From Candidatus Accumulibacter sp. ACC003 (lineage in GTDB: Bacteria > Pseudomonadota > Gammaproteobacteria > Burkholderiales > Rhodocyclaceae), in contig NZ_CAJQTX010000009.1 of assembly GCF_907163085.1 (NCBI RefSeq), positions 434,001 to 498,000 of the forward strand: 64,000 nt of DNA, in the 5' to 3' direction. Made by a program: the position numbers and the translations under genes. The notes below the pieces were generated by a model, which worked only from the letters and a program-made list of their open reading frames with translations, ran no database searches and was not told the DNA's origin. Each line of letters starts with the position of its first letter. Within the stretch, counting starts at the first letter, position 1. Below, one piece after another: positions 1 through 64,000 of this stretch.

Positions 1-149
1 AAAGCGGCAGGTTCGAAATCGACGTGCTCTATGGCGCGGATATTGAGGCGGCAAAAATATTTTTAAAATAATGCGAAAAACACTTGACAAAGGTTTGGCA
101 AAATGCTCGCAATTTTGGCTGTATAAACAACAGCTTATTGGAGTGTCTT

Positions 150-1442
150 GTGGATACCGAACGATTAACTGCGGTCATGGATAGCCTCATGAACCAAACC
201 GTCTTGGGTGAATTGTTGGCGCCGATGGCTCGTGCCTTGGCGCAGGTGCGCGGTACCGACGCGGTATCGCGAGTGTTGAGCATGGCGGATTTTATCGGCC
301 TGGGGGTGCTGCGCCACCTGCAGGGCATGCGCACCCTGCGCGAGCAGGTGCAGTCGCTGCTGCATTGCGAGCCGGGGACGGCGCAGCGCGTCCCGCTGGC
401 ACGTTCCACCTGGTCGGACGCGCTGTCCTCGCGCCGCCGCCGCACGGTCTTGGAGGCGGCGATGCCGCCGTTGCTCACCGAGGCCCGGGCCGCGCTGCCG
501 GATCGCCTGGCGCAATTCCCAGCCCTGCAAGGACGGCCGGTGTATGCAATGGATGGGACCTATCAGAGCGAAAGCGCCCACTACGGGCGGTGTACGCCCC
601 GCCAGGGCGGGACGGACAATCCCAAGGGGCACGCGCTGTTGAGCTTCTACGACGTGCGCCTGGGTTGCCCCACCGACGTGCACGTCGACACCCGCAGTCG
701 CCACGAAATCACTCTGTTGCGCGACTATGACCAATCCGCGCAGGCCATGACCCGTGACAAGGGCGCGCTGTGGCTGGTCGACCGCGCTTTCATCGACGCG
801 ACGTTTTGGGATGACCGGAAAAAGAGCTTGGGCGTGACCATGATCACGCGCATGAAAAGCAGCCTGTGCGTCGAGTCCACCGAGCCCTTAAAGATCGAGG
901 ATGTCCCGGCCAACGACGGGGTGCTCAACGATCTGCGCATCACCTTGCTCAGTTCCCGCCAACACTGGCGCCTGATCACCTTCCGCAGCCGACGAGGACA
1001 TCTCGTGGAGTTTCTGACCAACGAGTTCGACCTCGCGCCCGGCGTCATCGCCTTCCTCTACTCCCGCCGCTGGGAGGAGGAGAAATGTTTCGACACATGG
1101 AAGAACGACTTCAGCCTCGCCAAGGCATGGGGCGCCAGTGTGGCGGCCATCGAGAATCAGGTCCGCCTGGCCGTTGTCACCAGCCTCTTGGTGGCCCTGC
1201 TGGTGCACTACAGAATGGGGCAGCACGGAATCGTGGACGAGAAGGCTTTGCGCAAGCAGGACCGGCGCCAGACCTCGGCGACCGACGGGACCGATCGCCC
1301 CGACTGGACTGCCCCGGTATTCCGCTACACCTCCAAGGTGAGCCGCCAAGTCCTGCGGTTTTTTAAGCACTGTTTTCACAAACCCGCCTCGCAGGCGCTC
1401 TACGAGGCCCAGTTGCGGCCATTGTTGTTGGCATACCTATGA
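150..1442 (+). CDS. IS4-family DDE transposase
   Basis: Transposase of about 430 residues that would cut and join insertion-sequence ends. The DDE residues are visible: D135 in YAMDGTY, D211 in LVDRAF and E311. E311 lies in the IS4 signature Y-x2-R-x3-E-x6-K (Y304, R307, E311, K318). I chose the GTG at 150 because GGAG lies 8 bases upstream; the frame stays open back to a TTG at 84, so the N-terminus is uncertain. The C-terminus looks complete. I could not find convincing terminal inverted repeats between bases 1-90 and 1443-1590, so the element borders are not defined and the left end may lie outside the window. A TTGACA at 84-89 has no -10 box at proper spacing. Confidence 0.88.
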   Translation: MDTERLTAVMDSLMNQTVLGELLAPMARALAQVRGTDAVSRVLSMADFIGLGVLRHLQGMRTLREQVQSLLHCEPGTAQRVPLARSTWSDALSSRRRRTVLEAAMPPLLTEARAALPDRLAQFPALQGRPVYAMDGTYQSESAHYGRCTPRQGGTDNPKGHALLSFYDVRLGCPTDVHVDTRSRHEITLLRDYDQSAQAMTRDKGALWLVDRAFIDATFWDDRKKSLGVTMITRMKSSLCVESTEPLKIEDVPANDGVLNDLRITLLSSRQHWRLITFRSRRGHLVEFLTNEFDLAPGVIAFLYSRRWEEEKCFDTWKNDFSLAKAWGASVAAIENQVRLAVVTSLLVALLVHYRMGQHGIVDEKALRKQDRRQTSATDGTDRPDWTAPVFRYTSKVSRQVLRFFKHCFHKPASQALYEAQLRPLLLAYL

Positions 1443-1596
1443 GGCAGCCGGACACCGTTGCTCTTCCATCTTGCGGTAACCTCGCATTCGTCATGAACGT
1501 CCCTCGGATGAGGGGCGAGGTCACATCTTGAGTCAACGCGACGACAGCACCGGGGTTTCCTCCGCGTAGCGGCTTCGTCCAACCATTCTGAGAACG

Positions 1597-3075
1597 CTAG
1601 CTGCCGCTCTTCTTTTTCTCCTTCTCTTCGTCCATCTGCCGCTTGCGCAATTCACGGAGCCGCGCGTCCACCTGCGACTGTTCGAAGAAATTGCCGTCAC
1701 CGGCCTGTTGAGCGTACTGCAGTTGTTCGACAGCAGGGGCCAACTGCCCGAGCAGCAGATACGACTCAGCCTGCGCACGGTGCTGTTGCAAGCGCTTACC
1801 GAGCGCTGCGAAGGTCTTGGCTTGCAGAGCGTAGAGCTTGTAATCCGAGCTGTACAGCTGCAGCTGCGAGTCGATGAAGCGCAAACCCTCCTGGTATTGC
1901 CGGCCGTCAAGGAGCGCTTCGGCGTAGCCGTAAACCAGGGCTTTGGACTGCGGATAGCGCTGCAGCGCATTGCGGTAGATCGTCAGCGCGCCCGCCCGAT
2001 CACCACCAGCGGCCCTGATCTCGGCGGCCAGGCCGGCAATCATCGGCGACGACGGCTTCAGAGCCAGCAGCGCGTCGATCTCCTTTTGTGCAGCCGCGGC
2101 GTCTTTGGCGCGCAGCAGCGCGTACGCCAGACCGTAACGAGTAGCCGCCTCGGAGGCCGTCTTCTTTTCCCGTAGCTGCCTGCGAAACTCACTGATCTTT
2201 TCGCCGGGCGTGCCTGCTTGTGCCCGCAGCTTGGCGCGCACCAGGTGAAAGTCGAGACTATCGGCGACTTGTCGATAAGGGGCGCTCTGGGCGCGGCTCT
2301 CCATGTCCGACATCCGCTCGACGGTCAGCGGGTGCGAGCGCATATAGACTGGCGCGTTGTTCTCGTACAGGCGCCCTGCCTGCTGCAGGCGCCCGAAAAA
2401 ATCGCCCATCCCGTGTACGTCGTAGCCGGCTTTGCTCATCGTCTGAAACCCGACGCGGTCGGCCTCGCGCTCGAAATCGCGGCTGTAGGCCAATTGTGCC
2501 TGAATCGACCCGGCCTGTGCCGAGGCGATCGCCGCACTCGCTACCTGCGAGTTGGAACGGGCAGCCAGAACGCCTACCGCCATGGTGATCATCGTCGCGA
2601 TCGAGCTCTGTTTCTCCCTGGCGATCTGCCGGGCCAGGTGACTCTGCGTCACATGCGAGATCTCGTGAGCCAACACGCCGGCCAGTTCGGACTCCGATTG
2701 CGCGGTAAGCAGCGTCCCGGTGTTTACCCCGATGAAGCCGCCGAACATCGCAAAAGCATTGATGGCATTGTCGCGAATCACGAAGAACCGAAAGTCACCC
2801 GCCGGGTTCGAACTGGCGGCCACCAGTCGCCCACCGAGAAGATTGACGTAGTCCGTAACGTCCGGATCGTCGACATAGCTGCTCTCGTGCAGGCGGATGT
2901 CATTGAAGATGCGCTGCCCGATCTGATACTCGAGTTGCGGCGAGAAATCGGCGCGCGCGGCGTCACCGAGTTCAGGCAATTCGTCGGCGAGAAGCGACGA
3001 AGAACTGCCTAGGGAAACAGCGATCGCCAAAGAGACAGCTGCACAAGTGACTCTAATCAAGGGAACCTCCGGCAC
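1597..3075 (-). CDS. bepA: BepA/YfgC-like periplasmic M48 metalloprotease with TPR domain
   Basis: Exported zinc protease of 492 residues. A hydrophobic signal sequence covers about residues 5-30. The zinc motif HEISH is at 137-141 and the downstream EREAD motif near 202-206, as in M48 peptidases. The C-terminal half (about 290-480) is helical and repeat-like, consistent with TPRs. In the known family, BepA degrades or assists stalled outer-membrane proteins such as LptD and works with the BAM complex. The C-terminus is short and Lys/Glu-rich. It is divergent from moaC and convergent with the transposase. Orthology to bepA rather than another M48-TPR paralogue is inferred from length and layout. 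Confidence 0.87.
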   Translation of the reverse strand: MPEVPLIRVTCAAVSLAIAVSLGSSSSLLADELPELGDAARADFSPQLEYQIGQRIFNDIRLHESSYVDDPDVTDYVNLLGGRLVAASSNPAGDFRFFVIRDNAINAFAMFGGFIGVNTGTLLTAQSESELAGVLAHEISHVTQSHLARQIAREKQSSIATMITMAVGVLAARSNSQVASAAIASAQAGSIQAQLAYSRDFEREADRVGFQTMSKAGYDVHGMGDFFGRLQQAGRLYENNAPVYMRSHPLTVERMSDMESRAQSAPYRQVADSLDFHLVRAKLRAQAGTPGEKISEFRRQLREKKTASEAATRYGLAYALLRAKDAAAAQKEIDALLALKPSSPMIAGLAAEIRAAGGDRAGALTIYRNALQRYPQSKALVYGYAEALLDGRQYQEGLRFIDSQLQLYSSDYKLYALQAKTFAALGKRLQQHRAQAESYLLLGQLAPAVEQLQYAQQAGDGNFFEQSQVDARLRELRKRQMDEEKEKKKSGS

Positions 3076-3216
3076 GCGTCGGCAAGAGCCTGGGAAAGAT
3101 GCGGTATGATAGCCAATCGCCGCTTGGCGAAGTGTTACGAAGCGTCACCAGACACCATCGACCGGCCTTGCGGTGCCTTCCGGCCAGCGCAGCAAACACC
3201 ACTTTCACCGTAAGCA

Positions 3217-3699
3217 ATGCCCGCGAATCCACTCACTCATTTTAATGCTCAGGGCCAGGCGCAGATGGTCGGCGTCGGCGGAAAAGCCGAAACCGAGCGG
3301 CAGGCTCGAGCGACCGGCAGCATCGTGATGCGGCCAGAAACGCTGGCCCTGATCGTGGCCGGCTCGGCGAAGAAGGGCGATGTCCTCGGCGTCGCGAGGA
3401 TCGCCGCGATCCAGGGCGCCAAACGCACCTCCGAGCTGATCCCCCTGTGTCACGCCATCGCGCTGACCCGCGTTTCCATAGACTTCGAGATCGACGCGCC
3501 GGCCAACGCCGTGCACTGCGTCGCCACTGCCGAGTGCTTCGGTCGCACCGGCGTCGAGATGGAAGCGCTATGCGCGGCGAGCATCGGATTGCTGACCATT
3601 TACGACATGTGCAAGGCCATTGATCGTGGCATGCGCATCGACGGCGTGCGACTGCTCGAAAAGAAAGGCGGCAAATCAGGACACTGGACGGCAAGCTGA
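3217..3699 (+). CDS. moaC: Cyclic pyranopterin monophosphate synthase MoaC
   Basis: Molybdenum cofactor biosynthesis enzyme of 160 residues, converting the cyclised GTP product of MoaA into cyclic pyranopterin monophosphate. Family hallmarks are present: an N-terminal [12 protein letters not shown] segment, LCHAIALT in the middle, [10 protein letters not shown], and the active-site stretch IYDMCKAID, followed by a Gly/Lys-rich KKGGKSG end. Length matches the family. The start ATG has only a weak ribosome-binding site (TAAG). A TATGAT hexamer at 3105-3110 could be a -10 box. No other moa gene is adjacent, so it appears to be an orphan moaC. Confidence 0.95.
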
Positions 3700-3767
3700 A
3701 GCAAAGTCGGCGCCTCGGCTGCGGACCACCAGCGCTGCGCGCCACGTCGTCTTCACCGCCGCGCGAC

Positions 3768-3792
3768 AAAAAAAAAACCCGCCGGAGGCGGG
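3768..3792 (-). terminator. Rho-independent terminator of the cold-shock gene
   Basis: On the minus strand a 6-bp GC stem (CCCGCC with a 3-base loop and GGCGGG) is followed directly by ten T residues. It lies 24 bases past the stop of the cold-shock gene at 3816 and between two convergent genes, so it also limits read-through toward moaC. Confidence 0.9.
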
Positions 3793-3815
3793 TCCCTATT
3801 GCACACCTAAAAAAA

Positions 3816-4019
3816 TCAGGCGCGCGCGATATTCGATGCTTGCTTGCCCTTGGGGCCTTGCGTCACGTCGAAGGAAACTTTCTCGCCCTCTTTGAGGGTC
3901 TTGAATCCACCCATGGTGATAGCGGAGAAATGGGCGAAGAGATCTTCACTACCATCGTCCGGAGTAATGAAGCCAAAGCCTTTAGCGTCATTGAACCACT
4001 TAACTGTACCAGTTGCCAT
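3816..4019 (-). CDS. Cold-shock domain protein (CspA family)
   Basis: Single cold-shock domain of 67 residues that binds single-stranded RNA/DNA. RNP-1-type KGFGFI and RNP-2-type DLFAHFS motifs are present, and the start sequence [11 protein letters not shown] is typical. The frame remains open further upstream to 4145, but the start at 4019 is preferred because GGAAG sits just before the ATG and the family length is 65-72 residues. It is divergent from clpS with 261 bases between them, leaving room for a long 5' leader of the kind csp genes often have. Whether it is cold-induced cannot be told from sequence. Confidence 0.95.
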
Positions 4020-4280
4020 ATTGCCACTTCCTTGAAAAAAGACTGAACCCGGGCGGTGCCCGACATGCATGCTCCCATTTCGACGCTGACCGTGCCGGAA
4101 GTCCAAACATGCAGAACCACCAGACAGCGCGTCGAACAGAAACATTTGACCTTTTTACGCCAGTAGAGGCGGATGCGTCAAGCGTTTTCAGCATTTGCTG
4201 TTCGCCGACCTCCATCGCGGCGCCAGAAATTGGCCGACAGCGGTATTGCGCATCCCGAAAGACTGGTTAGAATTCACATC

Positions 4281-4589
4281 ATGGCAACACAGAATCAGGA
4301 CAACTCCCTACTGCAAGCGCAACGCACGCAGCTCAAACCACCGCCGCTCTACAAAATTCTGTTGTTGAACGACGATTTCACCCCGATGGATTTCGTTATC
4401 GTCGTTCTACAAAGGTTTTTTGGGCTCGATCGAGAACACGCGACGCGCATCATGCTCAAAGTTCACACCGATGGCCGGGGGGTGTGTGGAATCTATCCGC
4501 GCGATGTCGCGGCGACGAAAGTTGAACAGGTCACAGCCTTCGCACGAAGCAACCAGCATCCCCTGGCGTGCGTCATGGAGGAAAACTGA
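4281..4589 (+). CDS. clpS: ATP-dependent Clp protease adaptor ClpS
   Basis: Adaptor of 102 residues that hands N-degron substrates to ClpAP. The core is recognisable: [19 protein letters not shown], where the Asn-Asp pair belongs to the N-end residue pocket, then the [15 protein letters not shown] and [12 protein letters not shown] segments. The start ATG at 4281 matches family length; the open frame extends to 4173 but that stretch is not ClpS-like. No clear Shine-Dalgarno precedes this ATG. The stop is directly followed by the clpA ATG, so the two genes are translationally coupled. Confidence 0.95.
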
Positions 4590-6848
4590 ATGATTGCCCA
4601 GGAACTAGAAGTAAGCTTGCATATGGCATTTGTCGAAGCGCGGCAGAAGCGCCATGAGTTCATCACCGTCGAGCACCTGCTGCTGGCACTGCTCGACAAT
4701 CCCTCGGCGGCCGAGGCCATGCGCGCCTGTGGCGCAAGTATCGAGCAGTTGCGCAAGGACCTGATCCGCTTCATTGGCGAACACACGCCAACGGTCGCCG
4801 GTGACGATGAAATCGATACGCAACCGACGCTCGGTTTCCAACGCGTGATCCAGCGTGCCATTCTGCACGTCCAGTCGTCGGGACGAAAAGAAGTCAACGG
4901 TGCCAACGTCCTGGTCGCGATCTTCGGCGAGAAGGATTCGCACGCTGTCTACTACCTGCAAAAGCAGGGGATCACACGCCTCGATGTTGTCAATTTCATT
5001 TCGCACGGGATCAGCAAGATCCCGCAGAGCGCACCACGAGGCGAGCCGGAAGTCGAGGCAGAAGTCGACCAGCAGAGTGCCGCCGGACCACTCGATAACT
5101 ACACCATCAATCTCAACGCACTGGCCCTGCAGGGCAAGATCGACCCACTGATCGGTCGCGACCGGGAGCTAGAGCGGGTCATCCAGACGCTCTGCCGCAG
5201 ACGCAAGAACAACCCCTTGCTGGTTGGCGAAGCCGGCGTCGGCAAGACGGCGATTGCCGAAGGACTGGCGCGGCGGATCGTCGAGTGCGACATCCCGGAG
5301 ATCCTCGCCAAAGCCAACGTGTACTGCCTGGACATGGGCTCGCTGCTGGCCGGCACCAAGTATCGTGGCGATTTCGAACAGCGCCTGAAAGGCGTCCTCA
5401 AGCAGCTCAGCGAAAATCCCGAGGCGATCCTGTTCATCGACGAGATTCACACGCTGATTGGCGCCGGCTCGGCGTCTGGCGGCACGCTTGACGCGTCTAA
5501 CCTCCTCAAACCGGCGCTGTCTTCGGGCCAGTTGAAATGTATCGGCGCGACGACCTACACCGAATACCGCGGCATCTTCGAGAAGGACCACGCGCTGTCT
5601 CGGCGATTCCAGAAGATCGACGTGAACGAGCCGTCGAGCGCCGAGGCCGTCGAAATCCTCAAGGGGCTCAAATCGCGCTTCGAGGCGCACCACGGCATCA
5701 AGTACTCGGCGGCGGCATTGAGCTCGGCGGTCGAACTGTCGGTGCGCTTCATTACCGACCGCCACCTGCCCGACAAGGCCATCGACGTCATCGACGAGGC
5801 GGGCGCCGCGCAGCGGATCCTGCCCAAGTCCAGGCAGAAGAAGCTGATCGGCAAAATTGACATCGAAGAGATCGTCGCCAAGATCGCGCGCATCCCGTCC
5901 GCACATGTATCATCGGACGACCGGAACAACCTGCGAAATCTCGACCGCGATCTGAAAGCCGTCGTGTTTGGTCAAAACGCCGCCATCGACGCACTCGCCA
6001 GGGCGATCAAGATGGCCCGCTCGGGTCTTGGCAACCCGAGCAAGCCAATCGGCAGCTTCCTTTTCTCGGGCCCCACCGGCGTTGGCAAAACCGAAGTCGC
6101 CAAGCAACTGGCTTACTGTCTCGGCAACGAGCTGATGCGCTTCGACATGTCCGAGTACATGGAACGGCACGCGGTGTCGCGTCTGATCGGAGCGCCGCCC
6201 GGCTACGTCGGCTTCGACCAGGGTGGCCTGCTGACCGAGGCAGTCACCAAGAAGCCGTACAGCGTACTGCTCCTCGACGAAATCGAAAAAGCTCATCCAG
6301 ACATCTACAACATTCTGCTGCAGGTCATGGATCACGGCACGCTGACCGACAACAATGGCCGCAAGGCCGACTTCCGGAACGTGATCATCATCATGACCAC
6401 CAATGCTGGGCAGGAAGCGATCCAGAAAGCGACCATGGGCTTCACGCCGACCCGTCAGGCCGGCGACGAAATGGTCGAGATCAAGCGGATCTTCACACCC
6501 GAGTTTCGCAACCGGCTCGACGCGACGATCTCGTTCAAGTCGCTTGACCACGAAGTCATCATGCGGGTAGTAGACAAATTCCTGATGCAACTCGAAGCGC
6601 AACTGCATGAAAAGAAGGTCGAGGCGGTATTCACCACGGCGCTGAAGGACCATCTCGGGACGCACGGTTTTGACCCGATGATGGGTGCGCGTCCGATGGC
6701 GCGACTGATTCAGGACACCATCCGCGCCGCGCTGGCCGACGAGTTGCTGTTCGGCCGGCTGGCCCACGGCGGGCACGTGATCGTCGACCTCGACGATCAG
6801 CAAAAGGTCAAGCTGGTCTTCGCCGAGGAACCAGAGGCCGTCACCTGA
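4590..6848 (+). CDS. clpA: Clp protease ATP-binding subunit ClpA
   Basis: AAA+ unfoldase of 752 residues that feeds ClpP. Layout: N-terminal Clp-N repeat domain (1-145), first AAA module with Walker A GEAGVGKT near 214 and FIDEIHTLIGAG near 285, second AAA module with Walker [10 protein letters not shown] near 491 and LLDEIEKAHPD near 560, then the ClpB-D2-small-like C-terminus. No long middle coiled coil, so ClpA not ClpB. Length matches E. coli ClpA (758). The ATG abuts the clpS stop. clpP is not in the window. Confidence 0.97.
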   Translation: MIAQELEVSLHMAFVEARQKRHEFITVEHLLLALLDNPSAAEAMRACGASIEQLRKDLIRFIGEHTPTVAGDDEIDTQPTLGFQRVIQRAILHVQSSGRKEVNGANVLVAIFGEKDSHAVYYLQKQGITRLDVVNFISHGISKIPQSAPRGEPEVEAEVDQQSAAGPLDNYTINLNALALQGKIDPLIGRDRELERVIQTLCRRRKNNPLLVGEAGVGKTAIAEGLARRIVECDIPEILAKANVYCLDMGSLLAGTKYRGDFEQRLKGVLKQLSENPEAILFIDEIHTLIGAGSASGGTLDASNLLKPALSSGQLKCIGATTYTEYRGIFEKDHALSRRFQKIDVNEPSSAEAVEILKGLKSRFEAHHGIKYSAAALSSAVELSVRFITDRHLPDKAIDVIDEAGAAQRILPKSRQKKLIGKIDIEEIVAKIARIPSAHVSSDDRNNLRNLDRDLKAVVFGQNAAIDALARAIKMARSGLGNPSKPIGSFLFSGPTGVGKTEVAKQLAYCLGNELMRFDMSEYMERHAVSRLIGAPPGYVGFDQGGLLTEAVTKKPYSVLLLDEIEKAHPDIYNILLQVMDHGTLTDNNGRKADFRNVIIIMTTNAGQEAIQKATMGFTPTRQAGDEMVEIKRIFTPEFRNRLDATISFKSLDHEVIMRVVDKFLMQLEAQLHEKKVEAVFTTALKDHLGTHGFDPMMGARPMARLIQDTIRAALADELLFGRLAHGGHVIVDLDDQQKVKLVFAEEPEAVT

Positions 6849-6930
6849 AGGATTCCCCGGCTCAGGTCACTGCCATCAGGCAGGGCCCCAACTGCCGCCA
6901 TCTGAAAACCGAGCACACGAGGTAAAGACC

Positions 6931-7425
6931 ATGAGTTTCAAGACTGCCGACCTTCTCGACAACAACGAAAGCGCACTCCGTGATGGCCGTGTCGAGGTCG
7001 TCGCGCCGATCTTTCAGAGTTATGGCGGGCGGCCGTCGTTCAGTGGCCGCATTGCCACGCTGAAGCTCTTCGAGGACAACTCGCTGGTCCGCGAGGCGCT
7101 CGGCGAAGCGGGCGCAGGCAAGGTGTTGGTTATCGATGGTGGCGGGTCGCTGCGTTGCGCGCTGGTCGGCGACCAATTGGCGATCCTCGCGCACAAGAAC
7201 GGCTGGGAAGGAATCATTGTCTACGGATGCATCCGCGATTCCGAGGACATCAGCGCCATCGACATCGGCATTCGCGCGCTCAATACGCAGCCGCTGAAGA
7301 GCGTCAAGAAGGGTATCGGCGAACGCGATCTGGCGCTGCGCTTCGGTAGTGTAAGCTTCAAGCCCGACGAGTGGCTCTATGCGGATCGCGACGGGGTAAT
7401 CGTCAGCCAGAAGGCCTTGAGCTGA
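6931..7425 (+). CDS. rraA: RraA-family protein (RNase E regulator-like / HMG aldolase fold)
   Basis: Protein of 164 residues of the RraA/MenG-like family. Seen: GGGSLRCALVGDQLA near residues 70-84, GCIRD near 99-103 and ADRDGVIV near the C-terminus. The G-x-R-D and downstream Asp are the metal/substrate residues in the aldolase members (4-hydroxy-4-methyl-2-oxoglutarate/oxaloacetate aldolases). Bacterial RraA proper inhibits RNase E; sequence alone does not separate the two roles. The start is supported by GAGG eight bases upstream. It stands alone after clpA. Confidence 0.85.
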   Translation: MSFKTADLLDNNESALRDGRVEVVAPIFQSYGGRPSFSGRIATLKLFEDNSLVREALGEAGAGKVLVIDGGGSLRCALVGDQLAILAHKNGWEGIIVYGCIRDSEDISAIDIGIRALNTQPLKSVKKGIGERDLALRFGSVSFKPDEWLYADRDGVIVSQKALS

Positions 7426-7692
7426 AAGCAGACCAACCCCGGGCGCCAATGAGCCTCGACTGGCGCGCAGAACGACCCCAGCACGCGCCAAGCATTGCAC
7501 GAGACACCAGCAGACGGCGCAGCATCGGACCAAGCGGCGCTGGAGAACCCGGACTCTGCCCGGCCGGCCCGCAGTATTCGAGAACCGGTGTCATCTATAC
7601 ATACGCTGGAGCCAATACGAATTGACCAGATTCCTGACAGCGAAGATACTTCGCGCTTGCTGCTGTGAAGTTGCCAAAATCGGAGACAAGTC
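7426..7692 (+). other. Intergenic region, no feature recognised
   Basis: 267 bases between rraA and the ankyrin gene. I see no convincing ORF, RNA gene or U-tract terminator. An AT-richer part near 7590-7640 is the only likely place for a promoter of the ankyrin gene, but no clear boxes were found. Confidence 0.4.
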
Positions 7693-8196
7693 GTGAGCGC
7701 TGCCATTGACCTGCTCAAAGCAATCCGGACGGGCCGCCTGCAAGAGGTTCGGGCGTTGCTGGATTCCGGAACGCCGGTTGAGATCCACGACGGCCGCGGC
7801 GACCCGGGCTTGCCGCTGGGCGTTGCATGCTTCATGGGGTACGTCGAAATAGTCCGCGAGTTGGTCGGCCGTGGCGCCAAAGTCAATTTCCCGGACAACA
7901 CGCAGCCCACTTCGCCCTTGTCGATGGCCGTTCGTGGCCGCCGCACCGAGGTCGTCAAGGCCCTCGTCGAAATGGGCGCCGACGTGCCGGTCGGGATGAA
8001 GACCGGGCTGACCGACCAGGAAATGATGATTGCTCGCTGGCGCGGGCGGCACTACGGAGCCAGCGCCAGCAAACCTGAGCACAGCGAAGACCATCCCGTT
8101 TTCGAGGAGATCGAAATGGTCCGCTGCTACGGCACCGACACTTCCGTTCTCGATGCCGACCTGATCCGGGCGGCACGCGACATGGACAAAAAATAG
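7693..8196 (+). CDS. Ankyrin-repeat protein, GTG start
   Basis: Cytoplasmic protein of 167 residues made of about three ankyrin repeats in the first 105 residues (for example TGRLQEVRALLDSGTPVE, GYVEIVRELVGRGAKVN, GRRTEVVKALVEMGADV). The C-terminal 60 residues have no family I recognise. Start GTG is supported by GGAG seven bases upstream and by the first repeat starting right after it. Ankyrin repeats mediate protein binding; the partner is unknown. It lies 5' of the big helicase gene on the same strand, but a 300-base gap with a dispersed repeat separates them, so no operon is claimed. Confidence 0.8.
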   Translation: MSAAIDLLKAIRTGRLQEVRALLDSGTPVEIHDGRGDPGLPLGVACFMGYVEIVRELVGRGAKVNFPDNTQPTSPLSMAVRGRRTEVVKALVEMGADVPVGMKTGLTDQEMMIARWRGRHYGASASKPEHSEDHPVFEEIEMVRCYGTDTSVLDADLIRAARDMDKK

Positions 8197-8277
8197 CTGC
8201 TCTCAGCGGGCAAGAAGAACTCCACCGAACAACTTCGTCGTCGCCGACGCCAGGCACGACCAGGGAAATCGCCCCTA

Positions 8278-8404
8278 ACGGTCATGACAGGTCGAGATAC
8301 CCCAGATCATGAAAGTCATGACCCTTTCCCTCTTCCCCTGGCCCTTCTCCCGCAAGGGGAGACGGGAGTTTCGTGAGTCGCGTACGCGACTTTCACATTA
8401 AAGA
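8278..8404 (+). repeat. Dispersed composite palindromic element, copy R1
   Basis: Two modules. Outer part (8279-8330) resembles bases 35964-36015 read on the other strand at about three quarters of positions by eye. Then a CTCCCGC..GGGGAG hairpin near 8345-8365. Then the core GTGAGTCGCGTACGCGAC at 8373-8390 followed by TTTCACATTA; AGTCGCGTACGCGACT (8376-8391) is a perfect palindrome. Located about 95 bases upstream of the helicase gene and in its orientation. The rest of 8197-8497 holds no gene that I can support. Confidence 0.7.
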
Positions 8405-8497
8405 CGTCTCGGAGCCTCGCGGCTGAGCGACGCGACAAGGGTCCGCTTCGCTGCCGCTGCAATCCGGCGTGACCAGGGCGCGAGCGTACCGCCCGAC

Positions 8498-11400
8498 ATG
8501 CCATTGCCAAGTATCATGACGGCCATGAGCGATCCCGCAGAAAGACCGCCGAGCACCGTCGCGCCGTTCAAACCGCGCTGTCTGTCGATCGACCTCGAGG
8601 TCGGCGTGCAAACGCGGCGGATCCACAAGCTGGCAGCGGTACGCGGCGATACCGGCGAGACCTGGCGCTTCGACGGCGGTGATCTGGCTGGCGCGCTGCA
8701 CCGGCTGGACGCACTGGCCGATGGCTGTAGCTTCCTCCTCGGACACAATCTGATCGAATTCGACCGTCCGCATCTGCTGGCGGCAATGCCCGGGCTGCGG
8801 CTGCTGGCGCTGCCGGCGGTCGATACGCTGTGGCTCAACCCGCTGGCTTTTCCGCGCCATCCCTACCACCATCTGGTCAAGCATTATCAGGACGGCGGGC
8901 TCAGACGCGGGCAGCTCAACGACCCGCTGCTCGACGCGCAGCTGGCGCTCGAGGTATTTCATGACCAGTACCAGGCCTTACTGCAGGTCAACGGTGCAGC
9001 GCCGGAATTGCTCGTCGCCTGGCATTGGCTGACGACGCTGGACCAGCGCGTCCCGGGGCTGAACAGTTTTTTCAGCACGCTGCGGCGGCGACTCCGCCCG
9101 CACGCCGCCGAGGCACGCTTGGCGATGGCGCTGTGCGTCGACGGTCGCGGCTGCCCGACGCAGGCGCAGAAGATACTCGACGAGGCGGCGCAGAACGGCT
9201 GGTCACTGGCCTACGCGCTGGCCTGGCTGTCGGTCGCCGGCGGCAACTCGGTAATGCCGCCGTGGGTACGCCACCAGTTTCCCCTGGCCGCGCAGCTGCT
9301 TCGGCAGCTCCGCGACCAGGCCTGCGGGAATCATGATTGCCCGTGGTGCAGCGAACATCACGACGCCACCAGGGCGCTGCAGCGCTGGTTCGGCTTTAGC
9401 ACTTTCCGTCCCGAGCCGGCGGCGGCCGACGGCCGGCCGCTGCAACAGAGCATCGTCGAGGCGGCGCTGCGCGGCGAACACGTGCTCGGCATCCTGCCGA
9501 CCGGCACCGGCAAGTCGCTGTGCTACCAGATTCCGGCCCTGGCGCACTACGAGAACCGCGGCGCCTTGACCGTCGTCATCTCGCCGCTGGTGGCTTTGAT
9601 GGCCGACCAGGTCGCCGGCCTGCGCGCGCGTGGCGTCGACAGCGGTGTGGCGATCAACGGCCTGCTGTCGATGCCCGAACGCGCCGACGCACTCGACCGC
9701 GTGCGTTTGGGCGACGTCAGCATACTGATCGTCTCACCCGAACAGCTGCGCAACCGGGCGCTGCGCAAGGTCCTCGGGCAGCGTGAAATCGGCGGCTGGG
9801 TGCTTGACGAGGCGCACTGCCTGTCGAAATGGGGACACGCTTTTCGCCCGGATTATCGCTACGTCGGACGCTTCATCCGCGAAAAAGCCGCTGACGGCCC
9901 GCTGCCGCCGCTGTTGTGCCTGACGGCGACGGCGAAGCCCGAGGTGATCGCCGACATCGTCGGCCATTTTGCCGAGAAACTCGGCGTCGAGTTGCACTGC
10001 TTCGATGGCGGCAGCAGTCGCAGCAACCTCGATTTCGCGGTGCTACCGACGACGCCGGCCGAGAAGTTCGCGCACATTCACCAGTTGATCGCCGCCGAGC
10101 TACCCGACGACGGCCCGGGCGGCGCGATCGTCTATTGTGCGACGCGCCAGAGCAGCGAGGAAGTCGCCAACTTCCTGGTGCACAAGCAACTGGCGGCGGC
10201 CCACTTTCACGCCAGATTGCCGCCAGAGAGCAAGAAGACCGTCCAGGAAGCGTTCATCCGCGGCGAGCTGCGGGTGATTGCCGCGACCAACGCCTTCGGC
10301 ATGGGGATCGACAAACCCGACGTCCGCCTGGTGATCCACGCCGACATCCCGGGCTCGCTCGAAAGCTATCTGCAGGAAGCCGGCCGTGCCGGTCGCGACC
10401 AGGCGGCGGCGCGCTGCGTGCTGCTGTATACGCCCGAAGACGTCGAACGTCAGTTCGGCATGTCAGCCCGATCGCGGCTCAACCGCAAGGAGATCCAGGC
10501 CATCCTGCGGGCCTTGCGGCAACTCGACCGCAAAAAGCGCAAAGACGGCGAGGTCGTCGCGACGGCGGGCGAAATCCTCGCCGAAGACGAAGACGGTGGC
10601 TTCGAGCGCGATTCGGCGACCGACGACACGCGCGTGCGAACGGCGGTGTCCTGGCTCGAGGAAGCGCACCTGCTGACACGCGAGGAGAATCGGGTGCAGG
10701 TTTTTCCGTCGTCGCTGCGCGTCGCGTCGCTGGAACAGGCACGCCAAAAGTGTGCTCGCGCCGGGCTGCAGCCCGAATACCGGCGGCAGTTGCTGGCGGT
10801 GGTCGAAGCGCTGATTGGCGCAGCGCCCGATGAAGGGCTGTCGACCGACGAATTGATGGGCGTCTCCGGCCTCGGCTCGGAGAGGCTGCGCGCCGCCCTC
10901 TACGACCTCGAACGTCTGGGTATCGCCAGCAACGACACGGCGCTGACAGCGTACCTGCAGGTCGGCGTCGAGAACTCGTCGCGGCAACGCCATGAACGCG
11001 CCGCTCGTCTTGAAGTCGCGCTGATCGACCTGCTGCGCGAGCAGGCGCCCGACCTGGCGCGCGGCGAATCGTCGCTGCTGCATCTGCGGCGGCTCAGCCA
11101 GCGCCTGCGGGACGACGGCCACGACGGCGCGCTACCGGAACGCCTGCGGCAAGTTCTCGCCGGTCTGGCCGGCGACGGTCGCCACGAAGACGGCGGCGTC
11201 GGCAGTATCGTCACCCGCCGGATCGACGCCGAAACGCTGACCATCCGTCTGCAACGCGAGTGGTCGGCGCTGGCGCGCACCGCGCAGCTGCGCCGCAGCG
11301 CTGCGGCACGGCTGCTCGAACACCTGCTGGACTGTCTGCCAGGCGGCGTACGCGGCGCCGACCAGCTTGCCGAAACAACGCTCGGTCGCTTGCTGGCGGC

Positions 11401-13702
11401 GCTCGAAGACGATTTGATCCTGAAGTCGGAAGCGAAGGAGACGTCGAAGTTGCTTGACCGGGCGCTGCTCTGGCTGCACGAGCAAGAAGCGATTCGCCTG
11501 AACAAGGGGCTGGCCGTTTTCCGGCCGGCGATGAGCATCCACCTCGACGCCGACCGCAAGCGGCAATTTCAGCAACCCGACTTCGCGCCGCTCAAGCTGC
11601 ACTACGACGAGCAGGTGGTGCAAATCCACGTGATGGCCGAATACGTCCAGCGCGGCCTGCAGGCGATGGCCGACGCCTTGCGACTGACGGTCGATTATTT
11701 CAAGCTGCCGCGTGACGAGTTCATGCAGCGCTGGCTACCCGAGCGCGAGCACGAACTGACGCGGCAAACGACGCCGCAGTCGTGGCGGCAGATTGTCGAA
11801 GCACTCGCCAATCCGGTGCAGCAAGCGATCGTCGCCGACGACCGCGAGAACTGCAACGTGCTGGTGCTCGCCGGCCCGGGGTCGGGCAAGACGCGGGTGC
11901 TGGTGCACCGCATTGCCTACCTCTTGCGGGCCCGTCGCGAAAACCCGCATGGAATTATCGCTTTGGCGTATAACCGGCACGCCGCGGCGGCTATCCGGCA
12001 GCGGCTGCAGGCCTTGATCGGCAAGGACGCCAGCGCGGTCAGCGTGCTCACCTGTGACGCCCTGGCGATGCGTCTGGTCGGCGCGAGTTTCGTCGGCCGC
12101 GAACAGGCTTTCGCCGGCGATGGCTTGGCCTTCGACGCCGCGCTGGAGAAAATTCGCCGCCAGGCGATCGAGCTCCTCAAGGGCGGCGGGCTGCCGCCCG
12201 AGCAGGCCGACGCGCAACGCGACCGGCTGCTCGCCGGCTTTCGCTGGATTCTGGTCGACGAGTACCAGGACATCGGACCGCAGCAGTACGAACTGATCGC
12301 CGCGCTGGCCGGGCGCAGCAGCAGCGACGAAGACAGCCGCCTGAATCTCTTCGCGGTCGGCGACGACGACCAGAACATCTACGCGTTCAACGGCGCATCG
12401 GTAGCCTTCATCCGCCGCTTCGAGACCGACTATGCGGCCAGGGCGGCACACCTGGTCGACAACTACCGGGCCAGCGCCCATCTGATCGAAGTCGCCAACC
12501 AACTCATCGCGCCGGCAGCTGACCGCCTGAAAGCGGCACACCCGATCCGCATCGCCCGCGGCCGCCGTAAAGCGCCAGCGGGTGGCGCATGGAGCAAGCT
12601 CGACCCGATCGGCAAGGGGCGGGTCCAGATCCTGCCGGTCGGCCGTGACGCGCGCACGCAGGCGCTGGCGGTGATCAACGAGCTGCAGCGCCTGGCCAGC
12701 TTGAGCACGGATTGGGACTGGGCGCGCTGCGCGGTGATCGGCCGCGAATGGAAGTGGCTACTAGCACTGCGCAGCGGCTGCCAACTGCTGGGCATCCCGG
12801 TACAGATGGCCAACGAGGAAACGACGCCGTTCTGGCGTCGGCGCGAAACACAGGCACTGCTCGACTGGCTGCACAGCGACGCCGGCGAGCTGATCGACGC
12901 GGCCCGGATTGCCGCCTGGCTAGAGCAGCGATCGGCCAGCCCGACGACGGCGATGCTCGCCGAGGCCGTCGCCGAATATGGCGCCGAGACCGGCGCCGCC
13001 GAACTGCCGCGGCAGCACTTCGTCGAATGGCTCGCCGAATGGGGCCGCGAGGCGCGGCGGCGGCAAAGCGGCCTGCTGCTGCTCACCGCGCACCGTGCCA
13101 AAGGGCTGGAGTTCGACCACGTGGCGGTGCTCGACGGCGGCTGGGGGGCGAGCAGCGACCGGCACGAGCGCCAGGACGATGCGGACGCCGAACGCCGCTT
13201 GTATTACGTGGCGATGACGCGCGCCCGGCTGACGCTGCTGCTGGCGCGTCTCGATGGCGGGCAAAGCCTGCTCGATGAACTGCCGGCGTCGCCGTCCTTG
13301 TTGCGTCGTCCAGCCAGCGCGCTGCCGCCGCCAGCCGCCGAATTCTCCTGGGTCTACCAGCCCTTGCATCCGGGCGAGGTCGATCTCGGCTTTGCCGGCC
13401 GCTTTGCTGCCCAACACCCGCTGCACGCGGCGCTCGCTGAACTGACACCTGGAGCACCGCTGCAGCTGCATTGGCAAGGCCGGCGCTGCTTGCTGCGCGA
13501 TGCGCCGGGCAATCTGATCGGCCGCCTGGCTGCCAGCTACACGCCACCCCGGGGCCTATCGTGCATCGCCGCGCGCGTCGCCGCGGTGATCGTCCGCTAC
13601 CGCCACGACGGCAAGCCCGAATACCTCGAACAAGCGCGCTGCGAGCGCTGGGAGGTGATCGTTCCGGAACTGGTCTTCGCGCCGGAAATACGTCAGGCAT
13701 AG
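8498..13702 (+). CDS. DEDD exonuclease-like / RecQ helicase / UvrD helicase fusion protein
   Basis: Very long DNA-repair-type protein of 1734 residues. Residues 25-160 look like a DEDD 3'-5' exonuclease: D32/E34 in SIDLEV, D89 in GHNLIEFD, D146 in NDPLLDAQL (Asn at the usual His/Tyr position). A Cys/His cluster (C276, C281, C284, H287-288) precedes a RecQ-type SF2 core: Walker A LPTGTGKS near 333-340, DEAH 437-440, motif [12 protein letters not shown] near 626-635. The usual RecQ four-Cys zinc site after the core is not seen. From about 1100 there is a UvrD/Rep SF1 core: [40 protein letters not shown] and [12 protein letters not shown] codons 1, 7 and 10 are all possible starts; none has a strong ribosome-binding site. 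Function inferred as DNA unwinding and end processing. Confidence 0.88.
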
Positions 13703-13794
13703 GCACGAAACATTTCGCGGTAGAGAATCCCCTCTCGCAATGCGGGACAAAAACGGCAAATAACTGTTTTGTCTGCTTAAAAAATATATCTTAT

Positions 13795-13839
13795 GTCTTA
13801 TATAAGACCGTTGCCAGCATTAGCAAACACCTTTATACT
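13795..13839 (+). promoter_or_regulatory. aceA promoter with upstream palindrome
   Basis: TTGCCA at 13811-13816 and TATACT at 13834-13839 are separated by 17 bases, a good sigma-70 promoter. Immediately upstream is a perfect 14-base palindrome GTCTTATATAAGAC at 13795-13808, a candidate operator. The region is markedly AT-rich against its surroundings. The predicted leader to the aceA ATG is about 95 bases. Confidence 0.6.
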
Positions 13840-13941
13840 GAATACCATTGCTTAGCCGTTGTCGATAGCCTTGTTGCTGCTTCGACTCCCCAGGCGTCAG
13901 CATCGTCGCAACCGCACTTCCTAATTTTGGAGAGCCAAATC

Positions 13942-15240
13942 ATGAGCACAAAAGAACAGCAGATCGCCGAACTTGAAAAAGACTGGGCCGAAAACCCCCG
14001 CTGGAAGAGCATCAAGCGCGGCTACTCGGCGGCCGATGTGGTCCGCCTGCGTGGTTCCTTCCCGATCGAATACACCGTCGCCAGGCGCGGCGCCGAGAAA
14101 CTCTGGGATCTGGTCAACAACGAGCCCTTCGTCAATTGTCTGGGTGCGCTGACCGGCGGCCAGGCGATGCAGCAAGTAAAGGCCGGCGTCAAAGCGATCT
14201 ATCTGTCGGGCTGGCAGGTTGCCGCCGACAACAACTCGTACGCGGCGATGTACCCCGACCAGTCGCTGTACCCCGTCGATTCGGTCCCGAAGGTCGTCGA
14301 GCGGATCAACAACTCTTTCCGTCGTGCCGACGAAATCCAGTGCTCGAAAGACATCAACGCGGGCGACAAGGGCTACATCGATTACTTCGCGCCGATCGTT
14401 GCCGACGCCGAAGCCGGTTTTGGCGGCGTGCTGAACGCCTTTGAACTGATGAAGGCAATGATCCGCGCCGGTGCTGCCGGCGTGCACTGGGAAGACCAAC
14501 TGGCGTCGGTCAAGAAGTGCGGCCACATGGGCGGCAAGGTTCTGGTGCCAACGCAGGAAGCCGTCCAGAAGCTGATCGCTGCGCGCTTCGCCGCCGACGT
14601 CTGTGGTGTGCCGACGCTGGTTATCGCCCGTACCGACGCCGAAGCGGCAGACCTGCTGACGTCTGACTGCGACGACAACGACAAGCCCTTCGTCACCGGC
14701 GAGCGCACGGCGGAAGGCTTCTACAAGACCAACAAAGGTCTCCAGCAGGCAATCTCGCGGGCCGTCGCCTACGCCGACTACGCCGACCTGGTGTGGTGCG
14801 AAACGGGCACGCCTGATCTCGAGTTCGCGCGCCAGTTCGCCGAAGCCGTGCATGCCAAGCACCCGGGCAAGATGCTGGCCTACAACTGCTCGCCGTCGTT
14901 CAACTGGAAGAAGAACCTCGACGACGCGACCATCGCCAAATTCCAGACGGAGCTTGGCGCGATGGGCTACAAGTACCAGTTCATCACCCTCGCCGGCATC
15001 CACAACATGTGGTACCACATGTTCGATCTGGCGCAGGACTACGTCAAACGCGGCATGACCGCTTACGTCGAAAAAGTGCAGGAGCCGGAATTCGCGGCGC
15101 GCGACCGCGGCTACAGCTTCGTCTCGCACCAGCAAGAAGTCGGCACCGGCTACTTCGACGACGTCACCACCGTCATCCAGGGCGGTACATCGTCGGTCAC
15201 CGCGCTGACCGGTTCGACCGAAGAAGAGCAGTTCCACTAA
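13942..15240 (+). CDS. aceA: Isocitrate lyase
   Basis: Glyoxylate-shunt enzyme of 432 residues that splits isocitrate to glyoxylate and succinate. The active-site KKCGH loop is present ([11 protein letters not shown], near 190-200), as are [18 protein letters not shown], the CSPSFNW segment and the FITLAGIH C-terminal part. Length matches E. coli AceA (434). Start ATG 13942 follows GGAGAG; the frame is open far upstream but that part is not lyase-like. Followed by a strong terminator, so it is monocistronic. Works with malate synthase at 20198 to allow growth on acetate or fatty acids. Confidence 0.97.
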
Positions 15241-15261
15241 GCGGCCATTTGATCGCCGAAA

Positions 15262-15286
15262 AGCCGCGCGCTGCGCGGCTTTTTTT
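15262..15286 (+). terminator. Rho-independent terminator of aceA
   Basis: 8-bp stem AGCCGCGC / GCGCGGCT with a 3-base loop (15262-15280), then a T-run at 15280-15286, 21 bases past the aceA stop. Confidence 0.9.
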
Positions 15287-15403
15287 ATGCTCGGCGCCGT
15301 CATCGACGGCTGCCGCTGCAGCAGCCTGAGCGTGATTAAATCAACGCTCCATCGCGATTTTCGGGATTACTCTAGGCCATCAATTAGCTGCCACGAAGGC
15401 ACG

Positions 15404-18355
15404 ATGATGCGCCATCGCTACCCGCTCCACGTCCACATCTCGACGCTCTTTCTGACGATGATTCTGCTCGTCTGCGGCGTCCTGACGGCGATCAGCTACA
15501 AGCTCAGCAGCGAACTGCTGGAAGCGGCTGCCGCCGACCGGACGACGCAGATCAGCCGTGAGGCGCAAATCGAGATGCAACGGATCGTCGAACCGGCCGA
15601 GGTAGCGACCACGTTGCTGAGCCTGCAGCAGGTGACGCAAGCGACGTCGCTCAGCGAGCGGCTGCAGTACCTGGAGTTCATGCGCCAGGCGCTCGACAGT
15701 TCGTCAGCGCTAACCTCGCTCTATGTCGGCTACGCCAATGGCGACTTCTTCCTGATCGGCCACGTCGGCGATGGTGCCGAAAGCGAGGCGGCCAAAGTTC
15801 CAGCTGGCGCGGTCTACGTCGTACAGAGCATCGAGCGAGCCGCTGCCAGGGCGCGCGGACGCTTCATCTACCTCGACGCGACGCTGCGCACGCTGCGTGC
15901 GGACGACCGTCCGGATTACGCTGCCACCTACGATCCGCGGCAGCGCGTCTGGTTCACCCAGGCAATGGCCTCGCCGATACTGATCGAAACAGCTCCCTAC
16001 CTGTTCTTTTCCAGCCGCAAGGTCGGCGTCACGCTCGCCCGGCAGGGCGCTGGCGGGCGAGCCGTGGCCGGCGCCGATATCATGCTGCACAGCCTTGGCC
16101 AGCTGCTGGCAAAACAGAAGGCGACGCCGGGCAACGAGCTGGTGATTGTCGATAGCCACGGTTACGCGCTGGCTTACGAGGACGTTTCGCGGTTGGCGCG
16201 CCCGGCCGCCGAAGCTGACGGCAAGCCCCATCTGGTCAGGATCGACGCCCTCGGCGTGCCGGTGCTGGTGCCGCTACTGGCGGCCGTCACGGCGCTGCCG
16301 GAAAACGGCCACGGGCGACAAGCGCAGACCCTGCGCCTGGACGTCGACGGCCGTGCCTGGCGGGCGTCGATCAGCCCCATCGGCCGCGACGACTCGCCGC
16401 TGTACCTGCTTACCGCCGTACCCGAAAACGAGTTGATGGCCGGCGCCCTCGATCTCATGCGGCGTTCGGCGGTCGCCACCCTGCTGGTCCTGCTGTTGAC
16501 GATTCCCTTTACCTGGCTGCTGGCGCGCAGCATTTCGCGCTCGCTCGGCCACCTGGCCGATGCCGCGGAGAAAATTCGTCACTTCGACTTCTCACAGCCG
16601 ATCGCCATTGACTCGGCGATCAAGGAAGTCAACCAGCTGTCACTGACCATGGACGCCATGCAGCGAACGATCTGCCGCTTTCTCGGCATCAGCCACGCGG
16701 TCGCCGCCGAGCAGAATTTCGATCGACTATTGCCGCGCTTGCTCGCCGAAACTCTGTCGGCATCCGAAGCGTGCGCCGGCGTGCTCTATCTGGCCGAGGG
16801 AACAAAGCTGCACGCCGCGGCGGCGCTGAGCAGTAGCGGCACCGACCTGAGCGGCCAGCTGTCAGCGATCGACGTCGCGAATGCCGGGCCGCTGCTCGGT
16901 GCGGCGCTCGCCGATGGCGTCGCGCGCGCTGGGCGTTTGCAGCCGCAAGACCTGGCGCTGCTCGCCGACGCCACGGCTGGCTTTGCTGATGCCCGCGACG
17001 CCATCGCCGTGCCGCTGCTCAATCGCCAGGCCGAACTGGTCGGCGCCATGCTCCTCCTGTGCCAAACGCCGAGCGACGACGCCCGCCTGAGTTTTGTCAA
17101 AGCCTTTTCGGGGTCGGCAGCGGTGTCGCTCGAAAGCAAGGCGCTGATCAAGGCGCAGAAAGACCTTTTCGAGGCCTTCATTCAGTTGATCGCCGCGGCG
17201 ATCGACGCCAAGAGCCCCTACACCGGCGGCCATTGCGCGCGCGTCCCGGAACTGGCCAAGATGCTCGCGCGTGCCGCTTGCGACGACGACAGCGGCGCCT
17301 ACCGGGACTTTCAGCTCAGCGTCGATGACTGGGAAGCGCTGCACGTCGCCGCCTGGCTGCACGACTGCGGCAAGGTCACCACTCCCGAATACGTGGTGGA
17401 CAAGGCGACCAAGCTGGAAACCATTCATGACCGCATCCACGAAGTGCGGATGCGCTTCGAGGTGCTCAAGCGTGATGCCGAGATCAGCTGCCTGCAGGCG
17501 ATCATCAGTGGCCACGACCAAGCGCCGGTGCGCGCCCGGCTGGCCGCCGAGCTGCGGCAGATCGACGACGACTTCGCCTTCGTCGCGGCGTGTAACGAAG
17601 GCGGCGAATTCATGGCCCCGGCAAGCATCGATCGCCTCACGGCGATCGCCGGACGAAGCTGGTGGCGCACGCTCGACGACCGTATCGGCATCTCGCACGA
17701 GGAAAAGCAGCGCAAGGCGCAAACGGCCGCCGCGACCTTGCCCGTCGTCGAGGCGCTGCTCGCCGACAAGCCCGAACACCTCTTGCCGCGGCGCCCGCAA
17801 GATAGCTTGTCGTCAGACAATCCCTGGGGATTTCGCATGGCCGTCCCGGCGCAGCTCTACAACCGCGGCGAACTCTACAACCTGGCCGTTGCACGCGGCA
17901 CGCTGTCGGCCGAGGAGCGCTACAAGATCAACGAGCACATCGTGCAGACGCTGATCATGCTGGCCCAACTCCCGTTTCCGAAACATCTCCGGCAAGTTCC
18001 CGAAATTGCCGGCGGCCACCATGAAAAGATGGATGGCAGCGGCTACCCGCGCGGCCTGACGCGTACGCAAATGAGCCCGCTGGCGAGGATGATGGCGATC
18101 GCCGACATTTTCGAAGCGCTGACCGCGATCGACCGCCCGTACAAGAAAGGCAAGACCCTGTCCGAGGCCATCGCCATCATGTCGCGGATGCAACAAGAGC
18201 AGCACATCGACGGCGAACTCTTTGCCCTCTTCCTGCGCTCCGGGGTCTATCTCGACTACGCCCAGCGCTTCATGCAACCCGAACAGATCGACCCGGCAAA
18301 CGTCGACGTCGATCGCCTGCTCGAAGGCGTTCACCATCCGCCGCCCGTGACCTGA
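15404..18355 (+). CDS. Membrane Cache-HAMP-GAF-HD-GYP phosphodiesterase-like protein
   Basis: Sensor protein of about 983 residues. Transmembrane helix 1 (about 11-31), a periplasmic Cache-like sensor containing DPRQRVWFTQA (40-345), transmembrane helix 2 (about 352-372), HAMP, a GAF-like region (440-590) and a C-terminal HD-GYP domain. HD-GYP proteins hydrolyse cyclic di-GMP. The HD is in LHDCGK near 652 and the GYP part is HHEKMDGSGYPRG near 871. About 220 residues separate the two where about 60 is usual, so an insert of about 150 residues interrupts the catalytic domain. Start ATG 15404 is preferred because GAAGG precedes it. The signal sensed is unknown. Confidence 0.85.
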   Translation: MMRHRYPLHVHISTLFLTMILLVCGVLTAISYKLSSELLEAAAADRTTQISREAQIEMQRIVEPAEVATTLLSLQQVTQATSLSERLQYLEFMRQALDSSSALTSLYVGYANGDFFLIGHVGDGAESEAAKVPAGAVYVVQSIERAAARARGRFIYLDATLRTLRADDRPDYAATYDPRQRVWFTQAMASPILIETAPYLFFSSRKVGVTLARQGAGGRAVAGADIMLHSLGQLLAKQKATPGNELVIVDSHGYALAYEDVSRLARPAAEADGKPHLVRIDALGVPVLVPLLAAVTALPENGHGRQAQTLRLDVDGRAWRASISPIGRDDSPLYLLTAVPENELMAGALDLMRRSAVATLLVLLLTIPFTWLLARSISRSLGHLADAAEKIRHFDFSQPIAIDSAIKEVNQLSLTMDAMQRTICRFLGISHAVAAEQNFDRLLPRLLAETLSASEACAGVLYLAEGTKLHAAAALSSSGTDLSGQLSAIDVANAGPLLGAALADGVARAGRLQPQDLALLADATAGFADARDAIAVPLLNRQAELVGAMLLLCQTPSDDARLSFVKAFSGSAAVSLESKALIKAQKDLFEAFIQLIAAAIDAKSPYTGGHCARVPELAKMLARAACDDDSGAYRDFQLSVDDWEALHVAAWLHDCGKVTTPEYVVDKATKLETIHDRIHEVRMRFEVLKRDAEISCLQAIISGHDQAPVRARLAAELRQIDDDFAFVAACNEGGEFMAPASIDRLTAIAGRSWWRTLDDRIGISHEEKQRKAQTAAATLPVVEALLADKPEHLLPRRPQDSLSSDNPWGFRMAVPAQLYNRGELYNLAVARGTLSAEERYKINEHIVQTLIMLAQLPFPKHLRQVPEIAGGHHEKMDGSGYPRGLTRTQMSPLARMMAIADIFEALTAIDRPYKKGKTLSEAIAIMSRMQQEQHIDGELFALFLRSGVYLDYAQRFMQPEQIDPANVDVDRLLEGVHHPPPVT

Positions 18356-18720
18356 CACGCTGGCGAGTCACCGCCAGCCGCGTCGGCCGCCGCTCACCCG
18401 ACGATCCAACCGCCGCCTGCCGTCAGCAGGCAGCGGCGGGCGGCGGCTGCCCGGCGATCGCGGCGTCCGCTGCCCGGCGACGACTGTCAGCTTTCTTTAC
18501 AGCCGCGCCCGAATCATCGACCGCATCAAGATAAACGCAAGCGCTGAGAGCGCTAAGCCCATGATTAAATAAACTCCCTTTATTCGTAGGCACAATCTTT
18601 GCTAGTATTCAATCAACTTGCCTGGCGCGCTCCCTTGGCGGCGCTACCGGGGTCGCCACGCCGGGCCGCCAGCGGTAACCGCCGGCAGCCATTCAACCGC
18701 TTTCTGCAGGACTCTTTCGA
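18356..18720 (+). other. Intergenic region with GC hairpin
   Basis: 365 bases. A long imperfect GC hairpin lies near 18411-18441 (CGCCGCCTGC against GCAGGC with one bulge then GCGGCG), without a T-run, possibly ending the HD-GYP transcript. An AT-rich part at 18525-18615 may carry the promoter of the next gene. No ORF or RNA gene recognised. Confidence 0.4.
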
Positions 18721-19131
18721 ATGAACAACTTCTCCCTCGCGCAGCCGCCCCGGCCAGCAATCGGCATCGACCGCCCGCCCACCTCGTTTCCGAGCCGCGT
18801 GCTTGAGCATTTGCCACCGCACCCGGCAAGCGAGAACGCGGCGGCGCCAGCGGCCATGCCGCACGCCGCCGAACAACCGGGGCAGCCGCTGGACTGTCAT
18901 TCGCTCGCCAACGACTCCTCCGATTCGGTCACTTCAATGAACACAAAAACATGCGTCAAGTGCAAGCAAGAAAAGTCGGTAGTCGATTTCCACAAGAACT
19001 CGCGCAGCACCGATGGCCTGCACTCCTATTGCAAGGAGTGCAATCGGGCGCAAGCCCTGGCGCACATCAAGGCCGAGAAAGCCAGGAAAGCGCTGCTGCG
19101 AGCGGCCAAGAAAGCGGCCGCCGACGCATGA
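18721..19131 (+). CDS. Small Cys-cluster (zinc-ribbon-like) protein
   Basis: Protein of 136 residues. The first 72 residues are Pro/Ala-rich and look unstructured. Residues 73-136 hold a likely zinc site C-x2-C-x22-C-x2-C (CVKCKQEK ... YCKECNRAQ), a pattern seen in small HNH/endonuclease VII-like and DksA-unrelated proteins, followed by a Lys/Ala-rich helical tail. No His-Asn-His catalytic set is evident, so nuclease activity is not claimed. The start at 18721 has AGGA nine bases upstream; an internal ATG at 18937 would give just the 64-residue zinc part but has no ribosome-binding site. Function unknown. Confidence 0.55.
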   Translation: MNNFSLAQPPRPAIGIDRPPTSFPSRVLEHLPPHPASENAAAPAAMPHAAEQPGQPLDCHSLANDSSDSVTSMNTKTCVKCKQEKSVVDFHKNSRSTDGLHSYCKECNRAQALAHIKAEKARKALLRAAKKAAADA

Positions 19132-19172
19132 TCAGCAGGCCAGGTAGCGGCGCGCCAGGGCCAGACCCGCGC

Positions 19173-20081
19173 TCAGCCGTCGCCCAGCCCCCAGTACGTC
19201 CGATCGCCAAAGGTGCTCTTCAGCTGGTCGATAAACAGCCGTACCCGCAGCGGCAAGTGCCGGCGCTGCGGGAATACCGCATAGATGCCTACTGGTGGCG
19301 CCGCATAGTCGTCGAGTAGCGAGCACAAGCGACCACTGCGCAGGTCTTCACCGACCTCCCAGACCGACCGCCACGCCAGACCCTTGCCGGCCAGCGCCCA
19401 TTCGTGCAGGACCGCGCCATCGTTACACTCGAAAGTCCCCGACACCTTGCGCTGCAGCACTTCACCCGCGACCGCGTCGCGCAGCGCCCAGCCCCCTTGT
19501 TGATCGAGCGACAAACAGTCGTGCGTGGACAGGTCAGCAGGTATCAGCGGCACGCCGTGCCGCGCCAGGTAGGCCGGACTGGCGACGACCACTCGGCGCA
19601 TCTCGCCCAACTTGCTGCTGACCAGACTCGAATCGGCCATTTCGCCGATACGCACCGCACAGTCGACGCTTTCCTTGAGCAGGTCTACGACGCGATCGCT
19701 CAGATCGAGGCGAACGCTGACGTCGGGATTGGCCTCCATGAATGCCGCCACCTGCGGCGCTACATGACGACGCCCGAAACCGGCCGGAGCGGACACCCTC
19801 AGATGACCGCTGGCGCGGATGCCACCGAGCGACACCGCCGCCTCGGCGTTCGCCAGGTCATTGAGGATCCGCTGGCAGTCCTCGAGGAAGGCTTGCCCTT
19901 CGAAGCTCAGCGACAGCTTGCGCGTCGTTCGCAGCAGCAACTTGACGCCGAGACGAGCCTCCAGCGCGTCAAGCCGGCGGCCGATCACCGCCGGCGTGAC
20001 GGTTTCGAGCCTGGCCGCCGCCGACAGACTGCCACGCGTCGCCGAATCGACGAAGGCACGGATTTGCTTGAGGTGATCCAT
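19173..20081 (-). CDS. LysR-type transcriptional regulator
   Basis: DNA-binding regulator of 302 residues. The N-terminal winged helix-turn-helix is clear (MDHLKQIRAFV, GSLSAAARLETVTPAVIGRRLDALEARLG, LLLRTTRKLSLS), followed by a periplasmic-binding-protein-like effector domain with HLRVSAPAGFGRRHV. The layout resembles the DsdC/YafC-type single regulators. It is divergent from malate synthase with 116 bases between the start codons, the classic position for a LysR protein controlling its neighbour. Control of aceB is therefore a reasonable guess but unproven. Confidence 0.93.
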   Translation of the reverse strand: MDHLKQIRAFVDSATRGSLSAAARLETVTPAVIGRRLDALEARLGVKLLLRTTRKLSLSFEGQAFLEDCQRILNDLANAEAAVSLGGIRASGHLRVSAPAGFGRRHVAPQVAAFMEANPDVSVRLDLSDRVVDLLKESVDCAVRIGEMADSSLVSSKLGEMRRVVVASPAYLARHGVPLIPADLSTHDCLSLDQQGGWALRDAVAGEVLQRKVSGTFECNDGAVLHEWALAGKGLAWRSVWEVGEDLRSGRLCSLLDDYAAPPVGIYAVFPQRRHLPLRVRLFIDQLKSTFGDRTYWGLGDG

Positions 20082-20106
20082 CGTCTCGATTACATACCAG
20101 AAGTAA

Positions 20107-20159
20107 AAGATACTTTGATTTTAATCGCTCTTATCTTCTACGGCCGCATTGAATATAAT
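20107..20159 (+). promoter_or_regulatory. aceB promoter region and candidate operator
   Basis: Between the divergent LysR gene and aceB, TATAAT occurs at 20154-20159. The inverted pair AAGATA and TATCTT (near 20107 and 20131) could bind the LysR protein. No consensus -35 box is seen at 17 bases. Confidence 0.4.
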
Positions 20160-20197
20160 CTTGCATCGCAGCATAAACCTTAGCCAGGAGCCACCGC

Positions 20198-21796
20198 ATG
20201 AGCCTCAATCTGCCCGCCGGGATGGAAATCACCGCCCCCATCCAGCCTGCTTACGAATCGATTCTAACCGCCGACGCGCTGGCTCTGGTGGCCAAACTGC
20301 ACCGTGCCTTCGAAGGTGTTCGACAGGAGTTGCTGCAGGCGCGCACCGACCGTCAAGCGGCAATCGACGCCGGCGAGATGCCCGACTTCCTGCCCGAAAC
20401 CAGGAACATTCGTGAAGGTGACTGGCGCGTTGCCCCGCTGCCCAAAGCGCTCGAGCGTCGCCGCAGCGAAATCACCGGCCCGGTCGAAGCCAAAATGGTG
20501 ATCAACGCCTTCAACTCGGGCGCCGACTCGTACATGGCTGACTTCGAGGACTCGAACAGCCCGAAGTGGGACAACCAGATTCAGGGCCAGGTCAACCTCT
20601 ACAAGGCAATCCGGCGCGAGCTGTCGTTCGTCAACGAAGCGGGCAAGGAGTACCGGTTGAACGACCAGGTCGCGACCCTGCAAATCCGTCCGCGCGGCTG
20701 GCACCTCGACGAAAAGCACGTGACCGTCGACGGCCGGCGCGTTTCCGGCGGCATCTTCGACTTCGCGCTGGTCTTCTTCCACAACGCCCGCGAGCAGGTC
20801 GCGCGTGGCGCCGGCCCGTTCTACTATCTACCGAAGATGGAGTCGCATCTCGAAGCGCGGCTGTGGAACGACATCTTCGTAATGGCCCAGGAGCACATCG
20901 GGCTGCCGCAGGGAACGATCAAGGCGACGGTGCTGGTCGAAACGATTCTGGCGACCTTCGAGATGGAAGAGATTCTCTACGAACTCCGTGAGCATTCGGC
21001 CGGGCTCAACGCCGGGCGCTGGGATTACATCTTTTCGTGCATCAAGAAGTTCAAGAAGAACCCCGACTTCTGCCTCGCCAACCGCGCGGCGATCACCATG
21101 GAAGTCCCGTTCATGCGCAGCTATGCGCTGCAACTCGTCAAGATCTGCCATTCGCGCGGTGCGCCGGCAATGGGCGGCATGAGCGCGCTGATCCCGATCA
21201 AGAACGACCCCAAGGCCAATGAAAAAGCGCTGGCCGGAATCCGTCACGACAAGGCGCGCGACGCCAATGACGGCTTTGACGGTGGCTGGGTCGCGCACCC
21301 GGGCCTGGTCTCGATCGCTGCCGAGGAGTTCCAGAAAGTGCTCGGCGACCGCCCGAACCAGTGGGACAAGCAACGCCACGAGGTCTTCACGGCCGCTGAC
21401 TTCCTCGACTTCCAACCCTCGCAACCGATCACCGAAGCCGGCGTGCGCAACAACATCAACGTCGGCATTCACTACCTCGGCAGCTGGCTGACCGGCAATG
21501 GCTGCGTGCCGATCCACAACCTGATGGAAGACGCGGCGACCGCGGAAATCTCGCGCTCGCAGGTCTGGCAATGGGTGATCTCGCCAAAAGGCGTTCTCGA
21601 CGACGGCCGCAAGGTCACCGCCGAAATGGTGCGCGGGATGATCGCCGAAGAACTCGCCAAGGTGAAAGCAGCGGTCAGCGCGCAGGGCGAAGACACCGCC
21701 ACCTATGATCAAGCGGCGGAGATTTTCGACAAGATGTCGCTGACCCCGGACTATCCCGAGTTCCTGACACTGCCGTTGTACGAAGCAATGGACTGA
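20198..21796 (+). CDS. aceB: Malate synthase A
   Basis: Second glyoxylate-shunt enzyme of 532 residues, condensing glyoxylate with acetyl-CoA to malate. Family segments present: ADFEDSNSP, YYLPKMESHLEARLWNDIF, GTIKATVLVETILATFEMEEIL and RWDYIFSCIKKF, with the C-terminal GNGCVPIHNLMEDAATAEISR region holding the catalytic Asp. Length is that of form A (about 530), not form G (about 720). The start has AGGAG seven bases upstream. Hairpins follow the stop at 21811-21838 and 21851-21879 and may end the transcript, though only a short T stretch follows. Confidence 0.97.
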   Translation: MSLNLPAGMEITAPIQPAYESILTADALALVAKLHRAFEGVRQELLQARTDRQAAIDAGEMPDFLPETRNIREGDWRVAPLPKALERRRSEITGPVEAKMVINAFNSGADSYMADFEDSNSPKWDNQIQGQVNLYKAIRRELSFVNEAGKEYRLNDQVATLQIRPRGWHLDEKHVTVDGRRVSGGIFDFALVFFHNAREQVARGAGPFYYLPKMESHLEARLWNDIFVMAQEHIGLPQGTIKATVLVETILATFEMEEILYELREHSAGLNAGRWDYIFSCIKKFKKNPDFCLANRAAITMEVPFMRSYALQLVKICHSRGAPAMGGMSALIPIKNDPKANEKALAGIRHDKARDANDGFDGGWVAHPGLVSIAAEEFQKVLGDRPNQWDKQRHEVFTAADFLDFQPSQPITEAGVRNNINVGIHYLGSWLTGNGCVPIHNLMEDAATAEISRSQVWQWVISPKGVLDDGRKVTAEMVRGMIAEELAKVKAAVSAQGEDTATYDQAAEIFDKMSLTPDYPEFLTLPLYEAMD

Positions 21797-21810
21797 GGCG
21801 GCGCTGAATT

Positions 21811-21880
21811 CGGCCACGGCAACGACTGCCCGTGGCCGGCACAGCGTTCGAGGCGCCAGGCGGGATACGCCGGGCGCCTT
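21811..21880 (+). terminator. Tandem hairpins after aceB (weak terminator)
   Basis: A 9-bp stem CGGCCACGG / CCGTGGCCG (21811-21838) is followed by AGGCGCC / GGCGCCT (21851-21879) with a short TTTC end. U-tracts are poor, so termination is a guess. Confidence 0.4.
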
Positions 21881-22058
21881 TCGTCGTTCTGCGCTCCCGC
21901 CGCGGTTCGCGCGGCAGTCTTCACTGAGCATTTGTGCGAAAATGCGCAGCTTCCGGTGCGCCCTCGCCTGACCGGCGTAGTGCCCCACAGTCGCCCGCGG
22001 CCGGCCGCCAAGCCAGGTTTGTGCGGGCCACGCCAGACAGCAAGGATCGCCCCGCCTT

Positions 22059-22805
22059 ATGCCTGACCTCGCTTCGCCGACCTTCTGGCTCGCTGTCCTG
22101 CAAATCATCGCCATCGACATTCTGCTCGGCGGCGACAACGCCGTAGTCATTGCCCTGGCCTGCCGCAAGTTGCCCGAAGCGCAGCGCAACAAGGGAATTT
22201 TTTGGGGCGTCGTCGGCGCCATCGCGCTGCGCGTCGTGCTGATCTATTTCGCCCTGCAGCTGCTGGCGGTTGTTTACCTGAAGATCATCGGTGGCCTGCT
22301 GCTCTTCTGGATCGGCATCAAACTGGTCATCCCTGAACAAGAAGATGCGCACGGCAAGGTCGTCGGCAGCGCCTCGCTGGCGGGAGCCATCAAGACGATC
22401 ATCGTCGCCGACGCCGTGATGAGCGTCGACAACGTCATCGCCGTGGCCGCCGCCTCGCACGGCTCGATCATTCTGGTCGTCTTCGGAATCGCCGTGTCGA
22501 TTCCGATTGTCGTCTGGGGCAGCAAACTGGTCCTGGCTCTGATGGATCGATTCCCGATCGTGATCACCGCTGGTGGTGCACTGCTCGGCTGGATCGGCGG
22601 CGGCATGCTGCTCACCGACCCGGCGCTGCCGGCGGCCTGGCGCGAGATCGTCCCACATGGCCACTACCTGGCGTCGGCACTCGGTGCGCTGCTGGTCATT
22701 GCCGTCGGAAAATGGCTGGCCAGCCGGCAGCTCCGAGCGCAGCGCAGCGTCAGCACCGCCCGGGCGGCGAACGAACAAGCATTGAGCGAAGGAGAACAGC
22801 AATGA
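22059..22805 (+). CDS. TerC/YjbE-family integral membrane protein
   Basis: Membrane protein of 248 residues with about seven helices. TerC-type motifs: DILLGGDNAVVIALAC at the start and ADAVMSVDNVIAVAA in the middle, each placing Asp/Asn residues in the membrane where TerC proteins are thought to bind metal. TerC relatives export manganese and help metallate secreted enzymes. Its stop overlaps the next ATG (ATGA at 22802-22805), so it is coupled to the universal stress gene. I looked for the manganese yybP-ykoY riboswitch in the 260-base leader and did not recognise it. Confidence 0.88.
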   Translation: MPDLASPTFWLAVLQIIAIDILLGGDNAVVIALACRKLPEAQRNKGIFWGVVGAIALRVVLIYFALQLLAVVYLKIIGGLLLFWIGIKLVIPEQEDAHGKVVGSASLAGAIKTIIVADAVMSVDNVIAVAAASHGSIILVVFGIAVSIPIVVWGSKLVLALMDRFPIVITAGGALLGWIGGGMLLTDPALPAAWREIVPHGHYLASALGALLVIAVGKWLASRQLRAQRSVSTARAANEQALSEGEQQ

Positions 22806-23230
22806 AACCGCATTGGTTAATCCCCGTCGACGGCTCGCCAGCCGCTCTGCGCGCCGTTGATCACGTCGTCCGCGACCCGGTGACCAGCGCCGTCGTCGCC
22901 AGGATTAGTCTGCTGAACGTGCAGCCACCACTACCCTCCGACGTCACCCGTTTTGTCAGCAGCAGCGTCGTCCAGGACTACCATCGCGAGACCGCCAACG
23001 CCGCCCTGGCCGACGCTCGCAGCAAGCTGGAGGCGGCCGGAATCGCGTACGCACCGCATATCGTCGTCGGCGACGTCGCCCAGACCATCGCCGACTTCGC
23101 CCGCGAGCAAGCTTGCACGCTGATCATCATGGGGTCGCGTGGCCTCGGCTCGGTGCGCGGCATCCTGCTCGGCTCGATAACCACCAAGGTCGTTCATCTG
23201 ACCGAGCTACCGGTAATGGTCGTGAAATAA
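22802..23230 (+). CDS. Universal stress protein (UspA family)
   Basis: Cytoplasmic protein of 142 residues. The ATP-binding type of Usp is indicated by GSRGLGSVRGILLGS, which fits G-x2-G-x9-G-S. The N-terminal strand ends in PVDGSPAALRAVDHV. The ATG overlaps the terC stop by four bases and is preceded by GGAG, so I prefer it to upstream in-frame codons. Family members bind ATP and are induced by stress; the specific role is unknown. Confidence 0.93.
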   Translation: MKPHWLIPVDGSPAALRAVDHVVRDPVTSAVVARISLLNVQPPLPSDVTRFVSSSVVQDYHRETANAALADARSKLEAAGIAYAPHIVVGDVAQTIADFAREQACTLIIMGSRGLGSVRGILLGSITTKVVHLTELPVMVVK

Positions 23231-23285
23231 GGCGCTCGTCAGACGGCGCCCGCTGCCCGAGCAGCGCGACGAAGGCGACTACTCG

Positions 23286-24617
23286 CTACAGGACGTAGCG
23301 CGACAGGTCCTCGTTCTTGGCCAGCTCGACGAGACGACCGTCGACGTAGCCGGCATCGATGGCCAGCCGCTCCGCCCCCCCCTGTCCAGCCGAGAAGGAG
23401 ACCTCTTCAAGCAGTCGCTCCATGACCGTGTACAAGCGCCGCGCACCAATGTTCTCGGTCCTTTCGTTGACCGACCAGGCGATCTCGGCCAGACGGCGGA
23501 CGCCATCGGCGGCGAAGGCCAGGGTCACGCCCTCGGTGCTCAGCAAAGCTTCATATTGCTTGGTCAGGCAGGCGTCGGTCTGCGTCAGAATGCATTCGAA
23601 GTCGGCCACAGACAACGAATCGAGTTCGACGCGAATCGGAAAACGACCCTGCAACTCCGGGATCAGGTCCGACGGTTTCGCCAGGTGGAAGGCGCCGCTG
23701 GCAATGAACAGCACATGATCGGTACGAATCATCCCGTACTTGGTCGACACCGTCGTCCCTTCAACCAGTGGCAGCAAGTCACGCTGCACGCCCTGGCGCG
23801 AGACGTCGACGCCGTGCGTCTCGCTGCGTGAAGCGATCTTGTCAATTTCGTCGAGAAAGACGATGCCGTTCTGCTCGAGGTTACGCACCGCCTCGAGCTT
23901 GACCTCCTCGTCGTTGACCAGCTTCGCCGCCTCCTCGTCGATCAGCAAGCGGCGCGCATCGGAAATCTTGAGTTTGCGCGCTTTCTTGCGACCGCCACCG
24001 ATGTTCTGGAACATGCCCTGAATCTGCGAGGTCAGCTCCTCCATTCCCGGCGGCGCGAAGATCTCGGCCTGCATCGACGGTGCCGCGACCTCGATCTCGA
24101 TTTCCTTGTCGTCCAGCCCCCCTTCGCGCAGCTTCTTGCGGAATTTTTGCCGCGTCGAGCCGTCTTCGCTCGGCTGGCCGTCATTGAACGAAGCGCCGCG
24201 CGCGGGCGGCAGCAGAGCGTCGAGTACGCGCTCTTCGGCGGCGTCCTGGGCGCGCTCGCGAACGCTCGTCATCGCCTGCTCGCGGCCACTCTTGACGGCA
24301 ATCTCGGCGAGATCGCGGATGATCGTTTCGACGTCGCGACCGACATAGCCGACCTCGGTAAACTTGCTCGCTTCGACCTTGATGAACGGCGCGTTGGCCA
24401 GCCGCGCCAGGCGGCGCGCGATTTCGGTCTTGCCAACGCCGGTCGGGCCGATCATCAGGATGTTCTTCGGCGTTATCTCCTGACGCAGGGGCTCGGCCAC
24501 CTGCGCGCGTCGCCAGCGGTTACGCAGCGCGATCGCCACGGCCTTCTTGGCTTTGCCCTGGCCCACGATGTGTTTGTCCAGTTCGGATACGATTTCCTGC
24601 GGGGTCATGGACGACAT
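23286..24617 (-). CDS. hslU: ATP-dependent protease ATPase subunit HslU
   Basis: AAA+ unfoldase of 443 residues, partner of HslV. Walker [16 protein letters not shown] is near 58-72, the variable I-domain spans about 110-245, Walker B is in VFLDEIDKI near 255, and the C-terminal ends in ENLSRYVL-like LSRYVL, which docks into HslV. Its start is 2 bases after the hslV stop. An alternative ATG three codons in (MTPQEIV) is equally possible. Confidence 0.97.
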
Positions 24618-24619
24618 GG

Positions 24620-25156
24620 CTACTCAAGTACCTCGATGGTCAAGTTCTGATTGGTGTAAATGCACAGCTCGCTGGCAATCAGCAGCGACTTGCGGACGAT
24701 CTCGGCAGGATCGAGTTCGCTGTTTTCCAGCAGCGCGCGTGCGGCCGAGTGGGCAAAAGCGCCGCCCGAGCCAATCGCCACGATCCCGTATTCGGGCTCG
24801 ACGACATCGCCATTGCCGGTAATGATCAGCGAATTGTCACGGTCGGCGACCGCCAGCATGGCCTCCAGCCGGCGCAGTGCGCGATCGCTGCGCCAATCCT
24901 TGGCGAGTTCTACCGCCGAGCGCAGGAGATTACCCTGGTGCTTGTCGAGCTTGGCTTCGAAACGCTCGAACAGGGTAAAGGCATCGGCGGTGCCGCCGGC
25001 AAAGCCAGCGAGAATCGCCCCCTGATGAATACGTCGAACCTTGCGTGCGCTGGCCTTGATCACCAGATTGCCGAGCGTTACCTGACCGTCGCCGGCCATC
25101 GCCACGCACGCGCCCCGGCGAACGGACAAAATCGTCGTCCCGTGGTACTGATCCAT
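24620..25156 (-). CDS. hslV: ATP-dependent protease proteolytic subunit HslV
   Basis: Proteasome-like threonine protease of 178 residues. The sequence begins [15 protein letters not shown]; the catalytic Thr is exposed by removal of the short propeptide. [11 protein letters not shown] and [29 protein letters not shown] are diagnostic. Upstream gene is a STAS protein (gap 20 bases), downstream is hslU (gap 2 bases); the three probably form one operon. Confidence 0.97.
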
Positions 25157-25176
25157 CGAGCACTCCTGTTATTGGT

Positions 25177-26421
25177 CTAGTTTCTGGCAAGCTCGATGTC
25201 GGCCACGGCGCGCAGCCCGACGACGCGAAACAACTCGGCAAGCAGGTGGTTGGGGTGACGGACGACGATCTGCCGACCCGTCCGCTTGACCACCGACAGC
25301 ACGTTCAGCAAGGCGCCGGCGCTGAGGAAGTCCATGCGCGTCAGCGTCGAACAATCGACCACTACCGGATCGTTGGCCGCGGCGTAAGCCGCCAGATCGC
25401 CAAAACGTACGCCCTTGATTTCACCTTTGATGACATAGGCTTCGGTCAGCAACTGGTCGGCAGCCGCCAGCACCAGCGGCGATGGTTCGGCTTCCGCGAC
25501 GCGATCAAATTCCCACGACGGTGGCGAAATTTCGAAGGTCACCGCATAGTTGATCGCCATTTCCTCGAAAATCTCAAACTGCCCACGCAGCTGACACAGT
25601 TCGAGGTTCAGCAACCAACAAGCACGGCCGTCGGACCGGGCAGCCGCGATCTGACTATCCAGGAGCACCGCCAGGTGATCGCGGCCGCGCAGCTCAATCT
25701 CTCCTTTACTCCTGCGGGCGTTCTGCAGGACGGCCAGAAGACGCTCACAGCCACCAGCGTCAAGCTTGCGCACTTTCGACAGATCAAGGCGAAGATGCGG
25801 GTTCTTCTTGAGCGCCGCCCGGACAACTTCGAATCCGGCATCGTTGTCGCCGGTCAACTCGCCCTTGAAGAGGACCGTCCCGACGACCTTGGCCTGAACG
25901 GCGACGGGCGCAGCAAGGTCGCGCCAGATCGGCGGCGATTTCTCGAAAGAGCGTGCGTAGTCGACGGCCAGCGCCTCGAACGCCGCTTTCTGGCCGGTCA
26001 CTCGGAAGAGGTCGAAAAGCATCAACCAGAAGCGCTCGCCAGAACCCAAGCCGTTCTCGCGCGCCGACCGTTCCAACACCGTTCGCGCCACGTCGTCCTG
26101 GCCGTTGGCAAAAAGCATCGCCGCCTCTTCGGCCGCAGCGTCGATCGGGTCGGCTTCGGCTTCGAGCTGGAACTCGGCAGCCAGCTCGCTGAAAACGAAC
26201 TCGCTGAGTTCCAGCGGCGGGCCTTCGGTTTGGGTCACCGGCGAGGAGAACGTCGCGTCCGAGCGGACGAAAACACCTACCGGCACCGATGACGACGGCT
26301 TCGGTGTTTCGTCTGCGGCATCCGAAGCAAGGCCGCGCGCGTCGTTCGGTCGCGGCACCGCTGCTGGCCGGGCAACCATTTTCTTTTCCGGCGGCTGCTT
26401 CTTGAAAAACGAAAAAACCAT
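25177..26421 (-). CDS. STAS-domain protein
   Basis: Protein of about 414 residues with an anti-sigma-factor-antagonist (STAS)-like C-terminal domain: ACVIKGEIKGVRF, VVVDCSTLTRMDFLSAGALLNVL and QIVVRHPNHLLAELFRVVGL. A second, weaker STAS-like unit lies in the middle (KVVGTVLFKGELTGD, LRLDLSKVRKLDAGGCERLLAVLQNA). The N-terminus is a Lys/Pro-rich linker and an acidic helical region. I chose the start MVFSFFKKQPPEKK at 26421; the frame opens to 26472. It precedes hslV and hslU on the same strand. The partner is unknown; a phosphorylatable Ser is not certain. Confidence 0.75.
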   Translation of the reverse strand: MVFSFFKKQPPEKKMVARPAAVPRPNDARGLASDAADETPKPSSSVPVGVFVRSDATFSSPVTQTEGPPLELSEFVFSELAAEFQLEAEADPIDAAAEEAAMLFANGQDDVARTVLERSARENGLGSGERFWLMLFDLFRVTGQKAAFEALAVDYARSFEKSPPIWRDLAAPVAVQAKVVGTVLFKGELTGDNDAGFEVVRAALKKNPHLRLDLSKVRKLDAGGCERLLAVLQNARRSKGEIELRGRDHLAVLLDSQIAAARSDGRACWLLNLELCQLRGQFEIFEEMAINYAVTFEISPPSWEFDRVAEAEPSPLVLAAADQLLTEAYVIKGEIKGVRFGDLAAYAAANDPVVVDCSTLTRMDFLSAGALLNVLSVVKRTGRQIVVRHPNHLLAELFRVVGLRAVADIELARN

Positions 26422-26680
26422 GGCTGGGCAGAGTAGCGAGCGTGGCCTGACGACAAAATCATCTTGTAACACATCGTCCGCTGCACTGCAATTTCAATCC
26501 CGGCGAATCGCGGTATCTGGCGGCACGGTCTAGCGTCGGCACCGCCGCCAAACTCGCGCAAGGCGAAGCAATCGGCCAGAGAGCATCGGCAGAACGCCCG
26601 GAGCAAGCCGCAGCGGCTAGCGGTCATGGCCATTCGCGCCCCCCGACCCTGGCACTTCGCGCGGCAGCGAACAGCAAGCT
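26422..26680 (+). other. Intergenic region between divergent genes
   Basis: The start of the region between the STAS gene and the DUF1223 gene. No gene supported. The right end merges with dispersed repeat copy R4. Confidence 0.4.
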
Positions 26681-26712
26681 TCGTGAGTCGCGGCGGCGAC
26701 CAGGCGTAAGGT
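26681..26712 (+). repeat. Dispersed palindromic element, partial copy R4
   Basis: TTCGTGAGTCGCGGCGGCGAC matches the core of copies at 8373 and 46115, and TAAGGT (26707-26712) occupies the end position. The upstream hairpin module is not visible. Located 50 bases upstream of the DUF1223 start and in the same orientation. Confidence 0.5.
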
Positions 26713-26761
26713 TTTCAGCGCGCCGGACGACCATCGGTCAAACAACCTTCAGGAGAAAGCA

Positions 26762-27598
26762 ATGCCTTCCGCCAGTAGATGGCCAACAGCAGTCGCGGCG
26801 CTGAGCCTACTTGGCCTGGCCGGGCCGTCATCGGCGGCGCAGATCGCGACTTGCGCCAAGCACAGTCCAGCGCATCGCGTCGCGCTGGTCGAGCTGTACA
26901 CTTCGGAAGGCTGCAGTAGCTGCCCGCCGGCAGATCGCTGGTTGGCTGAACTGTCGCAGCGCTTTTCGGACGAACAACTGCTGGCCTTGTCTCTACACGT
27001 CGATTACTGGGATGACATCGGCTGGCGCGATCCTTTCGCGCAGCCGCGCTTCGCCGAACGTCAGCGATGGCTGAGCAATCTGGCGGCAGCCAGCACGATT
27101 TACACGCCCGAGGTCTTTACCGGCATGAAAGAAACTCGCGACTGGCACCAGCAGGCGCCTTTTTCCAAGCGCGTCGAGGCCATAAACCGCTTGCCGGCGG
27201 CGGCCGACATCGCTCTGCAGATGCAGTCGGCGGGCGACTCTGCGCTGGATCTCGAAGCACGCTTCACGCTGCGCGACCGGCCTCCTTCGGCGCCGACGGC
27301 AGAAGCGATCGTGGTGATTTACGAAGACGCGCTGCGCAGCGAAGTTCGTGCCGGCGAGAACCGCGGCGTCAGCCTGCAGCACGAACGCGTGGTGCGCTTC
27401 TGGTCTACGCCGATTGCGCTGAACGCGCCAACCGGGCAGACGGTCTGGCGGCAAACGCTGACGCTCCCGGCCAACTGGCGGCGCGAGCGTCTGCGTCTGG
27501 CGGCATTTGTTCAGGACCGGCGAGCGGGCGAGGTACTGCAGGCGCTGGCGATAGCCGACTGCGCCTGGCAACAGCCCGCCACTCAAATCAACGGTTAA
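26762..27598 (+). CDS. Exported DUF1223 thioredoxin-like protein
   Basis: Secreted protein of 278 residues. A signal peptide covers residues 1-26 (ending SSAAQ). The DUF1223 hallmark ELYTSEGCSSCPPADRWL near 44-60 carries a C-x2-C pair on a thioredoxin-like fold, and LHVDYWDDIGWRDPF follows. The ribosome-binding site is AGGAG in AGGAGAAAGCA directly before the ATG. It is followed closely by exported MsrB and MsrA, suggesting an envelope redox or oxidative-damage role; that is inference. Confidence 0.88.
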   Translation: MPSASRWPTAVAALSLLGLAGPSSAAQIATCAKHSPAHRVALVELYTSEGCSSCPPADRWLAELSQRFSDEQLLALSLHVDYWDDIGWRDPFAQPRFAERQRWLSNLAAASTIYTPEVFTGMKETRDWHQQAPFSKRVEAINRLPAAADIALQMQSAGDSALDLEARFTLRDRPPSAPTAEAIVVIYEDALRSEVRAGENRGVSLQHERVVRFWSTPIALNAPTGQTVWRQTLTLPANWRRERLRLAAFVQDRRAGEVLQALAIADCAWQQPATQING

Positions 27599-27617
27599 TT
27601 TTTTTATGGAGAAAGCA

Positions 27618-28139
27618 ATGGATCGTCGTCAATCACTGAAATGGCTGGGCGGCCTGTCGGCCTTGATTCTGCCGGTTGCCGCCAGCGGCCCCAGTTGGGC
27701 CAGCGGGGCCAGCGCCGACGCTGGCAAGGGACTGCAGAAGTCGAAGGCCGAATGGGCCACCTTGCTGCCGCTGCCGGCTTACCGTGTCCTCTTCGAGGAA
27801 GATACCGAGCGCGCTGGCAGCAGCCCGCTGAACCAGGAGAAGCGTGACGGTTCCTTCGTCTGCGCCGCCTGCTACCTGCCGCTGTTCGACAGCTCGGCCA
27901 AATACGAGAGTGGTACCGGCTGGCCCAGCTTCTGGCAGCCTCTGCCGGCGGCGGTGGCGACCAAGATCGACTTCAAGATCATCTATCCGCGCACCGAGTA
28001 CCACTGCGCGCGCTGCGGCGGACATCAGGGCCATATCTTCAATGACGGCCCCAAGCCGACGGGCAAACGCTATTGCAACAACGGCCTGGCGCTGCTCTTC
28101 GTGCCGCGCGACGAGAAGTTGCCGGAGCTGCGGGCATGA
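27618..28139 (+). CDS. msrB: Exported peptide-methionine (R)-S-oxide reductase MsrB
   Basis: Repairs methionine-R-sulfoxide. Residues 1-30 form a signal with twin-arginine character (MDRRQSLKWLGG then hydrophobic run). Zinc Cys pairs are CAAC and CARC, the catalytic Cys lies in RYCNNGLALLF, and YESGTGWPSFW is the family signature. The usual segment after the catalytic Cys is (V/I)NSASL; here it is NNGLALL. I chose the ATG at 27618, which follows GGAGAAAGCA; another ATG four codons upstream is possible. The stop overlaps the msrA ATG (ATGA, 28136-28139). Confidence 0.93.
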   Translation: MDRRQSLKWLGGLSALILPVAASGPSWASGASADAGKGLQKSKAEWATLLPLPAYRVLFEEDTERAGSSPLNQEKRDGSFVCAACYLPLFDSSAKYESGTGWPSFWQPLPAAVATKIDFKIIYPRTEYHCARCGGHQGHIFNDGPKPTGKRYCNNGLALLFVPRDEKLPELRA

Positions 28140-28762
28140 GCGGGCGCCTGCCGCTCGCCGGGCTCGCTGCCCTCGGCCCCTTGCTGCTGCTACTCGGCGC
28201 TGACGCCAGCGCTGCCGAACTGCCCGCGGCCAAAACAGCCGCCAGCAGCAGCGCGATTTTTGCGGCTGGCTGTTTCTGGTGCAGCGAGGCCGATTTCGAG
28301 AAAGTGCCGGGCGTTACGGCCGTCGAGTCCGGCTATACCGCTGGCCAGACGCTCAACCCGACGTACGAACAAGTCAGTTCGGGAAGCACCGGCCACACCG
28401 AGGCGGTGCGCGTCTTCTACGACCCGCAAAAAATCAGCTACGGACAACTCGTCGAATACTTCTGGCGGCACAGCGATCCGACCGCCAGGAACCGGCAGTT
28501 CTGCGACGTCGGCAGCCAGTACCGCAGCGGCATCTACTGGCAGAGCGAGAACGAACGCAAGGTCGTCGAAAGCAGCCGCGACGCCCTTCTGGCCAGCGGC
28601 AAGCTGCCGCGCATCGAGACCGAAATCGCCGCCGCAACGACCTTCTACCCGGCTGAAGAGTACCACCAGGACTACTACAAGAAGAATCCCATCCGTTACG
28701 CCTACTACCGTAGCGGCTGCGGCCGCGACCAGCGGATCGAGAAGATCTGGGGAAGCCACTAA
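28136..28762 (+). CDS. msrA: Exported peptide-methionine (S)-S-oxide reductase MsrA
   Basis: Reduces methionine-S-sulfoxide, 208 residues. A signal sequence (LPLAGLAALGPLLLLLGADASAA) precedes the mature domain, which begins with AIFAAGCFWCSEADFEKVPGV, holding the catalytic Cys of GCFWC. Further family parts are GYTAGQTLNPTYEQVSSGSTGHTEAV, the DPTARNRQFCDVGSQYRS region and the YPAEEYHQDYYKKNP end. The ATG overlaps the msrB stop. With MsrB both stereoisomers are covered in the envelope. Confidence 0.95.
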   Translation: MSGRLPLAGLAALGPLLLLLGADASAAELPAAKTAASSSAIFAAGCFWCSEADFEKVPGVTAVESGYTAGQTLNPTYEQVSSGSTGHTEAVRVFYDPQKISYGQLVEYFWRHSDPTARNRQFCDVGSQYRSGIYWQSENERKVVESSRDALLASGKLPRIETEIAAATTFYPAEEYHQDYYKKNPIRYAYYRSGCGRDQRIEKIWGSH

Positions 28763-28804
28763 GGCGCGTCGCTGGCGAGGCCGCCGGCGACCGCCGCCAG
28801 ACGC

Positions 28805-29995
28805 TCAATCAACCTGGCAGAGCAGGCCCTTGAGGTATTCACCCTCGCTGAAATGCAACGCCACCGGATGGTCTGGCGGCGCCGCCAGGCGACGCAGGAT
28901 GCGGGCGTCGCAGCCGGCGGAGACGGCGGCGTCGGCAACGATCTCCTGGAAGTGCTCGCGGCGGATGCCGCCCGAGCACGAATAGCTCATCAGCAATCCA
29001 CCCGGATTGAGCAGGCGAAAGCCGAAGACGTTGATGTCGCGGTAGGCGCGGGCAGCCGCCTCGGCGTGCGCGCCCGAAGGCGCGAACTTGGGCGGATCAA
29101 GAATGATCAGATCGAAACGCCGAGCATCGCTCTTGAGCGCTCGCAAGGCGCTGAAGACGTCGTCCTCACGCCACTCGGCACGCGTCGCATCGAGCTGCGG
29201 GTTGAGCAACAGGTTGTCGGCGGCGGTGCGCAGCGCCGGCGCCGACGAGTCGATTGAGAGCACGCTGGTGGCGCCGCCCGCCAGCGCCTGCAGCGAAAAA
29301 CCACCGGTGTAGCAAAAACAGTTGAGCGTCGCCCGACCGGCGGCCAGCTCGCGGGTCAGCAAACGATTGTCGCGCTGATCGAGATAGAAACCCGTCTTGT
29401 GGCCGGCTACGATATCGACCTTGAGGCGGATACCGTTTTCGCCGATCACCAGCGCTTCATCCGCCGCTTCGCCGAGCAGCCAGCCGCTCACCGGCTCAAG
29501 GCCTTCGAGCCGGCGCACGTCGGAATCCGAACGCTCGTAGATGCGCGCACAGCCCGTCGCCTGCTGCAGTGCCGCGACGATCGCCCGGCGCCACTTGTCG
29601 GCACCGGTGGCCGTCAACTGCAGCACCACCGTGTCGCCGTAGCGATCGGCGATCAACCCTGGCAGCCCGTCGGACTCGCCATGAATCAGCCGCAAGCCGT
29701 CGTGACCGCGCAATTCGGGCAAATCCTGCCGACGTTGTACCGCCGCCTGAATCCGCCGCTTGAAAAAGACGTCGTCGATTATTTCGTCGGCGTCGAAGCT
29801 CCAGACGCGCGCGCGGATCTTCGATTGCGGGCTCCACGCCGCTTTTGCCAGCGGCCGACCGTTGGCGGCAACGACCTCGACGGTGTCGCCCGGGCGTGCG
29901 CGACCGCGCAAACCATCGACCGACGCCGCAAAAATCCACGGGTGACGACGGGCAAGCGAGCGATCCTTGCCCGGCAGAAGAACGAGTTGAGCCAT
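28805..29995 (-). CDS. rlmI: Class I SAM-dependent rRNA methyltransferase RlmI-like
   Basis: 396-residue methyltransferase; RlmI makes m5C1962 in 23S rRNA. The N-terminal PUA domain (1-75) starts LVLLPGKDRSLARRHPWIF; the middle domain contains LRLIHGESDGLPGLIADRYGD; the Rossmann part has TGFYLDQRDNR, FCYTGGFSLQALAGG and the catalytic LIILDPPKFAPS. The YSCSGG stretch holds the second Cys. I chose the ATG at 29995 because the PUA domain starts there; 65 more codons upstream are open but unlike the family. The 30000-30228 gap upstream carries no supported feature. Confidence 0.93.
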   Translation of the reverse strand: MAQLVLLPGKDRSLARRHPWIFAASVDGLRGRARPGDTVEVVAANGRPLAKAAWSPQSKIRARVWSFDADEIIDDVFFKRRIQAAVQRRQDLPELRGHDGLRLIHGESDGLPGLIADRYGDTVVLQLTATGADKWRRAIVAALQQATGCARIYERSDSDVRRLEGLEPVSGWLLGEAADEALVIGENGIRLKVDIVAGHKTGFYLDQRDNRLLTRELAAGRATLNCFCYTGGFSLQALAGGATSVLSIDSSAPALRTAADNLLLNPQLDATRAEWREDDVFSALRALKSDARRFDLIILDPPKFAPSGAHAEAAARAYRDINVFGFRLLNPGGLLMSYSCSGGIRREHFQEIVADAAVSAGCDARILRRLAAPPDHPVALHFSEGEYLKGLLCQVD

Positions 29996-30228
29996 GCTGG
30001 GTATCCGGTAGCCGGCGTCGCCGCCAGCGTCAATGGTGAGCGGCGCAGTGTACCAGTGTCCGCCGCGTACGCGACGCCGCTCGGCATCGACCGCGGCGGC
30101 CGCCACTTGCCCAGCAGATCGCCCGGCGATCAAGCGCTGCCGAGCTTTTTGAGCGCCATCAACGAATGCTCCGGCGCGATGCCCCGACAATCGAACGCCG
30201 TACGCCGACCGTCACCGCTGGAGCCCTG

Positions 30229-30575
30229 ATGAAACGCCTGACCTTGCTGTTCATCCCGGTTTACTCGCCGGGCCGGCGGCCGCCACGCCCGCAGCCGGAC
30301 TCGCTGCCATCGGTGAGATTGGGCAGTTGAACGGCCAGGCACTGGCCTGCGGCCAGATGGACATCGTCAAACCGGTGAAAGAACTGGTCATTGAGCACGC
30401 GCCGAAAACGCGTAGCTACGGCGAGCGCTTCGAAGAACCGACCAATAGCGCTTTTCTGGCGCAAGGCAATGGCCAGCAGGCGTGCCCGACAGCCGAGGAC
30501 TTCGCCAGCCAATTGCGCGCGCTGTCGAAGCGCTCGCAGCTTGCCCTGCCAGCGCCGCCGCCAGCGGCCAGGTAA
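30229..30575 (+). pseudogene. Frameshifted exported protein of unknown function
   Basis: The first frame gives MKRLTLLFIPV, the start of a signal peptide, then runs off. Shifting by one base at about 30259-30262 restores LLAGPAAATPAAGLAAIGEIG, a normal signal-peptide end, and then an 80-residue mature part with LNGQALACGQMDIVKP. The stop TAA overlaps the start of the next gene. A one-base deletion explains the break. I do not recognise the family. Confidence 0.7.
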
Positions 30576-31196
30576 TGCAGCGGCCGCTCAAGAAGCTGCT
30601 CGTCGCTTTGCTGGCAAGCGGCCTGGCGCTGCCGACGACAGCCAGCGATGGCGTCGCTGACCAGCAGGCCAGCGCCACCGCGGCGACACCGCGCAACGGC
30701 CGCTACCTGCTGATCGACGCCAATGACCGCGCAGTCAGCAACGGGAACTTCCCGGGAAGGCTTCAGCTGCTGACCTTTGGCTACACGCCTGTCCGACGAC
30801 GCTGGCTGAAATGGCCCTGGCCATCAACAGCCTCGGCGACGACGCCGACCGCGTGCAAGCCCTCTTCGTCACCGTCGATCCCGAACGCGACACGGCCAGT
30901 GTGCTGCGCAGCTACGCCGCCTTCTTCGCCCCCGGATCATCAGCCTGAGCGGTTCGCCGGCACTCGTCCGAAGAGCCGCCGACGACTTCCAGGTGCGCTA
31001 TGAGAAGCTTCGCGAACCAGGTTCGCCGGCCGAACAGTATGCCGTCGACCACTCGGCCGGGATGTACCTGCTCGGCCCCAATGGCCGCTATCTGCGGAAG
31101 TTCGCTTACGCCATGCCGCCGGCCGAGATCACCGAGCGAATCCGCGAACTGATCGCTCAGAGCCGTTACCGGCCGGGCGCCCGGCCAGCGCCGCCG
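30575..31196 (+). pseudogene. Sco1/SenC copper chaperone gene with two frameshifts
   Basis: Three frames together encode a SCO1/SenC-type thioredoxin-fold protein involved in cytochrome oxidase CuA assembly: a signal peptide MQRPLKKLLVALLASG, RLQLLTFGYT in frame 1, then CPTTLAEMALAINSLGDDA, FVTVDPERDT and RSYAAFF in frame 2, then ISLSGSPALV, YAVDHSAGMYLLGP in frame 3. The first shift (about 30789) removes the first Cys and the middle of the copper motif CPDVCP; the second (30928-30933) is a one-base loss in a C-run. The right end is uncertain because frame 3 has no stop before the next gene. Confidence 0.85.
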
Positions 31197-31254
31197 CTGG
31201 GCGAGGACTCAGCTGCGCCGCATCGATTTCCCACGTTCACCTGGAGGACCGCTC

Positions 31255-31475
31255 ATGAGATCCGCTTCGCTTGTCCTGATCTTGCTCCGACGCCAAGCGC
31301 CAGCGCAGCCGAAACACTGTCCTGCCCGCAGCTGACGACGGCGCTGCAGGTCGGCAACTGCCCCGACGAGAACGAACTGCAATACACCTTCACCGGCTAC
31401 TGCAGCGACGACTGGCGGCATAGCACAGCCTCAAGGAGAAGCACCAAAAAGCAACGCGGCGCCTACTTTTGGTAG
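31255..31475 (+). pseudogene. Frameshifted small exported Cys-rich protein
   Basis: Start ATG with a GGAGG ribosome-binding site, signal start MRSASLVLILL, then a shift near 31280-31290 to the frame reading PTPSASAAETLSCPQLTTALQVGNCP and YTFTGYCSDDW. The end is lost in the terminator hairpin at 31455. Family unknown. Confidence 0.6.
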
Positions 31476-31483
31476 GCGCCGCG
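31455..31483 (-). terminator. Strong hairpin, probable bidirectional terminator
   Basis: Perfect 12-bp stem CGCGGCGCCTAC / GTAGGCGCCGCG with a 5-base loop. On the minus strand it is soon followed by a five-T run (complement of 31445-31449), fitting termination of the small lipoprotein gene at 31505; on the plus strand the following GTTGTT gives a weak U-tract. Confidence 0.75.
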
Positions 31484-31504
31484 CGTTGTTAAAGGTACCG
31501 ACAG

Positions 31505-31636
31505 TCAGGTCCTGGGTTTGGCCGGAGTGCTCGTCACCGTCTCGCCATCCTTGGCCTTATCAGCCGAGCAGGCGACAGCAGTTGCACTTGATAGCGCCAG
31601 CGCCAAGGCCATCAGGCCAGCGTTCAGCTTCCTCAT
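31505..31636 (-). CDS. Small lipoprotein-like protein, 43 residues
   Basis: Short gene with a strong AAGGAGA ribosome-binding site seven bases before the ATG. The product begins MRKLNAGLMALALALSS, a signal-peptide-like run, then ATAVACSADKAKD, where AVAC may be a lipobox or a signal peptidase I site before a Cys. The mature part is only about 20 residues and is hydrophilic. It resembles the small entericidin or YgdR-type lipoproteins only in size and layout. A terminator hairpin follows at 31455-31483. Confidence 0.72.
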   Translation of the reverse strand: MRKLNAGLMALALALSSATAVACSADKAKDGETVTSTPAKPRT

Positions 31637-31724
31637 ACGCATCTCCTTGTAACTCAGCCCTCATTGGCACAGTGAATGTAAGCCCAAACTTTCGCGAAAA
31701 CAAGCCCAAGATAAACAGGGTTTC

Positions 31725-32356
31725 TCAGCACAATTTGACGACGATGTCGTCCAGCGCATTGGCCGCGTCGGCGACCCGGTCAGCGGCGTTGGACATGTGC
31801 CTATAGGTCTCACGCCGCTTGAACATGTTCAGGTAGTTGTCGCCCTGAAAAAGTTCGACGATCGCTCGCCGATACGCTTTCTCGACCGTCCGCTCGGCTT
31901 TCCGTGCGGCGGCGGCGTCGACGCCAGAAGCGGCCGGATCGGTCGCCAGACGGGCGAAACCTCTGGCCAGCGCGTCAGTGCCTTCGCGCAGGTGCAGCGC
32001 CATTTCCAGGCTGAACTTGTCGGGCTGCAGACCGAGAACGTCCATCTCGACAACCGTTGATTTGCAGTAGTTGACGATGTCGTCGAGGGTCATGATCGCG
32101 CGATGGATGTCCTCGCGGTCAATCGGTGTCGAAAAGGCTTCGGCGAGAATCCCGAGGTTGCTGGCCTTGATGCGGTCGGCCTGATGCTCGTCGGCGCGAA
32201 CTTTCTGGCTGACCGCCACGTCGCCGGTCTCCATGAATTCGACCAACAGACGGGTGGTTTCCGCGGCGTTGGCGCTCTGTTCGGAGAGCATGCCGAAGAA
32301 GTCGGCAACAGTCGGGAAGACGCGCTCGTACAGGCGACGGAAAATGGGCTGGTTGG
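31725..32356 (-). CDS. DUF47/PhoU-like phosphate transport regulator, frame broken at 5' end
   Basis: Helical DUF47 protein, about 210 residues, whose family usually lies beside Pit transporters and modulates them. The frame from MLSEQSANAAETTRLL to the end (31725-32291) is intact. The family normally carries about 20 residues before this; they are present in the same frame back to 32356 (KANQPIFRRLYERVFPTVADFFG) but no start codon exists there. The ATG with the proper AGGAG site (ATG at 32371-32373) is one base out of frame: ATGGAAGACC reads MED, whereas loss of one G would give MKTIKANQP. Either a start-region frameshift or a sequencing error. Confidence 0.75.
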
Positions 32357-32384
32357 CTTTGATGGTCTTCCATGGTTCATCTCC

Positions 32385-33431
32385 TCAGTTGTGCTGACCG
32401 AGCATGACTCGGGTAACGGCGTAAATAACGATTGACGTGAGCGCCGACGCCGGGATGGTGATCACCCAGGTCTTGGCGATCTCCTTGGCCTTCTTCCAGC
32501 GGACGGCACGCGGGCGCTCGGAATAGCCGATGCCCATGATCGAGGTGGCGACGACGTGCGTGGTAGACACCGGCGCCCCGATCATCGACGCGGTGAAAAT
32601 CAGCAGCGCTGAAGTCAGCTGCGAATCGAAAGCGTGGAGCGGCCGCACCCGATAGATGGCGAAACCCAGCGTGCGGACGATGCGCCAGCCGCCGGACATG
32701 ATCCCCAGGGTAATCGCCGTCGCACACGCCAGAATGACCCAGAATGGCACTTCGAAGGTCGGAATGAAACCACCCAGCAGCAGCACCAGGGTCAGCATGC
32801 CCATGCTCTTCTGTGCGTCGTTGGCGCCGTGCGAGAAGGCCAGGCCGGCGGCGGTGACAAACTGCATCTTGCGCAGCGTGGCGTTGGCCGTCGGCCTGGC
32901 GCCGGCCAGCAGCCTGCGGCCGAGGCGGTGTATGCCGAAACCGACCCAGAAACCGAGCAGTGGCGAGACGAACAGTGCCAGCAGGACCTTCATCACGCCG
33001 GTCATCTTGCCTTGGGTCATCAACTCATGGAAGCCCCAGATGACGTGCTCGGAGCCGACTGCCGCAACGACCGCTCCGGCCAGTCCGCCGACCAGCGCAT
33101 GCGACGACGACGAGGGAATGCCGAGCCACCAGGTCGCCAGGTTCCAGACGATGGCGCCGAGCAGACCACAGAACATGATCAACACCGCAAGCTGTGGATC
33201 GACATCATTCAGGTTGACGAACTTGCCGATGGTGTTGGCGACCGCCGTACCGCCGAGCATGGGCCCGAGGAACTCGAAGAAACCGACGATCAAGACGGCC
33301 TGCACCGGCGTCATCGCCCGCGACGCGATGACCGTCGCGACAATGTTCGCCGCATCGTGGAAGCCGTTGGTATAGTCAAAAATAAGGACGACGACCACCG
33401 TGGCGGCGGCCATCCAGAACAAAGTATCCAT
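32385..33431 (-). CDS. pit: Low-affinity inorganic phosphate transporter (Pit/PiT family)
   Basis: Integral membrane phosphate/proton symporter of 348 residues with about ten helices. PiT signatures are present: FDYTNGFHDAANIVAT near the N-terminus and LAFSHGANDAQKSMGM in the middle. The start ATG at 33431 is chosen because GAGG sits 8 bases before; a GTG two codons upstream is also open. The DUF47 gene lies just downstream. In polyphosphate-accumulating bacteria Pit drives phosphate uptake and release. Confidence 0.95.
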   Translation of the reverse strand: MDTLFWMAAATVVVVLIFDYTNGFHDAANIVATVIASRAMTPVQAVLIVGFFEFLGPMLGGTAVANTIGKFVNLNDVDPQLAVLIMFCGLLGAIVWNLATWWLGIPSSSSHALVGGLAGAVVAAVGSEHVIWGFHELMTQGKMTGVMKVLLALFVSPLLGFWVGFGIHRLGRRLLAGARPTANATLRKMQFVTAAGLAFSHGANDAQKSMGMLTLVLLLGGFIPTFEVPFWVILACATAITLGIMSGGWRIVRTLGFAIYRVRPLHAFDSQLTSALLIFTASMIGAPVSTTHVVATSIMGIGYSERPRAVRWKKAKEIAKTWVITIPASALTSIVIYAVTRVMLGQHN

Positions 33432-33564
33432 ACGCACCCCTCTTGTAAAAAAGGCCTCTGCGGGCCTCTACTTGTAAAAAGTTTGCGGATTATGCACGAA
33501 AATGAAACTTTGCACACGTTCTGTTAGCATTCTCACCACCGTTTGCGTTTCTTAAGGACAAATC

Positions 33565-34419
33565 ATGCGCCTGGATCATCAGAACGAAAGCGACAACGTC
33601 GAGGATCGACGCAGCGGCGGCATCGGACGCGGCAGCGTCGGTATCGGTACGCTGCTCGTCGCGCTGGCCGCGAGTTACTTCTTCGGGATCGACCCCGCGC
33701 TGATTCTCGGCCTCGCATCGGCACCCGGCAGCACTTCGTCAGCCGCTTCGCCGGCGCAGCGGCCGCCGGCCAACGATCAGATGGCGAGCTTTGTCAGCAA
33801 GGTCCTCGGCAGCACCGAAAGCACCTGGCAGGCGATTTTTCACGACGCCGGAAAGCGCTACCAGGAACCCAAGCTGGTACTGTTTACCGGCTCCACGCCG
33901 ACCGCCTGCGGTAGCGGGCAGTCGGCGATGGGCCCTTTCTACTGCCCGTCCGATCGCAAGGTGTATATCGACCTGGCCTTCTACCGCGACCTCAAGGAAC
34001 GCTTTCACGCACCCGGCGAGTTCGCCCAGGCTTACGTGATCGCCCACGAGGTCGGCCACCACGTTCAGAACCTGCTCGGCATCTCGGACAAGGTGCGCGC
34101 CGCACAGCAGCGTAGCGGCCAGCAGCCGGCGGCCAACGCGCTGTCGGTAAGAATGGAATTGCAGGCCGACTGTTTTGCTGGCGTTTGGGGTCATCGCGCC
34201 GACCGCCTGCAGCAGATCGTCGAAGCGGGCGAGATCGAGCAAGCGCTGACCGCCGCCGCGGCGATCGGCGACGACCGCCTGCAACGGCAGACGCAGGGAC
34301 AGATCGTGCCGGAGTCCTTCACACACGGCACGTCGCGGCAGCGCGTCCGCTGGTTCAAGCGGGGCATGGACAGCGGCGACGTCCGCCAGTGCGATACCTT
34401 CAGCGCCGCGTCGCTATAA
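33565..34419 (+). CDS. Neutral zinc metallopeptidase (YpfJ family)
   Basis: Protein of 284 residues. One hydrophobic helix (about 24-50) then a Ser/Pro linker and a zincin domain: FYCPSDRKVYIDLAFYRDL, the zinc motif in VIAHEVGHHVQNLLG, and RMELQADCFAGVWG with the third ligand Glu. These are YpfJ/KPN-type predicted metallopeptidases, function unknown. The ATG start fits the family, though the ribosome-binding site is weak. Confidence 0.9.
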   Translation: MRLDHQNESDNVEDRRSGGIGRGSVGIGTLLVALAASYFFGIDPALILGLASAPGSTSSAASPAQRPPANDQMASFVSKVLGSTESTWQAIFHDAGKRYQEPKLVLFTGSTPTACGSGQSAMGPFYCPSDRKVYIDLAFYRDLKERFHAPGEFAQAYVIAHEVGHHVQNLLGISDKVRAAQQRSGQQPAANALSVRMELQADCFAGVWGHRADRLQQIVEAGEIEQALTAAAAIGDDRLQRQTQGQIVPESFTHGTSRQRVRWFKRGMDSGDVRQCDTFSAASL

Positions 34420-34429
34420 GGCCGCGACG

Positions 34430-35302
34430 ATGAACAAGGTCAAATCGAGTTTCAGCTCGCTGTCGGCTGCTGCGCTGCTCGGCGCGCTGCTCGGCATCTT
34501 GCCGCCGGCATCGGCATACGCCGCACTGCCCAGGGCGGCCAGCGTTCCAGGCGGCGTCGCGCTGCTGTCGCTCGGCCCGGTGATCGCCGACGCTGAGCGG
34601 CCGCGCGCCTGGCTCGGCGAGCAGCAGGTGCTGATCGTCGACGACGATGGTCAGTGGGTTGCGGTCGTCGGCCTGGCGCTGGAGACGCTTCCCGGCAGCC
34701 AGCAACTGCGTGTGCAGATGGCGGACGAAACGCGTTTTCAAGCGTTCGACGTCAAGGCCAAGGACTATCCGGAACAGCGCATCACCATCAAGGACAGCAG
34801 CAAGGTCGAACTCTCGGCTAGCGATCTGGCGCGCGTCACGAGCGAATTGGCGACCATCCAGCGGCTGAAGCGCCATTGGCGCGACGCCGCCGACACCGAC
34901 GTCGCCTTCATGCTGCCGGCGCAGGGCCGGCAAACCGGGCGCTTTGGCGTGCGCCGCTTCTTCAACGGCGAGGCGCGCTCAGCGCACGCCGGATTCGACA
35001 TCGCAGCCGCCCGCGGCACCGCCGTCCGGGCCAGCGCCAGTGGTCAGGTGCTGGCGGTCGACGATTACTTCTTCAACGGCAAGACGGTTTTTGTCGATCA
35101 CGGTAACGGTCTGATCAGCATGTACTGCCATCTCGAGCGCAGCACCGTCCAGGCGGGCGACGCAATCGCCAAAGGCCAGGGTCTCGGCTTTTCCGGAATG
35201 AGCGGCCGCGCCACCGGCCCGCACCTGCACTGGAGCGTGATTCTCAACGGCGCCATGGTCGACCCCGAGCTGTTCATCGCCACAGCAGGCAAGACGCGCT
35301 GA
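34430..35302 (+). CDS. Exported M23 (LytM/Gly-Gly endopeptidase-like) peptidase
   Basis: Secreted protein of 290 residues. Signal peptide in about the first 28 residues (ending ASAYAALP). The C-terminal M23 domain has RSAHAGFDIAA with the zinc His/Asp pair, DYFFNGKTVFVDHGNGLISMYCHL and ATGPHLHWSV with HLH. Metal and catalytic residues are intact. The start is ATG, ten bases after the stop of the preceding metallopeptidase gene. It probably cuts peptidoglycan cross-bridges. Confidence 0.92.
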   Translation: MNKVKSSFSSLSAAALLGALLGILPPASAYAALPRAASVPGGVALLSLGPVIADAERPRAWLGEQQVLIVDDDGQWVAVVGLALETLPGSQQLRVQMADETRFQAFDVKAKDYPEQRITIKDSSKVELSASDLARVTSELATIQRLKRHWRDAADTDVAFMLPAQGRQTGRFGVRRFFNGEARSAHAGFDIAAARGTAVRASASGQVLAVDDYFFNGKTVFVDHGNGLISMYCHLERSTVQAGDAIAKGQGLGFSGMSGRATGPHLHWSVILNGAMVDPELFIATAGKTR

Positions 35303-35334
35303 CCGGGGCGAGCCGCCACGCCAGCGTCGCCCGG

Positions 35335-35808
35335 TCAATCGGCGGGCGGCGTCTTGTTGCGCTCACCGACGTGGCGCACGGCGTTGGCCCGATACGGGCA
35401 ATCCGGCTTGCTGCATTCGGCGTAGAGATAGAGCGCGTGTTCGCGAATGATGAAGCCACGCTCCTGCGCCACCCGCGTTTGCCGGCGCTCGATCTCGGCG
35501 TCGTAGAATTCTTCGACGCGCCCGCAATCGATACACACCAGGTGATCGTGGTGCTGCCCGGCACTCAACTCGAAAACGGCCTTGCCGGATTCGAAATAGT
35601 GGCGCTCGAGAAGACCGGCCTGTTCAAACTGGGTGAGAACGCGATAAACGGTCGCCAGCCCAACGTCGAGGTTTTCGGCGAGCAGCAGCCGATAGACATC
35701 CTCTGCCGTCAGGTGGCGAACCTCGGTCTTCTCGAACAAGGCGAGAATCTTGAGACGCGGCAGAGTGGCTTTCAGCCCCATGCTCTTGAGGTCGTCGGAG
35801 TTGCTCAT
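35335..35808 (-). CDS. fur: Ferric uptake regulator Fur
   Basis: Iron-responsive repressor of 157 residues. Features: [11 protein letters not shown] (helix-turn-helix region), [16 protein letters not shown], the metal-binding [11 protein letters not shown] and the second Cys pair CSKPDC. Length is standard. It is divergent from bamE, the common arrangement in betaproteobacteria. The end of the dispersed repeat lies only about 7 bases before the ATG. Confidence 0.96.
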
Positions 35809-35814
35809 CGGCTT

Positions 35815-36015
35815 ACCTTACCGTGAAGATCGCGTGCGCGACTCACAAATGTCCCTTCTCGTCGCTGGCGACGAGAAGGGGGTGAGACGGGAAATTCAGA
35901 GCACATGCGCCCTGCCCGTCGAACGATTCCGGCGTGCACGCCGGAATGCGCGCTGCAAGTGGTGGGAGACTCTCATGGCTTCCATGATCGAGGGTGTCTC
36001 GACAGGTCACGACCG
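35815..36015 (-). repeat. Dispersed composite palindromic element, fullest copy R2
   Basis: Read on the minus strand it holds: outer module (35964-36015, like R1); a perfect 22-base palindrome ATTCCGGCGTGCACGCCGGAAT (35926-35947, also in R5); a 12-bp stem hairpin CCCTTCTCGTCG / CGACGAGAAGGG (35853-35880); the core GTGAGTCGCGCACGCGAT (35829-35846); then TTCACGG and TAAGGT (35815-35820). It points toward fur. Confidence 0.75.
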
Positions 36016-36185
36016 TCAGGCGGCAAAGGGCGTGGTTTTTTTCGGTTATGATATACCGTCGCCTGCGCTTGTGATGAACGGAAGCCAGAATGCCGTCACC
36101 GCCAATGTCGATCCGGCTGCCGGCGCGGGCTTCCTGTTGGGCAACGCTCGCCTCTATTGATCACTTACCACCATTTGACGAGAAC

Positions 36186-36668
36186 ATGATCTTCCCGCGA
36201 TTCGCCACGACCGCTCTGGTCGTCTGCACGCTTTCCGCCTGCTCGACGGTGCCGCATATCATCAACGAGTACCGGATCGACGTGCAGCAAGGAAACGTGC
36301 TGACTCAGGAGATGGTTGCGCAGTTGCGTCCGGGGCTCAGCAAGGATCAGGTGCGCTTCATTCTCGGCACGCCGGTACTGATCGATATGTTTCACACCAA
36401 CCGCTGGGATTACTTCTACTGGCTGAAGAAGGGCAACACGACAAAGGTCGAGACGCGCCGGTTTTCGGCCTTTTTTGACAACGACGACAAGCTGCTGCGG
36501 GTTACCGGCGACGTCGCTCCCGCCGGACCGACCGACGGCGAGGCGGCGCCGCAGACGCGGATCCGGGAAATCGATCTGAGCTCGCTACCGGCGGATGCCG
36601 ACGTCAGTATGCCCCCAGCAGACGACAAGGGGTTTTTCGGCAACATCATGGACAGCGTGGGCCTGTGA
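36186..36668 (+). CDS. bamE: Outer membrane protein assembly factor BamE (SmpA/OmlA)
   Basis: Lipoprotein of 160 residues in the BAM complex. Lipobox LSAC near residue 22. SmpA/OmlA core: [51 protein letters not shown]-terminal tail is acidic and Pro-rich. ATG 36186 is preferred since the signal starts there; the frame is open further back. The dapB ATG follows one base after its stop. Confidence 0.95.
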
Positions 36669-36669
36669 A

Positions 36670-37476
36670 ATGAACTCATTGAGGATAGCGATCGCCGGCG
36701 CCGGCGGCCGCATGGGACGAATGCTCGTCGAAGCGACGCTGAACGATGCGCATGCGACACTGACCGCAGCGCTCGATCAGGCCGACGCCGCCGTACTCGG
36801 CAAGGACGCCGGCGAGATGGTCGGCACGCCCTGCGGCGTACGCGTCAGCAGCGATAGCGAGGCGGCGATTGCGCAAGCAAGCTGCCTGATCGATTTCACC
36901 CGGCCGGAAGGCACGCTCCAGCACCTCGAAATCTGCCGCCGACACGGCACGGCGATCGTCATCGGCACCACCGGCTTCGACGCCCATGGCAAGGAGGCGA
37001 TTGCGGCGGCCGCGCAGCATATCCCGGTGGTCTTTGCGCCGAACATGAGCGTCGGCGTCAACGTCGTTTTCAAACTACTCGACGTCGCCGCCCGGATCAT
37101 GGATCAGGGCTACGATGTCGAGGTCGTCGAAGCGCACCACCGGCACAAGATCGACGCCCCATCGGGAACCGCCCTGCGGATGGGTGAAGTCGTCGCGCAA
37201 GCGCTCGGCCGCGATCTCGAACAATGCGCAATCTACGGTCGCCAGGGCGTCACCGGCGAGCGGCAGCCGTCGACCATCGGCTTTGCCACCATCCGCGGCG
37301 GCGATATCGTCGGCGATCACAATGTGCTGTTCTGCGGTCTTGGTGAGCGTGTCGAGATCGGCCACAAGGCCAGCAGTCGGATGCCCTATGCCCTGGGCAG
37401 CCTGCGCGCCGCCCATTTTCTGGCGGGCAAGCCATACGGCCTGTTCGACATGCAGGACGTCCTCGGCCTGCGTTGA
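36670..37476 (+). CDS. dapB: 4-hydroxy-tetrahydrodipicolinate reductase
   Basis: Lysine/diaminopimelate biosynthesis enzyme of 268 residues reducing hydroxy-tetrahydrodipicolinate with NAD(P)H. The N-terminal nucleotide motif is GAGGRMGR; the signature [15 protein letters not shown] carries the catalytic His and Lys. [11 protein letters not shown] and the C-terminal [12 protein letters not shown] also fit. Starts one base after bamE's stop. Confidence 0.97.
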
Positions 37477-37511
37477 CGGCGGTCGATCTACCGAGAGCGG
37501 CAAGCGTGCCG

Positions 37512-40127
37512 ATGAAGAACTCGCACCTGACCAGTAAGCTCGAGAAGGTACTTGGCGCCGATCCTGAGGGTCGTCTGGAAGAACTGCTGAGCGCGCTCGC
37601 CGGGCAGGCTCCCGAACTGGCGGTGGCCGTCACTGGCGTTCTCGAAACGTCCGAAAATCTGCTTGCCAAGTATGGCCGCTTGTTCACCGTGCAAGCCGAG
37701 CTCTCGGGTGACGCTTTTTCCGATTGGCATCTTGGCCGCGGGCGCATCGAGTCCGGTCGTGGCTGGAAAAAACTTCTCGGCTATGCTGAAGACGAACTTG
37801 CCGACAGCGTCGCGGCCTGGTGCAAGCTTGCTCACGCCGACGATCTGCGAGCGTTCAACGCCGTTGTTGCCGTGCACGCGCAGGCCAAATCGCCGCTTTT
37901 CCAGTGCATGTGCCGGATGCGTACCAAGGCCGGTCACTGGCAATGGCTGCTGCTGAAAGGTCGCATCATCGCCCGCGATGAACAAGGCCAACCTTTGCGT
38001 TTGCTGCTGCTGCAGCGCGACATCACCGACTTCAAGGACGCCGAGCAAGCGGCTCTGGTCGCCAAGGAAGTGGCCGAAAGGGCCAACCAGGCACGCGGCA
38101 CTTTCCTGGCCAACATGAGCCACGAGATCCGTACGCCGATGAATGGCATCATCGGCATGACCGACCTGGCGCTCGACACGCAACTCGATGCCGAGCAGCG
38201 GCACTATCTGCGAACGGTCAAATCCTCGGCCGAGTCGCTGTTGGCGATCGTCAATGACATCCTCGACTTCTCCAAGATCGAAGCCGGCAAGCTGCACTTT
38301 GAAAAACTGCCGTTCGCCTTGTCGAGCGTGGTATTCGACGCCGCCCGCGCGCAGGCGGTGATGGCTCACAAAAAAGGCCTGGAAGTCGTTGTCACGGTGG
38401 CCCAGGACGCCCCCGCCAAAGTGATAGGCGACCCGGCGCGACTCCGTCAGGTACTCGCCAATCTCGTCGGCAATGCGATCAAGTTCACCGCCAGTGGCGA
38501 AATCGAGGTGGCGGTGTCGCTCGATGGCTATGCGGGCGAATCGGCGCTCGTCCGTTTTGCCGTTCGTGATACCGGCATTGGCATCCCGGCGGCGCGGCAG
38601 AAAGCAATTTTCGAGGCATTTTCACAAGCTGACGATTCGACCACGCGGCGCTTCGGCGGCACCGGGCTGGGCCTGACAATCTGTGGGCACCTGATTCAGA
38701 TGATGAACGGCCGGCTGTGGCTGGAGAGCATTGAAGGTAAGGGTTCTTGCTTCTCCTTTACAGCTCGCTTCGGCGTCGATTCGAGCAGCGCAGCCGCCCC
38801 CCCGGCCGCCCAGTTCGCCGGCCAGCGCGCACTCCTTCTCGAGCACCATCCGGCCGTCGCCGCACAGCTCAAGGGGCTACTCGCGCAAGCCGGCATCGAG
38901 GCCACCGCGATCAAGGATGCCCAGGCGGCGCTGCCGACGATCGAGAAATCACGAAGGCTTGGCTTTCCGTACGACTACGTGCTGGTCGACGCGCTGATGC
39001 CGGCACCCGGAGGCATGGCCCTGGCCGAGTCGTGGCAGGGCCGCGCCGGCCACGAAAAGTTGATCGTACTGCTTACCACCGAGCAGCAGCGGCAAGACCT
39101 CGAACGTCTACGCCAGCTCAAGGTCGGCACCCATCTGGTCAAACCGATCGCCCCTGACGATCTACTGGCGGCGTTGCTGCTGGTCTCTGGCGGCGCCGAG
39201 CAGGCGACGCTGATGCTGGCGCCTTTCGACTTCGAAATACCGAAAGCGACGAGCAACTCGCGCCGTATCGAAGCCTTGCTCGTTGAAGACAACCCGGTCA
39301 ACCAGGAGTTGGCCAAGCGGCTGCTGGAGAAACGTGGCTACAAGGTCACCCTGGCCAACAACGGCGCCGAAGCACTTGAGTGCTTTGAACGGCAAAGCTT
39401 CGATCTGATCCTGATGGACATGCAGATGCCGGTGATGGGCGGCATCGAGGCGACCGAATCGATACGCGCCCGCGAGATGCGGCGCAGCTGGGTCGTCTCC
39501 CACGGATTCAAAGCGGTGAGCATCATCGCCATGACCGCAAATGCCATGGAAGGCGACCGCGAGCGCTGCCTGGACGCGGGCATGAACGATTACGTGACCA
39601 AACCGATCAGACCACAAGAGCTGTACGCGACCATCGATCGCTGCCTGGCGGATGGCGACGGCGACGAGCCGGCGCCGCCCGCGCCGGAACCCGAGCTCAC
39701 GACCACTTCGCTCGACCTGGCGGCGGCAGCTCGCGACCTGGGTGATCGCGAGCTGGTGCTGACCATGGCCGGCATGCTGCTCGCCGAATGGGAGCAACAT
39801 CTGACACGGATCAAATCGAGTGTGCAGGACCGCGACGCAGCGCAATTGGCGATGGCCGCGCACACCCTGAAGAGCCTGCTCGCCATGTTTCACGCCGAGC
39901 GCGCGCGACGGCTGGCGCTCGATCTCGAGCTGGCCGCCGGCCAGTCGTCCAGCGAAGCGCTTGATTGGTCGCGTTGCGCGCGACTGGCCGAGGCACTGTC
40001 CGAGGAAATGTCTCGTCTGAAGCCCGAAATGGAGCTCTTCGTGCGTGGCGGCGCGACCGCCCAGCGCGACGCTGCAGCGCTGGACAAGGCGCCGCGCCGC
40101 CCGGCAAACGCTCGCCGCGGGGCGTAA
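37512..40127 (+). CDS. Soluble hybrid sensor histidine kinase with PAS, two REC and HPt domains
   Basis: Phosphorelay protein of 871 residues from the ATG at 37512 (an in-frame TTG at 37473 overlaps dapB). No transmembrane helix, so cytoplasmic. Order: N-terminal helices, a PAS domain (about 75-190), HisKA with the phospho-His H204 in [10 protein letters not shown], HATPase with [10 protein letters not shown] and [11 protein letters not shown]1 with D493 in VLVDALMP but a non-canonical EHHP in place of the acidic pair, a full REC2 with VEDNPVN, phospho-Asp D636 and the TKPIRP Lys, then HPt with H784 in AAHTLKSLL. The layout resembles BarA-like kinases. Signal and partner unknown. Confidence 0.93.
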
Positions 40128-40164
40128 TCAGCATCAGTGACGCCCAAAGAGCGGTCTGCTCCGG

Positions 40165-40222
40165 TATAATTCCGGGGCTTGCAAAGATCCGAGCGGGAGG
40201 GCTGTACGCCCGTCCCGCTTTT
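40165..40222 (+). promoter_or_regulatory. carA promoter -10 and leader hairpin (candidate attenuator)
   Basis: TATAAT at 40165-40170, no clear -35 box. Downstream, 40192-40219 folds as AGCGGGA-GGGC / GCCC-(G)-TCCCGCT followed by TTTT, a terminator-like hairpin located before the carA start at 40281. Pyrimidine-dependent attenuation of carAB is known elsewhere; here it is only suggested. The hairpin could instead end transcription from the kinase gene. Confidence 0.5.
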
Positions 40223-40280
40223 GCGTATCTATAGCCCGGATCGGCGAAGCATTCACCCGCAGCATCAACAGGAGTCTTTC

Positions 40281-41421
40281 GTGTCCTTGCTACCCACTCT
40301 TCCGCCGGCGCTACTCGCTCTGGCCGATGGGACGGTTTTCCGCGGTCAGGCCATCGGTGCCGGCGGCAGCACCAGCGGCGAGCTCGTGTTCAATACGGCG
40401 ATGACGGGCTACCAGGAGATCCTCACCGATCCCTCGTACTGCCGTCAGATCGTCACCCTCACCTACCCCCACATCGGCAATGTCGGCTGCAACGCCGAGG
40501 ACTTCGAATCGCGCGGCAACTATGCCGCCGGCTTGGTTATTCGCGAGTTGCCGATTCGCGCCGAGAGCTGGCGCCTGCAGGAGACACTGCCCGCGTATCT
40601 GCAGAAACACGGCGTCGTCGCCATTGCCGGCATCGATACGCGCAAACTGACGCGCATCCTCCGCGAAAAAGGCGCCCAGGCGGCGTGCATCATGGCCGGC
40701 GACCTTGATGAGCAGCGAGCCATCGCCGAAGCCCGCGCTTTTCCGGGCCTGGCCGGCATGGACCTCGCCAAGGTCGTCAGCACCAGCGAGCCCTACCAGT
40801 GGAACCTTGGCGAATGGACGCTCACTGGCCAGAGCGCCAGTCCACCAGCGCGCCTGCACGTCGTTGCCTACGATTTCGGCGTCAAGCACAACATCTTGCG
40901 GATGCTGGTCGACCGCGGCTGCAAGCTGACTGTCGTGCCGGCACAAACCTCGGCGGCCGAGGTCCTCGCGAGCCGACCCGACGGCGTCTTCCTGTCCAAC
41001 GGCCCCGGCGATCCGGAACCGTGCGACTACGCGATTGCGGCCATCCGCGAGCTGCTCGAACGCCGTATTCCGACCTTCGGCATCTGCCTCGGTCACCAAC
41101 TCCTGGCACTGGCGTCCGGCGCCAGGACGGTGAAGATGAAGTTCGGCCATCACGGCGCCAACCATCCGGTCAAGGATCTGCGCAGCGGCCAGGTGCTGAT
41201 CAGCAGCCAGAACCACGGCTTTGCTGTCGACGCCGAGACGCTGCCAGCGAATCTGCTGGCGACGCACGTTTCGCTTTTCGATGGTTCCCTGCAGGGGATT
41301 TCCCGCAGCGACGTACCGGCGTTTTCTTTCCAGGGCCACCCTGAAGCCAGCCCCGGGCCGCACGACATCGCCCATCTGTTCGACCGTTTCGTCCAGATGA
41401 TGCTAGACACAAAGGCGCAAC

Positions 41422-41438
<17 letters not shown>
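40281..41438 (+). CDS. carA: Carbamoyl-phosphate synthase small subunit
   Basis: Glutaminase subunit of 385 residues that supplies ammonia to CarB. N-terminal CPSase domain ([34 protein letters not shown]) and C-terminal class I glutamine amidotransferase with the nucleophile Cys in [15 protein letters not shown] and the catalytic His-Glu in [13 protein letters not shown]. Start is GTG with AGGAG eight bases before; the open frame upstream has no family match. It overlaps carB by 17 bases. Confidence 0.97.
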
Positions 41439-44628
<3,190 letters not shown>

Positions 44629-44639
44629 TTAACCCATAG

Positions 44640-44677
44640 AACCGTCGCCACAAGCCAGCGGGCGAGCGGCGGCGGTT
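44640..44677 (+). promoter_or_regulatory. Hairpin between carB and greA
   Basis: AACCGTCGCC (44640-44649) pairs with GGCGGCGGTT (44668-44677) with one G-U, 20 bases before the greA ATG and with only TTT after it. It could be a weak terminator or hide the greA ribosome-binding region. Confidence 0.4.
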
Positions 44678-44697
44678 TATCGTTGGCAGGCAAAGAC

Positions 44698-45174
44698 ATG
44701 ACCAAGATCCCTCTGACCGTCAAGGGCGCTGAAAAGCTCGGCGCCGAACTGCATCACCTGAAGACCGTGGAACGCCCGCAGACCATCGCGGCAATCGCCG
44801 AGGCACGCTCGCACGGCGACCTCTCGGAGAACGCCGAATACGATGCGGCCAAGGAAAAACAAGGCTTTGTCGAAGGCCGCATCCAGGAAGTCGAAGGAAA
44901 ACTCGCCAATGCGCAGATCATCGACCCGAAGCTGCTCGCCGCCGACGGACGTTGCGTTTTCGGCGCCACGGTCGATCTCGACGATCAGGATTCCGGTGCT
45001 CGCGTCAGCTATCAGATCGTTGGTGAGGACGAAGCCGATATCAAGGACGGCAAGATCTCGATCAACTCGCCGATCGCCCGTGCGCTGATCGGCAAGTTCG
45101 CTGGCGATATCGCCGAGGTGCAAGCGCCCGGCGGCGTTCGCGAGTACGAGATTGTCGCCGTACGTTACGAATAG
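44698..45174 (+). CDS. greA: Transcription elongation factor GreA
   Basis: 158 residues. The N-terminal coiled coil has [17 protein letters not shown], the GreA tip with acidic residues that stimulates RNA polymerase transcript cleavage. C-terminal FKBP-like domain ends in [12 protein letters not shown] 44698 gives the standard length; a TTG five codons upstream is the other choice. Downstream of carB, probably cotranscribed with DUF4149. Confidence 0.97.
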
Positions 45175-45182
45175 GCCGACCA

Positions 45183-45647
45183 ATGCGACGCCTTGCCGAT
45201 GCGCTGTACGACATCGTGCTGACACTGTGGGTCGGTGGCCAGTGGGCGATCGGCTATCTGGTCGCCCCCACGCTGTTCGCCGCACTCGCTAACGACCGTC
45301 GCTTGGCAGGCTCGCTCGCCGGCCGCCTTTTCGAGTTGATCGGCTGGGTCGGCCTGGCCTGCGCGTCGTACCTGCTGCTGTTCCTGTTGCTACGCATGGG
45401 TACGCTTGCCCTGCGCCGCTGGAACTTCTGGCTGATCGTCGGGATGCTGCTGCTGACCGTCGTCAGCGTCTTCGGCATTCAGCCGCTACTTGCCCAACTC
45501 AAGGCCGACGCCTTGCCGCGCGAAGCGATGGAGAGCGTCTTGCACAACCGCTTCGCCACCTGGCATGGCGTGTCGAGCGTCCTCTATCTGGTGCAGAGCG
45601 TCCTCGGGCTGTTATTGGTGACCGGTTTCCGGCGCGACGCGAAGTAG
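45183..45647 (+). CDS. DUF4149 membrane protein
   Basis: 154 residues with four predicted membrane helices (about 8-30, 45-67, 80-98, 127-146) and the DUF4149 features LWVGGQWAIGYLVAPTLFAAL at the start and HGVSSVLYLVQSVLGL at the end. Starts 8 bases after greA. Commonly found beside greA in betaproteobacteria; function unknown. Confidence 0.87.
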   Translation: MRRLADALYDIVLTLWVGGQWAIGYLVAPTLFAALANDRRLAGSLAGRLFELIGWVGLACASYLLLFLLLRMGTLALRRWNFWLIVGMLLLTVVSVFGIQPLLAQLKADALPREAMESVLHNRFATWHGVSSVLYLVQSVLGLLLVTGFRRDAK

Positions 45648-45720
45648 GGTCCCGTACAGTGGCCACAGACACCACCCGCGTGGCGCCAGGTCTCCAGCGT
45701 GGCGCTGGCCGGCAGCGCTC

Positions 45721-46080
45721 TCAGTTCCCGGAATTCCCCTGGAAGCTGCGTTTGCTACGACGCGGCTCGGCACGTCGCGGGCGGGGCTTGGCGCCTTGCG
45801 CCTGCGCGTCTGTTTGCGGGCGCCAGATCACCAGCAGCTTGCCGATATGCTGAACCGGCGCGGCAGCCAATTGCTCGCAGAGCGTCGCGAGGAACTGTTC
45901 ACGGACTTGCCGATCGTCGTTATAGACACGGATCTTGATCAATTCGTGACTGATGAGGTTGGCGTCGACTTCCCTGACGACCGATTCGGAGAGGCCGTTC
46001 TGGCTTATCGAGACCACCGGCTGTAGGGAATGAGCGCGAGCACGCAGAGCGCGGCGCTCGTCGGAGCTGAGATTGAGCAT
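45721..46080 (-). CDS. yhbY: YhbY-family RNA-binding protein (CRM domain)
   Basis: 119 residues. CRM/YhbY fold with LSSDERRALRARAHSLQPVVSISQNGLSESVV and the GKLLVIWRP end, followed by a basic, Arg-rich tail. YhbY is associated with ribosome assembly. Start ATG at 46080 fits the usual ML-L..ERR start and follows AAGG nine bases upstream. Divergent from rlmE; repeat copy R3 lies between. Confidence 0.93.
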   Translation of the reverse strand: MLNLSSDERRALRARAHSLQPVVSISQNGLSESVVREVDANLISHELIKIRVYNDDRQVREQFLATLCEQLAAAPVQHIGKLLVIWRPQTDAQAQGAKPRPRRAEPRRSKRSFQGNSGN

Positions 46081-46106
46081 GCGGGACACCTTTTCTTAAG
46101 GAACGC

Positions 46107-46199
46107 ATTCTAATGTGAAAGTCGCTTCCGCGACTGACGAATCTCGATTCTCCCCGCTGCGGGAGAAAGACCGGGGACGTCACCGATTGTCATGACCTT
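46107..46199 (-). repeat. Dispersed composite palindromic element, copy R3
   Basis: On the minus strand: GGTCATGACA near 46190, a CTCCCGC..GGGGAG hairpin (46157-46172), TTCGTCAGTCGCGGAAGCGAC (core), TTTCACAT and TAGAAT (46107-46112). It points at yhbY, whose ATG is 27 bases on. Confidence 0.7.
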
Positions 46200-46214
46200 G
46201 GCGGGTTTCAAGCA

Positions 46215-46835
46215 ATGAATCGAAGCAGATCGAGCAGCGCGTGGTTGAACGAACACGTGAACGACGCCTACGTACAGAAGGCACGAGCGGCTGGCTATCG
46301 CTCGCGCGCCTCGTACAAACTGATGGAGATCGACGACAAGGATCGCCTGATCCGCGCCGGCGAGGTGATCGTCGATCTCGGCGCCGCCCCCGGCGGCTGG
46401 TCGCAGGTGGCGGCCAAGCGACAACAGGGCCAGGGTCGAGTGCTCGCCCTCGACCTGCTCGAAATGGAAGCGGTGCGTGGCGTCACCTTCCTGCAAGGCG
46501 ACTTTCGCGAGACCGACGTCCTGCAGCAGCTGGAAACAATGCTCGGCGGCGAGCAGGTGGGGCTTGTTCTTTCGGACATGTCACCCAATATATCGGGGAT
46601 AGCGCTCTGCGACCAGGCCCGGATGATGCACCTTGCCGAGCTGAGTCTGGAATTCGCGCGCCACTGGCTGAAACCGGACGGCGCCTTCCTGGTCAAACTT
46701 TTTCAGGGTCACGGCTTCAGTGATTTCCTGCAAGAAATGCGGCAGGTGTTCAAGACCGTTTCCTCACGCAAGCCGGATGCTTCACGCGACCGCAGCCCGG
46801 AGGTCTATTTGCTGGGCAAGACCTTGAAAACTTGA
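46215..46835 (+). CDS. rlmE: 23S rRNA (uridine-2'-O-)methyltransferase RlmE (FtsJ/RrmJ)
   Basis: 206-residue SAM-dependent enzyme methylating U2552 of 23S rRNA. Catalytic set visible: Lys in RASYKLMEID, SAM motif VDLGAAPGGWSQVA, Asp in LSDMSPNISG, Lys in LVKLFQG and Glu in PEVYLLGK. Length standard. First gene of the rlmE-ftsH-folP-glmM run. Confidence 0.97.
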   Translation: MNRSRSSSAWLNEHVNDAYVQKARAAGYRSRASYKLMEIDDKDRLIRAGEVIVDLGAAPGGWSQVAAKRQQGQGRVLALDLLEMEAVRGVTFLQGDFRETDVLQQLETMLGGEQVGLVLSDMSPNISGIALCDQARMMHLAELSLEFARHWLKPDGAFLVKLFQGHGFSDFLQEMRQVFKTVSSRKPDASRDRSPEVYLLGKTLKT

Positions 46836-46954
46836 GAGCATCGGCGATGTCGTCTTTGCTGCAGCAGGCGCGAATCGGTTTACAATGCTGAGTTCGTGGT
46901 ATGGCAGCGCTTCCGGCGACATCGTCGCCCGGGCAACGTAGAAGAGGTGAAGTA

Positions 46955-48841
<1,887 letters not shown>

Positions 48842-48924
48842 GTGCGCTGGTCTAGCGCCAGACGCGCGCCGAAGCGCGCGTCCTCGGCGCCTTCGAGGCT
48901 TCCATCGGCCGCGGGCACCTCGGC

Positions 48925-49761
48925 GTGACACTCCGCTGCGGCAACTTTTCGCTGTCGCTGCAGCGGCCGCTGTTGATGGGCATTGTCAATCTGACTCCCG
49001 ACTCGTTCTCCGGCGACGGGCTGGCGAACGATACCGCGCGCGCACTGGCGCACGCTCGCCAGCAGATTGACGCCGGCGCCGACCTGCTTGACATTGGCGC
49101 CGAGTCGTCCCGCCCGGGCGCTGTTCCGACCGCAGAGGACGAAGAGCTGCGGCGCCTGCTGCCCGTTCTCGAGGCCCTCAACGGCTGCGGTATACCAATC
49201 TCGGTTGACACCTACAAGCCGGCGGTGATGCGCGCGGCTCTGGCCCACGGCGCGTCGATGATCAACGACATCCACGCCTTGCGCGTGCCGGGCGCGATCG
49301 CCGCCGTTGCCGACAGCGACTGCGCGATTTGTCTGATGCATATGCAAGGCGCGCCATCGAGCATGCAGGAGCAGCCGGCTTACCAGGACGTTGCCAGCGA
49401 GGTACAGGCCTTCCTCCGCGCACGCGTCACGGCGGCCAGAGCAGCCGGCATCGCCGCAGATCGTCTGGTCCTCGACCCGGGCTTTGGCTTCGGCAAGACG
49501 CTGCAGCACAATCTGGAGCTGCTGCGCGCGCTCGCCGACTTGTCGTTTGACGGACTGCCGATGCTCGCCGGCATTTCACGGAAGTCGATGCTCGGTGCAA
49601 TTACCGGACGTCCGGCCGACCGTCGACTGCCAGCGAGTCTCGCGGCTGCCTTGCTGGCCGTGCAGCGTGGCGCAAAGATACTGCGCGTGCACGACGTTGC
49701 CGAAACCAGCGATGCCTTGGCCATCTGGCAGGCCGTAGACGGCGGGCTGCAGCAACCGTAA
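48925..49761 (+). CDS. folP: Dihydropteroate synthase
   Basis: Folate enzyme of 278 residues joining 4-aminobenzoate and the pterin diphosphate. GIVNLTPDSFSGDG, LDIGAESSRPGA, MINDIHALRV, CLMHMQGAPSSMQ and FGFGKTLQHNLELL are family motifs including the pterin and phosphate sites. Start GTG (family length). Located between ftsH and glmM as usual in proteobacteria. Confidence 0.96.
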   Translation: MTLRCGNFSLSLQRPLLMGIVNLTPDSFSGDGLANDTARALAHARQQIDAGADLLDIGAESSRPGAVPTAEDEELRRLLPVLEALNGCGIPISVDTYKPAVMRAALAHGASMINDIHALRVPGAIAAVADSDCAICLMHMQGAPSSMQEQPAYQDVASEVQAFLRARVTAARAAGIAADRLVLDPGFGFGKTLQHNLELLRALADLSFDGLPMLAGISRKSMLGAITGRPADRRLPASLAAALLAVQRGAKILRVHDVAETSDALAIWQAVDGGLQQP

Positions 49762-49863
49762 CAAGGCTCAAGGTGCTTCATTTTGCGGCCACCGCTACGG
49801 ATTTAAGTAGAATAGTGGGGATTGGACAAGCGTCCACACTTTGCGATCAAGGGGAGAAGAATC

Positions 49864-51231
49864 TTGGGCAGAAAGTATTTCGGCACCGACGGCGTGCGTG
49901 GGCGTGTCGGCGAAGACCCCATCACACCTGATTTCGTCATGCGCCTGGGGCATGCGACCGGACGGGTGCTCGCTGCCCGTGTCAGCGAGAGCAGCCGCTT
50001 CAAGGCCGGCGAGCGGCCAGCCGTGCTGATCGGCAAGGACACCCGGGTCTCCGGCTACATGCTCGAAGCGGCGCTCGAAGCAGGCTTTGCGGCAGCCGGC
50101 GTCGATGTCTGCCTGGTCGGGCCGATGCCGACTCCAGCCATCGCCTACCTGACGCGCGCCTTGCGCCTGCAGGCCGGCATCGTCATTTCTGCGTCACACA
50201 ACCCTTACTACGATAACGGAATAAAATTCTTTTCGGCGCGGGGCACCAAGCTGCCCGACGAGATGGAGTCCGAGATCGAAGCAATGCTCGACGAACCGCT
50301 GACCTGCGTGCCATCGGCCGCTCTCGGCCGCGCCCGCCGGATTGACGACGCCGACGGCCGCTATATCGAGTTCTGCAAGAGCACGTTTCCATTTGAACTC
50401 GACTTGCGCGGGCTGAAGATCGTCGTCGATTGCGCCAACGGCGCGGCCTACCACATTGCAGCGCACGTCTTTCACGAGCTGGGAGCCGAGGTCAGCACCA
50501 TCGGCAGCGAACCCAACGGCCTCAACATCAATCAGGACGTCGGCGCAACGGCGCCAGCGGCCCTGCGTGCAGCGGTCCTCGCACAGGCGGCCGACCTCGG
50601 CATCGCGCTTGACGGCGACGCTGACCGCGTACTGATGGTAGACGCCGCAGGCAATCTCTACGATGGCGACCAGCTGCTGCTGGCGGTCGTCCGCAGCCGC
50701 CTGCGCCAGGGCCCGGTCGCCGGTGTGGTGGGTACCTTGATGAGCAACCTGGCGCTCGAGCACGCGCTGGAAAGGCTCAAGATACCGTTTGTTCGAAGCG
50801 CCGTTGGCGACCGCTACGTCATGGACGCCTTGCGCCAGAAGGGATGGCTCTACGGTGGCGAGAACTCGGGCCATATCCTTTGTCTCGACCGGCACTCGAC
50901 CGGTGACGGCATCGTCTCGGCGCTGCAGGTTCTTTCCGCGCTGCGTGAAGCGGGAGGAAGCCTGCAGCAGCTGCTCAGCGATCTCAAGCTCTACCCGCAA
51001 GTCCTGATCAACGTTGCCCTGAGCAAGGGCTTCCCATGGCAGAACCACCCCCTGATCGGCGCGGTGCTCGGCGAGGTCGAGAGCGAACTCGACGGCTGCG
51101 GCCGGGTGCTCCTGCGTGCCTCGGGGACAGAGCCGCTGCTGCGCGTGATGGTCGAGGGTCAGGACTCGCAAACGGTTACCCTGAGCGCCGAAAAACTGGC
51201 TGCCGCCGTACGGCAGGCGGTGGCCGGGTAA
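49864..51231 (+). CDS. glmM: Phosphoglucosamine mutase, TTG start
   Basis: 455-residue enzyme interconverting glucosamine-6-P and glucosamine-1-P for peptidoglycan. The phospho-Ser lies in [15 protein letters not shown] (S111), the metal loop is LDGDADRV and the sugar loop GGENSGH. The TTG at 49864 gives the usual [12 protein letters not shown] start with GGGGAGAAG before it; an earlier in-frame TTG is less likely. A weak stem (51249-51268) without a T-run lies after it. Confidence 0.96.
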
Positions 51232-51281
51232 GGCGCTAGCCGCGATGCCTCGGCACGCGCCTGCCGAGCAGCCTGGCGACC

Positions 51282-51545
51282 TCAGTCCTCACCCTCGTGA
51301 ACTCCATACTCGCGGTCGAGCTGGCTCATGTAGCGCGCGTACCACCAGATGATCGCCAGGTAGATCAGGGGCGCGCCCTGGGCACCCATGTAAAAGCCCA
51401 GTGGGAAACCCATGAACGTGACGCTCGCCAGTTCCCGCGCAAAGAAACTGACGACGAAGCTGACCACGAACCAGAGCGTCAGCAGCCATGCGGTCGCCTT
51501 GAGGTTGCGCCGCCAATAGTCGCGATGCTTACGCCCGAGTCGCAC
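51282..51545 (-). CDS. DUF4212 small subunit of sodium/solute symporter
   Basis: 87 residues with two membrane helices (WLLTLWFVVSFVVSFFAREL and GFYMGAQGAPLIYLAIIWWYA). DUF4212 proteins accompany the VC_2705-type sodium:solute symporters. Here the gene comes after the symporter rather than before, with a 77-base gap. Confidence 0.88.
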   Translation of the reverse strand: MRLGRKHRDYWRRNLKATAWLLTLWFVVSFVVSFFARELASVTFMGFPLGFYMGAQGAPLIYLAIIWWYARYMSQLDREYGVHEGED

Positions 51546-51622
51546 GCTGCTCTCCTCCAGGGCTACCGCCGATCACCGGGGAAACCGGTGACGCCGGGCG
51601 GCCATTGCCGCTGGCCGGCGAC

Positions 51623-53680
51623 TCACGAGCCGTCCACCTCGGGGTAACGAACGCTTTCGACAAAATCCTGCGTCTCCTGACTTGGCGGCTGCCCGAACAG
51701 GCTGACGACGATGATCGTCACAAAGCCGACCGCCACGCCCCACACCCCGGCCGACGTTGACTGGATCCCGAACCACGGTTCCATGCCGATTCCCTGGATA
51801 CCCAGCCACGGAATGCTGTCGACCTGCACGCGCACCATGTAATAGAGGGTCACCAGCAGGCCCAGCACCATGCCACTGATCGCGCCCGCCGCATTCGCTC
51901 TCTTCCAGAAAACACCCAGAATCAGCGCCGGAAAGAAAGCTGCGCCGGCCAGCGAAAAGGCCCAGGCAACCATCGCCAGAATGGTCGCCGGCTTTTGCGA
52001 AGCAACACTCGCGGCGAGCACCGCAACAACCAGCAGCAGGGCCTTCGAAACGACCAGCCGCCACTGCGTCGTCGCATTCGGGCGGAAAATCTTGTAATAG
52101 ACGTCGTGCGACAAGGCGCTGGCGATGGTCAGCAGCAAACCGTCGGCGGTCGACAGGGCGGCGGCGAGCGCGCCAGCGGCGACCAGACCCGAAATGACGT
52201 AGGGCAAACCGGCGATTTCCGGTGTGGCGAGCAGGATCACGTCGGGATTGAGCGCCAGCTCGACCAGTTGCAGAATGCCGTCGCCATTGACATCCTCGAT
52301 CGACACCAGCCCGATCTTGCCCCAGGCGCTGACCCACACCGGCAGTTGCGCGATCGACGAACCGATCAGCGTCGAGTAGATCTCGTACTTGGCGAAAACG
52401 GCATACGCGGGCGCCGTCAGGTACAGCGCCAGAATGAACAGCAGCGACCAGACGACCGAACTGCGCGCCTCGCGAACACTGGGCGTCGTGTAGTAGCGCA
52501 TCAGGACGTGCGGCAGCGCCGCGGTGCCGACCATCAGGCAGAACACCAGACTGAGAAAATTCAGGCGCGCGGTGTCACTGACCGCTGCGGCCGCCTCGCC
52601 GCCACCGGCCGTCGGATACGGCGTCGCGTGGTGCTCGGGTTCGGCGCCACGCTGCATTGCCTGACGCATCAGCTTGTCCCAGTAAACGCGGGCCGCTTCG
52701 CTGCTCTTTGGCAGGTCGCGCCGTTCGCGCTCGAGGGCGACGACCTCGCGCATTTGCGCATTACTGGTCTTCAGGTCGTTAATCTGATCGACCAGGCGCC
52801 GCCTTTCTTCGTCGAGCGATTCGGGCAAGCTCAGGATTCGCTGCTGATAGCCGTCGGCACGTTCGCGGAAAATACGGCGCGCCTCGACCTCGGCGGGGTC
52901 GTCGAAGATCCGTTCCTCGAGAACCTGGACCTTCTGCAGGACCAGACCGTAGGTCAGTTGCGGAATCGGTATGCCAGTGACCTGGTACGAGAGAATCGTC
53001 ACCGGCACCAGATAGGCGACGATCAGGATGGCGTACTGCGCCACTTGCGTCCACGTAACGGCGCGCATGCCGCCGAGAAACGAACACACCAGGATCCCTG
53101 CCAGACCAACGAAGACGCCGATTTCGAACTGCAAGCCAACAAAACGACTGGTGATCAGCCCGACGCCATAGATCTGTGCGACCACATAGACAAAGGACGC
53201 CAGGACGGTAGCAAATACACCGACCAGCCGCGCCGGATTGCCGCCGTATCGCGCCGCCAGGAAGTCCGGGATAGTGAATTGCCCAAAACGGCGCAGGTAA
53301 GGCGCCAGCAACAGCGCCACCAAAACGTAACCACCGGTCCAGCCCATCACGTAGGCCAAGCCCTGGTAGCCCGACAGATAAAGGGTCCCCGCCAGCCCCA
53401 TGAATGAGGCCGCGCTCATCCAGTCGGCACCGGTGGCCATGCCGTTGAATATCGCCGGTACCCGCCGGCCGGCGACGTAGTATTCCGAAACGCTGGCCGT
53501 TCTCGCCAGCACGCCAATCGTCGCGTACAGAAAGATGGTCAGAAAGAGGAAGGAATAGCCGATCCACCGTGGCGGCAGGCCGAAACGCTCGAGCACTGCC
53601 AGGACGACGATGAAAATGAAGAAGGCAGCCGTATAGAAGGCGTAGTAGCGACGCAGCGGGCCGGCAGTGTAATCAGCCAT
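51623..53680 (-). CDS. Sodium/solute (acetate-type) symporter, VC_2705 family
   Basis: Membrane transporter of 685 residues, SSS family, with about 13 helices. It has VSEYYVAGRRVPAIFNGMATGADWMSAASFMG near 64-95 as in ActP, and YYMVRVQVDSIPWLG near the end. Residues about 250-372 form a hydrophilic, charged, coiled-coil-like insertion (EERIFDDPAEVEARRIFRERA) not present in E. coli ActP (549). Acetate or another short organic acid is the likely substrate, inferred from the neighbouring acs gene. Confidence 0.9.
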   Translation of the reverse strand: MADYTAGPLRRYYAFYTAAFFIFIVVLAVLERFGLPPRWIGYSFLFLTIFLYATIGVLARTASVSEYYVAGRRVPAIFNGMATGADWMSAASFMGLAGTLYLSGYQGLAYVMGWTGGYVLVALLLAPYLRRFGQFTIPDFLAARYGGNPARLVGVFATVLASFVYVVAQIYGVGLITSRFVGLQFEIGVFVGLAGILVCSFLGGMRAVTWTQVAQYAILIVAYLVPVTILSYQVTGIPIPQLTYGLVLQKVQVLEERIFDDPAEVEARRIFRERADGYQQRILSLPESLDEERRRLVDQINDLKTSNAQMREVVALERERRDLPKSSEAARVYWDKLMRQAMQRGAEPEHHATPYPTAGGGEAAAAVSDTARLNFLSLVFCLMVGTAALPHVLMRYYTTPSVREARSSVVWSLLFILALYLTAPAYAVFAKYEIYSTLIGSSIAQLPVWVSAWGKIGLVSIEDVNGDGILQLVELALNPDVILLATPEIAGLPYVISGLVAAGALAAALSTADGLLLTIASALSHDVYYKIFRPNATTQWRLVVSKALLLVVAVLAASVASQKPATILAMVAWAFSLAGAAFFPALILGVFWKRANAAGAISGMVLGLLVTLYYMVRVQVDSIPWLGIQGIGMEPWFGIQSTSAGVWGVAVGFVTIIVVSLFGQPPSQETQDFVESVRYPEVDGS

Positions 53681-53694
53681 GGCCGCGCGCTCGC

Positions 53695-54411
53695 CTAGCC
53701 GCTCTGGTACAGGTGGCGATGCGCCTTCTCGAGTTCGATCAGGCTGGCCGGCGTCTCGAAGCCATCGCGCGCCGCGCGCGCAATCGTCACCTGCAACAGT
53801 TTGGCCGTCGCGTAGGCGTCTGAAACGGCGTTGTGGCGCTTGATGCTCTCGATGTCAAAATGAGCGAGCCAGACGTCCATACGCGAGTTCTCATCGCCGA
53901 ACTGCCGAAACACGCTGCCCATGACCCACGCCAGGTCGATCCACGGCAAGCGCAGCTCGACTCCCAGCGACTCGGCGAACGCGCGTTCAATCCGCCGCGC
54001 GGCGAAGGACGCGTGATACGCCACCAGCGGCGCTTTGCCAACAAAATCGAGGAATTCAAGCAGCCCTTCGGCGCTCGGTCCGCCGCCTGTCGCCTGCTCA
54101 GACCCCTGTCCTGGCGGCCTGCCGGCCACCTCGAGCGCGGCGCCGGCCTTGACCATAACAAGCTCCATCGCCTGCTGGAAATCGATCAGGCCATCGACCA
54201 CGGCCAGCGCCCCGATCGAACCCAGAGGGTCGGTCTGCCAACTGGCGCCAGCGATCTCGACGTCGACGACCACGTAACGGCTGCGATAGTGTGAACGCCC
54301 CATGACCGGCGCCGGCAGCTGGCGCCAGGCCGTGATCAAGCGCTGCTGGCCGGCGGTCAAGCGCGCTTCAGGCGCCTCGTGACCCGCAAAAAGTCGTGAC
54401 AACCACACCAT
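53695..54411 (-). CDS. DnaQ-like exonuclease-fold protein, one catalytic Asp missing
   Basis: 238-residue protein with the DEDDh exonuclease fold. Exo I VVVDVEIAG keeps the D-x-E pair, and Exo III RHNAVSDAYATAKLL keeps His and Asp. In Exo II the motif reads LVAYHASFAARRIERA, so the Asp normally after Phe is Ala; the enzyme may be inactive. It lies 2 bases after the DUF294 gene and before the symporter; exonuclease-like proteins often accompany this symporter set, role unknown. Confidence 0.85.
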   Translation of the reverse strand: MVWLSRLFAGHEAPEARLTAGQQRLITAWRQLPAPVMGRSHYRSRYVVVDVEIAGASWQTDPLGSIGALAVVDGLIDFQQAMELVMVKAGAALEVAGRPPGQGSEQATGGGPSAEGLLEFLDFVGKAPLVAYHASFAARRIERAFAESLGVELRLPWIDLAWVMGSVFRQFGDENSRMDVWLAHFDIESIKRHNAVSDAYATAKLLQVTIARAARDGFETPASLIELEKAHRHLYQSG

Positions 54412-54413
54412 GA

Positions 54414-56321
54414 TCAGACCTGATAGTCGAGTCGCAGGCGCGCCTGCAGCTTGCGCGCCTGCCGGAAAGATTCTTTGAGAATCCGCCGTTCAATCTCGTT
54501 CAGCTCGTCCGGCCTGACAAGATTGTCGCCGGCACGCCCGTGTTCCTGCTCGAAATGCTGGTGCCGCAAACGTAATATCTGGATGAAATTGAAGCCCTCG
54601 ACGGTCGCCGCCACCTCGTCCGGAGGAATATTCATCAAGGCGCTCGAGTACTTCAGACGAGCGACGGTGTTGGTCGCCTCGACCTGGTTGGCCAGGGCAA
54701 AAAGACGCGCCGCGTCGGTAAACAGGCGAACGCCGTACTTCTTGAGGTCGATCGTTCCCGGATGCTCCGGGTCGGCGCCGGTCACGAAGTCACGGATCCT
54801 GCCCAGCGGTGGCGCAACGTTCAGCGCGTTCTGCGCCAGCATGCGCAGAAACAAGGGGTTGCCCTGCGTCTGTCGCAGCAGCGACAGACGCAGCCGGTGC
54901 GCCAGATTGAAGCGACCGTAGAGCGGCCGGAAGTCGAAGAAAATGGTGGCATTGAGCAACGCCAGGGGTTCCGGCGTACGAATCCAGTGTGAAAACTTTT
55001 CCTCCCACTCCTCCAGTGTCAGGCACAGATCGGGATTGCTGGCCATGATGTTGCCCTTGCACAGCGGGAAACCGCATTTGTCCAGGTCATCGTTGACGTC
55101 CCTGGCAAACTCGAGGAAACGCAGCTGCGTCTGCTCGCGATCCATGATATCGGTACAGATATAGACGATGCCGTTATCTTGATCGGTGGTGAAGGTCTGT
55201 TCGTCACGCCCCTCCGAGCCGAACGACAGCCACGCCCAGTCGATACCGTAGAGATCGTGACGATCGAGATTGAGTTCGATGACCCGGCGCGTCACGGTGT
55301 CGTTCAAGGTCGAAATGAACTGCGTTATCTCCTGCCCGCCGACACCCTCGGCAAGCATCGTCAAGGACAACTGGCGAACGTCTTCGCGAGCGTGCACCAA
55401 CACCTCGACGCTGCTCGCCGAATCGATCGCATGACGGATCTGCCGCAGACCGGCACCTTGCAGTTTGAACAGGTCGCGCTCCGATACGACGCCGCGCAGC
55501 CGCCCACCCTCGTCCACCGCCAGCAGGTGCCGAACCCGGTGCATGGCCATGGCCAGTGCCGCATCGTGAGCATTGGCCGCCAGCGGCAGCGTCTGCGGCG
55601 CCGGCGACATCACGGCGGCGATTTCTTGATCGAGCGAAGCACCCGGCAGGACAATCCGTTTGAGAACGTCAGAGAGGGTAAAGATGCCGACCGGCTGCTG
55701 CTCGGCATCGACCACGACCATCGACCCGAGATGCTGGCTGGCCATCATCTCGACGACCAGGCGGACCGACGTCTCCGGTGCGACAGCAACCGGCGCACGC
55801 GTAATCACCCGGGCCAGCGGCGAGTTCATCGTCTTCTGCTCGGCGGCACGCTGCGCAAACTGCAGCTGCAGCTGCTGCTGTGACTGCCTGAGCAAGCCGG
55901 CGATGTATTGGGTGCAGAACAGGTTGAAGACGGAACTCTTCTGCGTCAGGCTGAAAAAGTCTTCGGCCGGCAGTTCGTAGCAAAAAACATCTTCGCGCGC
56001 GATATAGGCACTCGAACTCTCACGCTGCGCCATCAACGCGCCGATCGAGAAGCAGCGACCGGGACCGAGCGTGATCGATGCCGATTCGGCGCTACTGCCG
56101 CCACTTCTCTTGATCCGTACCTGGCCGCGCTGGACGATGTGCAGAGTGCGTGCGACACCCATCTCGCTACCCAGGATTTGCGCAGCTTTCGGATAGTGGG
56201 CGAGTTTGACGCGCTCGGCGAGAAAACGCAGCGCCGCCGCTTCCATGCGATCGAAGGGCGCGTAGGCCTGGAGCACCTGGATGCACGCCGAGACCAGCAG
56301 TTCAGTGGCACTATTACTCAT
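54414..56321 (-). CDS. cNMP-binding / CBS / DUF294 nucleotidyltransferase-like protein
   Basis: Regulatory-type protein of 635 residues. Order: cyclic-nucleotide-binding domain (about 20-140, ILGSEMGVARTLHIVQRGQVRIKR), a CBS pair (about 165-290, with GSMVVVDAEQQPVGIFTLSDVL and HLLAVDEGGRLRGVVSERDL), a DUF294 nucleotidyltransferase domain with WLSFGSEGRDEQTFTTDQDNG (the G-S and D-x-D) and a C-terminal helical DUF294_C part. This family is typical of the acetate/organic-acid symporter loci. Likely senses nucleotides and modifies or regulates the transporter or acs; unproven. Confidence 0.9.
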   Translation of the reverse strand: MSNSATELLVSACIQVLQAYAPFDRMEAAALRFLAERVKLAHYPKAAQILGSEMGVARTLHIVQRGQVRIKRSGGSSAESASITLGPGRCFSIGALMAQRESSSAYIAREDVFCYELPAEDFFSLTQKSSVFNLFCTQYIAGLLRQSQQQLQLQFAQRAAEQKTMNSPLARVITRAPVAVAPETSVRLVVEMMASQHLGSMVVVDAEQQPVGIFTLSDVLKRIVLPGASLDQEIAAVMSPAPQTLPLAANAHDAALAMAMHRVRHLLAVDEGGRLRGVVSERDLFKLQGAGLRQIRHAIDSASSVEVLVHAREDVRQLSLTMLAEGVGGQEITQFISTLNDTVTRRVIELNLDRHDLYGIDWAWLSFGSEGRDEQTFTTDQDNGIVYICTDIMDREQTQLRFLEFARDVNDDLDKCGFPLCKGNIMASNPDLCLTLEEWEEKFSHWIRTPEPLALLNATIFFDFRPLYGRFNLAHRLRLSLLRQTQGNPLFLRMLAQNALNVAPPLGRIRDFVTGADPEHPGTIDLKKYGVRLFTDAARLFALANQVEATNTVARLKYSSALMNIPPDEVAATVEGFNFIQILRLRHQHFEQEHGRAGDNLVRPDELNEIERRILKESFRQARKLQARLRLDYQV

Positions 56322-56346
56322 GCCAGCTCCTCGACCAACGCAATTG

Positions 56347-56379
56347 AACAGGCCGGCACGCGCGGCGTGCCGGCCTGTT
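56347..56379 (-). other. 15-bp perfect hairpin between acs and the DUF294 gene
   Basis: AACAGGCCGGCACGC / GCGTGCCGGCCTGTT with a GCG loop, about 70 bases after the acs stop. No T-run on the minus strand, so it may protect or process the mRNA or act as a partial terminator, rather than end it fully. Confidence 0.7.
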
Positions 56380-56447
56380 GGAGGGTTTCTGCTGACGAGC
56401 GGGCGAGCCGACGTGCCTCTGACACGTCAGCCGCGCGCCGGCAAGGA

Positions 56448-58412
56448 TCAGCCTTTGAGTTGCTCGAGAATCGCCGGGTTTTCGAGCGTCGAGATATCCT
56501 GCACGACGTCCTCGCCTTTGGCCAGCGAGCGCAGCAGGCGGCGCATGATCTTGCCCGAACGCGTCTTCGGCAGATTCTCGCCGAAGCGCAGATCCTTCGG
56601 CTTGGCAATCGGACCGATCTCGCGACCGACGTGGTCCTGCAGCTCCTTGATCATTTTCTTGGCGGCATCGCCGCTCGGCCGCGCGCCCTTGAGGACGACA
56701 AAGGCGCAGATCGCTTCGCCGGTCAGATCGTCCGGACGACCAACGACTGCCGCTTCGGCAACCATCGGGTGCGAAACCAGAGCCGACTCGATCTCCATGG
56801 TCCCCATGCGGTGACCGGAGACGTTCAGCACGTCGTCGATACGACCGGTGATCGTGAAGTAGCCGGTATTGACGTCGCGGATCGAACCGTCGCCAGCGAG
56901 ATACAGCTTGCCGTTGAAATCGTCGGGATAGTACGACTTCTTGAAACGCTCGGGATCGTTCCAGATGTTGCGGATCATCGCCGGCCACGGCCTTTTGACG
57001 ACCAACAAGCCACCTTTACCCCAGTCGAGTTCGGTACCGGTTTCATCGACGACGGCGGCCTGGATTCCCGGGAAGGGCAAGGTGCATGAACCCGGAACCA
57101 TCGGCGTGACGCCCGGCAAGGGGGTGATCATGTGACCGCCCGTCTCGGTCTGCCAGAAGGTATCGACGATCGGGCAGCGACCGCCACCAACGGCGTCGTA
57201 GTACCACTGCCAGGCGGCCGGATTGATCGGTTCGCCAACGGTACCCAGCAGACGCAGCGACGACAGGTCGTACTGCGTCGGCGCGACGGCCGGATTGACG
57301 TCGGCGGCCTTGACCAGCGAACGAATTGCCGTCGGCGCGGTGTAGAACACAGTGACCTTGTGGTCCTGGATCATCTTCCAGAAGCGGCCGGCGTCCGGAT
57401 ACGTCGGGATGCCCTCGAAGACCATTTCGGTCGCCCCGCAGGCCAGCGGCCCGTAGGTGATGTAGGTGTGGCCGGTCACCCAGCCGATGTCGGCCGTACA
57501 CCAGAAGAGGTCGTCCGGCTTGATGTCGAAGGTCCACTTCATGGTCAGGATGGCGTGCAACAGATAGCCGCCGGTCGAGTGCTGGACGCCCTTCGGCTTG
57601 CCGGTCGATCCCGAGGTGTACAGCAGGAACAAGGGGTGCTCGGCACCAACCCACTCCGGCTCGCAGACGTCGGACTGGCCGGCGATGACATCGTGCCACC
57701 AGACGTCACGGCCAGCGACCATGTTGCACGTCCCACCGGTACGCTGGAAGACGATGACGTTCTTGATCGACTCGCAGCCGCCCAGAGCGAGGCCGTCGTC
57801 GACCGCTGGCTTGAGCGGGATCTTCTTGCCGCCGCGGCATTGCTCGTCGGCGGTAATCACCGCCACGGCGCCAGCGTCGTTGACCCGATCACGCACCGAC
57901 TGTGCCGAGAAGCCACCGAAGACGACCGAGTGAATCGCACCGATACGCGCACACGCCTGCATGGCGATCAGGCCTTCGACGCCCATCGACATGTAGATCA
58001 CCACCCGATCACCCTTGCCAATGCCACGCGCCCGCAGGCCGTTGGCAAACAGGCAGACGCGCGACAACAGCTCTTTGTAAGTGACGCGCGTGACTTCGCC
58101 GTCGTCGGCTTCAAAGACAATCGCCACCTTGTCACCGAGGCCGGCTTCGACGTTGCGATCCAGGCAGTTGTACGACGCGTTCAGCGTGCCGTCGGCAAAC
58201 CACTTGAAGAACGGCGCGTCGGACTCGTCGAGCACCTCCGTGAACGGCGTTTTCCAGGAGACGTGTTCGCGGGCCAGGCGCGCCCAAAAACCGGCGTAAT
58301 CCTTGGTCGCTTCATCACATAGCGCCTGGTAGGCGTCCATGCCGGAAATCGTCGCCTGCTTGACGAACTCGGCTGAGGGCTGGATAAGAGTTACGGCTTC
58401 GTTCTGTGACAT
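56448..58412 (-). CDS. acs: Acetyl-CoA synthetase (AMP-forming)
   Basis: Activates acetate to acetyl-CoA; 654 residues. ANL-family motifs: the P-loop-like [30 protein letters not shown], the hinge [13 protein letters not shown] and the acetylated Lys in [11 protein letters not shown]. Start ATG at 58412 follows AGGAG; the open frame upstream by 40 codons is not ACS-like. Length standard (652 in E. coli). First gene of the acs-DUF294-exonuclease-symporter-DUF4212 run. Confidence 0.98.
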
Positions 58413-58666
58413 GTCCCATCTCCTGTGCAGTATTGGTAGAGGATTCAAGAAGTCGATGCAGCAAAGTGAAAAAGAACCCGGTGTTCGCGGCCCCCGCATG
58501 GCGGCAGACAGATAATAACGCTCGCGGGGCACCGGCTGTCACGACAACAGCCGAGGATTAAACGCTGCCAATCTTACACACCACTTACGCCAGCGCCGTG
58601 CCGCACGCCCGCCATCGGCATTTCTCTGCAACTGCAGGTGATCACCGATTCGCGCACTCGCCGTGC
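58413..58666 (-). other. Upstream region of acs, divergent from yqhA
   Basis: About 250 bases of leader, with the acs promoter somewhere inside. No convincing boxes recognised and no ORF. Confidence 0.35.
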
Positions 58667-58805
58667 GCATTCCGGCTTGCACGCCGGCATCGTTCGACCG
58701 GCATGGTGCATGCTTGCTGAATTTCCCGACGCATTCGATACCCCTTGTTCTCGAGCGGGGAAAAGGGCGATCAGCGCGTTGCGGACGCGACTTTCACGGT
58801 AAAAT
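58667..58805 (+). repeat. Dispersed composite palindromic element, copy R5
   Basis: Contains GCATTCCGGCTTGCACGCCGGCAT (the palindrome of R2 with two changes, 58667-58690), GTTCGACCGGCA..GCTGAATTTCCCG (as in R2 read on its strand), then a short hairpin TTCTCGAGCGGGGAA, then GTTGCGGACGCGACTTTCACGG and TAAAAT (58800-58805). Points at yqhA, ATG 33 bases further. Confidence 0.7.
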
Positions 58806-58838
58806 CTGGCCTTCTAAATGTTCCCGAACTGACACGAA

Positions 58839-59396
58839 ATGGCAGCGCTACAACCGACCGTGCAAAAACTCGAGACCTTCATTTTCTGGAGCCGCTGGCT
58901 GCAGGCGCCGTTGTATCTCGGCCTGGTGATCGCCCAGGGCGTCTATGTCTACTTGTTCATGGTCGAGCTGTCGCACCTCATCCAGAACCTTTTCTTCAGC
59001 GCCACCCGGATCAACGAAACCGAGGTGATGCTGGTCGTCCTCGGCCTCATCGACGTGGTCATGATCGCCAACCTGCTGATCATGGTGATCATCGGCGGCT
59101 ACGAGACCTTTGTCTCGCGACTCAATCTCGAAGACCATCCGGACCAGCCCGAATGGCTGTCGCACGTCAATGCCGGCGTGCTCAAGATCAAGTTGTCGAC
59201 GGCGATCATCGGCATCTCGTCGATCCATCTGCTGAAAACCTTTATCAACGCCGAGAACCTCAACGAGCACACGATCAAGTGGCAGGTGATCATCCATGCG
59301 GTGTTCCTGCTGTCGGCGCTGGCGATGGTGTGGGTCGACCGGATCATGACCCAGACCCTGGCCATGAGCAAAGCCCAACACCTCGCGAGGCACTGA
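58839..59396 (+). CDS. YqhA/UPF0114-family membrane protein
   Basis: 185 residues, four or so hydrophobic helices: LQAPLYLGLVIAQGVYVYLFMVEL, VMLVVLGLIDVVMIANLLIMVIIGGYETFVSRL, IKLSTAIIGISSIHLLKTF and WQVIIHAVFLLSALAMVWVDRI. Sequence fits UPF0114/YqhA; function unknown. ATG start gives family length; no strong Shine-Dalgarno. The fumarase gene follows after 50 bases. Confidence 0.88.
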   Translation: MAALQPTVQKLETFIFWSRWLQAPLYLGLVIAQGVYVYLFMVELSHLIQNLFFSATRINETEVMLVVLGLIDVVMIANLLIMVIIGGYETFVSRLNLEDHPDQPEWLSHVNAGVLKIKLSTAIIGISSIHLLKTFINAENLNEHTIKWQVIIHAVFLLSALAMVWVDRIMTQTLAMSKAQHLARH

Positions 59397-59446
59397 ACCT
59401 ACACCCGCTGCGGGCAGCCGCCCGCGCCTACCAGAGAGAGCCTGAA

Positions 59447-60967
59447 ATGACCGCCATCAAGCAGGAAGACTTCATTCAGAGCGTCGCCGACGCCTTCCAG
59501 TACATCAGCTACTATCATCCGCTGGACTACATCAAGGCGCTCGGCGCAGCCTACGAGCGCGAGCAGAGCCCGGCGGCGAAAGATGCGATCGCCCAGATCC
59601 TGACCAATAGCCGGATGTGCGCCGAGGGTCACCGGCCGATCTGCCAGGACACCGGGATCGCGGTGATCTTCCTCAAGGTCGGCATGGACGTGCGCTGGGA
59701 CGCCACCCTGTCGGTGCAGGAAATGTGCGACGAGGGCGTTCGTCGGGCGTACAACGACCCGGATAACAAGCTGCGCGCATCGGTCCTGCTCGACCCGGCC
59801 GGGGCGCGCAAGAACTCGCGCGACAACACCCCGGCGGTGGTGCATTACGAGATCGTCCCGGGCCACCACGTCGAAGTGATCTGCGCCGCCAAGGGCGGCG
59901 GTTCGGAAAACAAGTCCAAGTTCTACGCGCTCAACCCCTCCGACTCGATCGTCGACTGGGTGCTCAAGACGGTGCCGACAATGGGCGCTGGCTGGTGCCC
60001 ACCGGGGATTCTCGGCATCGGTATCGGCGGCACGCCCGAGAAGGCGATGCTGCTGGCCAAGGAATCGCTGATGGCGCCGGTCGACATCCACGAGCTGATC
60101 GCCCGCGGCGCCAGCAATCGCGTCGAGGAACTGCGTCTCGAGCTGTACGAAAAGGTCAACGCGCTGGGTATCGGCGCGCAGGGACTGGGCGGCCTGACGA
60201 CCGTCCTCGACGTCAAGATCCTCGACTACCCGACGCACGCCGCCAGCCTGCCGGTGGCGATGATCCCCAACTGCGCGGCAACGCGGCACGCGCATTTCCA
60301 TCTCGACGGTTCGGGACCGGCAACGCTGACACCGCCAGACCTCAACGAGTGGCCGAAGGTCAACTGGACACCAAACACCGAAACCTCGACGCGGGTCAAC
60401 CTCGACACGCTGACACCGGCCGAAGTCGCCAGCTGGAAGCCCGGCCAGACGCTGCTGCTAAACGGCAAGATGCTGACGGGCCGCGACGCGGCGCACAAGC
60501 GCATTCAGGACATGCTGGCCAGAGGCGAAGCCTTGCCGGTCGATTTCACCAATCGCGTGATCTACTACGTCGGCCCGGTCGACCCGGTCCGTGACGAAGT
60601 CGTCGGCCCGGCCGGCCCGACGACGGCGACGCGAATGGACAAGTTTACCGAAATGATGCTCGCCGAGACCGGCCTGATCTCGATGGTCGGCAAGGCCGAG
60701 CGTGGTCCGGCGGCGATCGAAGCGATCAGGAAGCATAAATCGGCGTACCTGATGGCCGTCGGCGGTGCTGCCTACCTGGTCGCCAAAGGGATAAAGACCG
60801 CCCGCGTCGCCGGTTTTGCCGACCTTGGCATGGAGGCGATCTACGAATTCGAGGTCAAGGACATGCCGGTGACCGTCGCCGTCGATTCGACCGGCACCTC
60901 GGTGCACAACACCGGACCGAAAGAATGGCAGGCGCGGATCGGCAAGATCCCGGTCGCCGTCGCCTGA
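59447..60967 (+). CDS. fumA: Fumarate hydratase class I
   Basis: 506-residue iron-sulfur fumarase, fumarate to malate in the TCA cycle. Class I features: HRPICQDTGIAVIFLKVG, CAAKGGGSENKSKF, MGAGWCPPGILGIGIGGTPEKAMLLAKESL and PNCAATRHAHFHLDGSGPA; the three cluster Cys are spread over these. The fused beta part follows (KMLTGRDAAHKRI onward). Start ATG 59447 (GAGAG upstream) fits; the frame is open upstream to 58745 across yqhA but is not coding there. Confidence 0.96.
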   Translation: MTAIKQEDFIQSVADAFQYISYYHPLDYIKALGAAYEREQSPAAKDAIAQILTNSRMCAEGHRPICQDTGIAVIFLKVGMDVRWDATLSVQEMCDEGVRRAYNDPDNKLRASVLLDPAGARKNSRDNTPAVVHYEIVPGHHVEVICAAKGGGSENKSKFYALNPSDSIVDWVLKTVPTMGAGWCPPGILGIGIGGTPEKAMLLAKESLMAPVDIHELIARGASNRVEELRLELYEKVNALGIGAQGLGGLTTVLDVKILDYPTHAASLPVAMIPNCAATRHAHFHLDGSGPATLTPPDLNEWPKVNWTPNTETSTRVNLDTLTPAEVASWKPGQTLLLNGKMLTGRDAAHKRIQDMLARGEALPVDFTNRVIYYVGPVDPVRDEVVGPAGPTTATRMDKFTEMMLAETGLISMVGKAERGPAAIEAIRKHKSAYLMAVGGAAYLVAKGIKTARVAGFADLGMEAIYEFEVKDMPVTVAVDSTGTSVHNTGPKEWQARIGKIPVAVA

Positions 60968-61030
60968 GTGATCGCAAGGGCGGCGAGCAGGCCGGCGGGC
61001 TGCCGGCTTGCTCGCCGCAGGAGATACCCC

Positions 61031-61375
61031 ATGGCCATCGAGCGGCACGGCACGACGCAGCGCCATTCGGACGTTTGCGCGTACAGCAACACCATCTATC
61101 TGGTCGAAAGGCCGCAAACCCTGGACGCCAATGTCGCTACGCAAACCCGCGAAGTCCTCGCCGGGATAGAGCAACTGCTGGCCCAGGCCGGCAGCGACAA
61201 AACACGCCTGCTGATGGTCACCATCTACCTGCGCGATATCGAAGACGCCGTCGCGATGAATGCGATTTGGGACGCATGGCTGCCATGCGGCAGCGCGCCA
61301 GCTCGCGTCTGCATTGAAGCGAATCTACGCCATCACGATTTCCTGCTTGAAGTCGCGGTCATTGCTGCCCGCTGA
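61031..61375 (+). CDS. RidA-family protein
   Basis: 114 residues of the YjgF/YER057c/RidA fold. EVLAGIEQLLAQAGSDKTRLLMVTIYLRDIED and the C-terminal ARVCIEANL (Arg and Glu of the active pocket) are recognised. Family members deaminate enamines/imines. Start ATG follows GGAG. It is followed by murI after a short gap, probably in one operon. Confidence 0.9.
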   Translation: MAIERHGTTQRHSDVCAYSNTIYLVERPQTLDANVATQTREVLAGIEQLLAQAGSDKTRLLMVTIYLRDIEDAVAMNAIWDAWLPCGSAPARVCIEANLRHHDFLLEVAVIAAR

Positions 61376-61463
61376 CGGAACGTCAGACGCTCTGGCGACC
61401 GCCTGCGCGGCTGCAGAAACGGCGCACCAGGCGGGCGCGGGCGTCGATCAAAGGCCAGCGCCG

Positions 61464-62249
61464 ATGATCGGCATTTTCGATAGCGGCCTCGGCGGCCTGT
61501 CGGTCCTGGCGGCAATCGCCAGCGCGCTGCCACAAGCCGATCTGCTGTACTTCGCCGACACCGCGCATGTGCCCTACGGCGACCGCGACGACGCCTTCAT
61601 CCGCCAACGCGTGCTGGCCATCGGCAAACACCTCGCCGCACAGGGCTGCACATTGATCGTCGTGGCCTGCAATACGGCCACCGCAGCGGCCGTTGCCGCC
61701 TTGCGCGAACAACTTCCGGGACTGCCGCTAGTCGGCGTCGAGCCGGGCGTCAAGCCGGCGGCGGCGGCCTCGCGCAGCGGCCGCATCGCGGTACTGGCTA
61801 CGGCATCGACGGCCCGCAGCCAGCGCCTGGCACAGCTCATCGAAGCGCACGCCGGCGGCGTACAGGTCGCCGTCGAGGCCTGCCCCGGCTGGGCGACGCG
61901 TGTCGAAACATTGCAGCTCGACGACCCCGACTTTGCCGACGAAGCCCGGCGGCATCTGGCGCCGCTGCTCGCCGCCGGCGCCGACCAGATCGTCCTCGGG
62001 TGCACCCACTACGCCTTCCTGCGGCCGCTGCTCGAAGCCATCGTCGCGCAGCGCGCGACGTTGGTCGACGTCGCCGAAGCCGTCGCCCGCCAATGCGTCC
62101 GCCTGGCCGGCGCGACGGCGCTGGGCCAGGGTCGCTTGACGCTGCTCGCCACCGCCCACCCCGAACGACTGCAAGCGGCGCTGCCCGCACTCGGCCTGAG
62201 CTGGCTCAGCGACCGCCTGAGCGGTGCCGCGCGCCTGGCGCTGACGTGA
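61464..62249 (+). CDS. murI: Glutamate racemase
   Basis: 261 residues, makes D-glutamate for peptidoglycan. Catalytic Asp in GIFDSGLGGLSV, Cys in VACNTATAAAV and Cys in GCTHYAFLRP. Start ATG 61464 fits the MIGIFDSGLGG start and follows AAGG; open upstream frame is not MurI-like. Ends where the next gene begins. Confidence 0.96.
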   Translation: MIGIFDSGLGGLSVLAAIASALPQADLLYFADTAHVPYGDRDDAFIRQRVLAIGKHLAAQGCTLIVVACNTATAAAVAALREQLPGLPLVGVEPGVKPAAAASRSGRIAVLATASTARSQRLAQLIEAHAGGVQVAVEACPGWATRVETLQLDDPDFADEARRHLAPLLAAGADQIVLGCTHYAFLRPLLEAIVAQRATLVDVAEAVARQCVRLAGATALGQGRLTLLATAHPERLQAALPALGLSWLSDRLSGAARLALT

Positions 62250-62251
62250 GC

Positions 62252-63565
62252 ATGCGGCCGCCTGCTGCCGCAGCACCGCCGGCGCTGGCCGTCATTGGCG
62301 CTGGCCCGGCCGGCCTGATGGCCGCCGAGATCGCCAGCCAGGGCGGCGTCAGCGTCGATGTCTACGACGCCATGCCGTCGGTCGGCCGCAAGCTGCTGAT
62401 GGCCGGCAAAGGTGGCCTGAACATCACCCATTCGGAACCGGATGAGCAGTTTCGTAGCCGTTATGGCGCCCGCCAGACGCAGGTCACGCCCTGGCTCGAG
62501 GCCTTCGGACCGAACGCTTTGCGCGCGTGGATGCACGGCCTGGGAGTCGCCAGCTTCGTCGGCAGTTCCGGACGCGTCTTCCCGACCGAAATGAAAGCCG
62601 CGCCGCTGCTGCGCGCCTGGCTGCAGCGACTGCGCGCCGGTGGCGTACGCTTCCACGTGCGCCACCGCTGGACTGCCTGGACGCGACTGCCGGACGGTCA
62701 CACCCGACTTGGTTTTTCGACGCCGCACGGCGACCGGCAGCACGACAGCGCTGCGCTGGTGCTGGCGCTCGGCGGCGGCAGCTGGGCCAGGCTCGGTTCG
62801 GACGGACGCTGGCAGCCGCTCCTGGCAGACGCCGGCGTCGCTCTGGCGCCGCTGCGGCCGAGCAATTGCGGCTTCGACATCGCCTGGAGCGAGCACCTTC
62901 GCCAACGTTTTGCCGGCCAGCCGATCAAGTCGGTCGGCGCTTCGTGTGTCGACGCGGCCGGCGTCGGCCATCGCCGACGCGGGGAATTCCTGCTCACCGC
63001 CAACGGCGTCGAAGGCGGACTGATCTACGCGCTGTCGGCGGCCTTGCGCGACGCCATCGACGGCAACGGCTCGGCGACGCTGCACGTCGATCTGCTACCC
63101 GAGCACGAAATGGCGCGCGTCGTCGCCGAGCTGGCGCGACCGCGCGGCGCGCGCTCCCTCGCCAGCCACCTGCAGAGCCGCTTGCGGCTCAAGGGCGCCA
63201 AAGTCGCGCTGTTGCGCGAATGTACGGCAGCAGACGACTTCCTCGACGCCGGGCGCCTCGGCGCGGCAATCAAGTCAGTGCCGCTACGACTGCTTGGCAC
63301 GCGACCAATCGACGAAGCGATCAGCACCGCCGGCGGCGTATGCTTCGACGCGCTCGACGAACAATTGATGCTGCGCAATTTGCCGGGAGTGTTCTGCGCT
63401 GGCGAGATGCTCGACTGGGAAGCACCGACCGGCGGTTATCTGCTGACCGCGTGCCTGGCCAGCGGCCACGCCGCCGGCCGCGGCGCGCTGGCCTGGCTAC
63501 GCGAATCGCAAGGGCAGCGGGTCGGCACCAGCGCGCCAGCACATTGGGATGACGATCATGAATAG
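62252..63565 (+). CDS. HI0933/YhiN-like FAD-dependent flavoprotein
   Basis: 437 residues. FAD dinucleotide motif AVIGAGPAGLMAAEIASQ near the start, GRKLLMAGKGGLNITHSE, and the C-terminal FCAGEMLDWEAPTGGYLLTACLASGHAAG characteristic of the HI0933/TIGR03862 group. Role unknown. Start either ATG 62252 or GTG 62246, which overlaps the murI stop. Confidence 0.9.
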   Translation: MRPPAAAAPPALAVIGAGPAGLMAAEIASQGGVSVDVYDAMPSVGRKLLMAGKGGLNITHSEPDEQFRSRYGARQTQVTPWLEAFGPNALRAWMHGLGVASFVGSSGRVFPTEMKAAPLLRAWLQRLRAGGVRFHVRHRWTAWTRLPDGHTRLGFSTPHGDRQHDSAALVLALGGGSWARLGSDGRWQPLLADAGVALAPLRPSNCGFDIAWSEHLRQRFAGQPIKSVGASCVDAAGVGHRRRGEFLLTANGVEGGLIYALSAALRDAIDGNGSATLHVDLLPEHEMARVVAELARPRGARSLASHLQSRLRLKGAKVALLRECTAADDFLDAGRLGAAIKSVPLRLLGTRPIDEAISTAGGVCFDALDEQLMLRNLPGVFCAGEMLDWEAPTGGYLLTACLASGHAAGRGALAWLRESQGQRVGTSAPAHWDDDHE

Positions 63566-64000
63566 CCTGCAGCGTGACAGCGCCTGCCAGTACGCGTCGT
63601 GGATTCTTGCCGTAGTGGCGATGCTGACGATCATCGAGGTGCACCTGCTGCCGGCGCTGATCGCCGGGCTGCTGGTCTATCAGCTGGTGCATGTACTGGC
63701 GCCGTTCTTTGCCAGACACCTGTCGAGCAGCCGCGCTCGCGAGGCCGCCGTCGGCCTGCTGGCGCTGCTGGTATTCGGCGTGGTGACCGCCGCCGTGCTG
63801 GCGACGATTGCTTTCCTGGGCAGCGAGCGCGGTAGTTTCGCGGCGCTCCTGGCGACGATGGCCGAGATCCTCGAGAGTTCGCGCTCGACCTTGCCGGCCT
63901 GGCTGGCAGAGATCCTGCCGCGCGACAGCGTGGCGCTGCGCGAAAGTGCCGGCCGCTGGCTACGCGAGCATTCGGCGGACCTGCAACTGATCGGCAAGGA
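63558..64000 (+). CDS. AI-2E/PerM-family transporter, truncated by window end
   Basis: N-terminal 147 residues of a membrane permease. Hydrophobic segments LAVVAMLTIIEVHLLPALIAGLLVYQLVHVLAPFF and LLALLVFGVVTAAVLATIAFLG are PerM/AI-2E-like. ATG overlaps the stop of the previous gene by eight bases. The C-terminus is beyond the window. Confidence 0.8.
   Translation, partial: MNSLQRDSACQYASWILAVVAMLTIIEVHLLPALIAGLLVYQLVHVLAPFFARHLSSSRAREAAVGLLALLVFGVVTAAVLATIAFLGSERGSFAALLATMAEILESSRSTLPAWLAEILPRDSVALRESAGRWLREHSADLQLIGK

Follow-up and report, generated by a model that had tools for sequence, protein, structure and literature searches.

A mobile repeat of Candidatus Accumulibacter and the host signals at which it probably inserts

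Introduction

Accumulibacter species are the phosphate-removing bacteria of sewage treatment, and to our knowledge no pure culture of them exists. A window of 64,000 nucleotides from one genome of this genus (G000:C9:434001-498000; G000 comprises 5.39 Mb in 13 contigs), i.e. the whole stretch of DNA that was analysed, contains five related repeats that lie before five unrelated genes. In a preliminary description it was proposed that these repeats, which seemed to end in a -10-like TAnnnT, represent a mobile promoter or a 5' UTR element. The locus thereby raises the question of what kind of element the repeat is, and whether its promoter-like ends belong to the repeat or to the genes that follow it. 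The reading that we arrived at, and to which we assign a probability of about three in four, is that the repeat constitutes a family of short non-coding mobile elements that insert at host signals, that the -10 boxes at its ends are owned by the host, and that its preference for the sense orientation is brought about by selection. A search of the (mainly open-access) literature on palindromic, intergenic and MITE repeats of Accumulibacter, and on betaproteobacterial REPIN/RAYT systems, yielded no account of the repeat.

Results

Five copies in the window

All five places are present, each copy has the same direction as the following gene, and the gene names were confirmed by Pfam (UvrD/DEAD helicase, DUF1223, FUR, CRS1_YhbY and UPF0114). 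The places had been located correctly at the outset, but the elements are longer than originally drawn. The features are as follows.

8279..8401, + strand: young copy of the short form (123 b), lying 96 b ahead of the helicase gene and behind a left flank of CCTAA; it begins with CGGTCATGAC and ends with CACATTAA
26621..26709, + strand: decayed, shortened copy of ~89 b; left flank GCTAG, right end without TTTCAC; before the DUF1223 gene
26706..26731, + strand: GTAAGG-N16-CGAC, host promoter-like motif of the DUF1223 gene, kept in relatives; its first block is the 'TAAGGT end' of the preliminary description
35818..36015, - strand: long-form copy of 198 b in the fur 5' leader; ends 9 b before the start codon
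36040..36057, - strand: fur promoter-like block, GGTATATCATAACCGAAA in G000; GGTATATSATA in 25/25 relative loci
about 46110..46198, - strand: shortened copy of ~89 b at the yhbY -10 box; left boundary by eye
46107..46112, - strand: yhbY -10 box TAGAAT; TA[AG]AAT at the same place in 22/22 informative relatives without element
about 58635..58802, + strand: old copy at the extended -10 of yqhA (UPF0114); left end decayed, boundary by eye
58800..58805, + strand: yqhA -10 box TAAAAT; TA[AG]AAT in 26/26 relative loci (24 distinct genes) without element

The core that the five copies were said to share, GTGAGTCGCG-N3-GCGAC, is exact at 8373+ and 26683+ but has one mismatch at fur and yhbY and three at yqhA (counted by eye). 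Similarly, the TTTCAC behind the core is exact at the helicase gene, yhbY and yqhA, but reads CTTCAC at fur and is absent at DUF1223 (CAGGCG). The helicase copy, which ends in TAAAGA, is a plain young copy. An Rfam scan of the 64-kb window at gathering thresholds gave 0 matches.

Form, ends and folding of the element

The repeat comes in two sizes, a short form of ~123 b and a long form of ~200 b, and has the general layout CGGTCATGAC...GTGAGTCGC-N4-GCGACTTTCACATTAA with inverted repeats close to both ends. The left part of the unit consists of an inverted repeat (CGGTCATGAC...GTCATGACCG) and a C-rich stretch; a middle hairpin (CCCTTCTCCCGC-GGGGAGAAGGG) follows, and then, at the right end, TTC-GTGAGTCGC-N4-GCGACTTTCAC-ATTAA. 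The long form carries an additional block with the inverted repeats ATTCCGGC...GCCGGAAT and GGGAGC...GCTCCC (by eye). The ends are fixed across copies (CGGTCATGAC...CACATTAA), and one end is not the inverted repeat of the other. No canonical place for a guide tetranucleotide is left ahead of the left inverted repeat, whose first base is that of the element, and the right palindrome is preceded by TTTC, the GTAG-type foot of REP/BIME sequences being absent. TAnnnT is not a constant end of the element: the consensus 3' of TTTCAC is ATTAA, and the bases beyond it vary (99 copies).

When 39 diverse short copies are compared, two-sided changes that preserve pairing are found at three pairs of the middle hairpin (in 12, 8 and 2 sequences). 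The right hairpin is almost invariant in the same copies, so that covariation neither supports nor opposes its pairing, and the long left inverted repeat does not appear in their consensus fold. As a separate observation, a right end in locus L065 (core at 3031, - strand) is preceded by a direct-repeat run of CCCCTTCCCAAT, which lies ~100 b ahead of that core.

Abundance and spread

With the 28-b right-end pattern (up to 3 mismatches) 40 matches were recovered from the whole of G000 and 0 with the reversed control, while the short palindromic core gave 151 matches versus 42 for its control, many of them counted twice because the core is palindromic. Of the 61 genomes searched, which represent the genus, family and order, 24 have the 24-b core, and its reversed-pattern control gave 0 matches in all 61. 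Many of the copies are nearly identical, and they are found on both strands. At up to 2 mismatches, the number of copies per genome ranges from 0 to 302 across 28 Accumulibacter genomes, G000 included (302 in G022, 238 in G014, 163 in G009 and 63 in G000; zero in G001, G002, G012, G015 and G020), and outside the genus one of 33 genomes has the element, in 3 copies. Among the matches listed (80 of at least 114 stretches), the exact core occurs in Candidatus Accumulibacter phosphatis, contiguus, meliphilus, appositus, vicinus, iunctus and adiacens, and also in MAGs labelled Rhodocyclaceae STA_53 and Azoarcus CSMAG_1158.

Mobility and target site

The repeat is a real, mobile element of Candidatus Accumulibacter: its mobility, which had been suspected from the window, is borne out by orthologous sites that are filled in one species and empty in a sister species. 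Filled in G000 and empty in named Accumulibacter loci are L024/L117, L058/L147 and L026/L139, and the opposite state is found at L048/L091, with a tandem pair, and at L030/L130 (some of these alignments are rough). In the L034/L111 gap (L034:2940-3240), G000 has a long-form copy and meliphilus a short-form copy in the opposite orientation, which suggests independent insertions in one gap.

The junctions could be read most precisely between G022 and G014, whose aligned blocks on one 171-kb contig are 91-96% alike and where 4 of the 10 junctions inspected are plain element insertions. Two of these pairs are clean, namely (a slash marking the junction) empty CTAG/CCGCGC versus filled CTAG/CGGTC...CACATTAA/CCGCGC, and empty CTTCA/AGGGAG versus filled CTTCA/CGG...CACATTAA/AGGGAG. 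In both, the empty site equals the joined flanks, with neither duplication nor loss. The remaining two fit by length; in each, two bases next to the junction are not the same in the empty allele as in the flanks of the filled one. Apart from these, G022 has a 638-b insertion (G022:C1:78911-79550, L248) that is absent from G014 and whose ends resemble, by eye, those of a small ORF-less group II intron.

Over 109 left ends (tandem ones excluded) the left flank reads GCTAA, with frequencies of.53 for G,.81 for C,.90 for T,.94 for A and.95 for A; the targets of the two clean pairs are CTAG and TTCA, not CTAA. Tandem copies are exact and run head to tail, with TTAA/CGG common to both and no base between; they can join in this way because the right end itself carries TTAA. 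Taken together, the junctions and flanks indicate that the element probably enters 3' of a CTAA-like target and does not duplicate it. At yhbY, where the right end and the host site both read TTAG, a duplication would give the same result. A TA-duplicating MITE had been our first impression, and it was dropped after the clean G022/G014 junctions without duplication.

Promoter-like ends in relatives without the element

The ownership of the promoter-like ends can be read from orthologous genes that have no element in front of them. For yhbY, none of 23 relative loci has an element within 330 b, and TA[AG]AAT is found in all 22 that have a usable start (L216 has none), at the position where the G000 element ends. 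For yqhA, none of the 26 relative loci (24 distinct genes) has an element within 400 b and all have TA[AG]AAT, which is preceded by TGC, as an extended -10, in every locus except one; loose core matches in L271 and L272, with 7 and 8 mismatches, were taken as chance. At the gene of L055, the relative L071, without element, reads CTAGAATGCC and G000 reads CACATTAAAATGCC, the -10 box being there in both. Since relatives without the element keep these boxes, the TAnnnT end at yhbY, yqhA and L055 is the host's.

For DUF1223 we compared 17 relative loci, of which three lack a usable start and one repeats another gene; GTAAG...CGAC is kept in 12 of the 13 distinct relative genes with an aligned start (by eye). 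L442 shows a weak core-like match with 3 mismatches, so the DUF1223 copy may be older than G000 and shared. The motif as such, GTAAG[GT]-N16-CGAC, stands before DUF1223 genes across Accumulibacter (window 26706-26731, loci L442-L453) and occurs once in the window. We take its GTAAGG-N16-CGAC form to resemble a promoter of the ECF-sigma (alternative-sigma) type, as a candidate only.

The fur gene has GGTATATSATA upstream in all 25 relative loci, none of which carries an element within 330 b; the G000 copy is situated between a block of this type and the ribosome site (AAGG), and ends 9 b short of the start codon. The block (window 36040-36057, loci L218-L242) forms an imperfect palindrome with the following bases and is perhaps the fur/bamE divergent promoter, or else an operator. 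Judged from these sequence comparisons, the ends at four of the five window places are host signals that contain or abut the target.

Over five locus groups, a strict -10 hexamer at the right end was found in 4 of 134 gene-facing copies (all four in G000) versus 0 of 150 others, and TAnnnT in 24 of 134 versus 10 of 150 (p 0.005), both counts being among the matches listed.

Orientation relative to genes

Genes were called with a simple coding-score script, not a standard annotator. G000 was surveyed in ~0.55 Mb chosen around matches, and copies from other genomes are those among the matches listed, which are biased to good ones. In G000, 87 non-tandem copies were classified: the right end points toward a gene start in 52 and toward a gene end in 26, and 9 are inside genes. 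Between co-oriented genes the sense:antisense ratio is 102:54 (305 non-tandem copies, among the matches listed).

For finer resolution by position we used 110 full-length intergenic copies (among the matches listed), selected from 326 collected by dropping those that were tandem, in genes or without a recognisable left end. In the 30 b next to a start codon the ratio is 27:5, and this is where the excess is significant; it is not so at larger distances (16:8 and 18:12), at stop codons (31:21) or up to 100 b beyond these (22:15). As these distance bins were chosen after the data had been seen, fresh copies were taken from G009, G023, G026, G004, G011 and G003. The fresh set is small (25 kept of 69 by the same criteria, with 7 instead of 6 left-end mismatches allowed); a single control match was encountered, in G023. 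Among the matches listed, the fresh set gave 8:1 near starts, 2:3 and 3:5 further out, 7:2 at stop codons and 6:4 beyond them. For the two sets combined, the ratio near starts is 35:6 (p 5e-6). Right ends peak 10-20 b before start codons.

What had been described as a uniform orientation is thus a real bias, and the five window copies are all sense, but it is local and far from absolute (52:26 in G000, with 9 copies in genes); in the surveyed stretches, both orientations and copies inside genes are seen, yet gene starts are favoured. The bias between co-oriented genes fades with divergence (29:9 for young, 44:20 for middle and 29:25 for old copies, the old class including chance matches because up to 5 core mismatches were allowed), whereas no such fading is seen near start codons (6:2, 17:3 and 4:0 for young, middle and remaining copies). 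A growth of the bias with age through host selection was considered, and the trend in this respect is mixed. The density of oriented targets was rejected as a cause, since CTAA occurs 56 times sense and 63 times antisense in co-oriented gaps.

Predicted folding of the leaders offers another cause. For 47 copies (a set that includes tandem copies and is not identical to the 35 near-start sense copies) the mean unpaired probability of the ribosome-site window is 0.47 as found and 0.37 with the element reversed (p 0.003). The leader as found is more open than the reversed one in 30 of 47 cases, and with the element removed the value is 0.49 (p 0.45). The folding suggests that reversed copies would hide the ribosome-binding site; as they are less open at that site, selection against reversed copies is the cause that we prefer.

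Search for a mobilising enzyme

In the stretches examined, no mobilising enzyme was found. Matches to the Y1 transposase family (PF01797) number 58; 25 of the 28 Accumulibacter genomes have them, with no relation to the number of element copies (judged by eye), and the single match of G000 has an internal stop. The neighbourhood of 28 of the 58 was inspected, and one of these genes has an element within 500 b, on one side. That copy is in G014 (contig C82, L303, 4238-4361), ~40 b downstream of the stop codon of this genome's sole Y1 match. In the stretches examined no Y1 TnpA element with the repeat's own ends was seen, and left ends without a near right end, followed up at nine G000 places and the other examined loci, revealed no long autonomous copy; of the nine unpaired left ends in G000, three have a decayed right end and six are truncated. 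IS200/IS605 elements favour the lagging strand. On the chromosome of G010, whose GC skew is noisy, a permutation test that is independent of GC skew detected no replication-strand bias (p 0.81; 100 of 112 copies).

Discussion

The observations are consistent with an element that would be moved in trans by an enzyme acting on hairpin ends much as the IS200/IS605/REP (HUH) transposases do. In this GC-rich genome, YTA[AG] is met in -10 boxes, beside Shine-Dalgarno sequences and at stop codons, and because the target lies at such host signals, copies end exactly there and leave the downstream half intact. In the sense orientation the right end would leave AUUAA and an open ribosome site, which the left hairpin of a reversed copy would hide, and selection on this difference is the likeliest cause of the bias.

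Both functions proposed in the preliminary description can be weighed against this reading. If the repeat were a mobile promoter, its right end would supply a -35 and part of a -10 box and drive the following gene, and one would expect right ends to face gene starts (as they do in G000, 52:26) and TAnnnT to be commoner at gene-facing right ends (24/134 vs 10/150, p 0.005, among the matches listed). The -10 boxes at yhbY, yqhA and L055, however, exist in relatives without the element there, a strict -10 is found in only 4/134 gene-facing copies, no -35-like hexamer stands at the right distance (by eye), and many right ends are 9-15 b from the start codon, too near for a promoter plus a ribosome site; we therefore consider a mobile promoter very improbable. 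A functional RNA element of the 5' leader, e.g. a riboregulator or mRNA stabiliser recruited by host genes, would account for the accumulation of right ends 10-20 b upstream of start codons, with its strong sense bias, for the persistence of that bias in diverged copies (17:3 and 4:0), for the covarying middle hairpin and for its presence at fur and other core genes. Such recruitment is nonetheless unlikely, as no informative relative has the element in front of fur, yhbY or yqhA, 52 of the 110 full-length copies abut stop codons versus 32 within 30 b of starts, the overall bias weakens from young to old copies, and the window has no Rfam match. The 5' UTR proposal consequently holds as to the location of some copies (fur, and the peak before start codons), but there is no sign of selection for being there.

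The mode of insertion has its own alternatives. Correia elements are usually assigned to the IS630/mariner-type MITEs, and for a MITE of this type, with TA duplication, speaks that most copies have TA at both junctions; two lengths and a promoter-proximal placement are moreover shared with Correia elements (PMC2649163). Yet the ends of the repeat are not mutual inverted repeats, two clean pairs are without TA duplication and one of their targets is entirely without TA, and the left flank favours CTAA, with tandems sharing TTAA and no base between, which makes this assignment quite unlikely. A more far-reaching idea, which we regard as rather improbable too, is that the element inserts into DNA that transcription makes single-stranded, namely the non-template strand at the -10 bubble and at the leader, and would thus read active promoters and rewire genes, yhbY and yqhA among them. 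If true, such entry would explain the exact -10 insertions as well as the sense orientation near gene starts, and the insertion would split the -10 of such genes from its native upstream half and substitute element sequence for it.

Insertion at host signals by a short non-coding element, the reading that we prefer, has consequences of its own. It adds a high-copy mobile repeat to Accumulibacter, small non-autonomous repeats near genes being a known kind. The exact insertions in -10 boxes, leaders and stop codons, some of them of core genes, amount to a natural experiment on promoter tolerance, and they illustrate that a promoter-like end can belong to the target site and not to the repeat.

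Comparison with known systems

Three known systems invite comparison. IS200/IS605 elements are characterized, in PMC7290912 and PMC6006769, by the lack of inverted-repeat ends and of target duplication, by insertion 3' of a fixed tetra- or pentanucleotide and by hairpins near the ends. Their ends-only relatives (PATEs) have these traits, with palindromes near both ends, and are thought to move in trans (PMC7290912). The Accumulibacter repeat is like them in its ends, the missing duplication, the insertion 3' of a fixed short target and the palindromes near the ends. Unlike in those elements, no full IS with these ends is present in the stretches examined, G010 shows no strand bias and the left repeat starts at base 1. 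Given an IS200/IS605-like signature, but no element at 27 of the 28 Y1 genes examined, no strand bias in G010 and no canonical guide place at the left end, we file the repeat as one that works like these elements, not as a proven member.

REPs, in the descriptions in PMC8266576 and PMC6006769, are 20-50 nt long, have a GTAG-type foot and often lie beside their own tnpA. The likeness to REP/BIME sequences with TnpA-REP is that of high-copy, lineage-specific, often tandem intergenic palindromes (same descriptions, PMC8266576 and PMC6006769), whereas the present repeat, compared with those descriptions, is a two-ended unit of 123 or 200 b without GTAG foot and with a linked gene at 1/28 Y1 genes.

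Nearest in effect are the Correia elements of Neisseria, for which PMC2649163 gives two main lengths, a -10 completed at the gene-near end and a copy between the promoter and the mtrCDE genes. Like the repeat they are small, non-coding and of two lengths, can abut a -10 and lie in mRNA, but they have inverted-repeat ends and duplicate their target. The decisive contrast concerns the promoter: insertion of a Correia element completes the element's partial -10 (PMC2649163), whereas the target of the Accumulibacter repeat already held the -10 box of the host.
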